The position numbers and the translations under genes were made by a program. Source: Nitrospirota bacterium (lineage in GTDB: Bacteria > Nitrospirota > Nitrospiria > Nitrospirales > Nitrospiraceae). Taken from it: a stretch of 47,697 nucleotides of DNA. Positions 1 through 47,697 of this stretch are shown piece by piece; position 1 is the first letter of the stretch; each line of letters starts with the position of its first letter. The notes beneath the pieces were generated by a model, which was not told the DNA's origin, made no database searches, and saw only the letters and a list, made by a program, of their open reading frames with translations. Where the stretch lies: contig JAHRHE010000021.1 in NCBI GenBank assembly GCA_020027965.1, forward strand, positions 1-47,697, in the 5' to 3' direction.

Positions 1-787
1 GGATCGGAGAGCCCACCCGCGAAGCCGAGGGGCTGGAACCCTGGGTTGGTATCCACGAGCACGTTGCCGAACTCGTCGTAGTCCAGGCGCTGCGCGACGG
101 ATCCGTCAGTCGTGTTGATGACCAGGCGCGGCGAGCCGAGATGATCGGAGACGATCCTGTACGTCACCCCGCTCTTCACTATGTAATCCGGCACATTCGC
201 TTTCGTGCCGTAGACAAATCTTGAGACGATGTTCCCAGTTCCATCGAATTCCGCGACCGGATTGAGCTGGTTCTGATACAAGAACCCTTGAGTCAGGACG
301 CCATTGACTTTCTTCCCGATTCTTCGATTCTGCCCATCCACGACGTACTCGATCGTAAAGCCCGTGGGGCCCACCACGCTCTTCAGATTCCCCAGCACAT
401 CATACGTGTAGGTCGTGGTCTGGCCGCCGACCGTCGAGCTCTGCAATTCCCCGTTCGCCGTGTAGGCAGAGGTGGTCGTCCCGTATTGGGTCAGCCGGTC
501 TTGGTTGTCATAGAAGCCGAGCGTCGTCCCACTGGACGTCGTCCTACTCAACCGATTCCCATTCGTATCGTACAGGTAACTGGCGATGACCGTCCCGTTC
601 TGCTTCACTTGGGTCAACCGTCCGGCGAGATCATACCCGTATTCCAATGTATCAGTCATTCCGCCGATCGTCTCCGTCTTTTGCGTGATCCGGCCCAACT
701 GATCCCGCGTGTAGGTCGTGCTGAAGACCGGCGAGCCACTGACATTCGCGGCGTAGCTGCTGAGTTCGCCGAAGGTGCTATAGCTTT
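1..787 (-). CDS. C-terminal RHS core of the same YD-repeat protein, in shifted frame and cut by the window edge
   Basis: Reading the minus strand in the frame one base away from the main frame gives an uninterrupted continuation from 785 to base 1. It begins SYSTFGELSSY, contains further YD repeats (YDLAGRL, YDTNGNRLSRT, YDVLGNLKSV) and reaches the RHS core signature DHLGSPRLV followed by a YDEFGNV stretch. That core normally precedes a variable toxin or tip domain, which lies beyond the window. No in-frame stop occurs, so a single missing base in the AAA at 785-787 explains the break. It could be a sequencing or assembly error or a real mutation. Little sign of decay elsewhere argues for a recent event or an error. 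Confidence 0.75.
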
Positions 788-3700
788 GTTGTCGTAGGTC
801 CGCCCCACACTCCCCGCGACGGTCCCCGACCAGGCGGTATTGGTGAGTAACGATCCGTCATAGGAATAGCTGAGAGTGCTGCCGCCAGGCGCGGTGATGG
901 TCGAGAGGTTGCCCGTCGAAGGATGGTAGGCATACGTCAGCACCTGGCTCCCCGGCAAGGTCAGCGTGCTCAAGCGGCCACCCGTTGGCTCATAGCCGAG
1001 TTGGAGGGTCTGACCATCGGGTCTGGTGACCAACGTGAGTTGCCGGTCGAGATTGTACGTGTACTGGGTATTTTTCGGGCTGAACCCAATATCCGGTGGG
1101 CTGTAATCCGATTCGAGGTCCACCGGCGTGTAGGCGAACGTGTGCGCCGGCTTCCCGGGAGGCGTAATCGCCGTCACATTCCCATTGGCGTCATACGCAT
1201 ATCCAATCTGTCGTGTGTCCGGCAGGGTCTGCGTGGTGATGCGGCCCGCGAGATCATAAGCAAAGCCAACGGTGCGGTTGAGCGGATCCTGAATGTTGAT
1301 GAGTTCATTTTTCGTGTTGTAGCTGAGCGTGGAGGTTCGTGCATCCACGCCTGTGCCCTGTGTGATGGTGGAGAGCCTTCCGAGCGAATCGTATGTGTAG
1401 GCGACTGGTTCCAAGCCCGTGACGAGTTCTTGAATGACCCGGCCTTTGGCATCGAGCGTCACGGTGCTCGTGCGATTGGCCGGTGTAGTCGTGCTCAAGA
1501 GTCGTGTCGCTTGCGTATAGGTGCTGGTGTACGTCCGGCCGTTGATGACGAGGGTATCCGTTTGTGTGCTCAAACTCAACGGATCGTTCGGATTCGACAA
1601 GGTCACCGCCCGCGTCGTGCTGAGCGTGGACGTCAGCCCGCCCGGGGTCTGGACGGTCAGCGACTTGAGGATGGGCGCCTGCATCCCCCAGCGTGGATCA
1701 CCGGTCTGCACGGTCGTGGTGACCGTGCCATCCGGCGCGGCGATGGAGGTCGTGCCGTTGGTGCCGATCACACTCGTCGTGAGCAGCCCATTGGGATCGG
1801 TGACCTTCCGCCGCAGATCTCCAATCGGTAGGTTCTCGACCTGATAGCTCTTGGTCCGGTTCAACGCCGTGCTCAGGGCGATGGTCCAGCCGGTCGCTTG
1901 CTCGGTTCGCGCCAGCGCCTTGAAGCCGGTCGCAGGATCTTGATCGTTGATCAGCCGGCCGCTGGCGTCATAGGTGTACTGGTGTAGCCCACCGCGCGGA
2001 TCTTTCAGGGTCGCCAGTATGCCGTCGGCCGAATAGGTGAAAAGGGTGCTCTCGCCAGCGGGATTCGTGAGGGAGGCGAGGTAGCCGTCGCCATGCACCG
2101 TAAGGACCGTGCGCTGCCCACCCGGCGCGACGATGGCCGTGGGGTTCCCACTGCCGTCCCGCTCGATGGTCGTGACCTTCCCGTCGGCATCGGGGATGGT
2201 GATCAAGAGCCCGGCGCTGTCGTAGCCGAACACCGCGCGGTTTGCGCTTGTCAGTGCATCGATCGTCCGCAGATGGCGCCCGGTGTTGCTGAACACATAG
2301 AGCTCGCTGCCGTCCTGGGAGGGCACCAGCAGGTCGCTGGTAGCCAGGCCCGGGAAGGGAGGGGCGATCCGACGGACGCGACCCGGGAGACCGTACGAGG
2401 GCTCCGTGGCATAGAGGGCGCCATCCTGCCCCAGACTCATCCCAGAGGGCCAGGCCATCTGCGCGGCCGCCGCCGGGCCCCCATCCCCAGTAAAGCCGAC
2501 ATCGAGAATCCCCTGGCCGGTCCCCGCCAGGGTCGTGATGAACTTGGTCTCGGCGTCAATCCAGCGGACCCGGTGATGGTTATAGCCGCCGATGTAGAGG
2601 GTGCCGTCGGTCCGGACTGTCAGACCCACGGCTTCGAGGAGTCGTGCCTGCGTCGCGGGCCCGCCATCCCCGGTCGTCCCCGGCGTATTCTCCGTCCCGG
2701 CAATGGTGGTGATGATTCCATTCACATCCACCTTCCGGATCGTATACCGAAACGTATCGTTAATATACACCGACCCATCCGGCCCGACCGCAATGCCCCA
2801 CGGGCCGGCGAGGGACGCCTGCGTCGCGGGCCCGCCATCCCCAATTGGGAAGAACCCCCCGTTCCCGGCGAACGTCTCGATGATCCCATCGGTCCGGACC
2901 CGCCGGACGCGCAAGTTCAGAATGTCCGTGATATAGAGGGTCCCGTCCGGACCCACCGCAAGCGCCCGCGTGTCGGTGCTGAGGGAGGCCGAGGTCGCCG
3001 GGCCGCCATCCCCGCTGTAGCCAGCTGTGCCGTTCCCTGCGACGGTCGTGATGAGGCCCTGGGGGTCCACCCGGCGGATGCGGTAATTGTCATTGTCGCC
3101 AATATAGAGACTGCCATCCGGGCCGAGGGCGATGCCTAAGGGGCGATTGAGTTGGGCCACCGTGGCCGGGCCGCCGTCCCCTGCAAACCCGGCTGTGCCA
3201 TTGCCCGCCACGGTCGTGATGGTCCCGTTCGGGTCCACCTTGCGCACGCGATGGTGAAGCTGATCGCCAATATACAGGCTCCCATCGGGGCCGATGGCCA
3301 GATAGTGCGGGGACAGGAGGCTCGCCTGGGTCGCCGGGCCGCCATCGCCCAAACCATCCGGCGGGTTGCCGCCGCCGGCCACGGTCGTCACGATGGGACT
3401 GAGGGCTTCCGCCTGGACCGTGGTGCCGTCTCCTCGGTAGAGCGTTCTCGTGATGGGATCGTAGGCGTGGTGGAGGGTGAGGCTCCACCCGCCGAATCCC
3501 AGCGCCTGTTGCTCCCACCCGCCATTGCGCAGCTCCCAGTCCTGCCCCAAGGCCACTTCGCGTCCCCTGGGCTGCCCCGTGACTTTGTGCACCCCGTCAT
3601 AGACGAAGTCGAGATGAATCTTCGTGCCCCGCGGGCCTTGCAGGGGCCGTCCATAGGGATCACGACCATCCGCAATGAACGTCGTCTGTTGGTTGGCAGT

Positions 3701-6700
3701 CGGGGGGAACGTCTGAACGGTGGAACGCCCCCCTTGGGTGATGATGAGCTCGATCCGTTTGAGGGATGCCGGCACCGTGGGTCCGCTTAAGGGCACGGCG
3801 ATCTGATTCGCGGCAGTCCTCCCGCGCACCCGATCGCTCACATACGACAGGCTGAACGGCGTGCCGGTCAGGGGCAGGGTTTCCCCGAGGGTCTGGTTTT
3901 CGCAGGCGATGGTGGAGGCGCGCGGGACAAGACAGGGGTCGTTAACTTTTGCATCGGGGTTCTGCGGTGAGCCGCCATTCGGTGGCGTCGCACCGGGCGG
4001 CGTTTTGGTATTGCAGGCCGACGTGGTGGTGCTGAAGTGCGTCGTGGGAATCCGCCACAACTTGCTCCCCACCGGATACTGCGCGGCGAGCTGCTGGCGC
4101 TCGGCAATGCTGAGCCCGGTGTTGTCCGCCGTCCCGTTGCCGTCAGTGTCCACGTCGGCGAGTCCACCGGTGACACTGAGAATCTGGATGACCACGCCGG
4201 TCGGCTCCGGAATCCACACGGCCCTGACCGTGTCGTAGGAGCCGATGGGCAGTGGATCGCCGCATTCGAAGTTCAAGAAATTCTCGACGTACAACACCAC
4301 CGGCTGATTGAACGTCACTCGCGTGGCGCCGGCGGCGATGGCTTCATCGACTGAGAGCTCGAGGGCATACTGGTTCAAGTTACCGGGCGGGAGGGTCGCG
4401 GGCAGGGATTGTTTGACGTTCGGCCCCACCGTGTACTCGGTGAGGCGCGTGCTCAACGTCGAGAGGGGTTGCGTGCTGCCGCCCGGCAACGTCATCGTGG
4501 CCGTGGTGCCGGCTGGAACGAACAGAGTGGCACGCCGAGTCCCCGCGGCATCCGTCACCACGCTGCCTTGCGCCACCTGCATCGTGGCGGCGTTCGCTGT
4601 CACCGTCGTGACTTGGGTATCGAGCGGAATCATGATGGCGTCGGCGGCCACCGCGAAGGTTTGCCACGGCACCTCGACCTGCCGTTGCACCGGCAAGAGC
4701 CCGGTCTTTGCATACTTCACCGTGAGCACGCCGCCCCCGTTCACGGCGAGATCGAACAGCCCGTCCGGCCGCGTGACCGTCTGCCCGAATTCCGGATGAT
4801 TGAGCACGGTCACCGTGACGCCGGGAATGGGAAAGCCGTCGCGACCTTTCACCTGACCGCGGACGACCGCGGCTTGGGTGGTCTTGATGGTGCCGGCGAC
4901 GACCCCAGTCTGGATCGGATTGGTTCCAGTGTAGAGAAACGCGGTCGAGTCCACCAAAGTGGTCCCGACCGTGCGGTTGAGCGGCGGCGCGACCGCCACC
5001 GGATCGGGCGGGAGCGGTGGCTCCCCGGGGTTGGCCGAAATGACCTTAACGGCACCGGCGGCACTGAAGGTGCCCACCGACCCCGTGATCGTCGCCGTCC
5101 CGGCCGCGACACCTTGCGCCACCCCGGCGGCGGTCACGCTGGTGCTCCCGGGCGTGGAACTCACCCAACTCACGAGACTCGTCACGTCGCTAGTGCTGCC
5201 ATCCGAAAAGGTGGCCGTCCCGCGGAACGCCTGGCTGCTGACGACCGGGAGCGTGGCCTGGGCCGGCGTCACCGTCAGCGCCGTCATGGCGATCACGGTG
5301 AAGGCGCTCGCACTCTGGGCCGATCCCCCTGGCGTCGTCACCGCAATAAGGCCCGAGGCGACCCCTGTCGGCACCAAGACGACCAGTTGGGTGGACGTCG
5401 CCGATTGCACTGCCACGAGGACGCCGCCGATCCGGACCTGGTTCCCGCTCGGCGTCGGATCGAAGTTGGTGCCCGTCACGGTGAGGAGGGTGCCGAGATG
5501 CCCGCTGGTCGGCGAGAAACTGGTGATGGTAGGTGGCGCGGACACCACGGTAAAGTTCGTCGCTGAGGTCGCTGTGCCGCCGCGGGTGGTGACGGCGATG
5601 GGGCCGGTAGTGGCGCCTGAGGGGACCGTGGCCGTGAGGCTGGTCGTGGAGGCGGCAGTCACAGTGGCCGTCACGCCGTTGAAGGTAACCTCATTCTTCG
5701 ACGCGACCGAATCGAAGTTCGTCCCGGTGATTGTGACTGGCGTGCCGGCGGTCCCGGTGGTGGGCGTGAAGCCCGTGATCGTCGGGGCCGCGACGGTGGT
5801 GAACGAAGTGGTGAAGGCGGCCATCGCGTTGCCGGCCGTGTCTTTGATGGCCGCGGACAGCGACAGCGTATAGGTCGTCCCGGCGGTGAGGGGGGCGCTC
5901 GGGACGACGAAGAGCAGCAGCCCCTGCTCGCCCGGGCTGCGGGTGACGCTCACCGTCCCACCGCCCGTGAGCGTCACGCTCGTCGCCGTGAGCGTGCGCA
6001 CATCCACGGGCTCAGAAAACCGCACGCCGAGGATCTGGGTGCGATCCACGCCCACACTGCCGCTGGGCGGCTGCACCGCCTGCACCACAGGCGAGACGGT
6101 ATCGGCGGCTGGCGGGCCGTAGTACTCGGTCGTGGCCAGGATCGTGCCGCCGGTGGTCCGTCCCCCCGTGATCAAGACCTCCCCGTAGGCCAGGAGGGTC
6201 GCGGTGTGATTCACCCGCGGGACGAGCAGCGCTTGACTCACGGGCGTAAACGTGTTCGTGGCCGGATCGAACACCTCCGCACTTGCCAGAGTTCCAGATG
6301 AATTCTCGCCGCCCAGCAGGAGAACCTTTCCGTCTGGCCTCAGCGTGGCCGTATGGCCTGCCCGTGGAGTGGTCAGCGAGTTCGCCAGCACCGTGAACTC
6401 TTCGGTTAGCGGATCAAAGATCTCGGCGGAGGCCAGCACGCCCGAGGCGTCTCGGCCCCCCGTCAGGAGGACGCGCCCGTCGGGTAACAGCGTGGCGGTG
6501 TGGTCCCAGCGACCGGTGTGCAGACCGTTGGCAAGCACGGTGAAGGTGCCTTGTTCGGGATCGTACGCCGGTTTAAAGACCACGACGGTCTGGGCATTGA
6601 ATCGTTCGACGGAGCTCAGGGCGCCGGAGGATTGGCCGCCCGTAATGAGCACGCGCCCGTCCAGCAGCGCGGTAGCCGTCTGGCCGGCGCGGAGTGTCTG

Positions 6701-7453
6701 CACGGTCGGCGAGAGCGCCTGAAAGGTCTCATCGCTGAGCCGGAACCGCTCCGTGCTGAACAGCGGGCCGAGGGTATCTTGGCCGGCGATCAGCAGCGTA
6801 TCGGTCTGAGGCAGCAGTGTGGCCGTATGCTCCGTGCGGGCGGTGGTGAGGCTGTGCGTGAGCGCCGCCGCGCTCAACGTCGCCGGATCAAACCGCTCGG
6901 CGCTGCTCAGGACCCCACCCGTGCCGGTCCCGCCGGTGATCAGCACCACACCGCTCCGTAGCAGGGTGGCCGTGTGGCCCGCTCGGGCCTGGCCGAGATT
7001 GCCCAGGTTGATCACGCCGGAGATCGTGAGCCGAATATAGCTCCCTGGGGCGCTGGCGAGCTGGACCTCCAGCGTATGGGCGCCCACCGACAGGCTCAGG
7101 GTCTTCTCAATGGTGGCGACGGTCTGGGAGAACTCGTTGGGGCCGACCACTTCGACGCCATCCACGAGCACCCGGCCTGCAGAGATTGCATCTTCAATTC
7201 TCACGCGACTGCTGCCATCGGGGTTCCCATTGATGATGTGCAGGGTGTAGGGGCTGGAGACATACGCCGGCACGGTGAAGGTGCGCTGAAAGGTGTTGGG
7301 TGCGCCGCTCGTGCGGGTGAACTGTTCTTGACCGTAGAGATTCCGATTCTGCGGGGCCGCCCAGACAAATGAAGCCGGCAGGGCAACCAGGAGCAGCGCG
7401 AGGGTCGCGATGACCAGCGGCCAACGGTTGGTTCTAGTGGAAGAGCAGCCCAC
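656..7453 (-). CDS. Giant secreted Kelch/TIG/NHL/YD-repeat (RHS-like) protein, frame broken near 785
   Basis: A 2265-residue frame that starts with GTG at 7453, with an AGGTAGG-like ribosome site just upstream. A hydrophobic stretch at about residues 12-32 ending in an Ala-rich cleavage region indicates export. In order I see: about six Kelch-like repeats of the form GHTATLLPDGRVLLTGG (about 150-450), an SbsA-type Ig domain, two IPT/TIG domains with the PTITxFxPTxG start, a BIG-like domain, a carboxypeptidase-regulatory-like domain (RGQVKGRDGFPIPGVTV), an RHS-type leader region, five NHL repeats (GDGGPATQA... then GPDGSLYIGD), then many YD repeats (YDxxGRL). This resembles a bacterial teneurin or RHS/wapA-type shell, probably surface-exposed or secreted. 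The last 40-50 residues of this frame (after RTYDN) are out-of-frame Arg/Ser-rich sequence, so the real protein continues in another frame to the left. Function unknown; adhesion or polymorphic-toxin delivery is possible. Confidence 0.85.
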   Translation of the reverse strand: MGCSSTRTNRWPLVIATLALLLVALPASFVWAAPQNRNLYGQEQFTRTSGAPNTFQRTFTVPAYVSSPYTLHIINGNPDGSSRVRIEDAISAGRVLVDGVEVVGPNEFSQTVATIEKTLSLSVGAHTLEVQLASAPGSYIRLTISGVINLGNLGQARAGHTATLLRSGVVLITGGTGTGGVLSSAERFDPATLSAAALTHSLTTARTEHTATLLPQTDTLLIAGQDTLGPLFSTERFRLSDETFQALSPTVQTLRAGQTATALLDGRVLITGGQSSGALSSVERFNAQTVVVFKPAYDPEQGTFTVLANGLHTGRWDHTATLLPDGRVLLTGGRDASGVLASAEIFDPLTEEFTVLANSLTTPRAGHTATLRPDGKVLLLGGENSSGTLASAEVFDPATNTFTPVSQALLVPRVNHTATLLAYGEVLITGGRTTGGTILATTEYYGPPAADTVSPVVQAVQPPSGSVGVDRTQILGVRFSEPVDVRTLTATSVTLTGGGTVSVTRSPGEQGLLLFVVPSAPLTAGTTYTLSLSAAIKDTAGNAMAAFTTSFTTVAAPTITGFTPTTGTAGTPVTITGTNFDSVASKNEVTFNGVTATVTAASTTSLTATVPSGATTGPIAVTTRGGTATSATNFTVVSAPPTITSFSPTSGHLGTLLTVTGTNFDPTPSGNQVRIGGVLVAVQSATSTQLVVLVPTGVASGLIAVTTPGGSAQSASAFTVIAMTALTVTPAQATLPVVSSQAFRGTATFSDGSTSDVTSLVSWVSSTPGSTSVTAAGVAQGVAAGTATITGSVGTFSAAGAVKVISANPGEPPLPPDPVAVAPPLNRTVGTTLVDSTAFLYTGTNPIQTGVVAGTIKTTQAAVVRGQVKGRDGFPIPGVTVTVLNHPEFGQTVTRPDGLFDLAVNGGGVLTVKYAKTGLLPVQRQVEVPWQTFAVAADAIMIPLDTQVTTVTANAATMQVAQGSVVTDAAGTRRATLFVPAGTTATMTLPGGSTQPLSTLSTRLTEYTVGPNVKQSLPATLPPGNLNQYALELSVDEAIAAGATRVTFNQPVVLYVENFLNFECGDPLPIGSYDTVRAVWIPEPTGVVIQILSVTGGLADVDTDGNGTADNTGLSIAERQQLAAQYPVGSKLWRIPTTHFSTTTSACNTKTPPGATPPNGGSPQNPDAKVNDPCLVPRASTIACENQTLGETLPLTGTPFSLSYVSDRVRGRTAANQIAVPLSGPTVPASLKRIELIITQGGRSTVQTFPPTANQQTTFIADGRDPYGRPLQGPRGTKIHLDFVYDGVHKVTGQPRGREVALGQDWELRNGGWEQQALGFGGWSLTLHHAYDPITRTLYRGDGTTVQAEALSPIVTTVAGGGNPPDGLGDGGPATQASLLSPHYLAIGPDGSLYIGDQLHHRVRKVDPNGTITTVAGNGTAGFAGDGGPATVAQLNRPLGIALGPDGSLYIGDNDNYRIRRVDPQGLITTVAGNGTAGYSGDGGPATSASLSTDTRALAVGPDGTLYITDILNLRVRRVRTDGIIETFAGNGGFFPIGDGGPATQASLAGPWGIAVGPDGSVYINDTFRYTIRKVDVNGIITTIAGTENTPGTTGDGGPATQARLLEAVGLTVRTDGTLYIGGYNHHRVRWIDAETKFITTLAGTGQGILDVGFTGDGGPAAAAQMAWPSGMSLGQDGALYATEPSYGLPGRVRRIAPPFPGLATSDLLVPSQDGSELYVFSNTGRHLRTIDALTSANRAVFGYDSAGLLITIPDADGKVTTIERDGSGNPTAIVAPGGQRTVLTVHGDGYLASLTNPAGESTLFTYSADGILATLKDPRGGLHQYTYDASGRLINDQDPATGFKALARTEQATGWTIALSTALNRTKSYQVENLPIGDLRRKVTDPNGLLTTSVIGTNGTTSIAAPDGTVTTTVQTGDPRWGMQAPILKSLTVQTPGGLTSTLSTTRAVTLSNPNDPLSLSTQTDTLVINGRTYTSTYTQATRLLSTTTPANRTSTVTLDAKGRVIQELVTGLEPVAYTYDSLGRLSTITQGTGVDARTSTLSYNTKNELINIQDPLNRTVGFAYDLAGRITTQTLPDTRQIGYAYDANGNVTAITPPGKPAHTFAYTPVDLESDYSPPDIGFSPKNTQYTYNLDRQLTLVTRPDGQTLQLGYEPTGGRLSTLTLPGSQVLTYAYHPSTGNLSTITAPGGSTLSYSYDGSLLTNTAWSGTVAGSVGRTYDNKAIAPSANSAATPRMSVARRSSARPTRGISWAGSRKRRRRSAE

Positions 7454-8066
7454 CGTCAGCCTACCTGGTTCTGGGTGAGGGGAGCGTCCGCCTGGGCTCA
7501 GACGGAGCCTCGCTTGTACTCTTACGGAAAGTCCCTGTCAAGCCGGAAATTCGTCTGAAGACCCCTCCTTTGGCAGAGGGCATGAAGATTGACAACCATT
7601 TCTGTTGAATCTGTCCGCCTCTGCCCGCAGAAGTTGAGGGAAAGCGGGCGGAGGAGGGAAGCGTCCCTCGATTTCCCTCGGGCCCCTGAGGCCCTCGAAG
7701 GGCGTGTCTCGTCAGATTCTTCGCAAGATACCGGGGACCCGTTGCTTTCCCGGAGCAACGGGTCCCACGAGACACGAGCAACACGAATGCGCCGGGCCGT
7801 CAGAGCCCGTTGACTTTCCAGGAGGAGGAGGAGCATCCTAGAGGGCGTTCTTGCGGTCTGGGGACTGGCCATGGTCCGAGGTCATGGGGCTGAGTCCTGC
7901 CCAGATACCGGGCTCATTTGACATCAATCTTGTCTTGCGCCTTTGTGGGGGTCTCAGTGCCCGCGAAGGCGTTGCTGTTTCAGGGTGACGCCGTCGGGAT
8001 GGGATCCTGTCCCACCTGCGGGTGGGAGCGAGGCGGGCGTTGTACTCATTTCATAAGGAGGGAGAC
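7454..8066. other. 613-base intergenic stretch, no convincing gene
   Basis: Lies between the start of the giant YD protein (leftward) and the start of the small membrane protein (rightward), so it should hold both promoters. Short open frames on both strands here have no ribosome site and no recognisable sequence. A TTGACA occurs at 7918-7923, but no good -10 hexamer follows it at the right distance. The only clear structure is the strong hairpin at 7704-7775. Confidence 0.5.
7704..7775. repeat. Strong nested hairpin with 13-bp perfect inner stem
   Basis: Inner stem GGGACCCGTTGCT (7734-7746) pairs perfectly with AGCAACGGGTCCC (7754-7766) around a 7-base loop. Next to it, GTGTCTCGT (7704-7712) pairs with ACGAGACAC (7767-7775), leaving a 21-base one-sided bulge. 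No T-run follows on either strand, so it is not a classical terminator. A related hairpin with the ACCCGTTGC/GCAACGGGT stem occurs at 14858-14885, suggesting a dispersed element. Confidence 0.7.
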
Positions 8067-8300
8067 ATGATAAAGCGCATCTTGGGCACGTTCTCAGGGC
8101 TGGCACTCGCGATGACGCCATCCTTGGCACTGGCTGAAGGGGCGACGGCGTACTCCCGAGGGAACGCGGTTGGGTATTTTGCCGCGATCGCCGCGATACT
8201 GATCTTCGGCATTCATGACACCTTTCACAAGAAGTGGCTCACGTGGGGCAGTGCCGTCGTGATCAGCGTCACGCTTTACCTGATGCTGCCGAAACAGTGA
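8067..8300 (+). CDS. Small two-segment membrane protein, unknown function
   Basis: A 77-residue protein starting at the ATG at 8067, chosen because a strong ribosome site AAGGAGGGAG lies at 8055-8064; the frame is open further upstream but without any support. Residues 1-23 resemble a signal peptide or first membrane helix (ending LALAEGA). Two more hydrophobic stretches follow (YFAAIAAILIFGI and SAVVISVTLYLML), separated by a short basic loop HDTFHKKW. No family recognised. It stands alone between the YD protein and dapB, with no clear operon partner. Confidence 0.7.
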   Translation: MIKRILGTFSGLALAMTPSLALAEGATAYSRGNAVGYFAAIAAILIFGIHDTFHKKWLTWGSAVVISVTLYLMLPKQ

Positions 8301-8378
8301 GGAGTGGGGCGATGCGAAGCGGTGAGGGAGGATTCTGGACTGGACTGAAGGTCAGCGGATGAGGCCCATGAGTCCTCC

Positions 8379-9182
8379 CTACCGCAACCCCAGCACGTCA
8401 ATCATGTCGTAGAGTCCGGGAGGTTGCTTGACCACCCACCTGGCGGCGCGCAGCGCCCCTCTGGCGAACGTATCACGGCTCTGAACGCGGTGGGTCAGTT
8501 CGATCCGTTCGCCCATCCCGCCGAACAGCACGGTGTGGTCTCCCACGATGTCACCAGCCCGAATCGCCTGGATCCCGATCTCGCCGCGTTTCCGTTCTCC
8601 GATCAGACCCTTACGGGCATAGACGCCGACCTGTTCCAGGTCCCGGCTGACGGCCCGGGCCAGGATTTCGGCCATCTTCAAGGCGGTCCCGCTGGGAGCG
8701 TCCTTCTTCAGGCGGTGATGCGCCTCGATCACTTCGATGTCATAGTCCTCGCCCAGCGTCTTCGCCATCTCCGCGATGATTTTGAAGATCAGGTTCACGC
8801 CGACGCTCATGTTCGGGGAAAAGACGCAGGGAATACTCTTGGCGACGGCTCGGAGCTCCGCAAGCTCGGAGGGAGACAGACCCGTGGTCCCAATCACCAT
8901 GGCACGCCGGTGCTGCGCGGCGATTCGGAGATGCTCGAGCGCACCGGCCGGCGTCGAAAAGTCGATGACCACCTCGGCTCGGTCAATCATGGCGGACAGA
9001 TCGTCCTGGATGAGCACACCCGCCGGCCCGCATCCGGCCGTTTCTCCGGCGTCCTCTCCGACGGACGCGTGGCCCTTGCTCTCCACCGCGCCGAAGAGCG
9101 TGAGGGCTGCTGATTCCTTCAGCAGGCAGACCAGCCTGCCGCCCATGCGGCCTGCTGCTCCCGCGACGATGACTTTAATCAT
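8379..9182 (-). CDS. dapB: 4-hydroxy-tetrahydrodipicolinate reductase
   Basis: Reduces hydroxy-tetrahydrodipicolinate with NAD(P)H in the diaminopimelate/lysine pathway, in the cytoplasm. The N-terminal nucleotide-binding glycine motif GAAGRMG is at residues 8-14, the GTTG loop near 98-101, and the catalytic EAHHRLKKDAPSGTA motif near 153-167, with His155 and Lys159 in the expected places. The 267-residue length is normal. It is the last gene of the leftward lysine/arginine run, about 85 bases after dapA, and that gap holds a REP-like palindrome. Confidence 0.97.
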   Translation of the reverse strand: MIKVIVAGAAGRMGGRLVCLLKESAALTLFGAVESKGHASVGEDAGETAGCGPAGVLIQDDLSAMIDRAEVVIDFSTPAGALEHLRIAAQHRRAMVIGTTGLSPSELAELRAVAKSIPCVFSPNMSVGVNLIFKIIAEMAKTLGEDYDIEVIEAHHRLKKDAPSGTALKMAEILARAVSRDLEQVGVYARKGLIGERKRGEIGIQAIRAGDIVGDHTVLFGGMGERIELTHRVQSRDTFARGALRAARWVVKQPPGLYDMIDVLGLR

Positions 9183-9197
9183 CTTGAATCCGTGCCT

Positions 9198-9264
9198 CGT
9201 GAAGCGTATCTCGTCCGCCGACTCTCATGCCTCACGAACGACGAGATACGAACGACGCTTCACG
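9198..9264. repeat. REP-like palindrome, copy 1 (between dapA and dapB)
   Basis: Left arm CGTGAAGCG-TATCTCGT (9198-9214) pairs with ACGAGATA (9241-9248) and CGCTTCACG (9256-9264), with a 7-base bulge between the two right-hand segments. The same 17-base left arm recurs exactly at 39422-39438, and related CTCGT/GCTTCAC pieces occur at 22699-22760. It is a dispersed intergenic palindrome family, possibly stabilising or attenuating the dap transcript here. Confidence 0.8.
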
Positions 9265-9267
9265 TTC

Positions 9268-10140
9268 TTAAATGAGGCCATACTCCTTCATCACGCGCGC
9301 CAGCTTCTCCCGGTTCTCCTTGGCCAGGGGACAGAGAGGGAGTCGCAGCTCGCCAGCGATTTTTCCCATCATGGCCAGGCCTTCCTTGACCGGGATGGGA
9401 TTCGTTTCGTAGAAGAGCGCGGTGAACAGAGGGTAGAGCTTGTAATGGAGGCGCTTCGCCTCGTCAAGACGCCCGGCTGCGAAGGCGTCCACCAGGGCGG
9501 CCATATCGGCGGGCACGAGGTTGGCCGTCACGGTGATGACGCCTTTGGCCCCCACCGCCATCATCGGAAGCGTGAGCGGATCATCGCCCGAGAGCACCGT
9601 GATGCGGTCGCCGCAGGCCTGAATGATCTCCGACACCTGCTGCACGGACCCGCTCCCTTCCTTGATCGCCACGATGTTCCGGATCCCCGCCACCCTGGCG
9701 ACAGTTGATGGGAGCATGTTCACGCTGGTCCGCCCCGGGATGTTGTAGAGCACCACCGGGAGGTCCACGGCCTCGGCGACCGCCTTGAAATGTCGAAACA
9801 GCCCTTCCTGTGTCGGCTTATTGTAATAGGGGGTGATCTGGAGGATCCCGTCCGCACCGGCCGATTTGGCGTGCCGCGCGAGGGCGATGGCCTCATCGGT
9901 GCTGTTGGATCCCGTTCCGGCTATGACGGGGACCCGTCGTCGGACCGCCTCAACGGTACACTCGATGACACGACCATGCTCCTCATGCGAGAGCGTCGCC
10001 GATTCACCGGTGGTCCCGCAAGGCACGATGCCGTCGGTCCCGTTGGCGATCTGGAATTCGATCAAATCGCCCAGCGCGCGCTCATCCACCCGTCCGTTCC
10101 GGAATGGAGTGACGATCGCCACAATGGAACCGGTGAACAT
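9268..10140 (-). CDS. dapA: 4-hydroxy-tetrahydrodipicolinate synthase
   Basis: Condenses pyruvate with aspartate semialdehyde, the committed step to diaminopimelate and lysine. The start is taken at the ATG at 10140 because the product then begins MFTGSIVAIVTP, as in well-known DapA proteins, with GAGG about 9 bases upstream; a GTG two codons earlier is the alternative. Catalytic features: GTTGESATL (Thr44 region), Tyr132 in YNIPGRTS, and Schiff-base Lys160 in IVAIKEGSG. About 290 residues, as usual. Cotranscribed with dapF upstream and dapB downstream. Confidence 0.97.
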   Translation of the reverse strand: MFTGSIVAIVTPFRNGRVDERALGDLIEFQIANGTDGIVPCGTTGESATLSHEEHGRVIECTVEAVRRRVPVIAGTGSNSTDEAIALARHAKSAGADGILQITPYYNKPTQEGLFRHFKAVAEAVDLPVVLYNIPGRTSVNMLPSTVARVAGIRNIVAIKEGSGSVQQVSEIIQACGDRITVLSGDDPLTLPMMAVGAKGVITVTANLVPADMAALVDAFAAGRLDEAKRLHYKLYPLFTALFYETNPIPVKEGLAMMGKIAGELRLPLCPLAKENREKLARVMKEYGLI

Positions 10141-10233
10141 GACCACGCCTCAATTGAAAATGACAAATGCAAAATTCGAAATGACCTGATCACCGACATT
10201 TTGCACTTTTAATTCTGAATTTTACATTGGCGC
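10141..10233. other. Short AT-rich spacer between dapF and dapA
   Basis: About 90 bases with a strong AT bias unlike its neighbours, made of A/T tracts with TTTTGCA- and ATTCGAAAT-type words. A similar AT-rich word mixture appears in the short spacer at 21014-21041. No gene, no clear promoter and no terminator hairpin seen. It may be a dispersed AT-rich element. Confidence 0.35.
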
Positions 10234-11121
10234 TTACGCCCACGCATCGGGCAGCATCCGTCCTTCATAGACGGCCCGAGCGTCACCTTGCAGATAGACA
10301 TCGGTGAAGCGATCACCGTGCGTGCCGAAATACACCGTTAACTCCAGTCCACTCTGCGGGATCAGCGTCACCGGAGATTCCACCTTGGCCACCCGGCTGG
10401 CGATGAGCGCCGAGGCGATCGCCCCGGTGCCGCAGGCGAGTGTCTCATCTTCGACGCCCCGTTCGTAGGTCCGAATCCGGATTCGGTGCGGATCCAGCAC
10501 CTGGATGAAATTCACGTTGGTGCCCGCTGGCTGGAACAGTTCGTGATACCGGGTGGGACGCCCAATCCCCTCGACGTCGACGGTGTCGGGATCGTCGACC
10601 AGGTACACGCAGTGCGGGACCCCGGTGTCGAGGAAATGCGCTTCCCGTTCCACCCCGTTCACCGAGACCCGCATGTACAGCCGAAGCCCGGCGGGATCCG
10701 GGAACCGGACTTTCACGGCGGTCACATCGCGTCCCGCCTTGGCCGATCGGCCGGAGCCACCGGGCACCATCTCGGCTTGAATCAGGCCGGCCAGCGTCTC
10801 AAACCGCATTCGCTGCGGGGCGATTTTCTTCAAGTAGGCGAAGCGGGCCGCGCAGCGCGCGCCGTTCCCGCTGAATTCGGCCTCGCTCCCATCCGCGTTG
10901 AACAGCCGCCAGCGAAAATCGGCCCGACGCGATCGCTCGATCAGGATGAGCCCGTCCCCTCCCACCGACATCCGATGCGTGCAGACCTTCCTCGCGAGCT
11001 CACCGGCCTGCCCGGGGTCCACGATCCGGTGACGGTTGTCGATGAGAATGAAGTCGTTCCCGCTGCCGGACAGCTTCATGAACGGGATGGGCTTCTGGTT
11101 GCGACGCGCCTTCGCTGGCAT
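10234..11121 (-). CDS. dapF: Diaminopimelate epimerase
   Basis: Interconverts LL- and meso-diaminopimelate without cofactor, using two cysteines. Cys90 sits in SGNGARCAARFA and the second, about Cys229, in ETLACGTGAIASA. The substrate-binding SGSGNDF motif is at about residues 18-24. At 295 residues it is slightly longer than usual, through a basic N-terminal extension (an internal Met15 directly before KLSGSGNDF is an alternative start) and a short Gly/Ser/Lys insertion. Lies between lysA and dapA in the leftward run. Confidence 0.96.
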   Translation of the reverse strand: MPAKARRNQKPIPFMKLSGSGNDFILIDNRHRIVDPGQAGELARKVCTHRMSVGGDGLILIERSRRADFRWRLFNADGSEAEFSGNGARCAARFAYLKKIAPQRMRFETLAGLIQAEMVPGGSGRSAKAGRDVTAVKVRFPDPAGLRLYMRVSVNGVEREAHFLDTGVPHCVYLVDDPDTVDVEGIGRPTRYHELFQPAGTNVNFIQVLDPHRIRIRTYERGVEDETLACGTGAIASALIASRVAKVESPVTLIPQSGLELTVYFGTHGDRFTDVYLQGDARAVYEGRMLPDAWA

Positions 11122-11157
11122 GAAAGACCTAGGGGCATCACTCTTGATGTTTTACCT

Positions 11158-12417
11158 TTACCGCAGGAACTCCGGGATCACCTCGCCCCGGACAAGATCC
11201 GCGTACTCTTCCCGCGCTCGGACCACATGAATTTCACCGCCTCGGACCATCACCTCCGGCACCCGTGGCCTGGAGTTGTAGTTGGACGCCATCGTGAACC
11301 CGTACGCGCCGGCGCTCATCACGGCCAGCAGGTCGCCCGGTCTGGCGTCCGGCATGGCGCGATCCTTTGCCAGGAAATCCCCGGACTCGCAGACCGGGCC
11401 CACCACATCCACGGTCACGATCTTCGCGCGCGAGGTTTCGTGCACCGGGCGGATCTCGTGGTACGCCCCGTACAGGCTGGGCCTGATGAGATCGTTCATG
11501 GCGGCGTCCACGATGACGAAGCGTTTGGCGTCCCCTTCCTTCGTGTACAGCACGCGGGTGAGCAGGATGCCCGCGTTGCCCACGATCACGCGCCCGGGCT
11601 CCATGATCAGCACGCACTTCAGATCTTTCACCAGGGGAGAGATGGCCGCAGACAGGTCATCGGGATGCGGGGGCGTCTCGTCGTCATACGTGATGCCGAG
11701 CCCCCCGCCGATATTGATGTAGCGGATGTCGGTGCCCTGGGCTCTGAGGGCCTCAACCAGGGTGAGCACCTTCTTGAGCGAGTCCACGAACGGACTGAGG
11801 TCGGTGAGTTGTGACCCGATGTGCTTGTGGACGCCAACCACCTCGATATGCGGGAGAGACGACGCGAGCTTGAACTCATCCAGGGCCCGGTCGGCGCTAA
11901 TTCCGAACTTGCTCTTCTTGAGCCCTGTTGAGATGTACGGATGCGTCTTGGGATCGATGTCCGGATTGATGCGCAGGGCCACGCGAGCCCGCCGGCCCAT
12001 CTCTGCCGCCACTTCGTCGAGGGTCCGCAGCTCGTCGGAGGATTCGACGTTGAACATCAAGATGTCCGTGGCGAGGGCGTACCGGATCTCTTCCCGGCTC
12101 TTGCCCACGCCTGCAAACACGATCTTCGTCGGCGGGATACCGGCCTGCAGGGCTCGGTACAGCTCCCCGGCAGACACGATGTCCGCCCCGCTTCCTTCTC
12201 TGGCCATCAGGCGCAGGACGGCCAGGTTGGAATTGGCTTTCATGGCAAAGGCGACGATGTGCGGAACGGTGTGGAAGGCGCCGTCAAAGGCCCGGAAGTG
12301 TCGCACGAGGGTGGCATGGCTATAGACGTAGCATGGGGTCCCGATCTCCTTGGCGATGCGGGCGAGCGGCACCTCCTCGCAGCAGAGCTCGCTCTGACGA
12401 TACTGAAAGTCATGCAT
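11158..12417 (-). CDS. lysA: Diaminopimelate decarboxylase
   Basis: PLP-dependent decarboxylation of meso-diaminopimelate to lysine, the last step of the pathway. The PLP lysine is Lys60 in VAFAMKANSN. Other family marks are HKHIGSQLTD, the glycine-rich phosphate loop GGGLGITYDDE, EPGRVIVGNAG, and the second-half active-site CESGD. The 419-residue length is standard for a fold III decarboxylase. It starts only 4 bases after the stop of the radical SAM gene, so the two are almost certainly cotranscribed. Confidence 0.97.
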   Translation of the reverse strand: MHDFQYRQSELCCEEVPLARIAKEIGTPCYVYSHATLVRHFRAFDGAFHTVPHIVAFAMKANSNLAVLRLMAREGSGADIVSAGELYRALQAGIPPTKIVFAGVGKSREEIRYALATDILMFNVESSDELRTLDEVAAEMGRRARVALRINPDIDPKTHPYISTGLKKSKFGISADRALDEFKLASSLPHIEVVGVHKHIGSQLTDLSPFVDSLKKVLTLVEALRAQGTDIRYINIGGGLGITYDDETPPHPDDLSAAISPLVKDLKCVLIMEPGRVIVGNAGILLTRVLYTKEGDAKRFVIVDAAMNDLIRPSLYGAYHEIRPVHETSRAKIVTVDVVGPVCESGDFLAKDRAMPDARPGDLLAVMSAGAYGFTMASNYNSRPRVPEVMVRGGEIHVVRAREEYADLVRGEVIPEFLR

Positions 12418-12421
12418 CTTC

Positions 12422-14290
12422 CTAGTCCTCTTTCAGCATCTCCAGGCCGGTGAGCGACAGACCCTCCAGCGCGGCCTCGAAGGCCGTGGTGAGCTTCCGG
12501 TACCGGATCTTCACGTACGGCGTGACGGCCTTGAGCGCCTCGCTGTCCAACAACGTCTGAAGGGCTTTCGGCGTCGCTTCCCGTAGATGTTCGAAGTTCA
12601 CGATGATATCCATCCGTGCCCGCTCGGCCGCCTGCGTGATCCGCTCCAGAAGCTCCCGGGCGTTCAGTTGGTCGAGCGTGCCTTCCAGGTCCACCACCAG
12701 CGCGGCAAACTGGTCATGGCGTTTGGCTTTGATTTTGAGCCACAGCTCCTGCGAGGTCTCCCCGGCCTTCTTGAGCGCATGCAACGCATTGGGAATCAAC
12801 TGCTCCGTCTCGAGCCCGAACGAGGGCAGCTTCGCCTGTAGGGTTTTCAGCACCGCTGCCACCGGCGAGAGCCCGCCTCTCGGGCACGTCCTCTTGATCA
12901 GTTTGCGAAATTCCCGGTTCATGATCAGGCGCGGCACGAATCGTTGCTTCGTGCCCGACAATCGGTGCCAGATGGAGGGGATCGAATAGAACTGATGGTT
13001 CGCCCAGAAAAAGCCCTCCTGGAGCTGCTCCGGCGTCATGCGGCTCGGATAGAAAACCACGTGCTTCCCGTCGTATTTCGCCCAGTCCCGGTCGAAGATG
13101 CGCCCGGTTCGATGGTACCGTTCATACAGCGCGGTGCCGGGGAGCGGCGTCAGGACGTTGAAGTAGGCCAGCTCGACGCGGGTCTTCACCAGAAATTCGA
13201 CCGCCCGCTCGAACACGGCTTCGTCGTCATGATCGAACCCGAACACGATACCGGGATTCACCATAATCCCGTGGTCGTGAAACATCTTGATCTCGTCCTC
13301 GAACTTCTGCACCCGGTTGAAGGATTTGTTCGTCTCCTCCAGAGACTCTTCGTCGAGCGACTCCATGCCGACGAACACCGACACGCACCCGCTCTCGGCC
13401 GCCAGCTTGACCATCTCCTCGTCATCGCCGAGGAACAGGGTCGACTGGCATCCCCACTTGATCTTGAGGGGCTTGAGGGCCTCCCAGAGCTCACGACAGT
13501 AGGCGCGGTGGCTGTTGTGCAGGTCGTCCACGAAGGCGAAGATCGTGCCGTCCTCGATCCCAAGCCGGATGCGCAGGCCCGTCATCAGCGCTTGCGTGAG
13601 CGACCCGCGCCGCATGCGCTCGACCAGCTCGCTCCGGATCCACCGCTTGACCTGCGTCAATTCCTTCACCACCTCCGGCACAGGCCGCCGACGGGTGGTC
13701 TTGCCGTTGAACGGCGAGACGCTGCAGAACTCGCAGTCGAAGTGGCAGCCCCGTGTCGTGAAGCTGCACTGCCGGGTCATGTAGGCGTCCGGGCTCAGGA
13801 GTTCGACCCGCGGACTGGTGTAGTCTTCGATCGACGGGAAGGACTCCATCTTATAGATCCGCTTCATCGCCCCGGCTTCGAAGTCAGCGACGACCTGGGG
13901 CCAGAGATCCTCCGCCTCCCCGCAGACGATCGCATCGCAGTACCGGAGTGCCTCATCCGGGCAGTAGGTCGGGTGCACCCCGCCGATCACCACCGGCTTG
14001 CCGCGCTTGCGAAATTCGGTGGCGATTTCGTAGGCGCGCGGCGCATAGCAGGTCATCACCGACAACCCGACCAGATCGCAGGGCCGGTCGAAATCGATGT
14101 CCTCGACCGCTTCATCGACGAGATCTACGTCCCAGCCGGCGGGCGTGTACGCCGCGATGACCGGCAGGCTCAACTTGGGAAACCAGACCGCGCGACGTTC
14201 GCTCGCAGTCAGGTGATAGGGATTGTTCCGCGGATAGGGGTCAACCAGCAACAACCGACGCGTCTGGGTTTGCGAGCGAATGGACTCCAT
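12422..14290 (-). CDS. B12-binding-domain radical SAM protein with C-terminal STAS-like region
   Basis: The start is placed at the ATG at 14290 because GAGGAGGA lies 8-15 bases upstream; an earlier ATG at 14317 has no such site. The 622-residue protein has an N-terminal cobalamin-binding-like Rossmann region (about 11-140), then the radical SAM cluster motif Cys182-x3-Cys186-x2-Cys189 in GCHFDCEFC, and a SAM domain through about residue 430. The last about 120 residues contain a stretch (ALVVDLEGTLDQLNARELLE... IIVNFEHLREATP) that reads like a STAS/anti-sigma-antagonist fold. The family often methylates or rearranges lipids or hopanoids, but the substrate here cannot be named. Directly upstream of lysA. 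Confidence 0.85.
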   Translation of the reverse strand: MESIRSQTQTRRLLLVDPYPRNNPYHLTASERRAVWFPKLSLPVIAAYTPAGWDVDLVDEAVEDIDFDRPCDLVGLSVMTCYAPRAYEIATEFRKRGKPVVIGGVHPTYCPDEALRYCDAIVCGEAEDLWPQVVADFEAGAMKRIYKMESFPSIEDYTSPRVELLSPDAYMTRQCSFTTRGCHFDCEFCSVSPFNGKTTRRRPVPEVVKELTQVKRWIRSELVERMRRGSLTQALMTGLRIRLGIEDGTIFAFVDDLHNSHRAYCRELWEALKPLKIKWGCQSTLFLGDDEEMVKLAAESGCVSVFVGMESLDEESLEETNKSFNRVQKFEDEIKMFHDHGIMVNPGIVFGFDHDDEAVFERAVEFLVKTRVELAYFNVLTPLPGTALYERYHRTGRIFDRDWAKYDGKHVVFYPSRMTPEQLQEGFFWANHQFYSIPSIWHRLSGTKQRFVPRLIMNREFRKLIKRTCPRGGLSPVAAVLKTLQAKLPSFGLETEQLIPNALHALKKAGETSQELWLKIKAKRHDQFAALVVDLEGTLDQLNARELLERITQAAERARMDIIVNFEHLREATPKALQTLLDSEALKAVTPYVKIRYRKLTTAFEAALEGLSLTGLEMLKED

Positions 14291-14402
14291 CAGCCTGTCC
14301 TCCTCTAACCGATGCACTGCAAACAGATGACGTCACATCTTGGTTCCATCCCGATTGTTCGGTCTGCGATACGCTCCTCGAGCCGTGCCCTGCGTCTCAC
14401 GA

Positions 14403-14660
14403 TTACGGGGTCCCGATGGGGCGGAGCGGCAGCAGGTCCGGACCCTCCTCCACGGGGGGAGCTTGCCCCTCGGGCTTCGCTTCAACCGCGGCCGCCTTTG
14501 CGCGTTCTTTCTGCTTCCCTTTCTCCAGCGCGGCCGCGAGCCCGACATCCTCTGGCGGGATGGGTGAGCCCACCACCCCGCACGCCGCGAACCACACGAT
14601 GAGCGAGAGCGCCACCAGAGTCCGGAAGTTCCTACCCGCGGCCGCTAGAGAACCCCTCAC
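14403..14660 (-). CDS. Small lipoprotein, LptM/YifL-like
   Basis: I place the start at GTG 14660, which has GAGAGGGG about 6 bases upstream and gives a clean lipoprotein signal: Arg-containing n-region, hydrophobic LVALSLIVWF, lipobox FAAC, with the lipidated Cys about residue 27. An ATG at 14714 would add a charged tail without a ribosome site. The mature start CGVVGSPIPPEDVG resembles the short LptM/YifL lipoproteins (CGxKGPLxxPP) that lie beside dapF or lysA in many Gram-negatives and assist LptD maturation. The rest is Lys/Glu/Pro-rich and probably flexible. The LptM assignment is by resemblance and position only. Confidence 0.7.
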   Translation of the reverse strand: MRGSLAAAGRNFRTLVALSLIVWFAACGVVGSPIPPEDVGLAAALEKGKQKERAKAAAVEAKPEGQAPPVEEGPDLLPLRPIGTP

Positions 14661-14775
14661 TTCTTCCCCTCTCCGAACGCGCGCATGCCGGCTCTCCGAC
14701 CGTCCGCTCTCCATCCTTCACGGGCCCCAGGGAGAAAGCCCGAGCGAGAAGGATGTCGCGGCATCAGACGGTCAC

Positions 14776-15290
14776 TGCGCGTCGAGCGAGCACACCTCTG
14801 TTAATCCATTCGGTTATAGGGCAGGTGGCCTAGCGGCCTCAGACTGCGCGCGTCATCACCCGTTGCATTCCTGGGAGCAACGGGTACCCGGCACACATCC
14901 ACCTTCTCTCAAGACCCGGTGGCTTGGCTGACCCCAATTGCGCGCGTCATTTTCACCCGCCCACCCCGGGCGCGCCAAGACGCGCCCTTGCCCGAGCGAG
15001 CACCCCTTCAGCCGTTTCTCCATCAACAAGCGGGCAGGTGGCAGGGTGGACTCAGACTGCGCGCGTCCACCGAGCACACATCCATCACTGTCCGAACCGA
15101 TAGATCCTGTGTGCGCGGTGCGCGAGCACGGGAGGCCACCTGCCACCTCGCCCGCTCTCCCACGTTCTTGAGTGCGCGCTCCGCGAGGCGCGCGACGCGA
15201 CGAATAAGGAGCGTCACGTTTGCGCGCGCCGGCGAGGCGGTGAGCCGGCGGTGTCTTCGTGCGGGTCGGCCATGCCACCGGGCTCCCGCC
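14776..15290 (-). repeat. GC-rich repeat array A (reverse orientation to array B)
   Basis: Cores of the form TGCGCG(C)-N3/5-GCGAGCA are at 14776-14792, 15058-15076, 15112-15128 and 15173-15189 (last base pair diverged). They are the reverse complement of the array B core TGCTCGC-N3/5-GCGCGCA. Associated flank words GGTGGCTTGGCTGACCCC (near 14917-14934) and GGTCGGCCATGCCACCGGG (near 15264-15281) also match array B. The segment 14934-15006 matches the reverse complement of 22158-22230 with about 4 differences in 73 bases, counted by eye. Confidence 0.8.
14858..14885. repeat. Hairpin with ACCCGTTGC stem inside array A
   Basis: ACCCGTTGC (14858-14866) pairs perfectly with GCAACGGGT (14877-14885) around a 10-base loop. 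The same stem sequence forms the core of the hairpin at 7734-7766, so this is a second copy of a dispersed hairpin. No T-run follows. Confidence 0.65.
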
Positions 15291-15297
15291 CTTCCTT

Positions 15298-16743
15298 TCA
15301 CCCCAACGCTCGCTCAAGCGCTCGGATACGCGCCTCCACCCTCTTTCTGGCCGTACCCCCGATCTGAGACTTCCGCTCAAGGGCCCCCTCCACGGTCACG
15401 GCATCCAGCGCGTCCTTCTCGAAACGGTCCGAAAAGGCGCGCAGGTCGGTCAGGGTCAGATCGCGGAGCTCCCGTCCCTCGTCCAGGCAGGCCCGGACGA
15501 CACGCCCGGCCGTCTCATGGGCCTTCCGAAACGGCATACCCTTGGTCACCAGATAATCCGCCAGTTCAGTGGCCAACAAATAACCGGAATTCGCGGCCCT
15601 GGCCATCGCCGCGCGATGCACCGTGAGCCCATTGACCAGTTCCGCAGAGATCTCCACGCAGGCCGAGGCTGTATCCAGCGCGTCGAACACGGCCTCTTTG
15701 TCTTCCTGGAGATCCCGGTTGTAGCTGAGCGGCAAACCCTTCAGCGTGGTCAACAAGGCCAGCAGGTGGCCGTACACGCGTCCGGTCTTGCCGCGCACCA
15801 GCTCCGGCACGTCCGGATTTTTCTTCTGGGGCATCATGCTGCTCCCGGTGCAGAACGAGTCCGGTAACTCGATGAACTGGAATTCCTGGGACGACCAGAG
15901 CACCAACTCCTCGCTCAGGCGCGACAGATGCATCATCAGGATCGAGAGCGCGGACAGCACCTCGATCGCAAAGTCCCGGTCGGAGACCGCATCCAGGCTG
16001 TTCTCGGTCACGGCGGAAAAGCCCAGCAGCTTGGCCGTATACACCCGATCCACGGGGTAGTTGGTCCCGGCCAGGGCGCCGGCCCCGAGCGGCAGGACAT
16101 CGAGACGCCCACGCGCATCCTGCATCCGTCCGCGGTCCCGCTCCAGCATCTCGACGTAGGCCAACAGATGATGCGCAAGGAGCACCGGCTGGGCGCGCTG
16201 GAGATGCGTGTACCCGGGCATCACCACGTCCAGGTGGGCCCGCGCCTGTTTCACGAACGCCTGCTGGAGGCGCCGCACGCCTTCCAGCAGAGAGCCGAGC
16301 GCCTCCTTGAGGAAGAGACGTAGATCCAGCGAGACTTGGTCGTTGCGGCTGCGTCCGGTGTGGAGCTTGCCACCGACCGGCCCGATCAGCTCAGTGAGGC
16401 GCCGCTCGATCGCCATGTGGATGTCTTCATCGCTCGGGTCGAACGGGAAACGGCCCGTCTCGAGTTCCCGCTTCACTTCCTCGAGTCCGCGAATCATCGA
16501 AACGACCTCGCGGCGGGAGAGCACCCCGGCCCGCTCGAGCGTCTTGCAGTGGGCGATGCTGCCCTGAATATCATAGGGGTACAGGCGCCGGTCGAAGCCG
16601 AGCGAGGCCGTGAAGGTCTCCACCAGCCGGTCCGTGCGCTCACGGAATCTGCCGGACCAGAGCTTCTCCGGTTGTTGCCCCGCTCCGGCTCGAGCCCCTG
16701 ACCGGCGGGGACCGCCGCCGCGCGGCTTCTTTCGCTGAGTCAT
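15298..16743 (-). CDS. argH: Argininosuccinate lyase
   Basis: Splits argininosuccinate to arginine and fumarate, the last step of arginine synthesis. The fumarase/aspartase superfamily signature GSSMMPQKKNPD is present, with HTGRSRNDQ and the TxHLQRAQP loop. It is 481 residues; the first about 25 (Lys/Arg/Gly-rich) extend beyond the usual KLWSGRF start. It follows argG by 34 bases, and a perfect 17-base palindrome occupies the expected ribosome-site region. Downstream the run is interrupted by repeat array A. Confidence 0.97.
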   Translation of the reverse strand: MTQRKKPRGGGPRRSGARAGAGQQPEKLWSGRFRERTDRLVETFTASLGFDRRLYPYDIQGSIAHCKTLERAGVLSRREVVSMIRGLEEVKRELETGRFPFDPSDEDIHMAIERRLTELIGPVGGKLHTGRSRNDQVSLDLRLFLKEALGSLLEGVRRLQQAFVKQARAHLDVVMPGYTHLQRAQPVLLAHHLLAYVEMLERDRGRMQDARGRLDVLPLGAGALAGTNYPVDRVYTAKLLGFSAVTENSLDAVSDRDFAIEVLSALSILMMHLSRLSEELVLWSSQEFQFIELPDSFCTGSSMMPQKKNPDVPELVRGKTGRVYGHLLALLTTLKGLPLSYNRDLQEDKEAVFDALDTASACVEISAELVNGLTVHRAAMARAANSGYLLATELADYLVTKGMPFRKAHETAGRVVRACLDEGRELRDLTLTDLRAFSDRFEKDALDAVTVEGALERKSQIGGTARKRVEARIRALERALG

Positions 16744-16747
16744 GGCA

Positions 16748-16764
16748 CGGCTGCCTGGCAGCCG
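16748..16764. promoter_or_regulatory. Perfect 17-base palindrome just upstream of the argH start
   Basis: CGGCTGCC-T-GGCAGCCG, 8-base arms around one base, begins 5 bases before the argH ATG and lies within the 34-base argG-argH gap. As DNA it could be a protein site. As RNA the one-base centre would force a smaller loop, but it would still cover the region where a ribosome site should be. No ordinary Shine-Dalgarno is seen for argH. Confidence 0.5.
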
Positions 16765-16777
16765 ATACTGCCCGTGA

Positions 16778-17995
16778 TCATGACGTCCGTTCCTTGCGCC
16801 GCTGCGCGCGAATCGCCAGCCGCAGCGCGCTCAGTCGAATGAACCCTTCCGCGTCCTTCTGGCGATAGGCTTCGTCCTCCTCAAAGGTGGCCAGGTCCAG
16901 CCGGTAAAGGGAGCGCGCGGAGCGGCGTCCCACGACCGTGGCGCTGCCTTTGTAGAGCTTGACGCGGACCGTGCCGGTCACGTCCCGCTGGGCCTCGTCG
17001 AACGCCTTCTGCAGCATCTCGCGCTCCGGCGCATACCAGTACCCGTCATAGATAAGCTCGGCGTAGCGTGGGATGAGGCTGTCGCGCAGGTGCAGGACCT
17101 CCCGATCCAAGGTGATGGACTCCAGTCCCCGGTGCCCGACGTGCAGGATGGTGCCGCCGGGCGTCTCATACACGCCGCGCGACTTCATGCCGACGTACCG
17201 GTTCTCGACCAGGTCCACCCGGCCGATCCCATGCTCGCCCCCCAGGCGATTCAGATGGCCCAACAAGGTCGCCGGGCTCATCCGTTTGCCGTCCACCGCG
17301 ACCGGATCGCCCTGCTCATAGTCGAGCTCGACCTCCACCGGTTTGTTCGGCGCCCTCTCCGGTGACACCGTCATCTGGAAGATCTCCTCGGGAGGCGCTT
17401 CCCAGGGATCTTCGAGGATGCCGCCCTCATAACTCACATGAAACAGGTTCAGATCCATGCTGTAGGGTTTGGCCTTGGTGGCGGTCACCGGGATCTGGTG
17501 CGACGAGGCGTACTCGATCAGTTCCCGCCTGGAACGGAAGGTCCATTCCCGCCAGGGGGCAATGATCCTGACCTTCGGATCGAGCGCCAGGTACGTCACC
17601 TCGAAGCGGACCTGGTCGTTGCCCTTCCCTGTCGCGCCGTGCGACACGGCATCCGCGCCTTCCTTGCGGGCGATCTCGATCTGCCGCCGGGCAATGAGCG
17701 GCCGGGCGATGGAGGTCCCCAGGAGATAGCTCCCCTCGTACACGGCATTCCCCCGCAACATCGGAAAGATGTGATCCCGGACGAACACCTCCCGGAGATC
17801 CTCGATATACACTTTGGCCGCACCGACTGCGAGCGCCTTGGCCTTGACCGCCTTCAAGTCCTCTCCCTGCCCCAGGTCGGCACAGAACGCCACTACCTTG
17901 CAGCCGTAGGTCTCCTGCAGCCACTTGAGAATCACGGACGTGTCCAGGCCGCCCGAGTAGGCCAGCACCACCTTCTTGATCGACTCTCGCTTCAT
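16778..17995 (-). CDS. argG: Argininosuccinate synthase
   Basis: Joins citrulline and aspartate using ATP. The start is taken at the ATG at 17995, which overlaps the argF stop as ATGA and gives the usual [20 protein letters not shown] beginning; an earlier in-frame ATG lies inside argF. The PP-loop ATP motif SGGLDTS is at about residues 14-20 and [13 protein letters not shown] near 115-127. About 405 residues, normal for the family. The ATGA overlap suggests translational coupling to argF. Confidence 0.97.
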
Positions 17996-19002
17996 CGGCT
18001 CTTCACCTGGCGCCTCTCGCCCCCTCGCCTCGGGCCTGACAGCCATTCGACCAGAATGGCTTTCTGCATATGGAGCCGGTTCTCAGCCTGGTCGAGCACG
18101 ACGCTCTGCGGACCGTCCAGCACGCCGGCGCTGATCTCCTGCCCGCGATGAGCCGGGAGGCAATGCATCACGATCGCGTCCGGCCGGGCATTCTTCAGAA
18201 GCCGCTCGTTGAGTTGGTACGGCGCCAGGGCCTTCAGCCGGCGCGACTGCTCCCGTTCCCGCCCCATGCTGACCCAGACATCGGTGTACACCACATGGGC
18301 CTCTTTGACCGCGACGTGAGGATCATCGCTGATCGTGATGGACGCGCCCGTCGCTTCAGCCTCCACTCGCGCGAGGTCCACGAGACGCTGGTCGGGTTCG
18401 TACCCGCTCGGGCAGGCGAGGCTGATGACCATCCCCATCTTGGCGGTGCCTTCGATCAGCGAGTTCGCCACATTGTTGCCGTCGCCCACGTACGCAATCT
18501 TCAATCCCTTGAGGGGCCCCTTCTTTTCCCGGATCGTCAGCAGATCCGACAGCGCTTGGCAGGGATGGCACAGGTCCGTCAGCCCGTTAATGACCGGAAT
18601 GCTGGCTTGGCGCGCCCATTCTTCGACGACGGCGTGGTCGTAGGTTCGCACCACCAGCCCGTCGAGATAGCGCGAGAGCACGCGGGCGGTGTCGGCGATG
18701 CTCTCTCCCCGGCAGAGTTGGATATCGCTGGCCGAGAGGAAGAGGGACTGCCCTCCGAGCTGATTCATCCCGGCCTCGAACGACACCCGAGTCCGGGTGG
18801 AGGGCTTCTCGAACAGCAGCCCGAGCGTGGTCCCCGCCAGGTAGTCGTGCGGGACACCGCGTTGCCGCTTGCCTTTCAGGTCCCCCGCGATCCGCAGCAG
18901 GCGCGCGATGTGGCTTCTGGGAATCGCGCCGACGGTCAACAGGTCCTTGCCGAAGGCTGCGCTGGAGGACTGTCCGATCAGACGGCCCGGCCGTGTCTTC
19001 AT
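17992..19002 (-). CDS. argF: Ornithine carbamoyltransferase
   Basis: Transfers the carbamoyl group from carbamoyl phosphate to ornithine, giving citrulline. Carbamoyl-phosphate motif STRTR at residues 68-72 within [21 protein letters not shown] and HCLPAHRG complete the set, and the latter supports ornithine rather than aspartate as acceptor. 336 residues with a short N-terminal extension. It follows argD by 34 bases and overlaps argG by 4. Confidence 0.96.
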
Positions 19003-19036
19003 CGGGACTCCCTGTGCTCTTTCTGGTCTTGGCCCG

Positions 19037-20308
19037 CTAGACCCGCTTGTTCAGCACCTGCGACAGGACGTCCAGCAACCGGTCAATGTCGCGCTGGGTG
19101 ACGATCAGGGGCGGAATGAAGCGCAGGACCCGCTCCACCGTGCAGTTGATGAGGATCCCGCGGGCCAGCAGGTCCATCACGACGGGCTGGCCATCAATGG
19201 CGAGCTCCATGCCTTGGAGCAACCCCATTCCGCGCACGTCCTTCACCATAGTCAGACGGTCCATGCAGTCGTGGAGGCCCTTGGCGAGGTAATCCCCCAT
19301 ACGGCGGCAGTGCTCCAGCACGCGACCCTCGAGCAGGACGCGCAAGACGGCCAGGGCCGCGCTGCAGGCCAGGGGATTGCCTCCAAAGGTAGAGGCATGC
19401 GTGCCGGCCGAGAAGGCGGCGGCGACCTCATCGGTCGCGAGACAGGCGCCGATCGGGACTCCCCCGCCGAGCCCCTTCGCCAGCGTCATCACGTCCGGCT
19501 GGACCCCCAACTGCTCATAAGCAAACAGCGTCCCGGTGCGGCCCATGCCGGTCTGAACTTCGTCGAAGATCAGGAGCACATCGCGCTGGCGGCAGAGGTC
19601 GCGGAGCCCGCTGAGATAGGTCCGATCGGCCACATGGACGCCGCCTTCGGCCTGGATCGGCTCCAGCATCACGGCGGCCGTCCTGTTGGTCACTGCCTTC
19701 TCGACCGCCGGAAAGTCATTGAAGGGGACGTACAGGAACCCCGGCAGAAGCGGCGCAAATCCTTTCTGCACCTTCTCCTGTCCCGTGGCGGTGAGGGTCG
19801 CCATGGTCCGGCCGTGGAAGGATCGCAACATCGTGATGATTTCAAAACGGTCCGGGCCGTACTTCTCGTGGGCGTACCGACGAACCAGCTTGATCGCCGC
19901 CTCATTGGCCTCCGCCCCGCTGTTGCAGAAAAACACCTTCTTGGCGAACGAATGATCCACCAGTGTCCGCGCCAGCTTGACCTGCGGCTCGGTGTAGTAC
20001 AGGTTAGAAGCGTGGAGCAGTTGCTGCGCCTGCTTCTGGACGGCCGCGATCAGATCCGGATGCGAGTGCCCGAGCACATTCACGGCGATGCCGGCCACGA
20101 AATCCAGGTACTCCCGGCCCTCCAGGTCGTAGACGCGGCTGCCGCGCCCGCGCGCGATCGAGATCGGCAGACGGGCATACGTGTGCATCAGATACCGTTC
20201 GGCTTCCAGTCGCAACTCTTCCGTAGGCATAGCTAAGGGGCCCTCGCACGCATCCGCAAACCGTAGCACATCGCTGGTCAGCAACGCAACATGAAAGTCC
20301 TCGGCCAT
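19037..20308 (-). CDS. argD: Acetylornithine aminotransferase
   Basis: PLP enzyme of arginine synthesis converting N-acetylglutamate semialdehyde to N-acetylornithine; related enzymes also act on succinyl-diaminopimelate. Marks: GNSGAEANEAAIKL-type loop, FDEVQTGMGRTG, and the PLP lysine in TLAKGLGGGVPIGA. The frame opens at 20308, but homologues usually start near MPTEELRLEAERYLM, which would be the ATG at 20230; neither has a convincing ribosome site, so the first 26 residues are uncertain. First gene of the leftward biosynthetic run. Confidence 0.95.
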   Translation of the reverse strand: MAEDFHVALLTSDVLRFADACEGPLAMPTEELRLEAERYLMHTYARLPISIARGRGSRVYDLEGREYLDFVAGIAVNVLGHSHPDLIAAVQKQAQQLLHASNLYYTEPQVKLARTLVDHSFAKKVFFCNSGAEANEAAIKLVRRYAHEKYGPDRFEIITMLRSFHGRTMATLTATGQEKVQKGFAPLLPGFLYVPFNDFPAVEKAVTNRTAAVMLEPIQAEGGVHVADRTYLSGLRDLCRQRDVLLIFDEVQTGMGRTGTLFAYEQLGVQPDVMTLAKGLGGGVPIGACLATDEVAAAFSAGTHASTFGGNPLACSAALAVLRVLLEGRVLEHCRRMGDYLAKGLHDCMDRLTMVKDVRGMGLLQGMELAIDGQPVVMDLLARGILINCTVERVLRFIPPLIVTQRDIDRLLDVLSQVLNKRV

Positions 20309-20355
20309 GCGTGCTATCTTATTCTGTCCATTGAGAAATTCCGTCAGCCCGGTGC

Positions 20356-20384
20356 TTGTGCCCCCCTCCCAAGGGTGCTATAAC
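20356..20384 (+). promoter_or_regulatory. Sigma-70-type promoter for the DUF2628 gene
   Basis: TTGTGC (20356-20361), a 17-base spacer, then TATAAC (20379-20384) preceded by TGC (extended -10). The expected transcript start is about 20391, two bases before the ATG at 20393, implying a leaderless or near-leaderless message. This agrees with the absence of any ribosome site. Confidence 0.55.
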
Positions 20385-20392
20385 CTCCCGCG

Positions 20393-21013
20393 ATGAAACC
20401 GTGTAGGACATGCGGGCAAGCCAATCCGGACGAAGCCCATTTCTGTCACCAGTGCGGCTCGCCGTTTTCGGAGCAGGCCCGCGCGCCAGAAAACCAGACG
20501 TCCTCTTCGGACCAGGCGACCGGACATCCATTCACGGAGCCCCAGCTCTGGCGCGCCTTCATCGGCCCGAACGCCGACCGGTATTTAGACCAGTTCAAAA
20601 AGTTCACGACCGATTCGGCCCCCCGATTCGCCCTGACCTGGCACTGGCCGGCGTTTCTGTTCGATCCGTTCCTCTGGTTCCTCTACCGGAAGATGTACCT
20701 CTATGCCCTGGTGTACGCGGTCGGCCCCGTCCTCTCGGCCTACTTGACGGGTGATCTCGCCGTCGGGCTCGTCTGGAGGATCATGGCGGGGGTGAGCGCC
20801 AACTACATCTACTACTGGCATATCAAGGAACACGTGGGGCAAATTCGCGGGGCGCGAGGGCTCGATGCCGTCGGGCAGGAGCGGCTCCTGCGGGATGCCG
20901 GAGGGGTCCAGCCCTACGTGATCTGGCTGGGCGTGGCGCTCCACCTCATCCTCCTGGCGGCATTGATCACGGCGAGCCAGGAGGGTCTGCTGGACCAGGG
21001 ACTCCCACAGTAA
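20393..21013 (+). CDS. Zinc-ribbon plus DUF2628 membrane protein
   Basis: 206 residues. An N-terminal zinc ribbon, Cys4-x2-Cys7 and Cys18-x2-Cys21 (CRTCGQ... CHQCGS), is followed by a Ser-rich linker and a DUF2628-type domain with the typical WPAFLFDPFLWFLYRKMY segment. Three or four hydrophobic stretches follow, including a long one near the C-terminus (VIWLGVALHLILLAALI). Probably an inner-membrane protein with a cytoplasmic zinc finger; role unknown. Divergent from argD with 84 bases between. Confidence 0.85.
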   Translation: MKPCRTCGQANPDEAHFCHQCGSPFSEQARAPENQTSSSDQATGHPFTEPQLWRAFIGPNADRYLDQFKKFTTDSAPRFALTWHWPAFLFDPFLWFLYRKMYLYALVYAVGPVLSAYLTGDLAVGLVWRIMAGVSANYIYYWHIKEHVGQIRGARGLDAVGQERLLRDAGGVQPYVIWLGVALHLILLAALITASQEGLLDQGLPQ

Positions 21014-21041
21014 TGCGAAATTGAAAATTTACCATTGAAAA

Positions 21042-21923
21042 TTACCGGGACGGTCTGGCCATCTGCCATTTGAACCAGGCCTGGAACCACTCGAAGTCGT
21101 GTTGGTAGGCCGCGCTGGTGGGCTCGGCGCTGGCAGCCTGATGCTCGAACCGGGTGTAGGTGCGCGGCCAGTTCTTCTGCCACCAGGATTTGAGCTCATC
21201 CGCCGCGTAGGGTACGCCGGAGACCTGGTGAATCCCGGCCGCCCCAATCACGTCGGCGATGAGCGGCCAGTACCGGTCCTTGCCCAGTCCCAGCGCCTTG
21301 AAGTGCTCGCGGAGCAGGAACACCACCCACAGCTCCGCGCTGTTCTTCTTGTTGTGCTTGAAGGGTTGCGTCTGGCGGAGCGGGATCGGATCGAAGTTCT
21401 TGACGACGGAGGTATAATCGGGCCCGCCGTAGCTGCCCGCGACCTCGGCGATGCCCTCCAGCATGCGGGCCAGCTCGACCTCCACGACCGGCCGGCTCTG
21501 GGCGGGATCGGGCGGCGCCTCGGGGGCCATGGGGTTCGAAGCGGTCAGCAGGTCGATCAGCGGCTTGAGTTCGCGCAAGCGGACCACCGCGCCTTTCAGG
21601 ATTTGCTCCGATTCCAGCCAGTAGTCCTGATCGTTCTTGGACATCCGCTCCCGCCCTGGTGGGGGCAGGACCGGCGGGATCCAATACCGCAACAGGACGA
21701 AGAGCATATAGTTGGCGTCGCCGCCCACCCGGTGCGCCCGCTCCAGCGCGCCCTGCCGGCCCAGCGCGTTCTTGAAGAACTGCTGGCCTCGCTCCTGCAC
21801 TCCGAGGCGGCGGGCCATGCCGACCCACCACTGTTCGAGCGCCTCCCATTCGGGCTTCTCTGGGACTGGCTGAACGGACACTCCGGACTCCTGTGTCACG
21901 CGGACCCCACTCGCTGCGCGCAT
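21042..21923 (-). CDS. Conserved-looking protein of unknown function
   Basis: The frame extends into repeat array B, but I start it at the ATG at 21923, where protein-like sequence begins; upstream translation is repeat-derived Arg/Ser/Pro sequence. A GTG seven codons further in is also possible. The 293-residue product is soluble, Trp- and Arg-rich (EQWWVGMARRLG, LLRYWIPPVLPPPGRERM, WWQKNWPRTYTRFEH), mixed alpha in feel, with no signal peptide or membrane segment. No family recognised. It converges with the DUF2628 gene across a 28-base AT-rich spacer. Confidence 0.65.
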   Translation of the reverse strand: MRAASGVRVTQESGVSVQPVPEKPEWEALEQWWVGMARRLGVQERGQQFFKNALGRQGALERAHRVGGDANYMLFVLLRYWIPPVLPPPGRERMSKNDQDYWLESEQILKGAVVRLRELKPLIDLLTASNPMAPEAPPDPAQSRPVVEVELARMLEGIAEVAGSYGGPDYTSVVKNFDPIPLRQTQPFKHNKKNSAELWVVFLLREHFKALGLGKDRYWPLIADVIGAAGIHQVSGVPYAADELKSWWQKNWPRTYTRFEHQAASAEPTSAAYQHDFEWFQAWFKWQMARPSR

Positions 21924-21988
21924 GGTAGCGCCTGAGTGGGGTGATTGCAAGAAGTGGGGACGGCGCCAGGGGACAGGCCTGACCCGCG

Positions 21989-22689
21989 TGCTCGCGCACC
22001 GCGCACACAAGAAGGAGGGGCGGCCGGTGGCCTGGCTGACCCGCCTGCTCGCGGAGCGCGCACTCAGGATTGTCAGTAGCGGCCCTGCAGGATGGAGTGC
22101 TCGCTCGACGCGCGCAATAGGGGTCAGCCACGCCACCGGGCCTTCAGAGAAGGTGGAGGGGTGCTCGCTCGGGCAAGGGCGCGTCTGGGCGCGCCCGGGG
22201 TGGGTGGGTGAAAATGACGCGTGCAGTTGGAGGCAGTCTTGCCGCCACCCCAGAGTGGGGAAGCGGCGTGCTCGCGGAGCGCGCACTCAAGAAGGAGGGG
22301 CAGGGCGGTCAGGGCGGGCCCCTGCTCGCAGAGCGCGCACACGGGAACATTTGAAAAAAGCGTGGATAGTGTGCTCGCTCGATGCGCGCAATAGGTCCCA
22401 CCCTGACCACCCTGCTCGATGAGAAAACAAGAGACGCGCGCAATTGGGGTCAGCCACGCCACCGGGCTCTGGGGGTAGTGATGAATGTGCTCGCGCACCG
22501 CGCACTCAAGACCTATTGGTTCCGGGCCTTGGAGGATAGAGTGCTCGGTGGACGCGCGCAGTCTCAGGCCACCCACCCACACGCCATCGAGCCTCGAAGA
22601 AGGAGACTTGCTCGCTCGATGTGCGGAATAGGGGTCACGCACGCCACCCGGCTTTGGAGATGGTGGTGAAGGTGCTCGCGCAGCGCGCA
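21989..22689 (+). repeat. GC-rich repeat array B, ten degenerate cores about 50-65 bases apart
   Basis: Core TGCTCGC-N3-GCGCGCA (type alpha) at 21989, 22046, 22269, 22323, 22488 and 22673. Core TGCTCGC-N5-GCGCGCA (type beta) at 22098, 22372, 22542 and 22609, some with one or two changes. Beta cores tend to be followed by AATAGGGGTCAGCCACGCCACC. Some alpha cores are followed by CTCAAGA, and the one at 22046 is preceded by GGTGGCCTGGCTGACCC, the same tail in reverse. Spacing is mostly 50-65 bases, with some doubled or irregular gaps. The arrangement is BIME-like: palindromic units in both orientations. I do not recognise the family. Confidence 0.8.
22024..22139. repeat. 116-base hairpin inside array B
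   Basis: CCGGTGGCCTGGCTGACCC (22024-22042) pairs with GGGTCAGCCACGCCACCGG (22121-22139) at 18 of 19 positions. The loop contains one alpha core and one beta core, both themselves imperfect palindromes. This is the clearest complete inverted-pair unit of the family. Confidence 0.75.
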
Positions 22690-22698
22690 CATTTCACG

Positions 22699-22760
22699 GC
22701 GTCGCTCGCATCTCGTATCTCGTTTCGGACGAGGGACGCTTCACAAATGACGAGCGACGC
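22699..22760. repeat. REP-like palindrome, copy 2 (upstream of gpmA)
   Basis: Outer stem GCGTCGCTCG (22699-22708) pairs perfectly with CGAGCGACGC (22751-22760). The interior carries TCTCGTATCTCGT, GGACGAGG and ACGCTTCAC, the same words as copies 1 and 3. It sits directly after array B and directly before the gpmA promoter. Confidence 0.7.
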
Positions 22761-22768
22761 AAGGGCTC

Positions 22769-22796
22769 TTGACTTATAGCCGGGTGATCGCGTAAT
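22769..22796 (+). promoter_or_regulatory. Possible promoter of gpmA
   Basis: TTGACT (22769-22774), 16 bases, then CGTAAT (22791-22796). The -35 is good and the -10 moderate. The expected start, about 22803, gives a short leader that includes the ribosome site at 22811-22815. Confidence 0.35.
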
Positions 22797-22824
22797 CCTG
22801 TGGCCCACGCGGAGGCGTCCGCAT

Positions 22825-23445
22825 ATGGAGGTCCGGCGCTTGGCTCAGATGGTCCTGCTTCGGCACGGCGAATCCCAATGGAACCTGGAGAATCGCTTCA
22901 CGGGATGGGTAGATGTACCGCTCTCGCCGAAAGGAGAAGAAGAGGCTCGGGCGGCCGGCAAGAAACTCAGCGGCTTTCGCTTCGATCGCGCCTACACCTC
23001 GGTGCTCACGCGCGCGATCGAGACCCTGCGGATTGTGCTGGAGGTGATCGGTCAGACCGGCATCCCGATTGAAAAGGACCAGGCACTCAACGAGCGCCTC
23101 TACGGCGAGCTGCAAGGATTGAACAAGGCCGAAACGATCAAGAAGTACGGCGAGCAACAGGTCAAGCTCTGGCGGCGCAGTTACGATGTTCGCCCCCCCG
23201 GCGGCGAGAGCTTGAAGGACACCGCCGCCCGGGTGCTGCCATACTACGACCGCCGGATCAGGCCGGAGATCCTGGCAGGGAAAACCCTCATCGTGGCGGC
23301 CCACGGCAACAGTCTGCGGGCCCTGGTGATGCACCTGGATCGGCTCTCAACCGACCAAGTCCTGGAGCTCAACATCCCCACCGGCGCCCCGCTCCTCTAC
23401 GAGTTCGATCAGGCCGGCGAAGTGACCGCCAGGCGGTATTTGTAG
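22825..23445 (+). CDS. gpmA: 2,3-bisphosphoglycerate-dependent phosphoglycerate mutase
   Basis: Interconverts 3- and 2-phosphoglycerate through a phosphohistidine. RHGES is at residues 13-17 with catalytic His14; [35 protein letters not shown] and the second His (about 160) in [11 protein letters not shown] match GpmA. At 206 residues it is the short form lacking the longer C-terminal tail of some GpmA proteins. The start is at the ATG at 22825, supported by GGAGG 9 bases upstream; an internal ATG at 22849 has no site. Preceded by repeat array B and a REP palindrome. Confidence 0.95.
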
Positions 23446-23606
23446 GAAGTGTGTGAGGAAACAGCCGGACTTCGTGGTGAAGCCACTTGCATGCCGCCAG
23501 CCATCGATAGTGAGTGCATGGCTTGAGAGGTTGCGCTTTACCAAGCGTGAAGAGCAGAATGAATTGATCGTCATGCTCTACCCCGGACATCCGGGATAGA
23601 CATTAC

Positions 23607-24620
23607 TCACTCGTATGCAAGCACGCCCTGAGTTTCATGCAGAAGACGAAATATTTCTTCCCTTGTCTTTGCGCCGACCATCACATCCTGCACCATACGG
23701 TAAAGGTCCCAACCAGTCATTAGCAGGATGGGGTGTCGAGAGAGAAAATCCACTACCTGAGTAGTGAAGTTCTCCTCGCGCATCCGATCCGCTATGGGTT
23801 TCGCATTATGAGTATTAGCCAGCAGTATCGTCTTCTCTCCATGCTCCTTGATCCTCTCAAACTCCAGCACCTGGGTCAGTTTGCCGCTATCTTTCTTGAT
23901 AGGTCCGTTTATACCTGTCACCTCGATTCCGAATCTTCGGGAACCATCTGCCGTTTGGGCAAGGATATCGGCTGTGAATCCCGGCTTAGTCTTTTCCGCT
24001 TCTAGACCGAGAAATCTTAGAGCCTTCAGTACCGCTGTCACCAGAACTTCTCCGGTTCCATAGAGCAAAGGAAGGTATCCTGTGAGATCAGCAATCTCTG
24101 ACTGCAATGAAGACCGTTGGTTTTCAAGTTCCTTCAGCCTTGGAAATTTGACTGATTCAGTCCAATTCGGAACTTGGTCAGGTTCTATAGTGATCTCGAC
24201 GGGATTAGTGAAGATGGGGAGTTGACCAGTTTGTAAGCCAATCTCGCGCAGTATCCGATCTTGCTGCTGGCGTAGCTCAAAAAGATCTCCGATTCTTTCG
24301 GAGAAGGCCTTGAAGGCACGATGGACAGCTTGCGTGTGATCCATTCGCGCAAATCCAGCATCATCCTGTTGGAGGACCGCCAGGTGCCTCCAAAAGCATC
24401 GGTCATGATAAAATTGACAGTTGCCGCGAAAATGTTGGAGTCCACAAGATTGCAAGAATTCAAGGGGTTGTAGTCCATAACTGTACGACGTGTTCGATGT
24501 GGCGTGGATCACAAAGTTACCGCGCCCATTGCTTTCCTTAAGGTAGGAGAAAACTAGCTGAAAGTTACCCGAACGTCCCTCATTTACCTGTCGATTTTCA
24601 ATCCCAGAATGACCGTCCAT
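23607..24620 (-). CDS. Unknown protein with nuclease-like C-terminal half
   Basis: 337 residues, lower GC than the core genes. The middle is helical and charged (RIGDLFELRQQQDRILREIGLQTG... LKELENQRSSLQSEI, likely coiled coil). The C-terminal half contains VLVTAVLKALRFLGLEAEKTKPGFTADIL then FGIEVTG and TILLANTHNAKPIADR, which resembles PD-(D/E)xK-like restriction-fold proteins, though the final Lys of the motif is not obvious. Position next to a type I restriction operon supports a defence role. The first about 100 residues read less well as protein, and a competing frame exists at 24185-24478, so the N-terminus or even the reading frame there is uncertain. Confidence 0.6.
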   Translation of the reverse strand: MDGHSGIENRQVNEGRSGNFQLVFSYLKESNGRGNFVIHATSNTSYSYGLQPLEFLQSCGLQHFRGNCQFYHDRCFWRHLAVLQQDDAGFARMDHTQAVHRAFKAFSERIGDLFELRQQQDRILREIGLQTGQLPIFTNPVEITIEPDQVPNWTESVKFPRLKELENQRSSLQSEIADLTGYLPLLYGTGEVLVTAVLKALRFLGLEAEKTKPGFTADILAQTADGSRRFGIEVTGINGPIKKDSGKLTQVLEFERIKEHGEKTILLANTHNAKPIADRMREENFTTQVVDFLSRHPILLMTGWDLYRMVQDVMVGAKTREEIFRLLHETQGVLAYE

Positions 24621-24755
24621 ATGCGTAACCCCATCACATCAACGATGAAATGTATCACTGATCCCAGACAAAGTCATGCGAGTCTTATCGGAAAGTGAGG
24701 CTAGTTCAGTCTGACTCCCAATATGTGACTTCGATGTAACCATAGCGAGGTCATA

Positions 24756-27158
24756 GTGCCCCTCAACGAAGCTGACACCCGCGCTAAGCTGATTGATCCG
24801 GCGCTCCACACCCGCGGCTGGACAGAAGACCTGATCCGCCGGGAGGAAACCGCCGGAGCGATCGAAGTCATTGACGGCAGGCCCCGCAAGCAAGCCAAGG
24901 GGCGGATGGACTATACCCTGCGCGTCAAGGTAAACCCGGACACACAACCGATTGCCGTGGCGCTCATCGAGGCCAAGGCAGAAAACCTCCCTCCAACTCA
25001 CGGCCTAGAACAAGCCAAAGCTTACGCAGCCTGCCGGCGCCTCAACGTGCAGTTTGTCTTTTCCAGCAACGGCCACCTGTTCGTCGAGTACGACCGGACG
25101 ACCGGCCAGACCACGTCGCCGCGCCTGCTGAACGAGTTCCCAACGCCTGCCGACCTGCGCACCCGGTATGAGAAGGGCATGGGGTTCACGCTGGACGACG
25201 CGGCAGCCCGACCGTTGCTCGCCCGCTATACCGGAGGCGAGGCCACGCGCCGGTACTATCAAGACGCCGCGATCCGCTCCGTGCTGGAGAAGATTGCGCG
25301 CTGCGACAAAACCGGCCAGCCCAAGCGCGCTCTGCTGTCATTGGCGACCGGCTCAGGCAAGACCTTCATCGCCGTCAATCTGCTCAAGCGCATTGCCGAT
25401 GCCGGGCAACTCCGCCGGGCGCTCTTTGTCTGTGATCGTGACGAACTCCGCAGCCAGGGTGCCGGTGCCTTCCAGAATATCTTCGGTGCAGACGCAGCGC
25501 CGGTCTTTCTTAAACCAGACGGTACCAACAACGCGCGCAACGCCCGCGTCCACATTGCGACCTACCAGACGCTCGACGTGGACACCGACGATGCCACCGC
25601 CAACTTCCTGGTCAAGCACTATCCCGAAAACTATTTCAGTCACATCATCATTGATGAGTGCCACCGCTCGGCGTGGGGCAAATGGTCGCAGGTGCTCAAA
25701 CGCAACCCTGATGCCGTGCAGATCGGCCTCACCGCCACGCCCCGGCAGTTCAAGATCACCGAAAAGACAAAAGAAGCCCTGGCCGACGCGCAGATAACCG
25801 CTGACAACCTCCGCCACTTCGGCGAGCCGGTCTATGAATATGACATGAGCCAGGGGATTGACGATGGCTATCTCGCGGCCTGCGAGGTCCGTCGGTTTGA
25901 TCTCTTTCACGACAACAAGCAGGCGAATGAACGGGAAACCGGTGTCAAACGGGAAGACTTGCGCGGAAAGGTCCTGACCGATGCGATGACGGGTCACGAA
26001 GTCAGCGGGGATAGTGCGAGGGAGTATTACGACCCAGCCAGCATTGAGGACAAGCTCCTCATGCCTGAGCGGGTCGCCGCCATGACGCAGGACCTGTTCA
26101 ACCATTTATTGGCCACAGGCGGCCCCGAACAGAAAACCATCATCTTCTGCCGTCGCGACCGCCATGCGGACGACGTTGCCACAGCGATGAACAACCTGTA
26201 TGCAGACTGGTGCACCAAGAACGGCAGGCCCCGGATGGACCCCTACGCCTTCAAGTGCACGGCCTCAGTGGGAGGCGCGGACTATATCGCCGATTTGCGC
26301 GGCGGCTCCCGCCATCACTTCGTCGCGACCACGGTGGATCTCTTGACCACCGGCGTGGACGTGCCGGTCGTCCGGAACATCGTTTTCTTCAAGTACGTCC
26401 GCTCTCCCATCGCCTTTTACCAGATGGTCGGGCGCGGTACGCGTCTTGATGCGCCTACCGGCAAGCTCATGTTCCGCGTCTACGACTACACTGATGCGAC
26501 GCGACTTTTCGGTGAAGAGTTCATCACCAAGGCCACGCCGCCACGAAAGCGCAAGGAGGAACCAAGCCCGGAACCTCCGGAGCCGCTGGAACCCACCATT
26601 CAAGTTGAGGGCTTCGACGTCCGCGTGACCGACGCCGGGCGCTACCTCGTGACACAAGTGGATGGCAAAGCTATGCCTGTCACTATAGAGGAATACAAGG
26701 CGCGTCTGGCGGCGAAACTCGTTGAGGAAGCCCCGACGCTGGAAAAGTTTCGTGCTCGCTGGATCGCACCAGCTGAGCGTCGAGAACTCCTGCAGAACCT
26801 GCCGGACGCGGGTCGGTCGCCCCTCTTGGTCCGGTCGCTGGAGAATATGAGCGAGTACGACCTATACGACGTGCTGGCCGAACTGGGGTATGGCCTGAAT
26901 CCGCGTACCCGTCCCGAGCGCGCCGACGCGTTCACTTACAAGCACGAGGGCTGGTTGTCGAAATTGCCGGCGCCTACGGCCGCGACGTTGAAGGCCCTGG
27001 CTGCGCAATTCGCGCGTGCCGGGACGGATGGCCTAGAGAACCCGGAGGTTTTCCAGACGCCCGAAGTTCAGAAGGCCGGCGGTATGGCCGCACTCAAAGC
27101 CCTGGGCAAACCCGCTGACGTGCTGCAACAAACCAAGGAGCGAATGTTCGCGGCATGA
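24756..27158 (+). CDS. hsdR: Type I restriction endonuclease subunit R
   Basis: Motor and nuclease subunit of a type I restriction-modification complex. N-terminal PD-(D/E)xK site Asp52...Glu72-x-Lys74 in ALIEAKAE; then superfamily 2 helicase motifs: Walker A ATGSGKT, DECH box IIIDECHRS, motif III IGLTATP, motif VI QMVGRGTRLD; then a C-terminal coupling region. 800 residues, all motifs intact. Start GTG at 24756 with GCGAGG just upstream. Its stop overlaps the hsdS start as ATGA. The sequence gives no sign that it is inactive, which matters because the partner HsdM looks catalytically dead. Confidence 0.95.
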   Translation: MPLNEADTRAKLIDPALHTRGWTEDLIRREETAGAIEVIDGRPRKQAKGRMDYTLRVKVNPDTQPIAVALIEAKAENLPPTHGLEQAKAYAACRRLNVQFVFSSNGHLFVEYDRTTGQTTSPRLLNEFPTPADLRTRYEKGMGFTLDDAAARPLLARYTGGEATRRYYQDAAIRSVLEKIARCDKTGQPKRALLSLATGSGKTFIAVNLLKRIADAGQLRRALFVCDRDELRSQGAGAFQNIFGADAAPVFLKPDGTNNARNARVHIATYQTLDVDTDDATANFLVKHYPENYFSHIIIDECHRSAWGKWSQVLKRNPDAVQIGLTATPRQFKITEKTKEALADAQITADNLRHFGEPVYEYDMSQGIDDGYLAACEVRRFDLFHDNKQANERETGVKREDLRGKVLTDAMTGHEVSGDSAREYYDPASIEDKLLMPERVAAMTQDLFNHLLATGGPEQKTIIFCRRDRHADDVATAMNNLYADWCTKNGRPRMDPYAFKCTASVGGADYIADLRGGSRHHFVATTVDLLTTGVDVPVVRNIVFFKYVRSPIAFYQMVGRGTRLDAPTGKLMFRVYDYTDATRLFGEEFITKATPPRKRKEEPSPEPPEPLEPTIQVEGFDVRVTDAGRYLVTQVDGKAMPVTIEEYKARLAAKLVEEAPTLEKFRARWIAPAERRELLQNLPDAGRSPLLVRSLENMSEYDLYDVLAELGYGLNPRTRPERADAFTYKHEGWLSKLPAPTAATLKALAAQFARAGTDGLENPEVFQTPEVQKAGGMAALKALGKPADVLQQTKERMFAA

Positions 27159-28402
27159 TGACAACTGCCAAGATCAGCTCCAAAGAAACAAAACGGAATC
27201 TGCCTGACGGCTGGCGGTGGGTGCGGGTGGGCGAGGTGTGTAAACTGGTTGGGGACAGCGTTAATCCCAAAGAATTTCCAGACGAAACATTTGCCCACTA
27301 CAGCATTCCTGCTTTTGATGTGGGACAGAAGCCAGCCATAGAACTCGGAGCGACTATTCTTAGCAATAAAGTGCTCTTTCCAGATGGCACGGTTTTGTTT
27401 TCGAAGCTCAATCCACGAATCACGAGGGCATGGAATGTCACCGACGACCAAATGCGCCGTCGAATTTGCTCTACAGAGTTTTTGCCTCTGCTACCCAATT
27501 CGTCTGAGCTCGCCCCAGACTATCTGACGTTCGTCTTGCAAGAGCCCCAATTGATCAAGGGATTGCGTGCACGTGTGCAAGCAGCAACGAAAAGCAGAGA
27601 GCGGCTCAGACCAGAAATGGTTTTGAGTGCGGAAATCCCTCTCCCACCGCTGGCGGACCAGAAACGCATTGCGGCGATCCTGAACGAGCAGATGGCGGCG
27701 GTGGAGCATGCGCGGGCTTTAGCCGCAGCGCAGTTAGAGGCCGCGAAGGCGCTCCCCGCTGCGTATCTTCGCGCCGTCTTCAATAGCCCTGAAACCCAGA
27801 GTTGGCCGAGAAAGCCCCTGGGTGAGTTCGTCGCGTCGTATCGAAACGGATTTGGGCGTCGTCCTAGTGGCATAGAAGATGGCCCTATCGTGCTGCGGCT
27901 GGCCGACGTTTCAAGCGGATTCATTGACTTGAGTAGTCCAAGGCATGTTTCCATGTCTGATGAGGAAATCGAGACCTACCGGTTAAGAAAGGATGAGGTT
28001 CTGTTTTTACGGGTCAATGGAAGCCGCGACTTGATAGGACGCTGTATCGTAGTGGACGTTGATAGTAAGGATCTTGTTTTCAATGACCACCTGATCCGAG
28101 TTCAATTGCGCGAAGGTTTGGAGCCCTATTACTTAAGGGCAGCGTGCGACCTCTACGAGACTAGGGCCTTTTTGGTTGAACAAGCATCCACTTCAGCCGG
28201 GCAATTAACGATTAACCAAGAAATATTGGCTTCACTTCACATCCCAATTCCTTCACTTTCTGAACAACGCCGCATCGTCGCTGACCTTGGTGAACAAATG
28301 ACTTCCGTGGAACGCACGCGCCAGGCGCTGGAAACCCAACTTGCCGTTATCAATGCCCTCCCTGGCACACTCCTCCGCCGCGCGTTCAATGGAGAACTGT
28401 GA
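27155..28402 (+). CDS. hsdS: Type I restriction-modification specificity subunit S
   Basis: DNA target-recognition subunit. 415 residues with the usual two target-recognition domains, each followed by a conserved helical spacer: IPLPPLADQKRIAAIL... near residues 165-210 and IPIPSLSEQRRIVADL... near the C-terminus, both ending in an AFN-type motif (RAVFNS, RRAFNG). Two different half-sites are therefore expected. The lower GC of the recognition domains is usual for swapped HsdS modules. Overlaps hsdR by 4 bases, and the DUF4268 gene starts 2 bases after its stop. Confidence 0.95.
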   Translation: MMTTAKISSKETKRNLPDGWRWVRVGEVCKLVGDSVNPKEFPDETFAHYSIPAFDVGQKPAIELGATILSNKVLFPDGTVLFSKLNPRITRAWNVTDDQMRRRICSTEFLPLLPNSSELAPDYLTFVLQEPQLIKGLRARVQAATKSRERLRPEMVLSAEIPLPPLADQKRIAAILNEQMAAVEHARALAAAQLEAAKALPAAYLRAVFNSPETQSWPRKPLGEFVASYRNGFGRRPSGIEDGPIVLRLADVSSGFIDLSSPRHVSMSDEEIETYRLRKDEVLFLRVNGSRDLIGRCIVVDVDSKDLVFNDHLIRVQLREGLEPYYLRAACDLYETRAFLVEQASTSAGQLTINQEILASLHIPIPSLSEQRRIVADLGEQMTSVERTRQALETQLAVINALPGTLLRRAFNGEL

Positions 28403-28403
28403 A

Positions 28404-29351
28404 ATGGCAATGAACCCAATCGGCAGACTTGAGATCGAGCCCATCCGCAAGGCGTTCCCCAAAGAGGCGGCGGATTTCACGAGATGGCTCGAATCCCATA
28501 TTGAAGGGCTTGCGGATCGCGTGGGAATAAAACTGACTCTTGTCCAGCGCGAACAGGCAGTAGGCGATTTCAATGTTGACCTACTTTGCGAGGATGCCGA
28601 TGGAAGGCCGGTCATCATTGAGAACCAGTTACAGAAAACTGACCACGATCACCTAGGAAAGCTGCTGACATACCTTGTAAATCTCGACGCGAGTACGGCG
28701 ATATGGGTAACTACTGAACCTCGTCTTGAGCATCAAAAGGTTATTGATTGGCTTAACGAATCGACCCCTGCGGATTTATCGTTTTATCTAGTCAAAGTTG
28801 AGGCCGCTCGGATTGGAGACTCTCCGTTAGCCCCTCTTTTCACTGTTTTGGCTGGGCCTGACAAGCAGACAAAGGAAGTAGGGGAAAAGAAAAAGGAGTG
28901 GGCTGAAAGACACTTCAAACGGGTTGAGTTTTGGAAGGGCTTGCTTGAAAGAAGCAAGGAAAAGACAAAATTGTTCTCTAACATCTCGCCTGGGCGATCC
29001 AATTGGATCGGGACCGGTGCGGGCAAGTCTGGAGTGTCCTTTACCTATGTCATCTCGATGGATTGGGCCGGCGCTGAACTGTATATCGATTACGACCATG
29101 ATACGGGAGAAAAGAACAAGGCAATATTCGATGCTCTTTATGCGCAGAAGGATGCGATTGAAAAGGAGTTTGGGGGACCCTTGGATTGGGAACGGTTGGA
29201 TGATAAGCGGGCATCACGGATTCGGAAGCGGTTCACCGATGGCGGACTGACTTCACCGGATACTTGGCCCGGTCTCCAAGAGGAAATGATTGATGCCATG
29301 ATTCGGCTTGATAAGACTCTACGCCCGCGTCTGGCAAAGATTGAGGTTTGA
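28404..29351 (+). CDS. DUF4268 protein with nuclease-like N-terminus, inside the hsd operon
   Basis: Start at the ATG at 28404, with GGAG 9 bases upstream and immediately after the hsdS stop; a second ATG at 28410 is possible. The 315-residue product has an N-terminal restriction-fold-like site Asp59-x13-Glu73-x-Gln75 (DFNVDLL... VIIENQLQKTDHDHLGKLL), the ExQ variant of PD-(D/E)xK. The C-terminal DUF4268 region (about 180-315) contains the SFTYVISMDWAGAELYIDYD segment. Such proteins occur in defence neighbourhoods; the role is unknown. Lying between hsdS and hsdM with tight spacing, it may be an accessory of this system. Confidence 0.8.
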   Translation: MAMNPIGRLEIEPIRKAFPKEAADFTRWLESHIEGLADRVGIKLTLVQREQAVGDFNVDLLCEDADGRPVIIENQLQKTDHDHLGKLLTYLVNLDASTAIWVTTEPRLEHQKVIDWLNESTPADLSFYLVKVEAARIGDSPLAPLFTVLAGPDKQTKEVGEKKKEWAERHFKRVEFWKGLLERSKEKTKLFSNISPGRSNWIGTGAGKSGVSFTYVISMDWAGAELYIDYDHDTGEKNKAIFDALYAQKDAIEKEFGGPLDWERLDDKRASRIRKRFTDGGLTSPDTWPGLQEEMIDAMIRLDKTLRPRLAKIEV

Positions 29352-29358
29352 ACCCAAT

Positions 29359-30807
29359 ATGGCCCGATTCCGGAAGAACGGTAACGGCAAGCGCCTCGCC
29401 ACGCAACAATCCGTCAACAGTGCGATCAAGAGCATCTGCGACATCATGCGCCGGTCGAATTGCGCCGGAGCGTTGCAATACGTCCCGGAGCTCACCTGGA
29501 TTCTCTTCCTACGCATCCTGGATGAGCGGGAGACCCGCGAGGCGGAACAGGCCGAGGCGGTGGGTGCTGACTACACGCCGTCGCTAACCAACCCGTATCG
29601 CTGGCAGGACTGGGCTGCGCCAAACGGGCCGAAACGGAAGGAATTGCAAGATGGATCAATGGGGGCGTTCTTTGGCTTCGTCAATAGCGACTTGATCCCC
29701 CGCTTAAAGAAACTCCGCGAACAGCCCAACGCCGCTTCGCGCCAGAAGGTCATCAGTGAAATCTTCTCCGGCATTGAGAAGACCCGCATCGATACCGAGC
29801 GCAACTTCCTGGATGTGTTGGATAAGGTTCATGAGATCAGTGCTGAGACCGTGGACCCCACGCATGTCTTTACTCTTTCGCAGGTGTACGAGGGGCTACT
29901 TCTCAAGATGGGCGAGAAGGGCAACGATGGCGGACAGTTCTTTACCCCCCGCGAGATCATTAGGGCGATGGTAAAGGTGATTGATCCGAAAATCGGCGAG
30001 ACCGTGTACGATCCTGGGTGTGGGACGGGGGGCTTCCTAGCACAGTCTTATGAATACATGCGCGACCGTTTGGGTGTCAAGGCGACTGCTCCGGAGATTG
30101 AAACCCTCAAGCAACGAACCTTCTACGGACGCGAGAAGGATAATGCGGTCTATCCCATCGGCTTGGCCAACTTGGTCCTGCACGATATTGACGAGCCACA
30201 CATCTGGCACGGCAACACCTTGACCGGTGCGGAGACATACGGCGGTCTGTTCATGGGTGCGCCCGCTCTCTATGACGTGGTTCTCCAGCACGTGATTGAC
30301 AGCCTGAAACCCGGCGGGCGCTGTGGGATCGTCCTTGACGAAGGGGTCCTGTTCCGCACCAACGAGACAGCCTTCGTCCAGACCAAGCGCAAGCTGCTGG
30401 ACGATTGCGACCTCTGGTGCATCGTGAGCATGCCTGGCGGAGTGTTCATAGCGGCAGGGGCGGGGGTGAAGACGAATCTGCTCTTCTTCACGAAGGGCAA
30501 GCCCACGGAGAAGATTTGGTACTACGACCTCTCTGACATCAAGGTCGGTAAGAAGACTCCATTCACGCTGGACAAGTTCGAGGAGTTTTTCCGCCTATTG
30601 CCGAGCCAGGCCGACAGTGAACGAAGCTGGACCGTCACCCGTAAAGCTATCGAGGAAAAGAACTACGACCTCAAAGCTATCAATCCACACGCCAAGAGTA
30701 TGGAAGATACCCGCACGCCCGAGGAATTACTGGACCTTATCGAAGCCAAAGGCCGTGAGGTCGCCGAAGCCCTAACTGCGCTCCGCGCCACCAACAGCAA
30801 GAAATAA
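29359..30807 (+). CDS. hsdM: Type I methyltransferase subunit M, in-frame loss of the NPPF catalytic segment
   Basis: 482 residues starting at the ATG at 29359, 7 bases after the DUF4268 stop. The N-terminal HsdM helical domain (CDIMRRSNCAGALQYVPELTWILFL), GGQFFTPREI and SAM-binding motif I DPGCGTGGFL are normal. After GNTLTGAETYGGLFMGAPALYDVV the sequence jumps straight to LQHVIDSLKPGGRCGIVLDEG. In family members, the segment between these carries motif IV (N-P-P-F) and about 25-30 following residues. Here they are absent without loss of frame (junction about 30280-30286, residue about 307). As written the enzyme should not methylate DNA. Either a true deletion or an assembly collapse. Confidence 0.92.
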   Translation: MARFRKNGNGKRLATQQSVNSAIKSICDIMRRSNCAGALQYVPELTWILFLRILDERETREAEQAEAVGADYTPSLTNPYRWQDWAAPNGPKRKELQDGSMGAFFGFVNSDLIPRLKKLREQPNAASRQKVISEIFSGIEKTRIDTERNFLDVLDKVHEISAETVDPTHVFTLSQVYEGLLLKMGEKGNDGGQFFTPREIIRAMVKVIDPKIGETVYDPGCGTGGFLAQSYEYMRDRLGVKATAPEIETLKQRTFYGREKDNAVYPIGLANLVLHDIDEPHIWHGNTLTGAETYGGLFMGAPALYDVVLQHVIDSLKPGGRCGIVLDEGVLFRTNETAFVQTKRKLLDDCDLWCIVSMPGGVFIAAGAGVKTNLLFFTKGKPTEKIWYYDLSDIKVGKKTPFTLDKFEEFFRLLPSQADSERSWTVTRKAIEEKNYDLKAINPHAKSMEDTRTPEELLDLIEAKGREVAEALTALRATNSKK

Positions 30808-30966
30808 CCCCTCCTCCCGCAGCGCCTTCAGAGGACATCTGTGGCAACGGTCCTAAATCACCACAGGATTCTCGATGCCTTCAGAATGCCACGCATTCCT
30901 CATCGATTGATTTGTAAGTTATTGTAAGTTAAAAGACTATTTGTTTTATACGTTCACTGAATTTAG

Positions 30967-30995
30967 TTGTTCATGATTCATGAACATGGTATATT
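30967..30995 (+). promoter_or_regulatory. Promoter of the AbiE-like pair
   Basis: TTGTTC (30967-30972), 17-base spacer, TATATT (30990-30995) in a visibly AT-rich region. The predicted transcript start, about 31002, is only a few bases before the ATG at 31006, so the message may be leaderless; no ribosome site is seen. Confidence 0.5.
30969..30985. promoter_or_regulatory. Perfect 17-base palindromic operator
   Basis: GTTCATGA-T-TCATGAAC: two perfect 8-base arms around one base, covering part of the -35 and most of the spacer of the promoter of the toxin-antitoxin-like pair. This is the classic position for autorepression by the antitoxin. AbiEi antitoxins are known to bind inverted repeats in their own promoter through an N-terminal HTH; this protein differs, so the binder is inferred. 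Confidence 0.65.
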
Positions 30996-31005
30996 GGCGA
31001 TCGTT

Positions 31006-32094
31006 ATGAGAGGAATTGGACAGGAATCAGAGATCGTTGCTTCAGCGTTGGAGCGATTGAAGAGCGTCCAGCCGGTCAGGGTGGTAAACCTACGCCGAGA
31101 GGTGGAGGTGGGAGACCGGCGTTGGGATGGCGAGGTGACGCTGAAAACCAAGCGCGGGACGTTCCGTTACGTCTTTGAGGTCAAAATTCACCTGCGGCCG
31201 CAGACTATTCAACATCTGCTGATTCAGGCCGATGGATATCGTAAACGGTTGGGCAAGGCAACGGAGCTCTTGCTGCTCGCAGACTATGTCAACCCCTCCT
31301 TGGGAGATCAGCTCAAAGGCGCCGGCATCAATTTCATCGATACGGCAGGGAACTTATTTTTGAAGCGGGAGCCAGGCTTGTACCTCTACGTCGAAGGGAA
31401 AAAGCCAGCCGTCTCCATAAAAGAAAAGCCGAGCCGAATGTTTCAACCTAGCGGCCTCACCTTGCTCTTTGGTCTACTGGTGGAGCCTGAGTCCGTCAAT
31501 CAATCCTACCGGCAGGTGGCACAGACGAATGGGGTTGCCTTGGGTACCGTCGGCTGGGTTAAGCGAGACCTGCGAGAACAGGGCTACCTGGAGCCGATCG
31601 GCAAGGACCGTTTTCGCCTCATCCGCAGAAAGGATCTCTTGGATGGCTGGGTGCAAGGTTATGCTAGCCGTCTTCGCCCCAAGATCTTCCTCGGTGAGTA
31701 TCGGGACCTCGCGAACGATCTCGATGCTGTCGTGAACGCCTTCCGGCAGTACTCCTTGCAACAAAGACTATCGTGGGGATTATCGGGTGGATTTGGGGCC
31801 GATGAGCTGGCGCATCACTATCGGGGGGAAACCCTCACGCTCTTTGTCGAAACCTGGAAACCAGAGACCGCTTTGAAGGAACTTAGGTGGTTGCCCGTTG
31901 ATGGAGGGCCTATCACCATCCTTAAAGGATTCTCCCCCCGTGTGTTTCAGGTGTGGGGGAAACAGGCGCGCTATCCGGTTGTGCATCCGCTCCTGCTCTA
32001 TGCGGAGCTGCTCCATCATGGCAGTGATCGTGAGTTGGAAACGGCCCGCATGATCTACAAGGAGTTCCTGGAACCGTCCCTTGCCAAGGATTGA
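31006..32094 (+). CDS. AbiEi-like antitoxin/regulator with nuclease-like N-terminus
   Basis: Start taken at the ATG at 31006 (362 residues); the frame also opens at a TTG at 30967, but that would run through the operator. Residues 41-60 have the spacing of a PD-(D/E)xK site: Asp41 then Glu58-x-Lys60 (WDGEVTLK... YVFEVK), followed by TIQHLLIQADGYRKRLG. The middle contains a winged-helix-like segment (SYRQVAQTNGVALGTVGWVKRDLREQGYL). The C-terminal part resembles the type IV toxin-antitoxin AbiEi family. It overlaps the following nucleotidyltransferase gene by 14 bases. Likely antitoxin and autorepressor; the nuclease-like part is unexplained. Confidence 0.75.
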   Translation: MRGIGQESEIVASALERLKSVQPVRVVNLRREVEVGDRRWDGEVTLKTKRGTFRYVFEVKIHLRPQTIQHLLIQADGYRKRLGKATELLLLADYVNPSLGDQLKGAGINFIDTAGNLFLKREPGLYLYVEGKKPAVSIKEKPSRMFQPSGLTLLFGLLVEPESVNQSYRQVAQTNGVALGTVGWVKRDLREQGYLEPIGKDRFRLIRRKDLLDGWVQGYASRLRPKIFLGEYRDLANDLDAVVNAFRQYSLQQRLSWGLSGGFGADELAHHYRGETLTLFVETWKPETALKELRWLPVDGGPITILKGFSPRVFQVWGKQARYPVVHPLLLYAELLHHGSDRELETARMIYKEFLEPSLAKD

Positions 32095-32878
32095 AGGCGA
32101 TCTGGCAGAGGCCTTGAGACTGCTCCGCGACTATTTTGAGCGGAAAGAGATTCCTTTCGCGCTTGTAGGAGCGCTTGTGCCAGCCCTCTTAGTGTCTGCC
32201 GAAGTCGGAGCCCGAGAGACACGCGATGCCGACCATGTGATCAAGCTGGCCTCGTGGGCAGATTGGGAGGCTGTGATCGCCGATCTCGTCAAACTAGGAT
32301 TCACGCGAGGACGCGGTGAGGAAGAGCACCGATTGTATTACCGGACCGGCGAGATCGACTTGATTCCTTATGGACTCACAACCGGTCCTGAGGAGGTTCT
32401 GATTTGGCGTAAATCCGGAAACCAAATGAACATGACCGGGTTCTCTGATGTATTCCGTTTTGCCAGACCTACGGAGGTTATCCAGGGACTGACTCTTCCG
32501 GTTGTGCCGCTCTGGCTCTTTGCTGTCCTTAAGGTAATCGCCTATCTCGATCGTGAATTCCCGCGAGACCTTTCCGACCTCATCTACGTGTTGGAGCGTT
32601 ATGAAACATCGGGGGAAGAGTCTCGTCGGTTTGAGGTCGCAAGTGGCGTTGATGGTGTGACGTACGAAACCTCCGTGGCGTATCTGCTGGGATGTGATGT
32701 TCGGGAGAATGCCTCGGACAAGGCCTTGGAATTGGTCAAAGCATTTGTCGCTCCTATCACGGACGCGCATCACAAGGTGATCAATACAGTTCTCCGAGAG
32801 GAAAATCGCCTATATTCTGAGGAGCGAAGGCAGTTCGTGTACCAGTTAATCCAAGCGTTTCGAAAAGGATTAGCCTGA
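32081..32878 (+). CDS. AbiEii-like nucleotidyltransferase (toxin partner)
   Basis: 265 residues from a TTG at 32081, with AAGGAG somewhat far upstream (32059-32064); coupled by overlap with the gene before. The nucleotidyltransferase pattern is visible: FALVGALVPALL (glycine loop, GA instead of the common GG/GS), RETRDAD with Asp49 and Asp51, and third acidic Asp93 in GEIDLIPYG. The C-terminal half is helical. AbiEii/MenA-type toxins transfer nucleotides to tRNA or GTP; this member is divergent, and its substrate cannot be told. Confidence 0.75.
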   Translation: MPRIEGDLAEALRLLRDYFERKEIPFALVGALVPALLVSAEVGARETRDADHVIKLASWADWEAVIADLVKLGFTRGRGEEEHRLYYRTGEIDLIPYGLTTGPEEVLIWRKSGNQMNMTGFSDVFRFARPTEVIQGLTLPVVPLWLFAVLKVIAYLDREFPRDLSDLIYVLERYETSGEESRRFEVASGVDGVTYETSVAYLLGCDVRENASDKALELVKAFVAPITDAHHKVINTVLREENRLYSEERRQFVYQLIQAFRKGLA

Positions 32879-32904
32879 ATGTGAAGAAAAGGAGACATTC
32901 TGAG

Positions 32905-33408
32905 CTAGCCCGTCAGCTCGATGTCCTCCAGCACTCCCCCGTACTCGTCCACTGGAACGAGGTCGAGGAGCAGAGCAAGGAGCTTCTGGCGGTCTTCCGC
33001 GCGCACGGCGGAGGCGGATTCCAGGATGGCGGCGGTCTCGGAGAGCACCACCACAGGAGGCCCGCCCTCCTGGGTGATTTTATCGTACGCCGCGCGGCGG
33101 TCCTCCACTTCGACGAAATAAGTGTCCACGTTCTGGCCTCCCAAGCCCAGCTCCGACTCCCAGGCCCCCGCGAGGCGCTGTTGCAGCTCTCCCAAGACGC
33201 GCCGGCAATCTTTGTCCGGCAGCCGGGCTTTCAGTGCACACCAGATCCAGTACAGATTGACCGAGAGGAGCTCGCGCGCGATCTGCTGGGCCTTCTCGGG
33301 CGAGGCGTCGATCCCATACTCCTCGAGCGTGGCGAGCGAGACGCCATGCGGCATCAATGCATAGAAAGCCTCGGCGGCTTGAGCAGCGGTGCGGAGGCTC
33401 GGTGACAC
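32905..33408 (-). CDS. Protein of unknown function, 167 residues
   Basis: Start GTG at 33408 with GGGAG about 8 bases upstream. Acidic, Leu/Ala/Glu-rich, no signal peptide or membrane helix; segments such as KAQQIARELLSVNLYWIWCALKARLPDKDCRRVLGELQQRL suggest an all-helical soluble protein. No family recognised. Its high GC returns to the host style, so the defence island probably ends just before it. It converges with the AbiEii-like gene across 26 bases. Confidence 0.7.
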   Translation of the reverse strand: MSPSLRTAAQAAEAFYALMPHGVSLATLEEYGIDASPEKAQQIARELLSVNLYWIWCALKARLPDKDCRRVLGELQQRLAGAWESELGLGGQNVDTYFVEVEDRRAAYDKITQEGGPPVVVLSETAAILESASAVRAEDRQKLLALLLDLVPVDEYGGVLEDIELTG

Positions 33409-33552
33409 GGCATGGCTCCCGGGTCATTGGTGATGGCGCGGGTGAGCATACCGCAGCGGCTGCAGACGACTCAACTCGGCCTCCGAAGTCTTGTCGCTTC
33501 AGAGTGGGTGTGGTAGAGTCGCCCGGGCCTGTCAAGAAAAGGAGCGGTGACG

Positions 33553-34092
33553 ATGACGCGGATCCGAATCATGACATTGGTGGGGCTGCTCGCCGCGACG
33601 ACCGTCCTGGCTGGGCCAGAGGTCGGGTTGGCACAGGACAACAAGTGGGGATTCGGAACCGATGTGGGGTTCCTGAGCGGGACGGTGGACAACACCGTGT
33701 TCGCGATAAATCTGACCGCCGACTACTACTTCGATCCCGCCTTTTCGATCGGGCCCATGGTGCTGCTGGCACCCGCCGGCGATCTCACGCAGGTCGCCTT
33801 TGCCGGCGTGGCGCGGTATCACTTCCGGCTTCAGTCGTTCAACATCGTGCCCTTCGCCGGGATCGGGTTCGTGCATGCCAGCCTGGAACGCGGCTCGGGC
33901 CCCGGCCGCGTTGACACGAACGACACCAGCTACTACATTCCGCTCGGCATTACCGCAGAATACCAGGCTACCCGGAAGCTGGCGTTTGCTACCACGCTGA
34001 TGTTCAATCTACATAACTTGAGTATGGACCCGCCCATCGGGCGGGACACCCTGGACATCGCGGTGCTCTTCGGGTTCCGGTTCGGTCCTTAA
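33553..34092 (+). CDS. Small outer-membrane beta-barrel protein
   Basis: Start at the ATG at 33553, 8 bases after AAGGAG; a GTG two codons earlier would be too close to the site. About 179 residues: signal peptide through about residue 27 (LVGLLAATTVLAGPEVGLAQ), then alternating strands with aromatic ends (WGFGTDVGFLSGTV, AINLTADYYFDPAFSIGPMVLL, YHFRLQSFNIVPFAGIGFVHA, YIPLGITAEYQATRKLAFATTLMFNL) and a terminal strand VLFGFRFGP. Fits an OmpW/OprF-like eight-stranded barrel. Ligand or role unknown. Confidence 0.8.
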   Translation: MTRIRIMTLVGLLAATTVLAGPEVGLAQDNKWGFGTDVGFLSGTVDNTVFAINLTADYYFDPAFSIGPMVLLAPAGDLTQVAFAGVARYHFRLQSFNIVPFAGIGFVHASLERGSGPGRVDTNDTSYYIPLGITAEYQATRKLAFATTLMFNLHNLSMDPPIGRDTLDIAVLFGFRFGP

Positions 34093-34122
34093 TCCGAGCC
34101 GACCCCGCCATCCGACCCAACC

Positions 34123-34141
34123 GGGGCTCTGTTCCAGCCCC
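34123..34141. terminator. Possible shared terminator hairpin between convergent genes
   Basis: GGGGCT (34123-34128) and AGCCCC (34136-34141) around a 7-base loop, in the 58 bases between the stops of the outer-membrane barrel gene (+) and the cytochrome gene (-). No T-run, so the termination strength is doubtful. Confidence 0.4.
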
Positions 34142-34150
34142 TCGCCGGCG

Positions 34151-34690
34151 CTAGTGGCTGAACCGCACCACAATGGCGCCCATCAGATCCCCCTGTTTGA
34201 AATCCTTCTTCGGGCTCGACGGGTGCTGATTGTGACAATCCGCGCAGGACTGGACGATCGCGAAGTCCGCCGCCAGCCCCTTGAATTCCTTACCGTCCAT
34301 GAAGGTTATGATCTTCTGGTCGGGGTTCGCCATCATCTTCTTGAGGGCATCGGTTTCCGCTTGGGTCTTCGGGAGGTTGGATTTATAGATGGGGGTCAGC
34401 CCGATCAATCCCAGCTCGAATTCTTTGAGCTCGGCGCCGGCGGCCTTGACGAACTGTGCCGGCAGCATGATGGCGTGATCATCCTTCGTCCAGTTCTCGT
34501 TGGGTTTGACTCCCGCCTTCTTCACCTGCTCGACGACGCCCTTCGCATACACCGTGCGAAAGGCTTTGACCGTCGTCAAGATGTACTTGGTCATCACCTC
34601 TTGGGAGACATCGGCAGCCAGCACAAGAGGAGTGGCTACGCCGAATGCCACCAGGATGATCATCGCTCTGATTCCGGTGTGTTGTCTCAT
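34151..34690 (-). CDS. Periplasmic monohaem c-type protein, Tll0287/DUF3365-like
   Basis: 179 residues with a signal peptide (IILVAFGVATPLVLA) and one c-type haem motif CADCH near residue 150 followed by NQHPSSPKKDFKQGDLMGAIVVRF, the typical ending of Tll0287-like haem proteins. The middle (AIMLPAQFVKAAGAEL, GLIGLTPIYKSNLPKTQAE) also fits. Exported and matured in the periplasm. It may sense redox state or carry electrons; it stands alone. Very strong ribosome site AAGGAGGTG just upstream of the ATG at 34690. Confidence 0.88.
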   Translation of the reverse strand: MRQHTGIRAMIILVAFGVATPLVLAADVSQEVMTKYILTTVKAFRTVYAKGVVEQVKKAGVKPNENWTKDDHAIMLPAQFVKAAGAELKEFELGLIGLTPIYKSNLPKTQAETDALKKMMANPDQKIITFMDGKEFKGLAADFAIVQSCADCHNQHPSSPKKDFKQGDLMGAIVVRFSH

Positions 34691-34894
34691 TGGGCACCTC
34701 CTTGGTGAGCAGGTGATTGAGGAGATCGGACCAGACTGCCGGGAGCCTGATCCACCTGGGCTCCGGTTGTCAAGTCACTCAGGCAGGATGCGTCACTTGC
34801 CGCCTGCGCCCACGGCTCTGCCTTGACGCCCGGACCTCGGCTGTGGTCTCCTCTCGCTCAGCCGGTGGGACGCAGGGTCCGACTGGAGGGGACG

Positions 34895-35209
34895 ATGGGC
34901 AACGGGTGGTCCTTATATCACTACGAAGGGCAATGGCACCGGCATGAGTTTCACGAAGCCAGCCTCTCGGACAGCAAGCTCGTCATCGAGATTGCGATCG
35001 AGGACGCGGAAACGGTCACCGTGACGGCCTCCTCACGCGACGGGGTCAGGTACCAGGGCGATTATCGGTATCGAGAGGGGAGTTATTCCAACGGCGAAGT
35101 GCTCTTCGAGCGGTTCAAGGGACCAGCCGGCGACGTGCTGGTCGGAGAATGGCGAGAAGCCGGGGGACCGAAGGGGGATTGGATCATCAAGGTTCTCCCA
35201 CCAGGCTGA
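34895..35209 (+). CDS. Small protein of unknown function, beta-rich
   Basis: Start at the ATG at 34895 with GGAGGGG (34885-34891) upstream; the frame extends further left without support. 104 residues, soluble, rich in Tyr/Trp/Gly/Glu (WSLYHYEGQWHRHEF, RYQGDYRYREGSYSNGEVLFERF, LVGEWREAGGPKGDWIIKV), suggesting a small beta-sandwich. No family recognised. Its 3' end overlaps the 3' end of the convergent sortase gene by 23 bases. Confidence 0.7.
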   Translation: MGNGWSLYHYEGQWHRHEFHEASLSDSKLVIEIAIEDAETVTVTASSRDGVRYQGDYRYREGSYSNGEVLFERFKGPAGDVLVGEWREAGGPKGDWIIKVLPPG

Positions 35210-35840
35210 AGGCCTTGCCGGAATGACCTCCAAGTTCCTCGGCATCCTTTCCCTCCGCCGACACCACGTACCGGAGCGGCCCGCCCGGCACGATGGCATC
35301 GAAAGGATAGCAGGTGACCAGCACGAGGCTCGAGCGCGCTCGCTGGGAGAGAATGCGAGTCCTGCGCGCATCGACGACGTCAATCCCGGTTACGTGGTAG
35401 CGATAGAACTTCGTCCGTGGAGGCTGCCACGGCACTTCTACCAGGATCTCATCGCCGGGCTTCAGTTGTTCAAGAAAGCGAAAATGGGTGTCCCGGTGCG
35501 CGCTCATGATCATGGTCCCCATCTGCCCCGGCAGGGCGCTCGTTGAGACGAGGCCCGGTCCGAAGGCCAGCGTGCGCCCGCTGGCGCCAGCCAGGATGAT
35601 GAGGTTCACGCCATAGTTCGGCACGGACATCCGTGCAACTGGCCAGGTATCCGACCACGGCCAGGGGGTCACGTGCGCCTCTCCGTGGATCGTTCGTGAC
35701 CACGCGTGCTGCAGCAAATATTGCGCGAGCCGAGCCTTCACATAGATCCAGGCGCCCTGTGCTCCCAGCCACAGGCCGAGGAGCACAAGCCCCGCGCTCA
35801 AGAGCAGAGCAGGAATCGCCATCAGGCCCTGACGCCGCAT
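35187..35840 (-). CDS. Class GN sortase
   Basis: Membrane-anchored cysteine transpeptidase of the type found in Gram-negatives with a single dedicated substrate. 217 residues: N-terminal membrane helix (about 8-30), then the sortase fold with catalytic His115 in SAHRDTHF, Cys177 in LVLVTCYPF and Arg190 in GPLRYVV. It lies 13 bases after the stop of its probable substrate, with GAGGG at the right distance from the ATG at 35840. It should cut the LPQTA-type motif of the neighbour; what it attaches the product to in a Gram-negative envelope is not known. Confidence 0.92.
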   Translation of the reverse strand: MRRQGLMAIPALLLSAGLVLLGLWLGAQGAWIYVKARLAQYLLQHAWSRTIHGEAHVTPWPWSDTWPVARMSVPNYGVNLIILAGASGRTLAFGPGLVSTSALPGQMGTMIMSAHRDTHFRFLEQLKPGDEILVEVPWQPPRTKFYRYHVTGIDVVDARRTRILSQRARSSLVLVTCYPFDAIVPGGPLRYVVSAEGKDAEELGGHSGKAFSLVGEP

Positions 35841-35853
35841 CTGCGAGACCCTC

Positions 35854-38025
35854 TCACACCATGCGTACCCACGCGCGCATCCATGCGAGGCCCGCGCCCA
35901 CCAGCAGGGCGATCAATCCCAGGAGCATCTGCAGGCGCCCACTGGTCGCAGTTTGGGGCAGTCCGAAGACCGATGTGTAATCCCACCCTTGGGGCAGGTT
36001 CGTGGGGAGCGCGTGTGACTGCAGGGTCCGGTCTTCGGGACGGACCGGGGTGACGTCCACCGCCACCAGGCTGGTGTAGCGGCTGACCAGGTGATGTTTC
36101 AGGGCGACGTCAATCACCGCCTGGCGGACGAGATCGGGCTCTGCGCCGTTGACGTGCTGATCTATAAGCGAGGCAATTTTCCGGCGTGCCCAGAAGACCG
36201 AGAGGCCATCACGTGGCTTGGCCTGCCCGAATGACAGCTCGCTGGACCAGGGCATTGTGCCAAATCGGCCCGTCACGAGGATCGTCTCCTGCAACTTGTC
36301 CGCCTTGACCGCGAGGACCAGGGGTTCGCCTACGTAGAGGTCCGGCACACGCTCCGGCAGCATGTCGGCTTGGGTCTGGGACGTCAGCTCCACGCGGATC
36401 TCGGTAAGCGCCGGATGCTCGACCTTGCGAAACAGCGCGTCCATCTTTTCCTGCACCTCGGTCGTGCTGCCGATATAGGTGAAGGACCCGCGACCGAACT
36501 CCGCGGCCTTCTGCATGAAGTGACTGTTGGGAGCGGAGCCGATGCCGATGGTAAACAGACGGCTGTCTCCCAACCGGCGGCGGATCGTGCTGAAGAGCTC
36601 TTCCTCGTTGCCGACTGCTCCATCGGTGAGGAAGATGACCTGGCGCAGCCGCGGGCTCTTCTCGGTCCCATCAACCGGATCAGGCCGATCAAGCGCTCGC
36701 GTCAGTGCAGGCAGCATCTCGGTGCCGCCTTGGGCGGTGAGATTGCTCACGTACCGAAGCGCCTGCTGCACAGTGGCCGGCGTGGCAGGCTTCGGGTCCG
36801 GGTACAGGACTTTGGTGACACTGTTGAACTGGATGATGTTGAAGGTGTCCTCAGGCGTGAGACGGGCCAGGGCCAGGCCCAGTGCCGCTTTGGCCTGTTC
36901 GATCGAAGCCCCATGCATGGATCCCGAAGTATCGATGACGAAGATGGCCTCCCGGGGCACGCGGTGCCGGTGAAGCGCGGAAGGCTCCGGCGGCATGACT
37001 ATAATCATCGCAAAGCTCTCTCCGTCCTTCTGCTCCGTGAACAGGGCCGCGGTCGGGGTGTGGCCGGCCGCCGGCTGCCACATCAACTCGAAATCCCGGT
37101 CGGCGGGGACTGAGGCTTCCTCGAGCGCGATGCGGGTGCGCCCGTCCGGTTCCGCGGCGATCCGGATGGGATGATAGGCCGATTCCAGGCGTGCGAGGGG
37201 AAACCCGGGCGCCAGATCAATCGTGAGACTGACCGGATTGATGGGACCGTTGCGTGGAAGAGACACTGGCGGCGTGATGCGTGAGGCATCCGGGACCCGG
37301 TCAGTATCATGAGCCCAGCCGTGACCGTCCACGGGCTTCTCGGGCTCCCCGTGCGCCTGTGGCTCGCCGGGGATATAGCGTGGGCCCACCACCATCGGGA
37401 ATCGCAGGCGCAGTTGGCCCTGGTCGTAGTGAAGGGTCTCCTGGTATTCCAGCTCGACTGTGATCGCCTCGCCGGGACCGACGTTGGAGACGGAGGCGGT
37501 GAAGATGTTCGGCCGTTCCTGCTCAAGGAGGCTGGCCCGCTGGCCCCGCTGTTTCGCCTTCTCATAGGCCTGCTTCGCCTCAGCCCGTTCCTTGATCACG
37601 CCTTCGATCGTGCGCGGCCCGATCCTCATCCGCAGGTGGTCCACCGCCGCGTGGGTCGGCAGGGGGAAGACGTAAATCCCCTCCGCCCACTCATTGCCGG
37701 GGTTGGTGAAGTGCTGCTGCACGGTGGCGCGCGCGACCAGCCCGGTGACGGTGATCTGGACATCGGTCTTGAGAAGGGGCGCCGGTATCATGCTGGTCTG
37801 CTGCCCGGTGCGGAACAGCAGGGTGCCGTGGGTGGCCTCACCAATCCGGAATGCTTCCCTACTCTCGGGGGCCCCCGCCTGCTCCTGCGCGGAGACGGAT
37901 GTCGTGGGGCACGGCCAGGCGGAGAAGGCCGCGAGACAGAGCAGAGTTTTGAGACACAGGGCAATCGTGCGGCCCGGTTGGAATGAAGACACTGCTCGCA
38001 GGGAGGGAACGACAGGTCTCCACAT
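35854..38025 (-). CDS. Sortase-target surface protein with VIT and vWA domains
   Basis: Start at the ATG at 38025 with GAGGAG 5 bases upstream; upstream in-frame codons lack support. 723 residues: signal peptide (about 15-47), VIT domain (about 70-215), von Willebrand A domain (about 357-530) with the metal site DTSGS and LTDGAVGNEEE, a C-terminal vWA-associated region, then a sorting signal LPQTATSG, a hydrophobic helix and a basic tail (WMRAWVRMV). This is the architecture called marine proteobacterial sortase target protein, always next to a class GN sortase. Likely a surface adhesin or metal-dependent ligand-binding protein. Confidence 0.92.
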   Translation of the reverse strand: MWRPVVPSLRAVSSFQPGRTIALCLKTLLCLAAFSAWPCPTTSVSAQEQAGAPESREAFRIGEATHGTLLFRTGQQTSMIPAPLLKTDVQITVTGLVARATVQQHFTNPGNEWAEGIYVFPLPTHAAVDHLRMRIGPRTIEGVIKERAEAKQAYEKAKQRGQRASLLEQERPNIFTASVSNVGPGEAITVELEYQETLHYDQGQLRLRFPMVVGPRYIPGEPQAHGEPEKPVDGHGWAHDTDRVPDASRITPPVSLPRNGPINPVSLTIDLAPGFPLARLESAYHPIRIAAEPDGRTRIALEEASVPADRDFELMWQPAAGHTPTAALFTEQKDGESFAMIIVMPPEPSALHRHRVPREAIFVIDTSGSMHGASIEQAKAALGLALARLTPEDTFNIIQFNSVTKVLYPDPKPATPATVQQALRYVSNLTAQGGTEMLPALTRALDRPDPVDGTEKSPRLRQVIFLTDGAVGNEEELFSTIRRRLGDSRLFTIGIGSAPNSHFMQKAAEFGRGSFTYIGSTTEVQEKMDALFRKVEHPALTEIRVELTSQTQADMLPERVPDLYVGEPLVLAVKADKLQETILVTGRFGTMPWSSELSFGQAKPRDGLSVFWARRKIASLIDQHVNGAEPDLVRQAVIDVALKHHLVSRYTSLVAVDVTPVRPEDRTLQSHALPTNLPQGWDYTSVFGLPQTATSGRLQMLLGLIALLVGAGLAWMRAWVRMV

Positions 38026-38141
38026 AGTAGCTCCTCTTCTGCTGAACACCGTTTGGGTTGAGGACACCAGTGGGAGCCGGGCTGCGGACGTCTCGGCCGG
38101 TCGGCACCGGAGCGACGCCGCAGCCCACAGGCGCCGGCTCT

Positions 38142-39011
38142 TCATGGCGAAGGCGTAGACGTCGGGATTGGTTCGTTCCCCTTCGGCTGTTCCCGCTCGC
38201 CAGATTGGGCCTCAGCCGCCTTCGAGCCCCCTGGATTCTCCGTGTCCGTCGTGGCGAGCACCGTGGCCGGTGTGGCTTCCGGCTGTTCCGGCGCAGTCGG
38301 CGCCACCGGGTTCAGAGAGGCCGCAGGAGCCCCGGTCTTCATCAGTTCCAGGTGCACCCGCCGGTTGCGCTTGGAGCAGGTCTTGTTGAGTTCGCTACAG
38401 ACCGCCCCCTCTTTGCCGTGGCTGACGACCTGCACCGAAGCCTCGGGTACGCCGAGCTCGACCAGGTACTTCTTGACGGCCTCGGCTCGCTGGAGCCCGA
38501 GGGTCTTGTTGTACTTCGCCGGTCCGTGCTGATCGGTGAATCCCTGCACCAGCAGCGTGACTCCGCTCTCCTTGGTCAGGATCTGCGCGCGTTCCTGCAG
38601 GATGCTCTTGGCCTCGTCGCGCAGCTCGCTCTGATTGAAGCCGAAGTAGATGTCGGAGGCGCTCAGCTCTGGTTTCGTAATGGCGGGAGACTGCTCCGGA
38701 GTACTTGGAGTCGGCGGTGTCGAGGCCGGCATGGGAATCGGTCCCTGCACCGCGGTGCCGGTCCGGCCCGCATCCTTCGCGCTCGACCAGCCCTGCGGGG
38801 CGCTGACCTCTTTGGGTGGGCTCATCTTGGTGACGGTGTCACTGTCCCGTGAGAAGAACCAGGCCGCTCCGATCCCAATCATCAAGAGGATCACCCCGGC
38901 GGCCACAATGCTGACTTCCTTCGTGTCTTCCTTCTTCCCGGTCACAACCGGATTGACCCGCCCCGAGGGCGAGGATGTCGTCGCTTGAATCTGATTTGGT
39001 GTCATGGTCAT
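38142..39011 (-). CDS. OmpA-family protein with N-terminal membrane anchor
   Basis: Start placed at the ATG at 39011 beside GGAGGG; the ATG at 39005 is equally possible. About 290 residues: short N-terminus, one membrane helix (about 34-52, VSIVAAGVILLMIGIGAAWFF), Pro/Thr/Ser-rich linker, OmpA peptidoglycan-binding domain (about 120-245) with FGFNQSELRDEAKSIL, VQGFTDQHGPAKYNKTLGLQRAEAVKKYL and SKRNRRVHLEL, then a Pro/Ala/Glu-rich tail. Anchors to peptidoglycan. First gene of the sortase operon, 117 bases before the substrate gene, consistent with OmpA-family partners reported beside GN sortases. Confidence 0.88.
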   Translation of the reverse strand: MTMTPNQIQATTSSPSGRVNPVVTGKKEDTKEVSIVAAGVILLMIGIGAAWFFSRDSDTVTKMSPPKEVSAPQGWSSAKDAGRTGTAVQGPIPMPASTPPTPSTPEQSPAITKPELSASDIYFGFNQSELRDEAKSILQERAQILTKESGVTLLVQGFTDQHGPAKYNKTLGLQRAEAVKKYLVELGVPEASVQVVSHGKEGAVCSELNKTCSKRNRRVHLELMKTGAPAASLNPVAPTAPEQPEATPATVLATTDTENPGGSKAAEAQSGEREQPKGNEPIPTSTPSP

Positions 39012-39188
39012 CTGCCCTCCAGCTCGCTCCATCGAGCAAAGAAATTGTTGTGGTGATTCCGTCGTTCCCCAAGTCAGTCAGGCCGTTCTCCATGCGAGGT
39101 CCATCAAGGCGACGCCAGCCGATTCCTGGTCCGATTCACCTCCTTCCCGGTCTCAGGATTCGCTGTGCCAGCCTCGCTGTGGCTTAGA

Positions 39189-39203
39189 GCAATGGCAGTG
39201 CCA
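39189..39203 (-). promoter_or_regulatory. Sigma-54 promoter of the OmpA-sortase target-sortase operon
   Basis: On the minus strand, TGGCAC (39203-39198), 5 bases, TTGC (39192-39189), followed by T: an exact match to the core of the -24/-12 consensus with the invariant GG and GC at the right distance. It points at the OmpA-family gene. The predicted transcript start is about 39178. The adjacent gene upstream encodes a sigma-54 activator, which makes a chance match less likely. Confidence 0.75.
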
Positions 39204-39224
39204 CTGCGTCATGCCCCGCTCATG

Positions 39225-39250
39225 GCGTGCGTTTTATGGAAAACACGCGC
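39225..39250. promoter_or_regulatory. Candidate activator-binding inverted repeat
   Basis: GCGTGCGTTTT-ATGG-AAAACACGCGC, with 9 of 11 arm positions pairing, centred about 60 bases upstream of the predicted sigma-54 transcript start. The position is near for an enhancer site (commonly -80 to -150) but allowed. The binding protein is inferred only. Confidence 0.35.
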
Positions 39251-39421
39251 GAACCACACGTTCGACGGCGTGCTTGAGAGGGTTTTCGGTAAGAAACTCC
39301 TCCTCTCCCCGCAACCTCGTGCGGGGATTTCCCCGCATCCCTCGCCGATTCCCGCACACCCTCCACGGGGAAACGTGAATCGCGCCTCGTGCCTGCGCGC
39401 TGAAGCGCTCCGGCGCGCAAG

Positions 39422-39492
39422 CGTGAAGCGTATCTCGTGAAGAATCTGACGACATACGAACGACGAGATACAGTCTTCCGGAGGGCTTCACG
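39422..39492. repeat. REP-like palindrome, copy 3 (downstream of the sigma-54 activator)
   Basis: CGTGAAGCGTATCTCGT (39422-39438), identical to copy 1, pairs with ACGAGATAC (39463-39471) and a diverged GCTTCACG (39485-39492). It starts 29 bases beyond the stop of the sigma-54 activator gene and may protect the 3' end of that transcript. Confidence 0.75.
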
Positions 39493-39520
39493 AGTAACGT
39501 TTTACGGGGGGAAGATGGGG

Positions 39521-42367
39521 TCAGCGGGCGAAGTGTTGCCGGATCAGTGTCTCGACGGACCGGAAGTGGCGGTCAGGCAGGTTCTTGAACCGCTTCTTGC
39601 AGGCGGCGATGGCCTTCTCAGCGGATCCGAACTCTTGAATCGTTCTCTGGAGATGCTGGTAATAGTCCAGCAGCTTCAGCTCCACCGTCCTGACGAGGGC
39701 AGGATCGCCAGCCAGCGCGAGCGCGGCCTTCGGATGATCGCCCTGTGATTCCACGAGAGCCTGGAAGCCCATGCCTTTGAGACGCTGCGTGACCGTACTG
39801 CGGTCCCAACCCAGGGCCCGAGCGGCCGCCTGCATATCGAACTCATGCTGGCGTAGGCAGGCCAGGACAGCCTGGTCGCTTCCTGGGTCCTTCATGAGGG
39901 CCGAAGCAGCCGGACCGGCACGGACGCCGCGGGGCGCTTCCGGCGCAAGCCGCAGATCCTGCGCGGTGATCACCCCTCCTTCGGTCAGGGCGACGGCCTG
40001 CTCGAGGCACTGTCGCAATTCCCGGAGATTACCGTTCCACCGCTGCGCCTGCAGGGCCTCGAGCGCCTCTTCGGAGAACCGCAGGCCGTCATGTCCGACC
40101 TGGACCGCAGCCTCCCGCACGAACCGTTCGGCCAGGAGGGGGAGGTCCAGCGCGCGTTCGCGCAGGGGAGGCAGCCTGAGCACGATCCCCTTCAAGCGCG
40201 AATAGAGGTCCTCCCGAAACCAACCTTCGGCCACGCCGCGCTGGAGATCCTTGTTGGTCGCGGCCACGACCCGAACATCTACCGTGATGGGCCTGGTGGC
40301 CCCGACCGCATGGAAGGTCTTCTCCTGGAGAACCCGCAGCAGTTTGCCCTGGTGTTCCAGACGAAGATCCCCGATCTCGTCGAGAAAGATCGTCCCCTGG
40401 TGCGCCAGTTCGAAGTACCCCTTGCGGTCACCCAGGGCGCCCGTGAAGCTCCCTTTGACGTGACCAAAGAGCTCGCTTTCGAAGAGCTCGGCCGGGATCG
40501 CGGCCATGTTGACGGGGACGAAGGGCTGGTCGGCCCGCGGCCCGAGCCGATGCACGGCCCGTGCAAACAGCTCCTTCCCCGTCCCGGATTCGCCCAGAAT
40601 CAGGACCGCCAGCGGTGACCGCGCGCATTTCTTGAGATCTCGAAACACCGCCAGCACAACGGGATCCCGGGTGAGGATGCCCATCTGCTCGCACTCCTGG
40701 CGCAGCCACTCCTGTTCAGTGTCTCCGAGCCCCCCCGCTTCATTTGTCACAGCCCGAAGGCCCTTGAGCTGCTCCTCGAGCTCCTGGAGCCGCCGGCGGG
40801 TGGCCTCTTCCTGGGATCGGGCCTCCGCCAATTGCTCGCGCAAGGCATCAGCCGAGCGAACGAGTGCGTCCTTCTGACCTCCTTTCCCGGCCGATCGGGT
40901 CGCGCCAGCCCGCGCAGCCGCCACATCCTCTTCCAGCTCTTCCACGTTGGATTCGTGGCAGACCAGGGCTTCCCGGACCGTGGCCAGCTCGTGCTGGACC
41001 ATCACGATTTCGTCCTCCAGCCGGCGGATCCGATGGCCGGCTGCCACCTGCATCCAGATCGTGGCGCCGCCAGTGGCCAGGGTGAGGGCGGACAAGGGAA
41101 GAAACGCGGGAAGGACCCAACCTACGAAGGCTGGGGCTAGCAGCACGACGCCGGCGAAGCTTGCTGCAAGCCCCGCCACCGCCACGACGCCTCTCCAGCT
41201 TGCCATGGTGAGCAAGAGCCAGGCCGCCAGGCCTGCGAGCCCCAGCGCGAGGATCATTGGCGCGGCCGACGGAGCCTCTCGAACCCACTGCCCGGTCACC
41301 AGGGTATTGAGCAGACTGGCTTGGATGAGACCGTCCGTTCCGTGCAGCGTCAAGGGCGTGCGGGAGGTCATCCCACCCGGGGCAGGCGGGGTTGGAATGA
41401 CCAGCACGATCTTCCCCCCGATCCACTCCCGCAGTTTCTCCGTGTCCCCGTCTTCGATCGCACTCCAGAGCGTCAAGAAGGACAGTGACGGAAAGGTCCG
41501 GGCCAGGTCGCCGCCGGCATCGTTGAGCAGGACTTGACCCCGTCCATCAATCGGAATCGAGATCGTGCCGGTTCGTCCATCCGGGAACCGCGCCTCACGA
41601 AAGATCACGGCCTCTCCGGGAGTGATGGCGACCTCCTCAGGTTCGATGTTCCAGAACTCCGCGGCCATGGCCAGGGCGAACGCGGGAACGGCCCGGTCAC
41701 CGAGGATGATGTACAGGGGGAGCCGTCGCACCACACCGTCATCGTCAGCCGGCGCGAAGGTATGGCCCAGGCCCATGGCCTGGTGAGCCAAGGCCGGCAA
41801 GGGCCTGTTCAGGGGGTTGCCCGACCACAAGCCCGCGACCTGGTCCGGCCTGACGGTTGGCCAACTGGCATGGGCCGTGCCCGGGAGCGTGTCGAGGAGC
41901 CGCTCCGCACCGCCGTCATCGGGTGGCAGACGGAGCGAGAGGGGTGAGAACGGATAGATGACCGCGTCCCCAGACTTGGTGGCTTCACTTAACATCGCAT
42001 CGCTCGCGGCGCCGCCGCGTCCCGGGGGACTCGGGTCCCCCATCGGCACCTCCAGTCCGATCACCGCGGCGCCCGCGCGTCCCAGTGCCGTGATGACTCG
42101 TGCCAGGAGCGCATGATCCCAGGCCCCTGTCCCGAATCGACCTTCACTCGCAGGGTCTCTGGTGATGACGAGGAGGAGAGGACTCACGGAGACTGGCTTC
42201 CGCAGCCGGAGCCAGGCATCGTACGGGCTCCATTCCAACGCCGTGACGGTGGAGGGCGCCGCCTGCCAGCAGGCCCACGCGAGCAGGGTGGCCAGCAGGC
42301 CGATGAGAACCGCCTGCACGGTCGTGGAACGCGTGAGGGTGGAGAGGACGGTCGGCTTACTCGACAT
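39521..42367 (-). CDS. Membrane-bound sigma-54 activator with CHASE2 sensor
   Basis: About 948 residues from the ATG at 42367 (a GTG at 42403 is the alternative). N-terminal membrane helix (about 17-35), CHASE2 extracytoplasmic sensor (about 40-365), three membrane helices (about 368-440), a long coiled coil (about 445-570), sigma-54 AAA+ domain with Walker A GESGTGKE (about 590), sigma-contacting loop GSFTGA (about 639), Walker B DEIGDL (about 664) and REDLYSRL, a Fis-type HTH (MQAAARALGWDRSTVTQRLKGMGF), then an unusual further 80 residues. It would couple an external signal directly to sigma-54 transcription without a separate kinase. It sits beside a sigma-54 promoter driving the sortase operon. 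Confidence 0.92.
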   Translation of the reverse strand: MSSKPTVLSTLTRSTTVQAVLIGLLATLLAWACWQAAPSTVTALEWSPYDAWLRLRKPVSVSPLLLVITRDPASEGRFGTGAWDHALLARVITALGRAGAAVIGLEVPMGDPSPPGRGGAASDAMLSEATKSGDAVIYPFSPLSLRLPPDDGGAERLLDTLPGTAHASWPTVRPDQVAGLWSGNPLNRPLPALAHQAMGLGHTFAPADDDGVVRRLPLYIILGDRAVPAFALAMAAEFWNIEPEEVAITPGEAVIFREARFPDGRTGTISIPIDGRGQVLLNDAGGDLARTFPSLSFLTLWSAIEDGDTEKLREWIGGKIVLVIPTPPAPGGMTSRTPLTLHGTDGLIQASLLNTLVTGQWVREAPSAAPMILALGLAGLAAWLLLTMASWRGVVAVAGLAASFAGVVLLAPAFVGWVLPAFLPLSALTLATGGATIWMQVAAGHRIRRLEDEIVMVQHELATVREALVCHESNVEELEEDVAAARAGATRSAGKGGQKDALVRSADALREQLAEARSQEEATRRRLQELEEQLKGLRAVTNEAGGLGDTEQEWLRQECEQMGILTRDPVVLAVFRDLKKCARSPLAVLILGESGTGKELFARAVHRLGPRADQPFVPVNMAAIPAELFESELFGHVKGSFTGALGDRKGYFELAHQGTIFLDEIGDLRLEHQGKLLRVLQEKTFHAVGATRPITVDVRVVAATNKDLQRGVAEGWFREDLYSRLKGIVLRLPPLRERALDLPLLAERFVREAAVQVGHDGLRFSEEALEALQAQRWNGNLRELRQCLEQAVALTEGGVITAQDLRLAPEAPRGVRAGPAASALMKDPGSDQAVLACLRQHEFDMQAAARALGWDRSTVTQRLKGMGFQALVESQGDHPKAALALAGDPALVRTVELKLLDYYQHLQRTIQEFGSAEKAIAACKKRFKNLPDRHFRSVETLIRQHFAR

Positions 42368-42436
42368 GGCGTCTCGGTGTGCAGGGTGGAACGAGGAGGT
42401 CACGGCACGACACGCTCATCACTCACGACGAAGAGG

Positions 42437-43798
42437 CTACGGGGTGACCACCGATCGCGGTTGTGGGCTCTTCGTCGAGTGGCCGGCATCCTGCGCCGGA
42501 CCGGACAATTCTTTTAGCAAGCGTTTGGCCTCTTCATCGGGGTTGCCTTTCACCAGGGCGATCGCTTTGGTCCGGTCCTGCGACACACCGAGACCTCGGG
42601 CGTAGATGCGCGCGAGCACGAGGCGAGGATGCGGCAACCCTTCCGACGCCGTGGTCCTGAAATAGGCCAGGATGCGGTCATCGTAGGGAGCCAGGAGCCC
42701 CTCAACTCCCTGCTCATAGAGCGTCTCGAGCTGCGCCTGGGACGGTTCGCTCAGCGCGTAGGCCTCTCGGATCAAGAGCGGAACGGCTTCCTGGATTCGG
42801 CCCTGCCGGAACAGGCTCGACCCCACGCCCTCCTCGGGGCCGTTCGGGCTGAGTTGAGGGAACTCTTTCCAGATCCCCTTGCGGTAGTCCTTGAACGCCT
42901 CCAGCGTGGCCCGGGATTCCTCCGGTGAGTGCTTCCCCTTCAGGAGTGCAAGCTGGCGGAGTTGCCCGAGGGCCTCCTTCGCCTGAGTCATCCCTTGTTC
43001 CGCCGCGCGGAACCACCACGTGATCGCGGCAGTCAGATTCCGTTCCACGCCGTGACCGGAACGGTAGGCGGTCCCGAGAAAGTATTGCGCGTTGGGAAGT
43101 CCAGCCTGGGCGGCGGCGAGGAGCTCCGTGGCCGAATCGGTCTCCTGATTAGCCAGTTTGAGCATGAGCCCAAGATGGTAGTGGGCATCGGCATAGTCCG
43201 GTTTGAGCCGCAGGGCCTCGCGATAGGCTTCAATGGCCCCTGGGATGTCGCTCATGGTGTACCGCACGGCCCCGAGGCTGTCGTGCGCCTGCACCAGCTC
43301 GGGTTGCAGGCGAATCGCCTCTTCGAGTTCGGCGCGCGCCGCCGCCCACTCGTGCTTCACCATGAGCGCGGTCGCCAAGCTCACGCGGGCCTGCGCCAGC
43401 TCCGGCTCCATGGAAAGCGCAGCGCGATATTCTTCGATCGCGCCATCCAGGTCGCCCTGATTGTACAGCGCCAGCCCCAGGCTGACGCGGGCGTGGATGA
43501 AGTGCGGCTGCAAGCGAAGCGCCTCACGCAGCTCCGTGACGGCGCCGGTCAGGTCGCCCGAGGCAAGCCGCGCCCGCCCGCGTTCATGAAAGGCCTCAGC
43601 CCGCGCCAGGTCCTCCTGCGCGGTCGATTGCGTTGATCGTGGAGAGTCCGGCTGGTCCTGCGCGATCGTCTTCTCCGGCTCAAGGCTCCCGCGGTCAGAC
43701 GGGATTTGGCCACCAGACAACGCGCAGGCATGCTGAAGACTGATTGAGAGACTTCCCAGGCTGATCAGCAGGACCACCAGTACCGGCGCGCTGTTCAT
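42437..43798 (-). CDS. Exported TPR/Sel1 repeat protein
   Basis: 453 residues: signal peptide (about 1-27, VLVVLLISLGSLSISLQHACA, possibly a lipoprotein Cys), a low-complexity linker, about five TPR motifs (about 66-230, for example YNQGDLDGAIEEYRAALSMEPE), a Sel1-like repeat (AQYFLGTAYRSGHGVERNLTAAITWWFRAAEQG), then more helical repeats and a second Sel1-like stretch (RIYARGLGVSQDRTKAIALV). A periplasmic protein-interaction scaffold. It is 69 bases upstream of the sigma-54 activator start and shares its transcript, so it may present a signal to the CHASE2 domain. Confidence 0.85.
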   Translation of the reverse strand: MNSAPVLVVLLISLGSLSISLQHACALSGGQIPSDRGSLEPEKTIAQDQPDSPRSTQSTAQEDLARAEAFHERGRARLASGDLTGAVTELREALRLQPHFIHARVSLGLALYNQGDLDGAIEEYRAALSMEPELAQARVSLATALMVKHEWAAARAELEEAIRLQPELVQAHDSLGAVRYTMSDIPGAIEAYREALRLKPDYADAHYHLGLMLKLANQETDSATELLAAAQAGLPNAQYFLGTAYRSGHGVERNLTAAITWWFRAAEQGMTQAKEALGQLRQLALLKGKHSPEESRATLEAFKDYRKGIWKEFPQLSPNGPEEGVGSSLFRQGRIQEAVPLLIREAYALSEPSQAQLETLYEQGVEGLLAPYDDRILAYFRTTASEGLPHPRLVLARIYARGLGVSQDRTKAIALVKGNPDEEAKRLLKELSGPAQDAGHSTKSPQPRSVVTP

Positions 43799-43842
43799 AC
43801 CGCCCCTGCCGTCTCCTCGGAATCGTGAATATTGCCATGGGC

Positions 43843-43851
43843 ATTATACCA
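43843..43851 (-). promoter_or_regulatory. Extended -10 promoter of the TPR/sigma-54 activator operon
   Basis: Minus strand TGGTATAAT (43851-43843): a perfect -10 hexamer with the TGn extension. No good -35 is seen, which extended -10 promoters can lack. The predicted start, about 43836, gives a leader of about 38 bases to the ATG at 43798, with a purine-rich AGGGGCGG before it. Confidence 0.6.
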
Positions 43852-43883
43852 CTGGTCGCCGATGGCCATGCCGGTGTGACCGA

Positions 43884-46208
43884 TTAGGCAAGCTCGCTCC
43901 CGTGCATCCGGGCGAACACGTCCCAATCGAACGGCTTGAGCGCGACCGCATGAAGCGGGATCGGCTCGATGGTCCCCGGATCGCGGTACGCCAACATGCA
44001 GCCGACGACCTGCTCAGGGTGCTCGACCAGTCTCCGGACAGCTTCGTAGGCGAGATGCTGCGCGATGGCCTTGTCTTCCGGAGTGGGTGGAGCGCCCCTG
44101 AGGGTATGGCCGAGAATGGTGGCTTTCGTCGCCACCGTGAGGGGATAGTGGGCGGGTCTGGTCTCCAGATGCGGCCACTGCGCGATTGTGCCGGCCACAT
44201 AGTCCACCAGGCCGTGGACGCCCCCCTCGCGGTGATGGCGGTGGGGAGTCCGTTCCGCCACCACGAACAAATGGCTCTTGTTCGGCACCCCCAACGTCCG
44301 CTTCAACGTGCCCAGGATGATCTCGTCGATGTACCCGTCGGGATCGGGGTGTTCGTTGACCAGCACGCCTTCGGCCCTCGCTTGGTAGGCGCAGGCCAGT
44401 GCGAGGTGGCCCGATCCTGCGCCCATCACCTCGACAAAAAAGACGCTCCCCATGGCCGCGCTCGTCGCTTTCAGCGACTCAATCGATTGATTCGCCAGGG
44501 CCACCGCCGAATGGAAGCCAAGCGACGTCGTGCCCGCGATATTGTTGTCAATCGTGCCGGGAATGCCGATGACCTGGACCCCGAACCGTTCGTAGATCGC
44601 ACGGGCGCCTCGCAGGCTGCCGTCGCCACCGAGGACCACCAGCGCGCCGTCGCGCATGAAGGGCTCGAGGTGCCGCATCGCGGCGAGCTGCACCTGCTCG
44701 TCCTTGAAATCTTCAAAGCGGCTGCTTCCGATGGGACTGCTCGCATGGCTGCTCATGCCTCGCGTATCCTGCTCGGTGACGCCCTCGATCCAGTTGTTCG
44801 CCAGCCCCAGGAATCCGTGACGGACGAAGTGCACGTCGAGGCCCAAGCGATTCCCCGTCACGCGCAGTTCCTTCAGCGCGGCGCCGGCGCCGGCAAAATC
44901 ACCGCCGGACACCAACGCGACGATCCGCTTCAGTTGCCGAGGCTTCAGCGTGACACGATCCCTCCGTTCCCGCTCCACCGTCACCCAAGCATCGCGAGCC
45001 GCCCGTTCCCGCTCGGAGAGCCCGATGGCCGTGGAATACCCGGACAACTGGCCGTGTTCGAACGCCAGGAGGACCACGTTGTCCTGCCCCTCTTTGTATT
45101 CTCCCAGTTCGGTGAACGCTTCGCGGAAGGGCCGAGCGTCGAGATAGATCATCAGCGCCCGCAGCAGCGAGCTGTGTGTGTACAAGCAGACGACTTTCCC
45201 CGGGTGAACTCGCCCCAACCGGTGGAGACCGTCCACGACGTCGACGTAGAGATCGAAGAAGGAGTGTCCGCCCGGATAGCTGTACAGGGGATGTTTCAGC
45301 AGTCGCTTGGCCGTCTTGACGTCGACCCCGAAGGCCTTGGCGGCTTCCTCGGCTTCGATCTTCTTCTCCAGACCCGTGACCCATCCGAAATCCTGGGATT
45401 CCAGGGTCGGCTCGATCGTCGGCCGTGCTGTCCCTCCATGGCTGGACTGGGTGGGAACCAGAGCGGCGACGACCCGTTCAAAGAGCTGGGTCGTATTCGG
45501 GCTCCGGCTCACGAGATGCACGAAGGTGCGCGGGTCGAGGTAGTTATGCAACTGCAGAAAGTCGAGTTGCTGGCCGACCACGCCGACCATCCTGGCCAGC
45601 GCGGCGCCGACGGCGTCGGCCTTCGGCACCCCTCGCTCGGGATCCAGCATATTGGCGAGACGGCGTCCGACTCGATACGTCCCGCTCTCCACGCGAGAGA
45701 TCCCATGACGCATCGTGAACAGCAGCGTCCGGTCGGCCAGGTCTCGGGGCAACAACCAGAACCGATCATCACCGAGATCCAGGACGATGCGCCCCTCCGC
45801 CAGTTGCGGCGTGAGATGCGTGCGCGGGACGATCGCCACCGGGCGGCGGTGGGTCGGCTTCTGGACCTTCCCGATCGGAGCCCGGAAGAGCGGCGAGAGC
45901 TCGCCTTCGGCGAGGAGCCGGTTCCAGGCGGCATACCACACCAGCTCGTCGCCTCCGCATCCGTCCTCGATCACGGCGCGCCGCGCCGCCCGGTAGCCCT
46001 CGGCGTCCGGAAACCCGGCCTGCGCGCGCTGGACCAGCGCGCGGATCCTGGCCATCGCGTCGTGCGCTCGCCTCGGGCGATCGGCCGAGGGCGGAGGCTG
46101 CGGCGGGAGCACGATCTCACTCCCCGCCGTGCGGCTGGCCAAGGCCTCTCCGTAGGCCAGCAGTCCTTCGATGGTCACGAAGTCGAGTTTGTCCAGGTCC
46201 GTTTCCAT
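43884..46208 (-). CDS. Histidine-phosphatase / phosphofructokinase-like fusion
   Basis: 774 residues from the ATG at 46208. The N-terminal half has a histidine-phosphatase pattern: MRHGISRVESGTY (about 167) and a second His in CLYTHSSLL (about 342), with TELGEYKEGQ between. The C-terminal half (about 430-774) is a PfkA-like domain: SGGDFAGAGAA, GSSRF, GGDGS (about 526) and PGTIDNN. Versus classical PfkA, the catalytic Asp of TID is kept, but TIDND is TIDNN, MGRxCGDL is MGAGSGHL (fructose-6-phosphate Arg lost) and ETRATVLGH is ATKATILGH (Arg to Lys). It may use another substrate or phosphoryl donor. Opposed kinase and phosphatase activities in one chain are suggestive of a switch; this is inference. 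Confidence 0.85.
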   Translation of the reverse strand: METDLDKLDFVTIEGLLAYGEALASRTAGSEIVLPPQPPPSADRPRRAHDAMARIRALVQRAQAGFPDAEGYRAARRAVIEDGCGGDELVWYAAWNRLLAEGELSPLFRAPIGKVQKPTHRRPVAIVPRTHLTPQLAEGRIVLDLGDDRFWLLPRDLADRTLLFTMRHGISRVESGTYRVGRRLANMLDPERGVPKADAVGAALARMVGVVGQQLDFLQLHNYLDPRTFVHLVSRSPNTTQLFERVVAALVPTQSSHGGTARPTIEPTLESQDFGWVTGLEKKIEAEEAAKAFGVDVKTAKRLLKHPLYSYPGGHSFFDLYVDVVDGLHRLGRVHPGKVVCLYTHSSLLRALMIYLDARPFREAFTELGEYKEGQDNVVLLAFEHGQLSGYSTAIGLSERERAARDAWVTVERERRDRVTLKPRQLKRIVALVSGGDFAGAGAALKELRVTGNRLGLDVHFVRHGFLGLANNWIEGVTEQDTRGMSSHASSPIGSSRFEDFKDEQVQLAAMRHLEPFMRDGALVVLGGDGSLRGARAIYERFGVQVIGIPGTIDNNIAGTTSLGFHSAVALANQSIESLKATSAAMGSVFFVEVMGAGSGHLALACAYQARAEGVLVNEHPDPDGYIDEIILGTLKRTLGVPNKSHLFVVAERTPHRHHREGGVHGLVDYVAGTIAQWPHLETRPAHYPLTVATKATILGHTLRGAPPTPEDKAIAQHLAYEAVRRLVEHPEQVVGCMLAYRDPGTIEPIPLHAVALKPFDWDVFARMHGSELA

Positions 46209-46523
46209 GCTGCTCTGGTTCTCTTCTCCTAGCTCAAGAAATGTCCCCCTGCTCCTCACCACGCATACGCCGAATCCCTCCAGAAATCAACCAGGAGGGC
46301 GTGGGAGAAGAGCCTGGATTTCCACCAGACGCGCACGTGAAGTCTCACTCGCGGAGTGGTCCGCCTCATGTCTATGCCAGATATCCCTGAGGGCCGACAG
46401 GTGGGACTTGGCTGAGCGTGAAGGTGGGGTATTCTGTGGCTATCACGACATAAGTGTCGGATCTCCACTCGAGGAACGTACGGGACCCTTGAGAACCCGC
46501 AGAATCATTGAACTATCACACCC

Positions 46524-46543
46524 CTAATAATACCTAATAATAC
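46524..46543. repeat. Tandem exact 10-base repeat next to a promoter
   Basis: CTAATAATAC occurs twice in direct succession (46524-46533, 46534-46543), ending 3 bases before the -35 of the promoter of the iron-sulfur carrier gene. The AT-rich composition stands out. It could be an UP-type element or a tandem protein site. Confidence 0.55.
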
Positions 46544-46546
46544 GGC

Positions 46547-46575
46547 TTGACTACGGTGCCCTTTGCGCGTACTGT
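46547..46575 (+). promoter_or_regulatory. Promoter upstream of the A-type iron-sulfur carrier
   Basis: TTGACT (46547-46552), 17-base spacer, TACTGT (46570-46575). The predicted start, about 46582, leaves a leader of about 230 bases before the ATG at 46815, long enough to hold regulation, but no riboswitch fold is recognised. Confidence 0.45.
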
Positions 46576-46814
46576 GTGGCTATGACGTGTTGAGCTCCGT
46601 TGACTGTCCTAATCCCTCGCGCTCCCTGATTCGTTCCTGCGCGACTGATTCCTCGGTCTCCGCCGCTTCCTGCGCCAGACTCTCGTACAAAGCGCTTGTA
46701 TTGCCCTTTTATGACCGGAGGCGACTGCCGCTTCTGGCTTGGAGAGGTGCCTCTAGACGCGAGTCGGTTGAGGCGTGTAGCGCACTCCAGTAAATCCGTA
46801 CAGGGGGAGTTGTC

Positions 46815-47135
46815 ATGATTACAATGACGGCGACGGCGGAAGAGAAGATTCGGGAACTCATGCAGGAGGAGCAGGACACGATTGGTCTGCGAGTGTACGT
46901 GAAAGGCGGCGGCTGCCATGGCTACCAATACGGGATGTCGTTTGAATCCAAGATGAGCGATGACGACACGGTGATCGAGAAGGGTGATGTGAAAGTGATC
47001 GTGGATTCGCAAAGCGCCCCGTTGCTGAGCGGCACCGAGGTCGATTACGTGGACAGTCTGCAGGGATCCGGCTTTGCGATTAAGAACCCACAAGCGAAGA
47101 CGACCTGCGGGTGCGGCAGTTCATTCACCGTCTAA
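46815..47135 (+). CDS. A-type iron-sulfur carrier protein (IscA/ErpA/HesB family)
   Basis: 106 residues, ribosome site AGGGGGAG 5 bases before the ATG. The three family cysteines are present: Cys34 in GGGCHGYQYG and Cys98/Cys100 in TTCGCGSSF. It carries or delivers iron-sulfur clusters to apo-enzymes. The most likely client is the ferredoxin-dependent 2-oxoacid oxidoreductase encoded just downstream, which needs several [4Fe-4S] clusters. ErpA and IscA cannot be told apart from sequence alone here. Confidence 0.93.
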   Translation: MITMTATAEEKIRELMQEEQDTIGLRVYVKGGGCHGYQYGMSFESKMSDDDTVIEKGDVKVIVDSQSAPLLSGTEVDYVDSLQGSGFAIKNPQAKTTCGCGSSFTV

Positions 47136-47166
47136 CTGCATCGTGCCCTGACTTCAGGAGGGAGAG

Positions 47167-47265
47167 ATGAACTTGTTACGCCACATGGCACCAGAGCTCT
47201 TGCTGGGACTATTTCTAGTATTCATGTCAGGAGCGGCTGTAGTGACATTCGTTATGTCTCGATAA
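47167..47265 (+). CDS. 32-residue membrane peptide
   Basis: Reads MNLLRHMAPELLLGLFLVFM then SGAAVVTFVMSR and stop. The ATG at 47167 has a near-perfect ribosome site, AGGAGGGAG ending 1-2 bases before it, and the peptide is one hydrophobic helix with a basic N-end and a C-terminal Arg. It lies 31 bases after the iron-sulfur carrier and before the oxidoreductase. Likely a genuine small membrane protein; function unknown. Confidence 0.65.
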   Translation: MNLLRHMAPELLLGLFLVFMSGAAVVTFVMSR

Positions 47266-47394
47266 GAGCACGACAATGACGGAGCGGACCTTATGCCCAT
47301 CGCGTGACGCCCTGCATTGTGAAACTCACGCTGGTGGGGGGACGTCGGGTCTGGCCGATCGTCCAGCTGTCAATGGGATTCGGGTGGTTGGTTC

Positions 47395-47511
47395 ATGAGA
47401 TTAGTTAAAAGGATGGAACGAAAGAACAATGGTGATCCCGTGAACATCATGTCTGCAGGAATCGCCGTGTCAGAGCAACGGCATACTAGTGAAACGCATC
47501 TCGGACATTAA
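47395..47511 (+). CDS. Possible 38-residue peptide before the oxidoreductase gene
   Basis: An open frame from the ATG at 47395 (a second ATG at 47413) to a TAA at 47509-47511, just before the ribosome site of the next gene. Polar and basic (MRLVKRMERKNNGDPVN...). The ribosome site is weak, so support is mainly position. It may be no gene at all. Confidence 0.25.
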   Translation: MRLVKRMERKNNGDPVNIMSAGIAVSEQRHTSETHLGH

Positions 47512-47525
47512 AGGAGGCTGGGTCG

Positions 47526-47697
47526 ATGGAAACCACATCAGTCATCGGGACCAAAAATAACAAAGGTCAAGTCTACACAGACCCACGCGTGATGATGAAC
47601 GAGGCTCCTCGCACGCCGTCGTTCTTTACCGGTAGCGAAGTCATCAAGGAAGCCGTCAAGCGCGCCAATGTAGACGTCATGATTGCCTATCCCATTA
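47526..47697 (+). CDS. 2-oxoacid:ferredoxin oxidoreductase alpha subunit, N-terminal part
   Basis: The first 57 residues of a gene that runs off the window. AGGAGG lies upstream of the ATG at 47526. After a polar leader comes TPSFFTGSEVIKEAVKRANVDVMIAYPI, which matches the start of the pyruvate/2-oxoglutarate:ferredoxin oxidoreductase alpha subunit (G-x-E-A-x-x-x-A... YPITP). In Nitrospira these enzymes serve the reductive TCA cycle. Whether it is the pyruvate or the oxoglutarate enzyme cannot be decided from this fragment. Confidence 0.8.
   Translation, partial: METTSVIGTKNNKGQVYTDPRVMMNEAPRTPSFFTGSEVIKEAVKRANVDVMIAYPI

Follow-up and report, generated by a model that had tools for sequence, protein, structure and literature searches.

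The window analysed here is the whole stretch of 47,697 nucleotides from contig JAHRHE010000021.1 of a Nitrospirota bacterium (assembly GCA_020027965.1). Its main repeat array lies between divergent genes, an unnamed ORF running leftwards and a gene of the His-phosphatase/phosphoglycerate-mutase family from 22825. A preliminary description had reported ten copies of TGCTCGC-N3/5-GCGCGCA at this place, in two flavours (alpha and beta) and mostly 50-65 bases apart. The array is real: the exact pattern TGCTCGC-N3..5-GCGCGCA was found six times in the window, all within 22046-22689, against 0.02 expected from dinucleotide shuffles, and allowing up to two substitutions gave 10 copies within 700 bp. 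The flavours and the spacing were also correctly described, alpha being 17 nt long with a 5-nt middle and beta 19 nt with a 7-nt middle, at intervals of 50-65 nt. A second array on the minus strand had been missed, as had the pairing of alpha with beta, the nested and adjacent hairpins and the 94 copies in the genome. Close to the main array are a short strong hairpin, an unrelated long inverted repeat and a Type I restriction enzyme R subunit gene (Table 1).

Table 1. Features of the two arrays and their surroundings in the window, with loci carrying other hairpins at the sucC-sucD junction.
Feature	Position or locus	Strand	Basis or remark
Starts of motif copies (up to two substitutions)	21989, 22046, 22098, 22269, 22323, 22372, 22488, 22542, 22609, 22673		
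Alpha-type copy TGCTCGCGCACCGCGCA, outermost 5′ strand of the array	21989..22005	+	Motif, up to two substitutions
Module 1, complete	22022..22140	+	Covariance model R1, 66.8 bits, E 4.5e-18
Module 1: 5′ arm; alpha; loop; beta; 3′ arm	22022-22045; 22046-22062; 22063-22097; 22098-22116; 22117-22140		
Beta-type strand, bulge expanded by GGGCAAGGGCGCGTC..GGTGGGTGGGTGAAAATGA insert	22162..22225	+	Sequence; insert signature recurs
Alpha strand of outer module 2, encloses module 3	22269..22285	+	Exact motif
Module 3, inner of nested pair	22300..22414	+	Covariance model R1, 63.1 bits; fold
Module 3: alpha; beta	22323-22339; 22372-22390		Arms GGGCGGTCAGGGCGGGCCC / GGTCCCACCCTGACCACCC
Degenerate beta of outer module 2, TGCTCGATG..CGCGCGCA	22413..22463	+	Sequence; repeat family D1
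Module 4	22471..22576	+	Covariance model R1, 51.2 bits; 3′ arm intact, 5′ arm diverged
Module 4: alpha (CACCG); beta (CGGTG)	22488-22504; 22542-22560		
Degenerate beta remnant TGCTCGCTCGATGTGCGGA, 3′ arm AATAGGGGTCACGCACGCCACC	22609..22627	+	Motif, up to two substitutions; repeat
Unpaired alpha remnant TGCTCGCGCAGCGCGCA	22673..22689	+	Exact motif
Second array	about 14760-15240	-	Directly 3′ of argH in arginine-biosynthesis gene run
Beta insert of second array	14948-14965		
Complete module of second array	15034..15152	-	Covariance model R1, 64.3 bits
argH	15298-16743	-	Pfam
Short strong hairpin GACCCCACTCGCTGCGCGC...GAGTGGGGTG, just left of main array	21900-21945		
Unrelated long inverted repeat GCGTCGCTCGCATCTCGTATCTCGTTTCGGACGAGGGACGC...GACGAGCGACGC, beside main array	22701-22762		
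Type I restriction enzyme R subunit gene, close to main array	24756-27158	+	HsdR-like, EcoEI_R_C
sucC-sucD junctions with other hairpins	L286, L287, L288, L297, L300, L302, L309, L312		

Alpha and beta had been taken for alternating palindromic cores. Folding, side-by-side comparison and covariation rule out independent palindromes and reveal that the two make up a single hairpin head, alpha as its 5′ strand and beta as its 3′ strand. Alpha reads TGCTCG-N5-CGCGCA and beta TGCTCG-N7-CGCGCA; the TGCTCG of alpha pairs with the CGCGCA of beta and vice versa, with two T·C mismatches remaining, and the middles pair with each other, leaving a 2-nt bulge in beta. These middle pairs covary (GAG/CTC, GAA/TTC, CAC/GTG, CAG/CTG, CAA/TTG). 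Beyond the head the arms are locus-specific and extend for ~20-25 bp, whilst the apical loop is either short (about 11 nt, e.g. CGATCAGAATG) or long (about 35 nt, CACAAGAT...GGATGTG or ...GGGCGG). A conserved tail had been said to appear in both orientations. Its copies are indeed present (GGGGTCAGCCACGCCACC at 22120-22137 and 22446-22463), but the copy in the other orientation (CCGGTGGCCTGGCTGACCC, 22024-22042) is the 5′ arm of the same hairpin, so that the two orientations are one pair of arms.

In module 1 of the main array the arms GGTGGCCTGGCTGACCC/GGGTCAGCCACGCCACC pair with each other. Module 2 is a half-decayed outer module around module 3; its alpha matches the motif exactly, a copy elsewhere in the genome (L048) has the GACTGACCCGCC arm intact, and its degenerate beta has a bulge 11 nt larger and ends in the second tail copy as 3′ arm. 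Alpha and beta of module 4 pair through their middles, and no intact partner of the outermost alpha was found. A covariance model, which the preliminary description had proposed, recovered modules 1, 3 and 4 of the main array and a module of the second (Table 1). Modules nest in one another's loops up to four deep, and at L038 the order alpha1 alpha2 alpha3 alpha4 ... beta4 beta3 beta2 beta1 folds as one hairpin of ~600-700 nt. The outermost alpha/beta strands of nested arrays (L038, L019) repeatedly carry a further hairpin module, GACCCGTTGC...GCAACGGGT. Moreover, the bulge of beta can house an extra hairpin insert (GGGCGCGTC..GGTGGGYGGGTGAAAAWG), with 18 copies in this genome (once in each array of the window, and in G000 C8, C17, C18 and others) and single copies in a few relatives; it also lies within a beta in L292.

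The pairing is kept by compensatory change. For 51 short-form elements whose arms are unrelated to one another, the covariation score was 0.335, compared with 0.125±0.008 for shuffled alignments (0/500) and at most 0.104 for slid registers. Changes on both sides of a pair were found in 240 cells where 94 were expected, and both sides vary in all 11 arm pairs as well as in 7 head pairs. Across 101 arm clusters, arms scored 11.1 for pairing with their own partner and 1.6 for swapped arms. The arms are thus unrelated between loci and complementary within each. The original search pattern had fixed both mismatches; all four mismatch bases were then freed and 15 genomes searched again. Counts barely moved (e.g. 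22 to 22, 43 to 43, 9 to 9 and 11 to 11), and the extra matches among those listed were overlapping or antisense reads of known copies. Since freeing the four bases added almost no copies, the mismatches are invariant and were not imposed by the search.

The genome-wide motif search that had been suggested found the exact core pattern 94 times in this genome (3.6 Mb, 263 contigs), with none for the reversed control, and the exact two-part pattern 50 times. In the genomes compared, mostly MAGs, the two-part pattern was found in 147 of 175 Nitrospiraceae genomes, at 0-66 copies each (reversed control 0), and in none of about 217 Nitrospirota genomes of other families, orders and classes. These counts, together with the covariation, bear out the earlier opinion that the array is a structured dispersed palindromic element and not decay. 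A local duplication, found only here and devoid of compensatory change, had been named as the contrary outcome, and the result is strongly the opposite. The two-part pattern was also absent from the viral contigs searched, and no phage or plasmid DNA similar to the element was found; carriage by either was rejected. Where contigs with full elements are named, nearly all belong to Nitrospira or to Nitrospirae MAGs. Full elements were also seen in contigs assigned to other phyla, an Armatimonadetes MAG (L124) and an Elusimicrobia MAG (L153); L124 is near-identical to a copy in this genome (L074), which suggests mis-binned Nitrospiraceae contigs.

Copies are numerous in this genome and in genera g10 and g16; there they have arms in common and are the product of recent amplification. 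Outside these lineages genomes hold 0-18 copies with arms unrelated from site to site, and most copies are single, old and kept between species at the same junction. A variant head, TGCTCGCGCAACGCGCGGTCTCAGAAGACCCTCGTTGGACGCGCGCA, with a shorter inner motif occurs at atpD-atpC (L255, L263, L273 and others) and at sucC-sucD (L304, L310, L313, L314). The counting pattern misses this variant, and therefore the family counts are lower bounds.

Genomic context was drawn from about 330 sequence stretches, with genes called from codon-position composition rather than annotation and, except in the window, identified from their translations without database search. A coding stop stood within 150 nt of just one side of the element in 75 cases; in 73 of these the element lay 3′ of the gene on the same strand, and in 2 it was antisense (binomial p 1.5e-19); looser gene calls gave 99 sense and 7 antisense. 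The main array of the window, between divergent genes, is an exception to this rule. The distance from stop codon to element has its mode at 16-35 nt, the 5′ arm beginning at the stop codon. Occupied sites include frdA/sdhA-[element]-sucC-[element]-sucD, atpD-atpC, nuoCD-nuoE, rplA-rplJ and, in the S10 operon, rpsJ-rplC and rplW-rplB, as well as uvrA, folD, trpS, mraY and glmS. Different species have an element at the same atpD-atpC and sucC-sucD junctions, with compensatory changes. The atpD-atpC copies of 28 species belong to one of two head variants or derive from these by deletion, and loss of a copy by deletion was seen at L274. In other species the empty sucC-sucD junction consists of a 14-nt spacer (TAA-AGGAGAAGACC-GTG), whilst in occupied species the hairpin stands between the stop codon and the ribosome-binding site. 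The same 14-nt junction holds several other, sequence-unrelated hairpin elements in other Nitrospiraceae (Table 1), as if it were a hotspot for hairpin gain. The flank past the 3′ arm is purine-rich (15.6% T). As they lack a U-tract, the elements are not ordinary intrinsic terminators; many copies, moreover, lie between operon genes rather than at unit ends, with the next start within 27-60 nt.

This location fits an element of the mRNA, and to that extent agrees with the structured RNA that had been suggested; the mismatches, however, favour folding of the complement strand. In the 101 arm clusters, which are not fully independent and not phylogenetically corrected, isolated arm mismatches read on the sense strand were A·C in 69 cases and G·T in 23 (p 1.7e-6). 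The A·C excess was found in every context class and also at the variable head pairs, and transversion mismatches alone gave a weak bias (19 vs 10). Other hairpins 3′ of genes in the same genomes served as a control and showed no such bias (A·C 38 vs G·T 37; Fisher p 0.0013 for the comparison with the elements); terminators were too few to serve as a control for strand polarity (9 found). Fourfold sites had no composition bias matching the A·C excess, and together with the control hairpins this excludes a mutational bias as its source. A-to-I editing was likewise rejected, there being no preference for a TAC context. With DNA parameters the complement folded more stably in 96 of the 101 elements, and the head alone in 96 against 3, at a mean of -2.0 kcal/mol relative to the sense strand. 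With RNA parameters the complement was the more stable in 72 of 101, and the mean difference for the head was -0.12 kcal/mol. The mismatch types suggest that selection acts on the folded complement (template) strand, with which the folding energies agree, and this strand is more probably DNA than RNA.

The chief rival to a folded template strand is an intercistronic or 3′-UTR stem-loop of the sense mRNA, whose head would be bound by a clade-specific RNA-binding protein or nuclease and which could protect the upstream mRNA, tune expression within operons or affect ribosomes at the stop codon. The sense orientation 3′ of stop codons argues for it, as do the copies within the atp, suc, nuo, S10 and rplA-rplJ operons with their conserved orthologous junctions. 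There is also a precedent in E. coli, where REPs no more than 15 nt from stop codons are reported to affect ribosomes at the stop codon (PMC12306157). Against it stands the mismatch pattern: selection on an mRNA hairpin should leave more G·U than A·C in the sense strand, and the reverse was observed, whilst control hairpins had no bias. We regard this reading as somewhat unlikely, if a serious contender. The complement might instead act as RNA, for example as a one-way barrier against antisense transcription coming into genes from their 3′ ends, or as a processing site for it. Wobble-type mismatches do fall on the complement strand, and that strand is the more stable with RNA parameters too, as the 72 of 101 elements attest. 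The head, however, gains next to nothing on the complement with RNA parameters, compared with its clear gain with DNA parameters. A separate RNA would also need a promoter at dozens of operon-internal sites, of which none was identified, if without a systematic scan, and Rfam 15 gave no match above the curated thresholds, the sub-threshold hits being chance matches of miRNA type only. An antisense RNA element is accordingly improbable.

A comparison with known repeats places the element near two of them. Like REP/BIME/REPIN sequences (GTAG and CGTC superfamilies), it is a dispersed extragenic palindrome of many copies, 94 by the motif in its own genome; they too are short, occur in tens of copies and in clusters or arrays, and often lie near stop codons between genes. 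A few species are reported to have REP dimers within palindromes (PMC3733652, which lists nothing for Nitrospira), and this precedent comes closest to a conserved hairpin head seated on a foreign palindromic stem. However, a GTAG, GTGG or CGTC tag 0-2 nt 5′ of the hairpin was found in 1 of 404 tests (101 clusters by four hairpin starts). Alpha and beta are direct and not inverted, TGCTCG..CGCGCA lying on the same strand in 190 of 190 elements; here two direct strands form one head, whereas REPs seldom occur as head-to-tail dimers. The element is set apart further by covarying arms peculiar to each locus, by the invariant double mismatch and by confinement to a single family. The preliminary description had called the array BIME-like and proposed a search for a RAYT-like partner transposase. 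Y1 transposase (RAYT) was absent from several complete high-copy genomes; the genomes without it include G009, G046, G016 and G018, which hold 22, 32, 9 and 7 modules. It was present in the element-free G001, G011, G022, G032 and G037, and no motif lies near the two Y1 genes of this genome. A REP/BIME-RAYT system was therefore rejected on its tag, its unit orientation and a transposase that does not track copies.

Integron attC sites also lie 3′ of a gene and are imperfect palindromes of variable sequence and conserved structure with extrahelical features, and it is their bottom (template) strand that folds and is used (PMC2727003). The element may share this strand polarity, in that its mismatch asymmetry and DNA folding energies both favour the template strand. 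Its conserved part, however, is at the apex and not the base, and it resides in core operons rather than cassette arrays. Paired attC boxes (RYYYAAC/GTTRRRY) were found in 1 of 101 clusters, and 2 of 21 genomes had an integron integrase (TIGR02249) above the cut-off, with no relation to copy number; with boxes lacking and integrase not associated, attC was rejected. ERIC, RU, BOX and similar repeats are modular, non-coding intergenic palindromes of about 100 bp that are transcribed along with their neighbours. RU elements are treated in PMC2759123. In repeats of this kind conservation spans the whole unit, whereas in the present element it is limited to the head, and the modules are nested concentrically. 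MITEs and fold-back elements share the long inverted repeats, non-autonomous spread and nesting, but the arms of this element are unrelated between copies, among which no target-site duplication or terminal-repeat consensus was found. The element is thus a bacterial intergenic palindromic repeat of unusual architecture, REP-like and probably with attC-like strand polarity, that fails the defining tests of both. No description of it was found in the literature; RepRanger counted only generic palindromes in N. moscoviensis (PMC12306157).

Our tentative preference, at a little short of an even chance, is for a dispersed hairpin element of REP-like kind that is confined to Nitrospiraceae and active as a folded single strand. 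A putative homodimeric protein would recognise its head in the folded strand, most likely in single-stranded template DNA; the two mismatch motifs form a pseudo-dyad, for which reason the recogniser is probably dimeric. Recognition of the folded head would drive the spread of the element, and nesting would arise because hairpins insert into hairpin loops. At fixed sites the hairpin may be retained because it serves locally where genes end, for instance by marking or insulating junctions within operons. Several observations count against this explanation. No mobilising enzyme was found, neither Y1 transposase nor integron integrase tracking copy number, and no target-site duplication or clean single-step insertion could be defined among the copies. 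Moreover, the strict sense orientation 3′ of genes more naturally fits a role in the transcript.

The element could also be a site on double-stranded DNA at the 3′ ends of transcription units, bound by gyrase, a nucleoid protein or a terminus-type protein as in E. coli BIME-2, with the palindromes as dimer sites. The near-palindromic form of both alpha and beta, the 3′ location and the tens of copies per genome are consistent with this, but a duplex site does not need variable arms that covary over more than 20 bp, and the conserved T/C asymmetry matters only in a folded strand, which leaves this reading quite improbable. Template-switch correction in replication can homogenise long inverted repeats. 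Functionless inverted repeats whose complementarity is kept in this way, and whose copies are lost by deletion as at L274, are very improbable here, as such correction would remove the two mismatches and the bulge, the most conserved features, and the strict bias of position and orientation and a head whose identity is conserved across a bacterial family also argue against them.

Returning to the folded single strand, a more specific form of it is rather unlikely, namely a Nitrospiraceae-specific system whose putative enzyme, neither RAYT nor integron integrase, binds the double-mismatch hairpin of template-strand single-stranded DNA at gene ends, moves hairpins into hairpins and keeps them folded at the junctions of core operons. 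If true, bacteria would have a third type of system that recognises folded single-stranded DNA. The genus Nitrospira comprises key nitrifiers, and the element is present within essential operons in most genomes of its family, where annotation is blank. The hundreds of natural variants of one fold, with a clear signal of strand polarity, could be used to test whether selection on bacterial intergenic palindromes acts on RNA or on single-stranded DNA, which is still debated for REPs. The element also accounts for assembly breaks, several contigs of this genome ending in copies. In G000 C81, C118, C135, C194, C249, C254 and C261, copies are found no more than about 250 bases from a contig end, and for this reason the element is the probable cause of the breaks.
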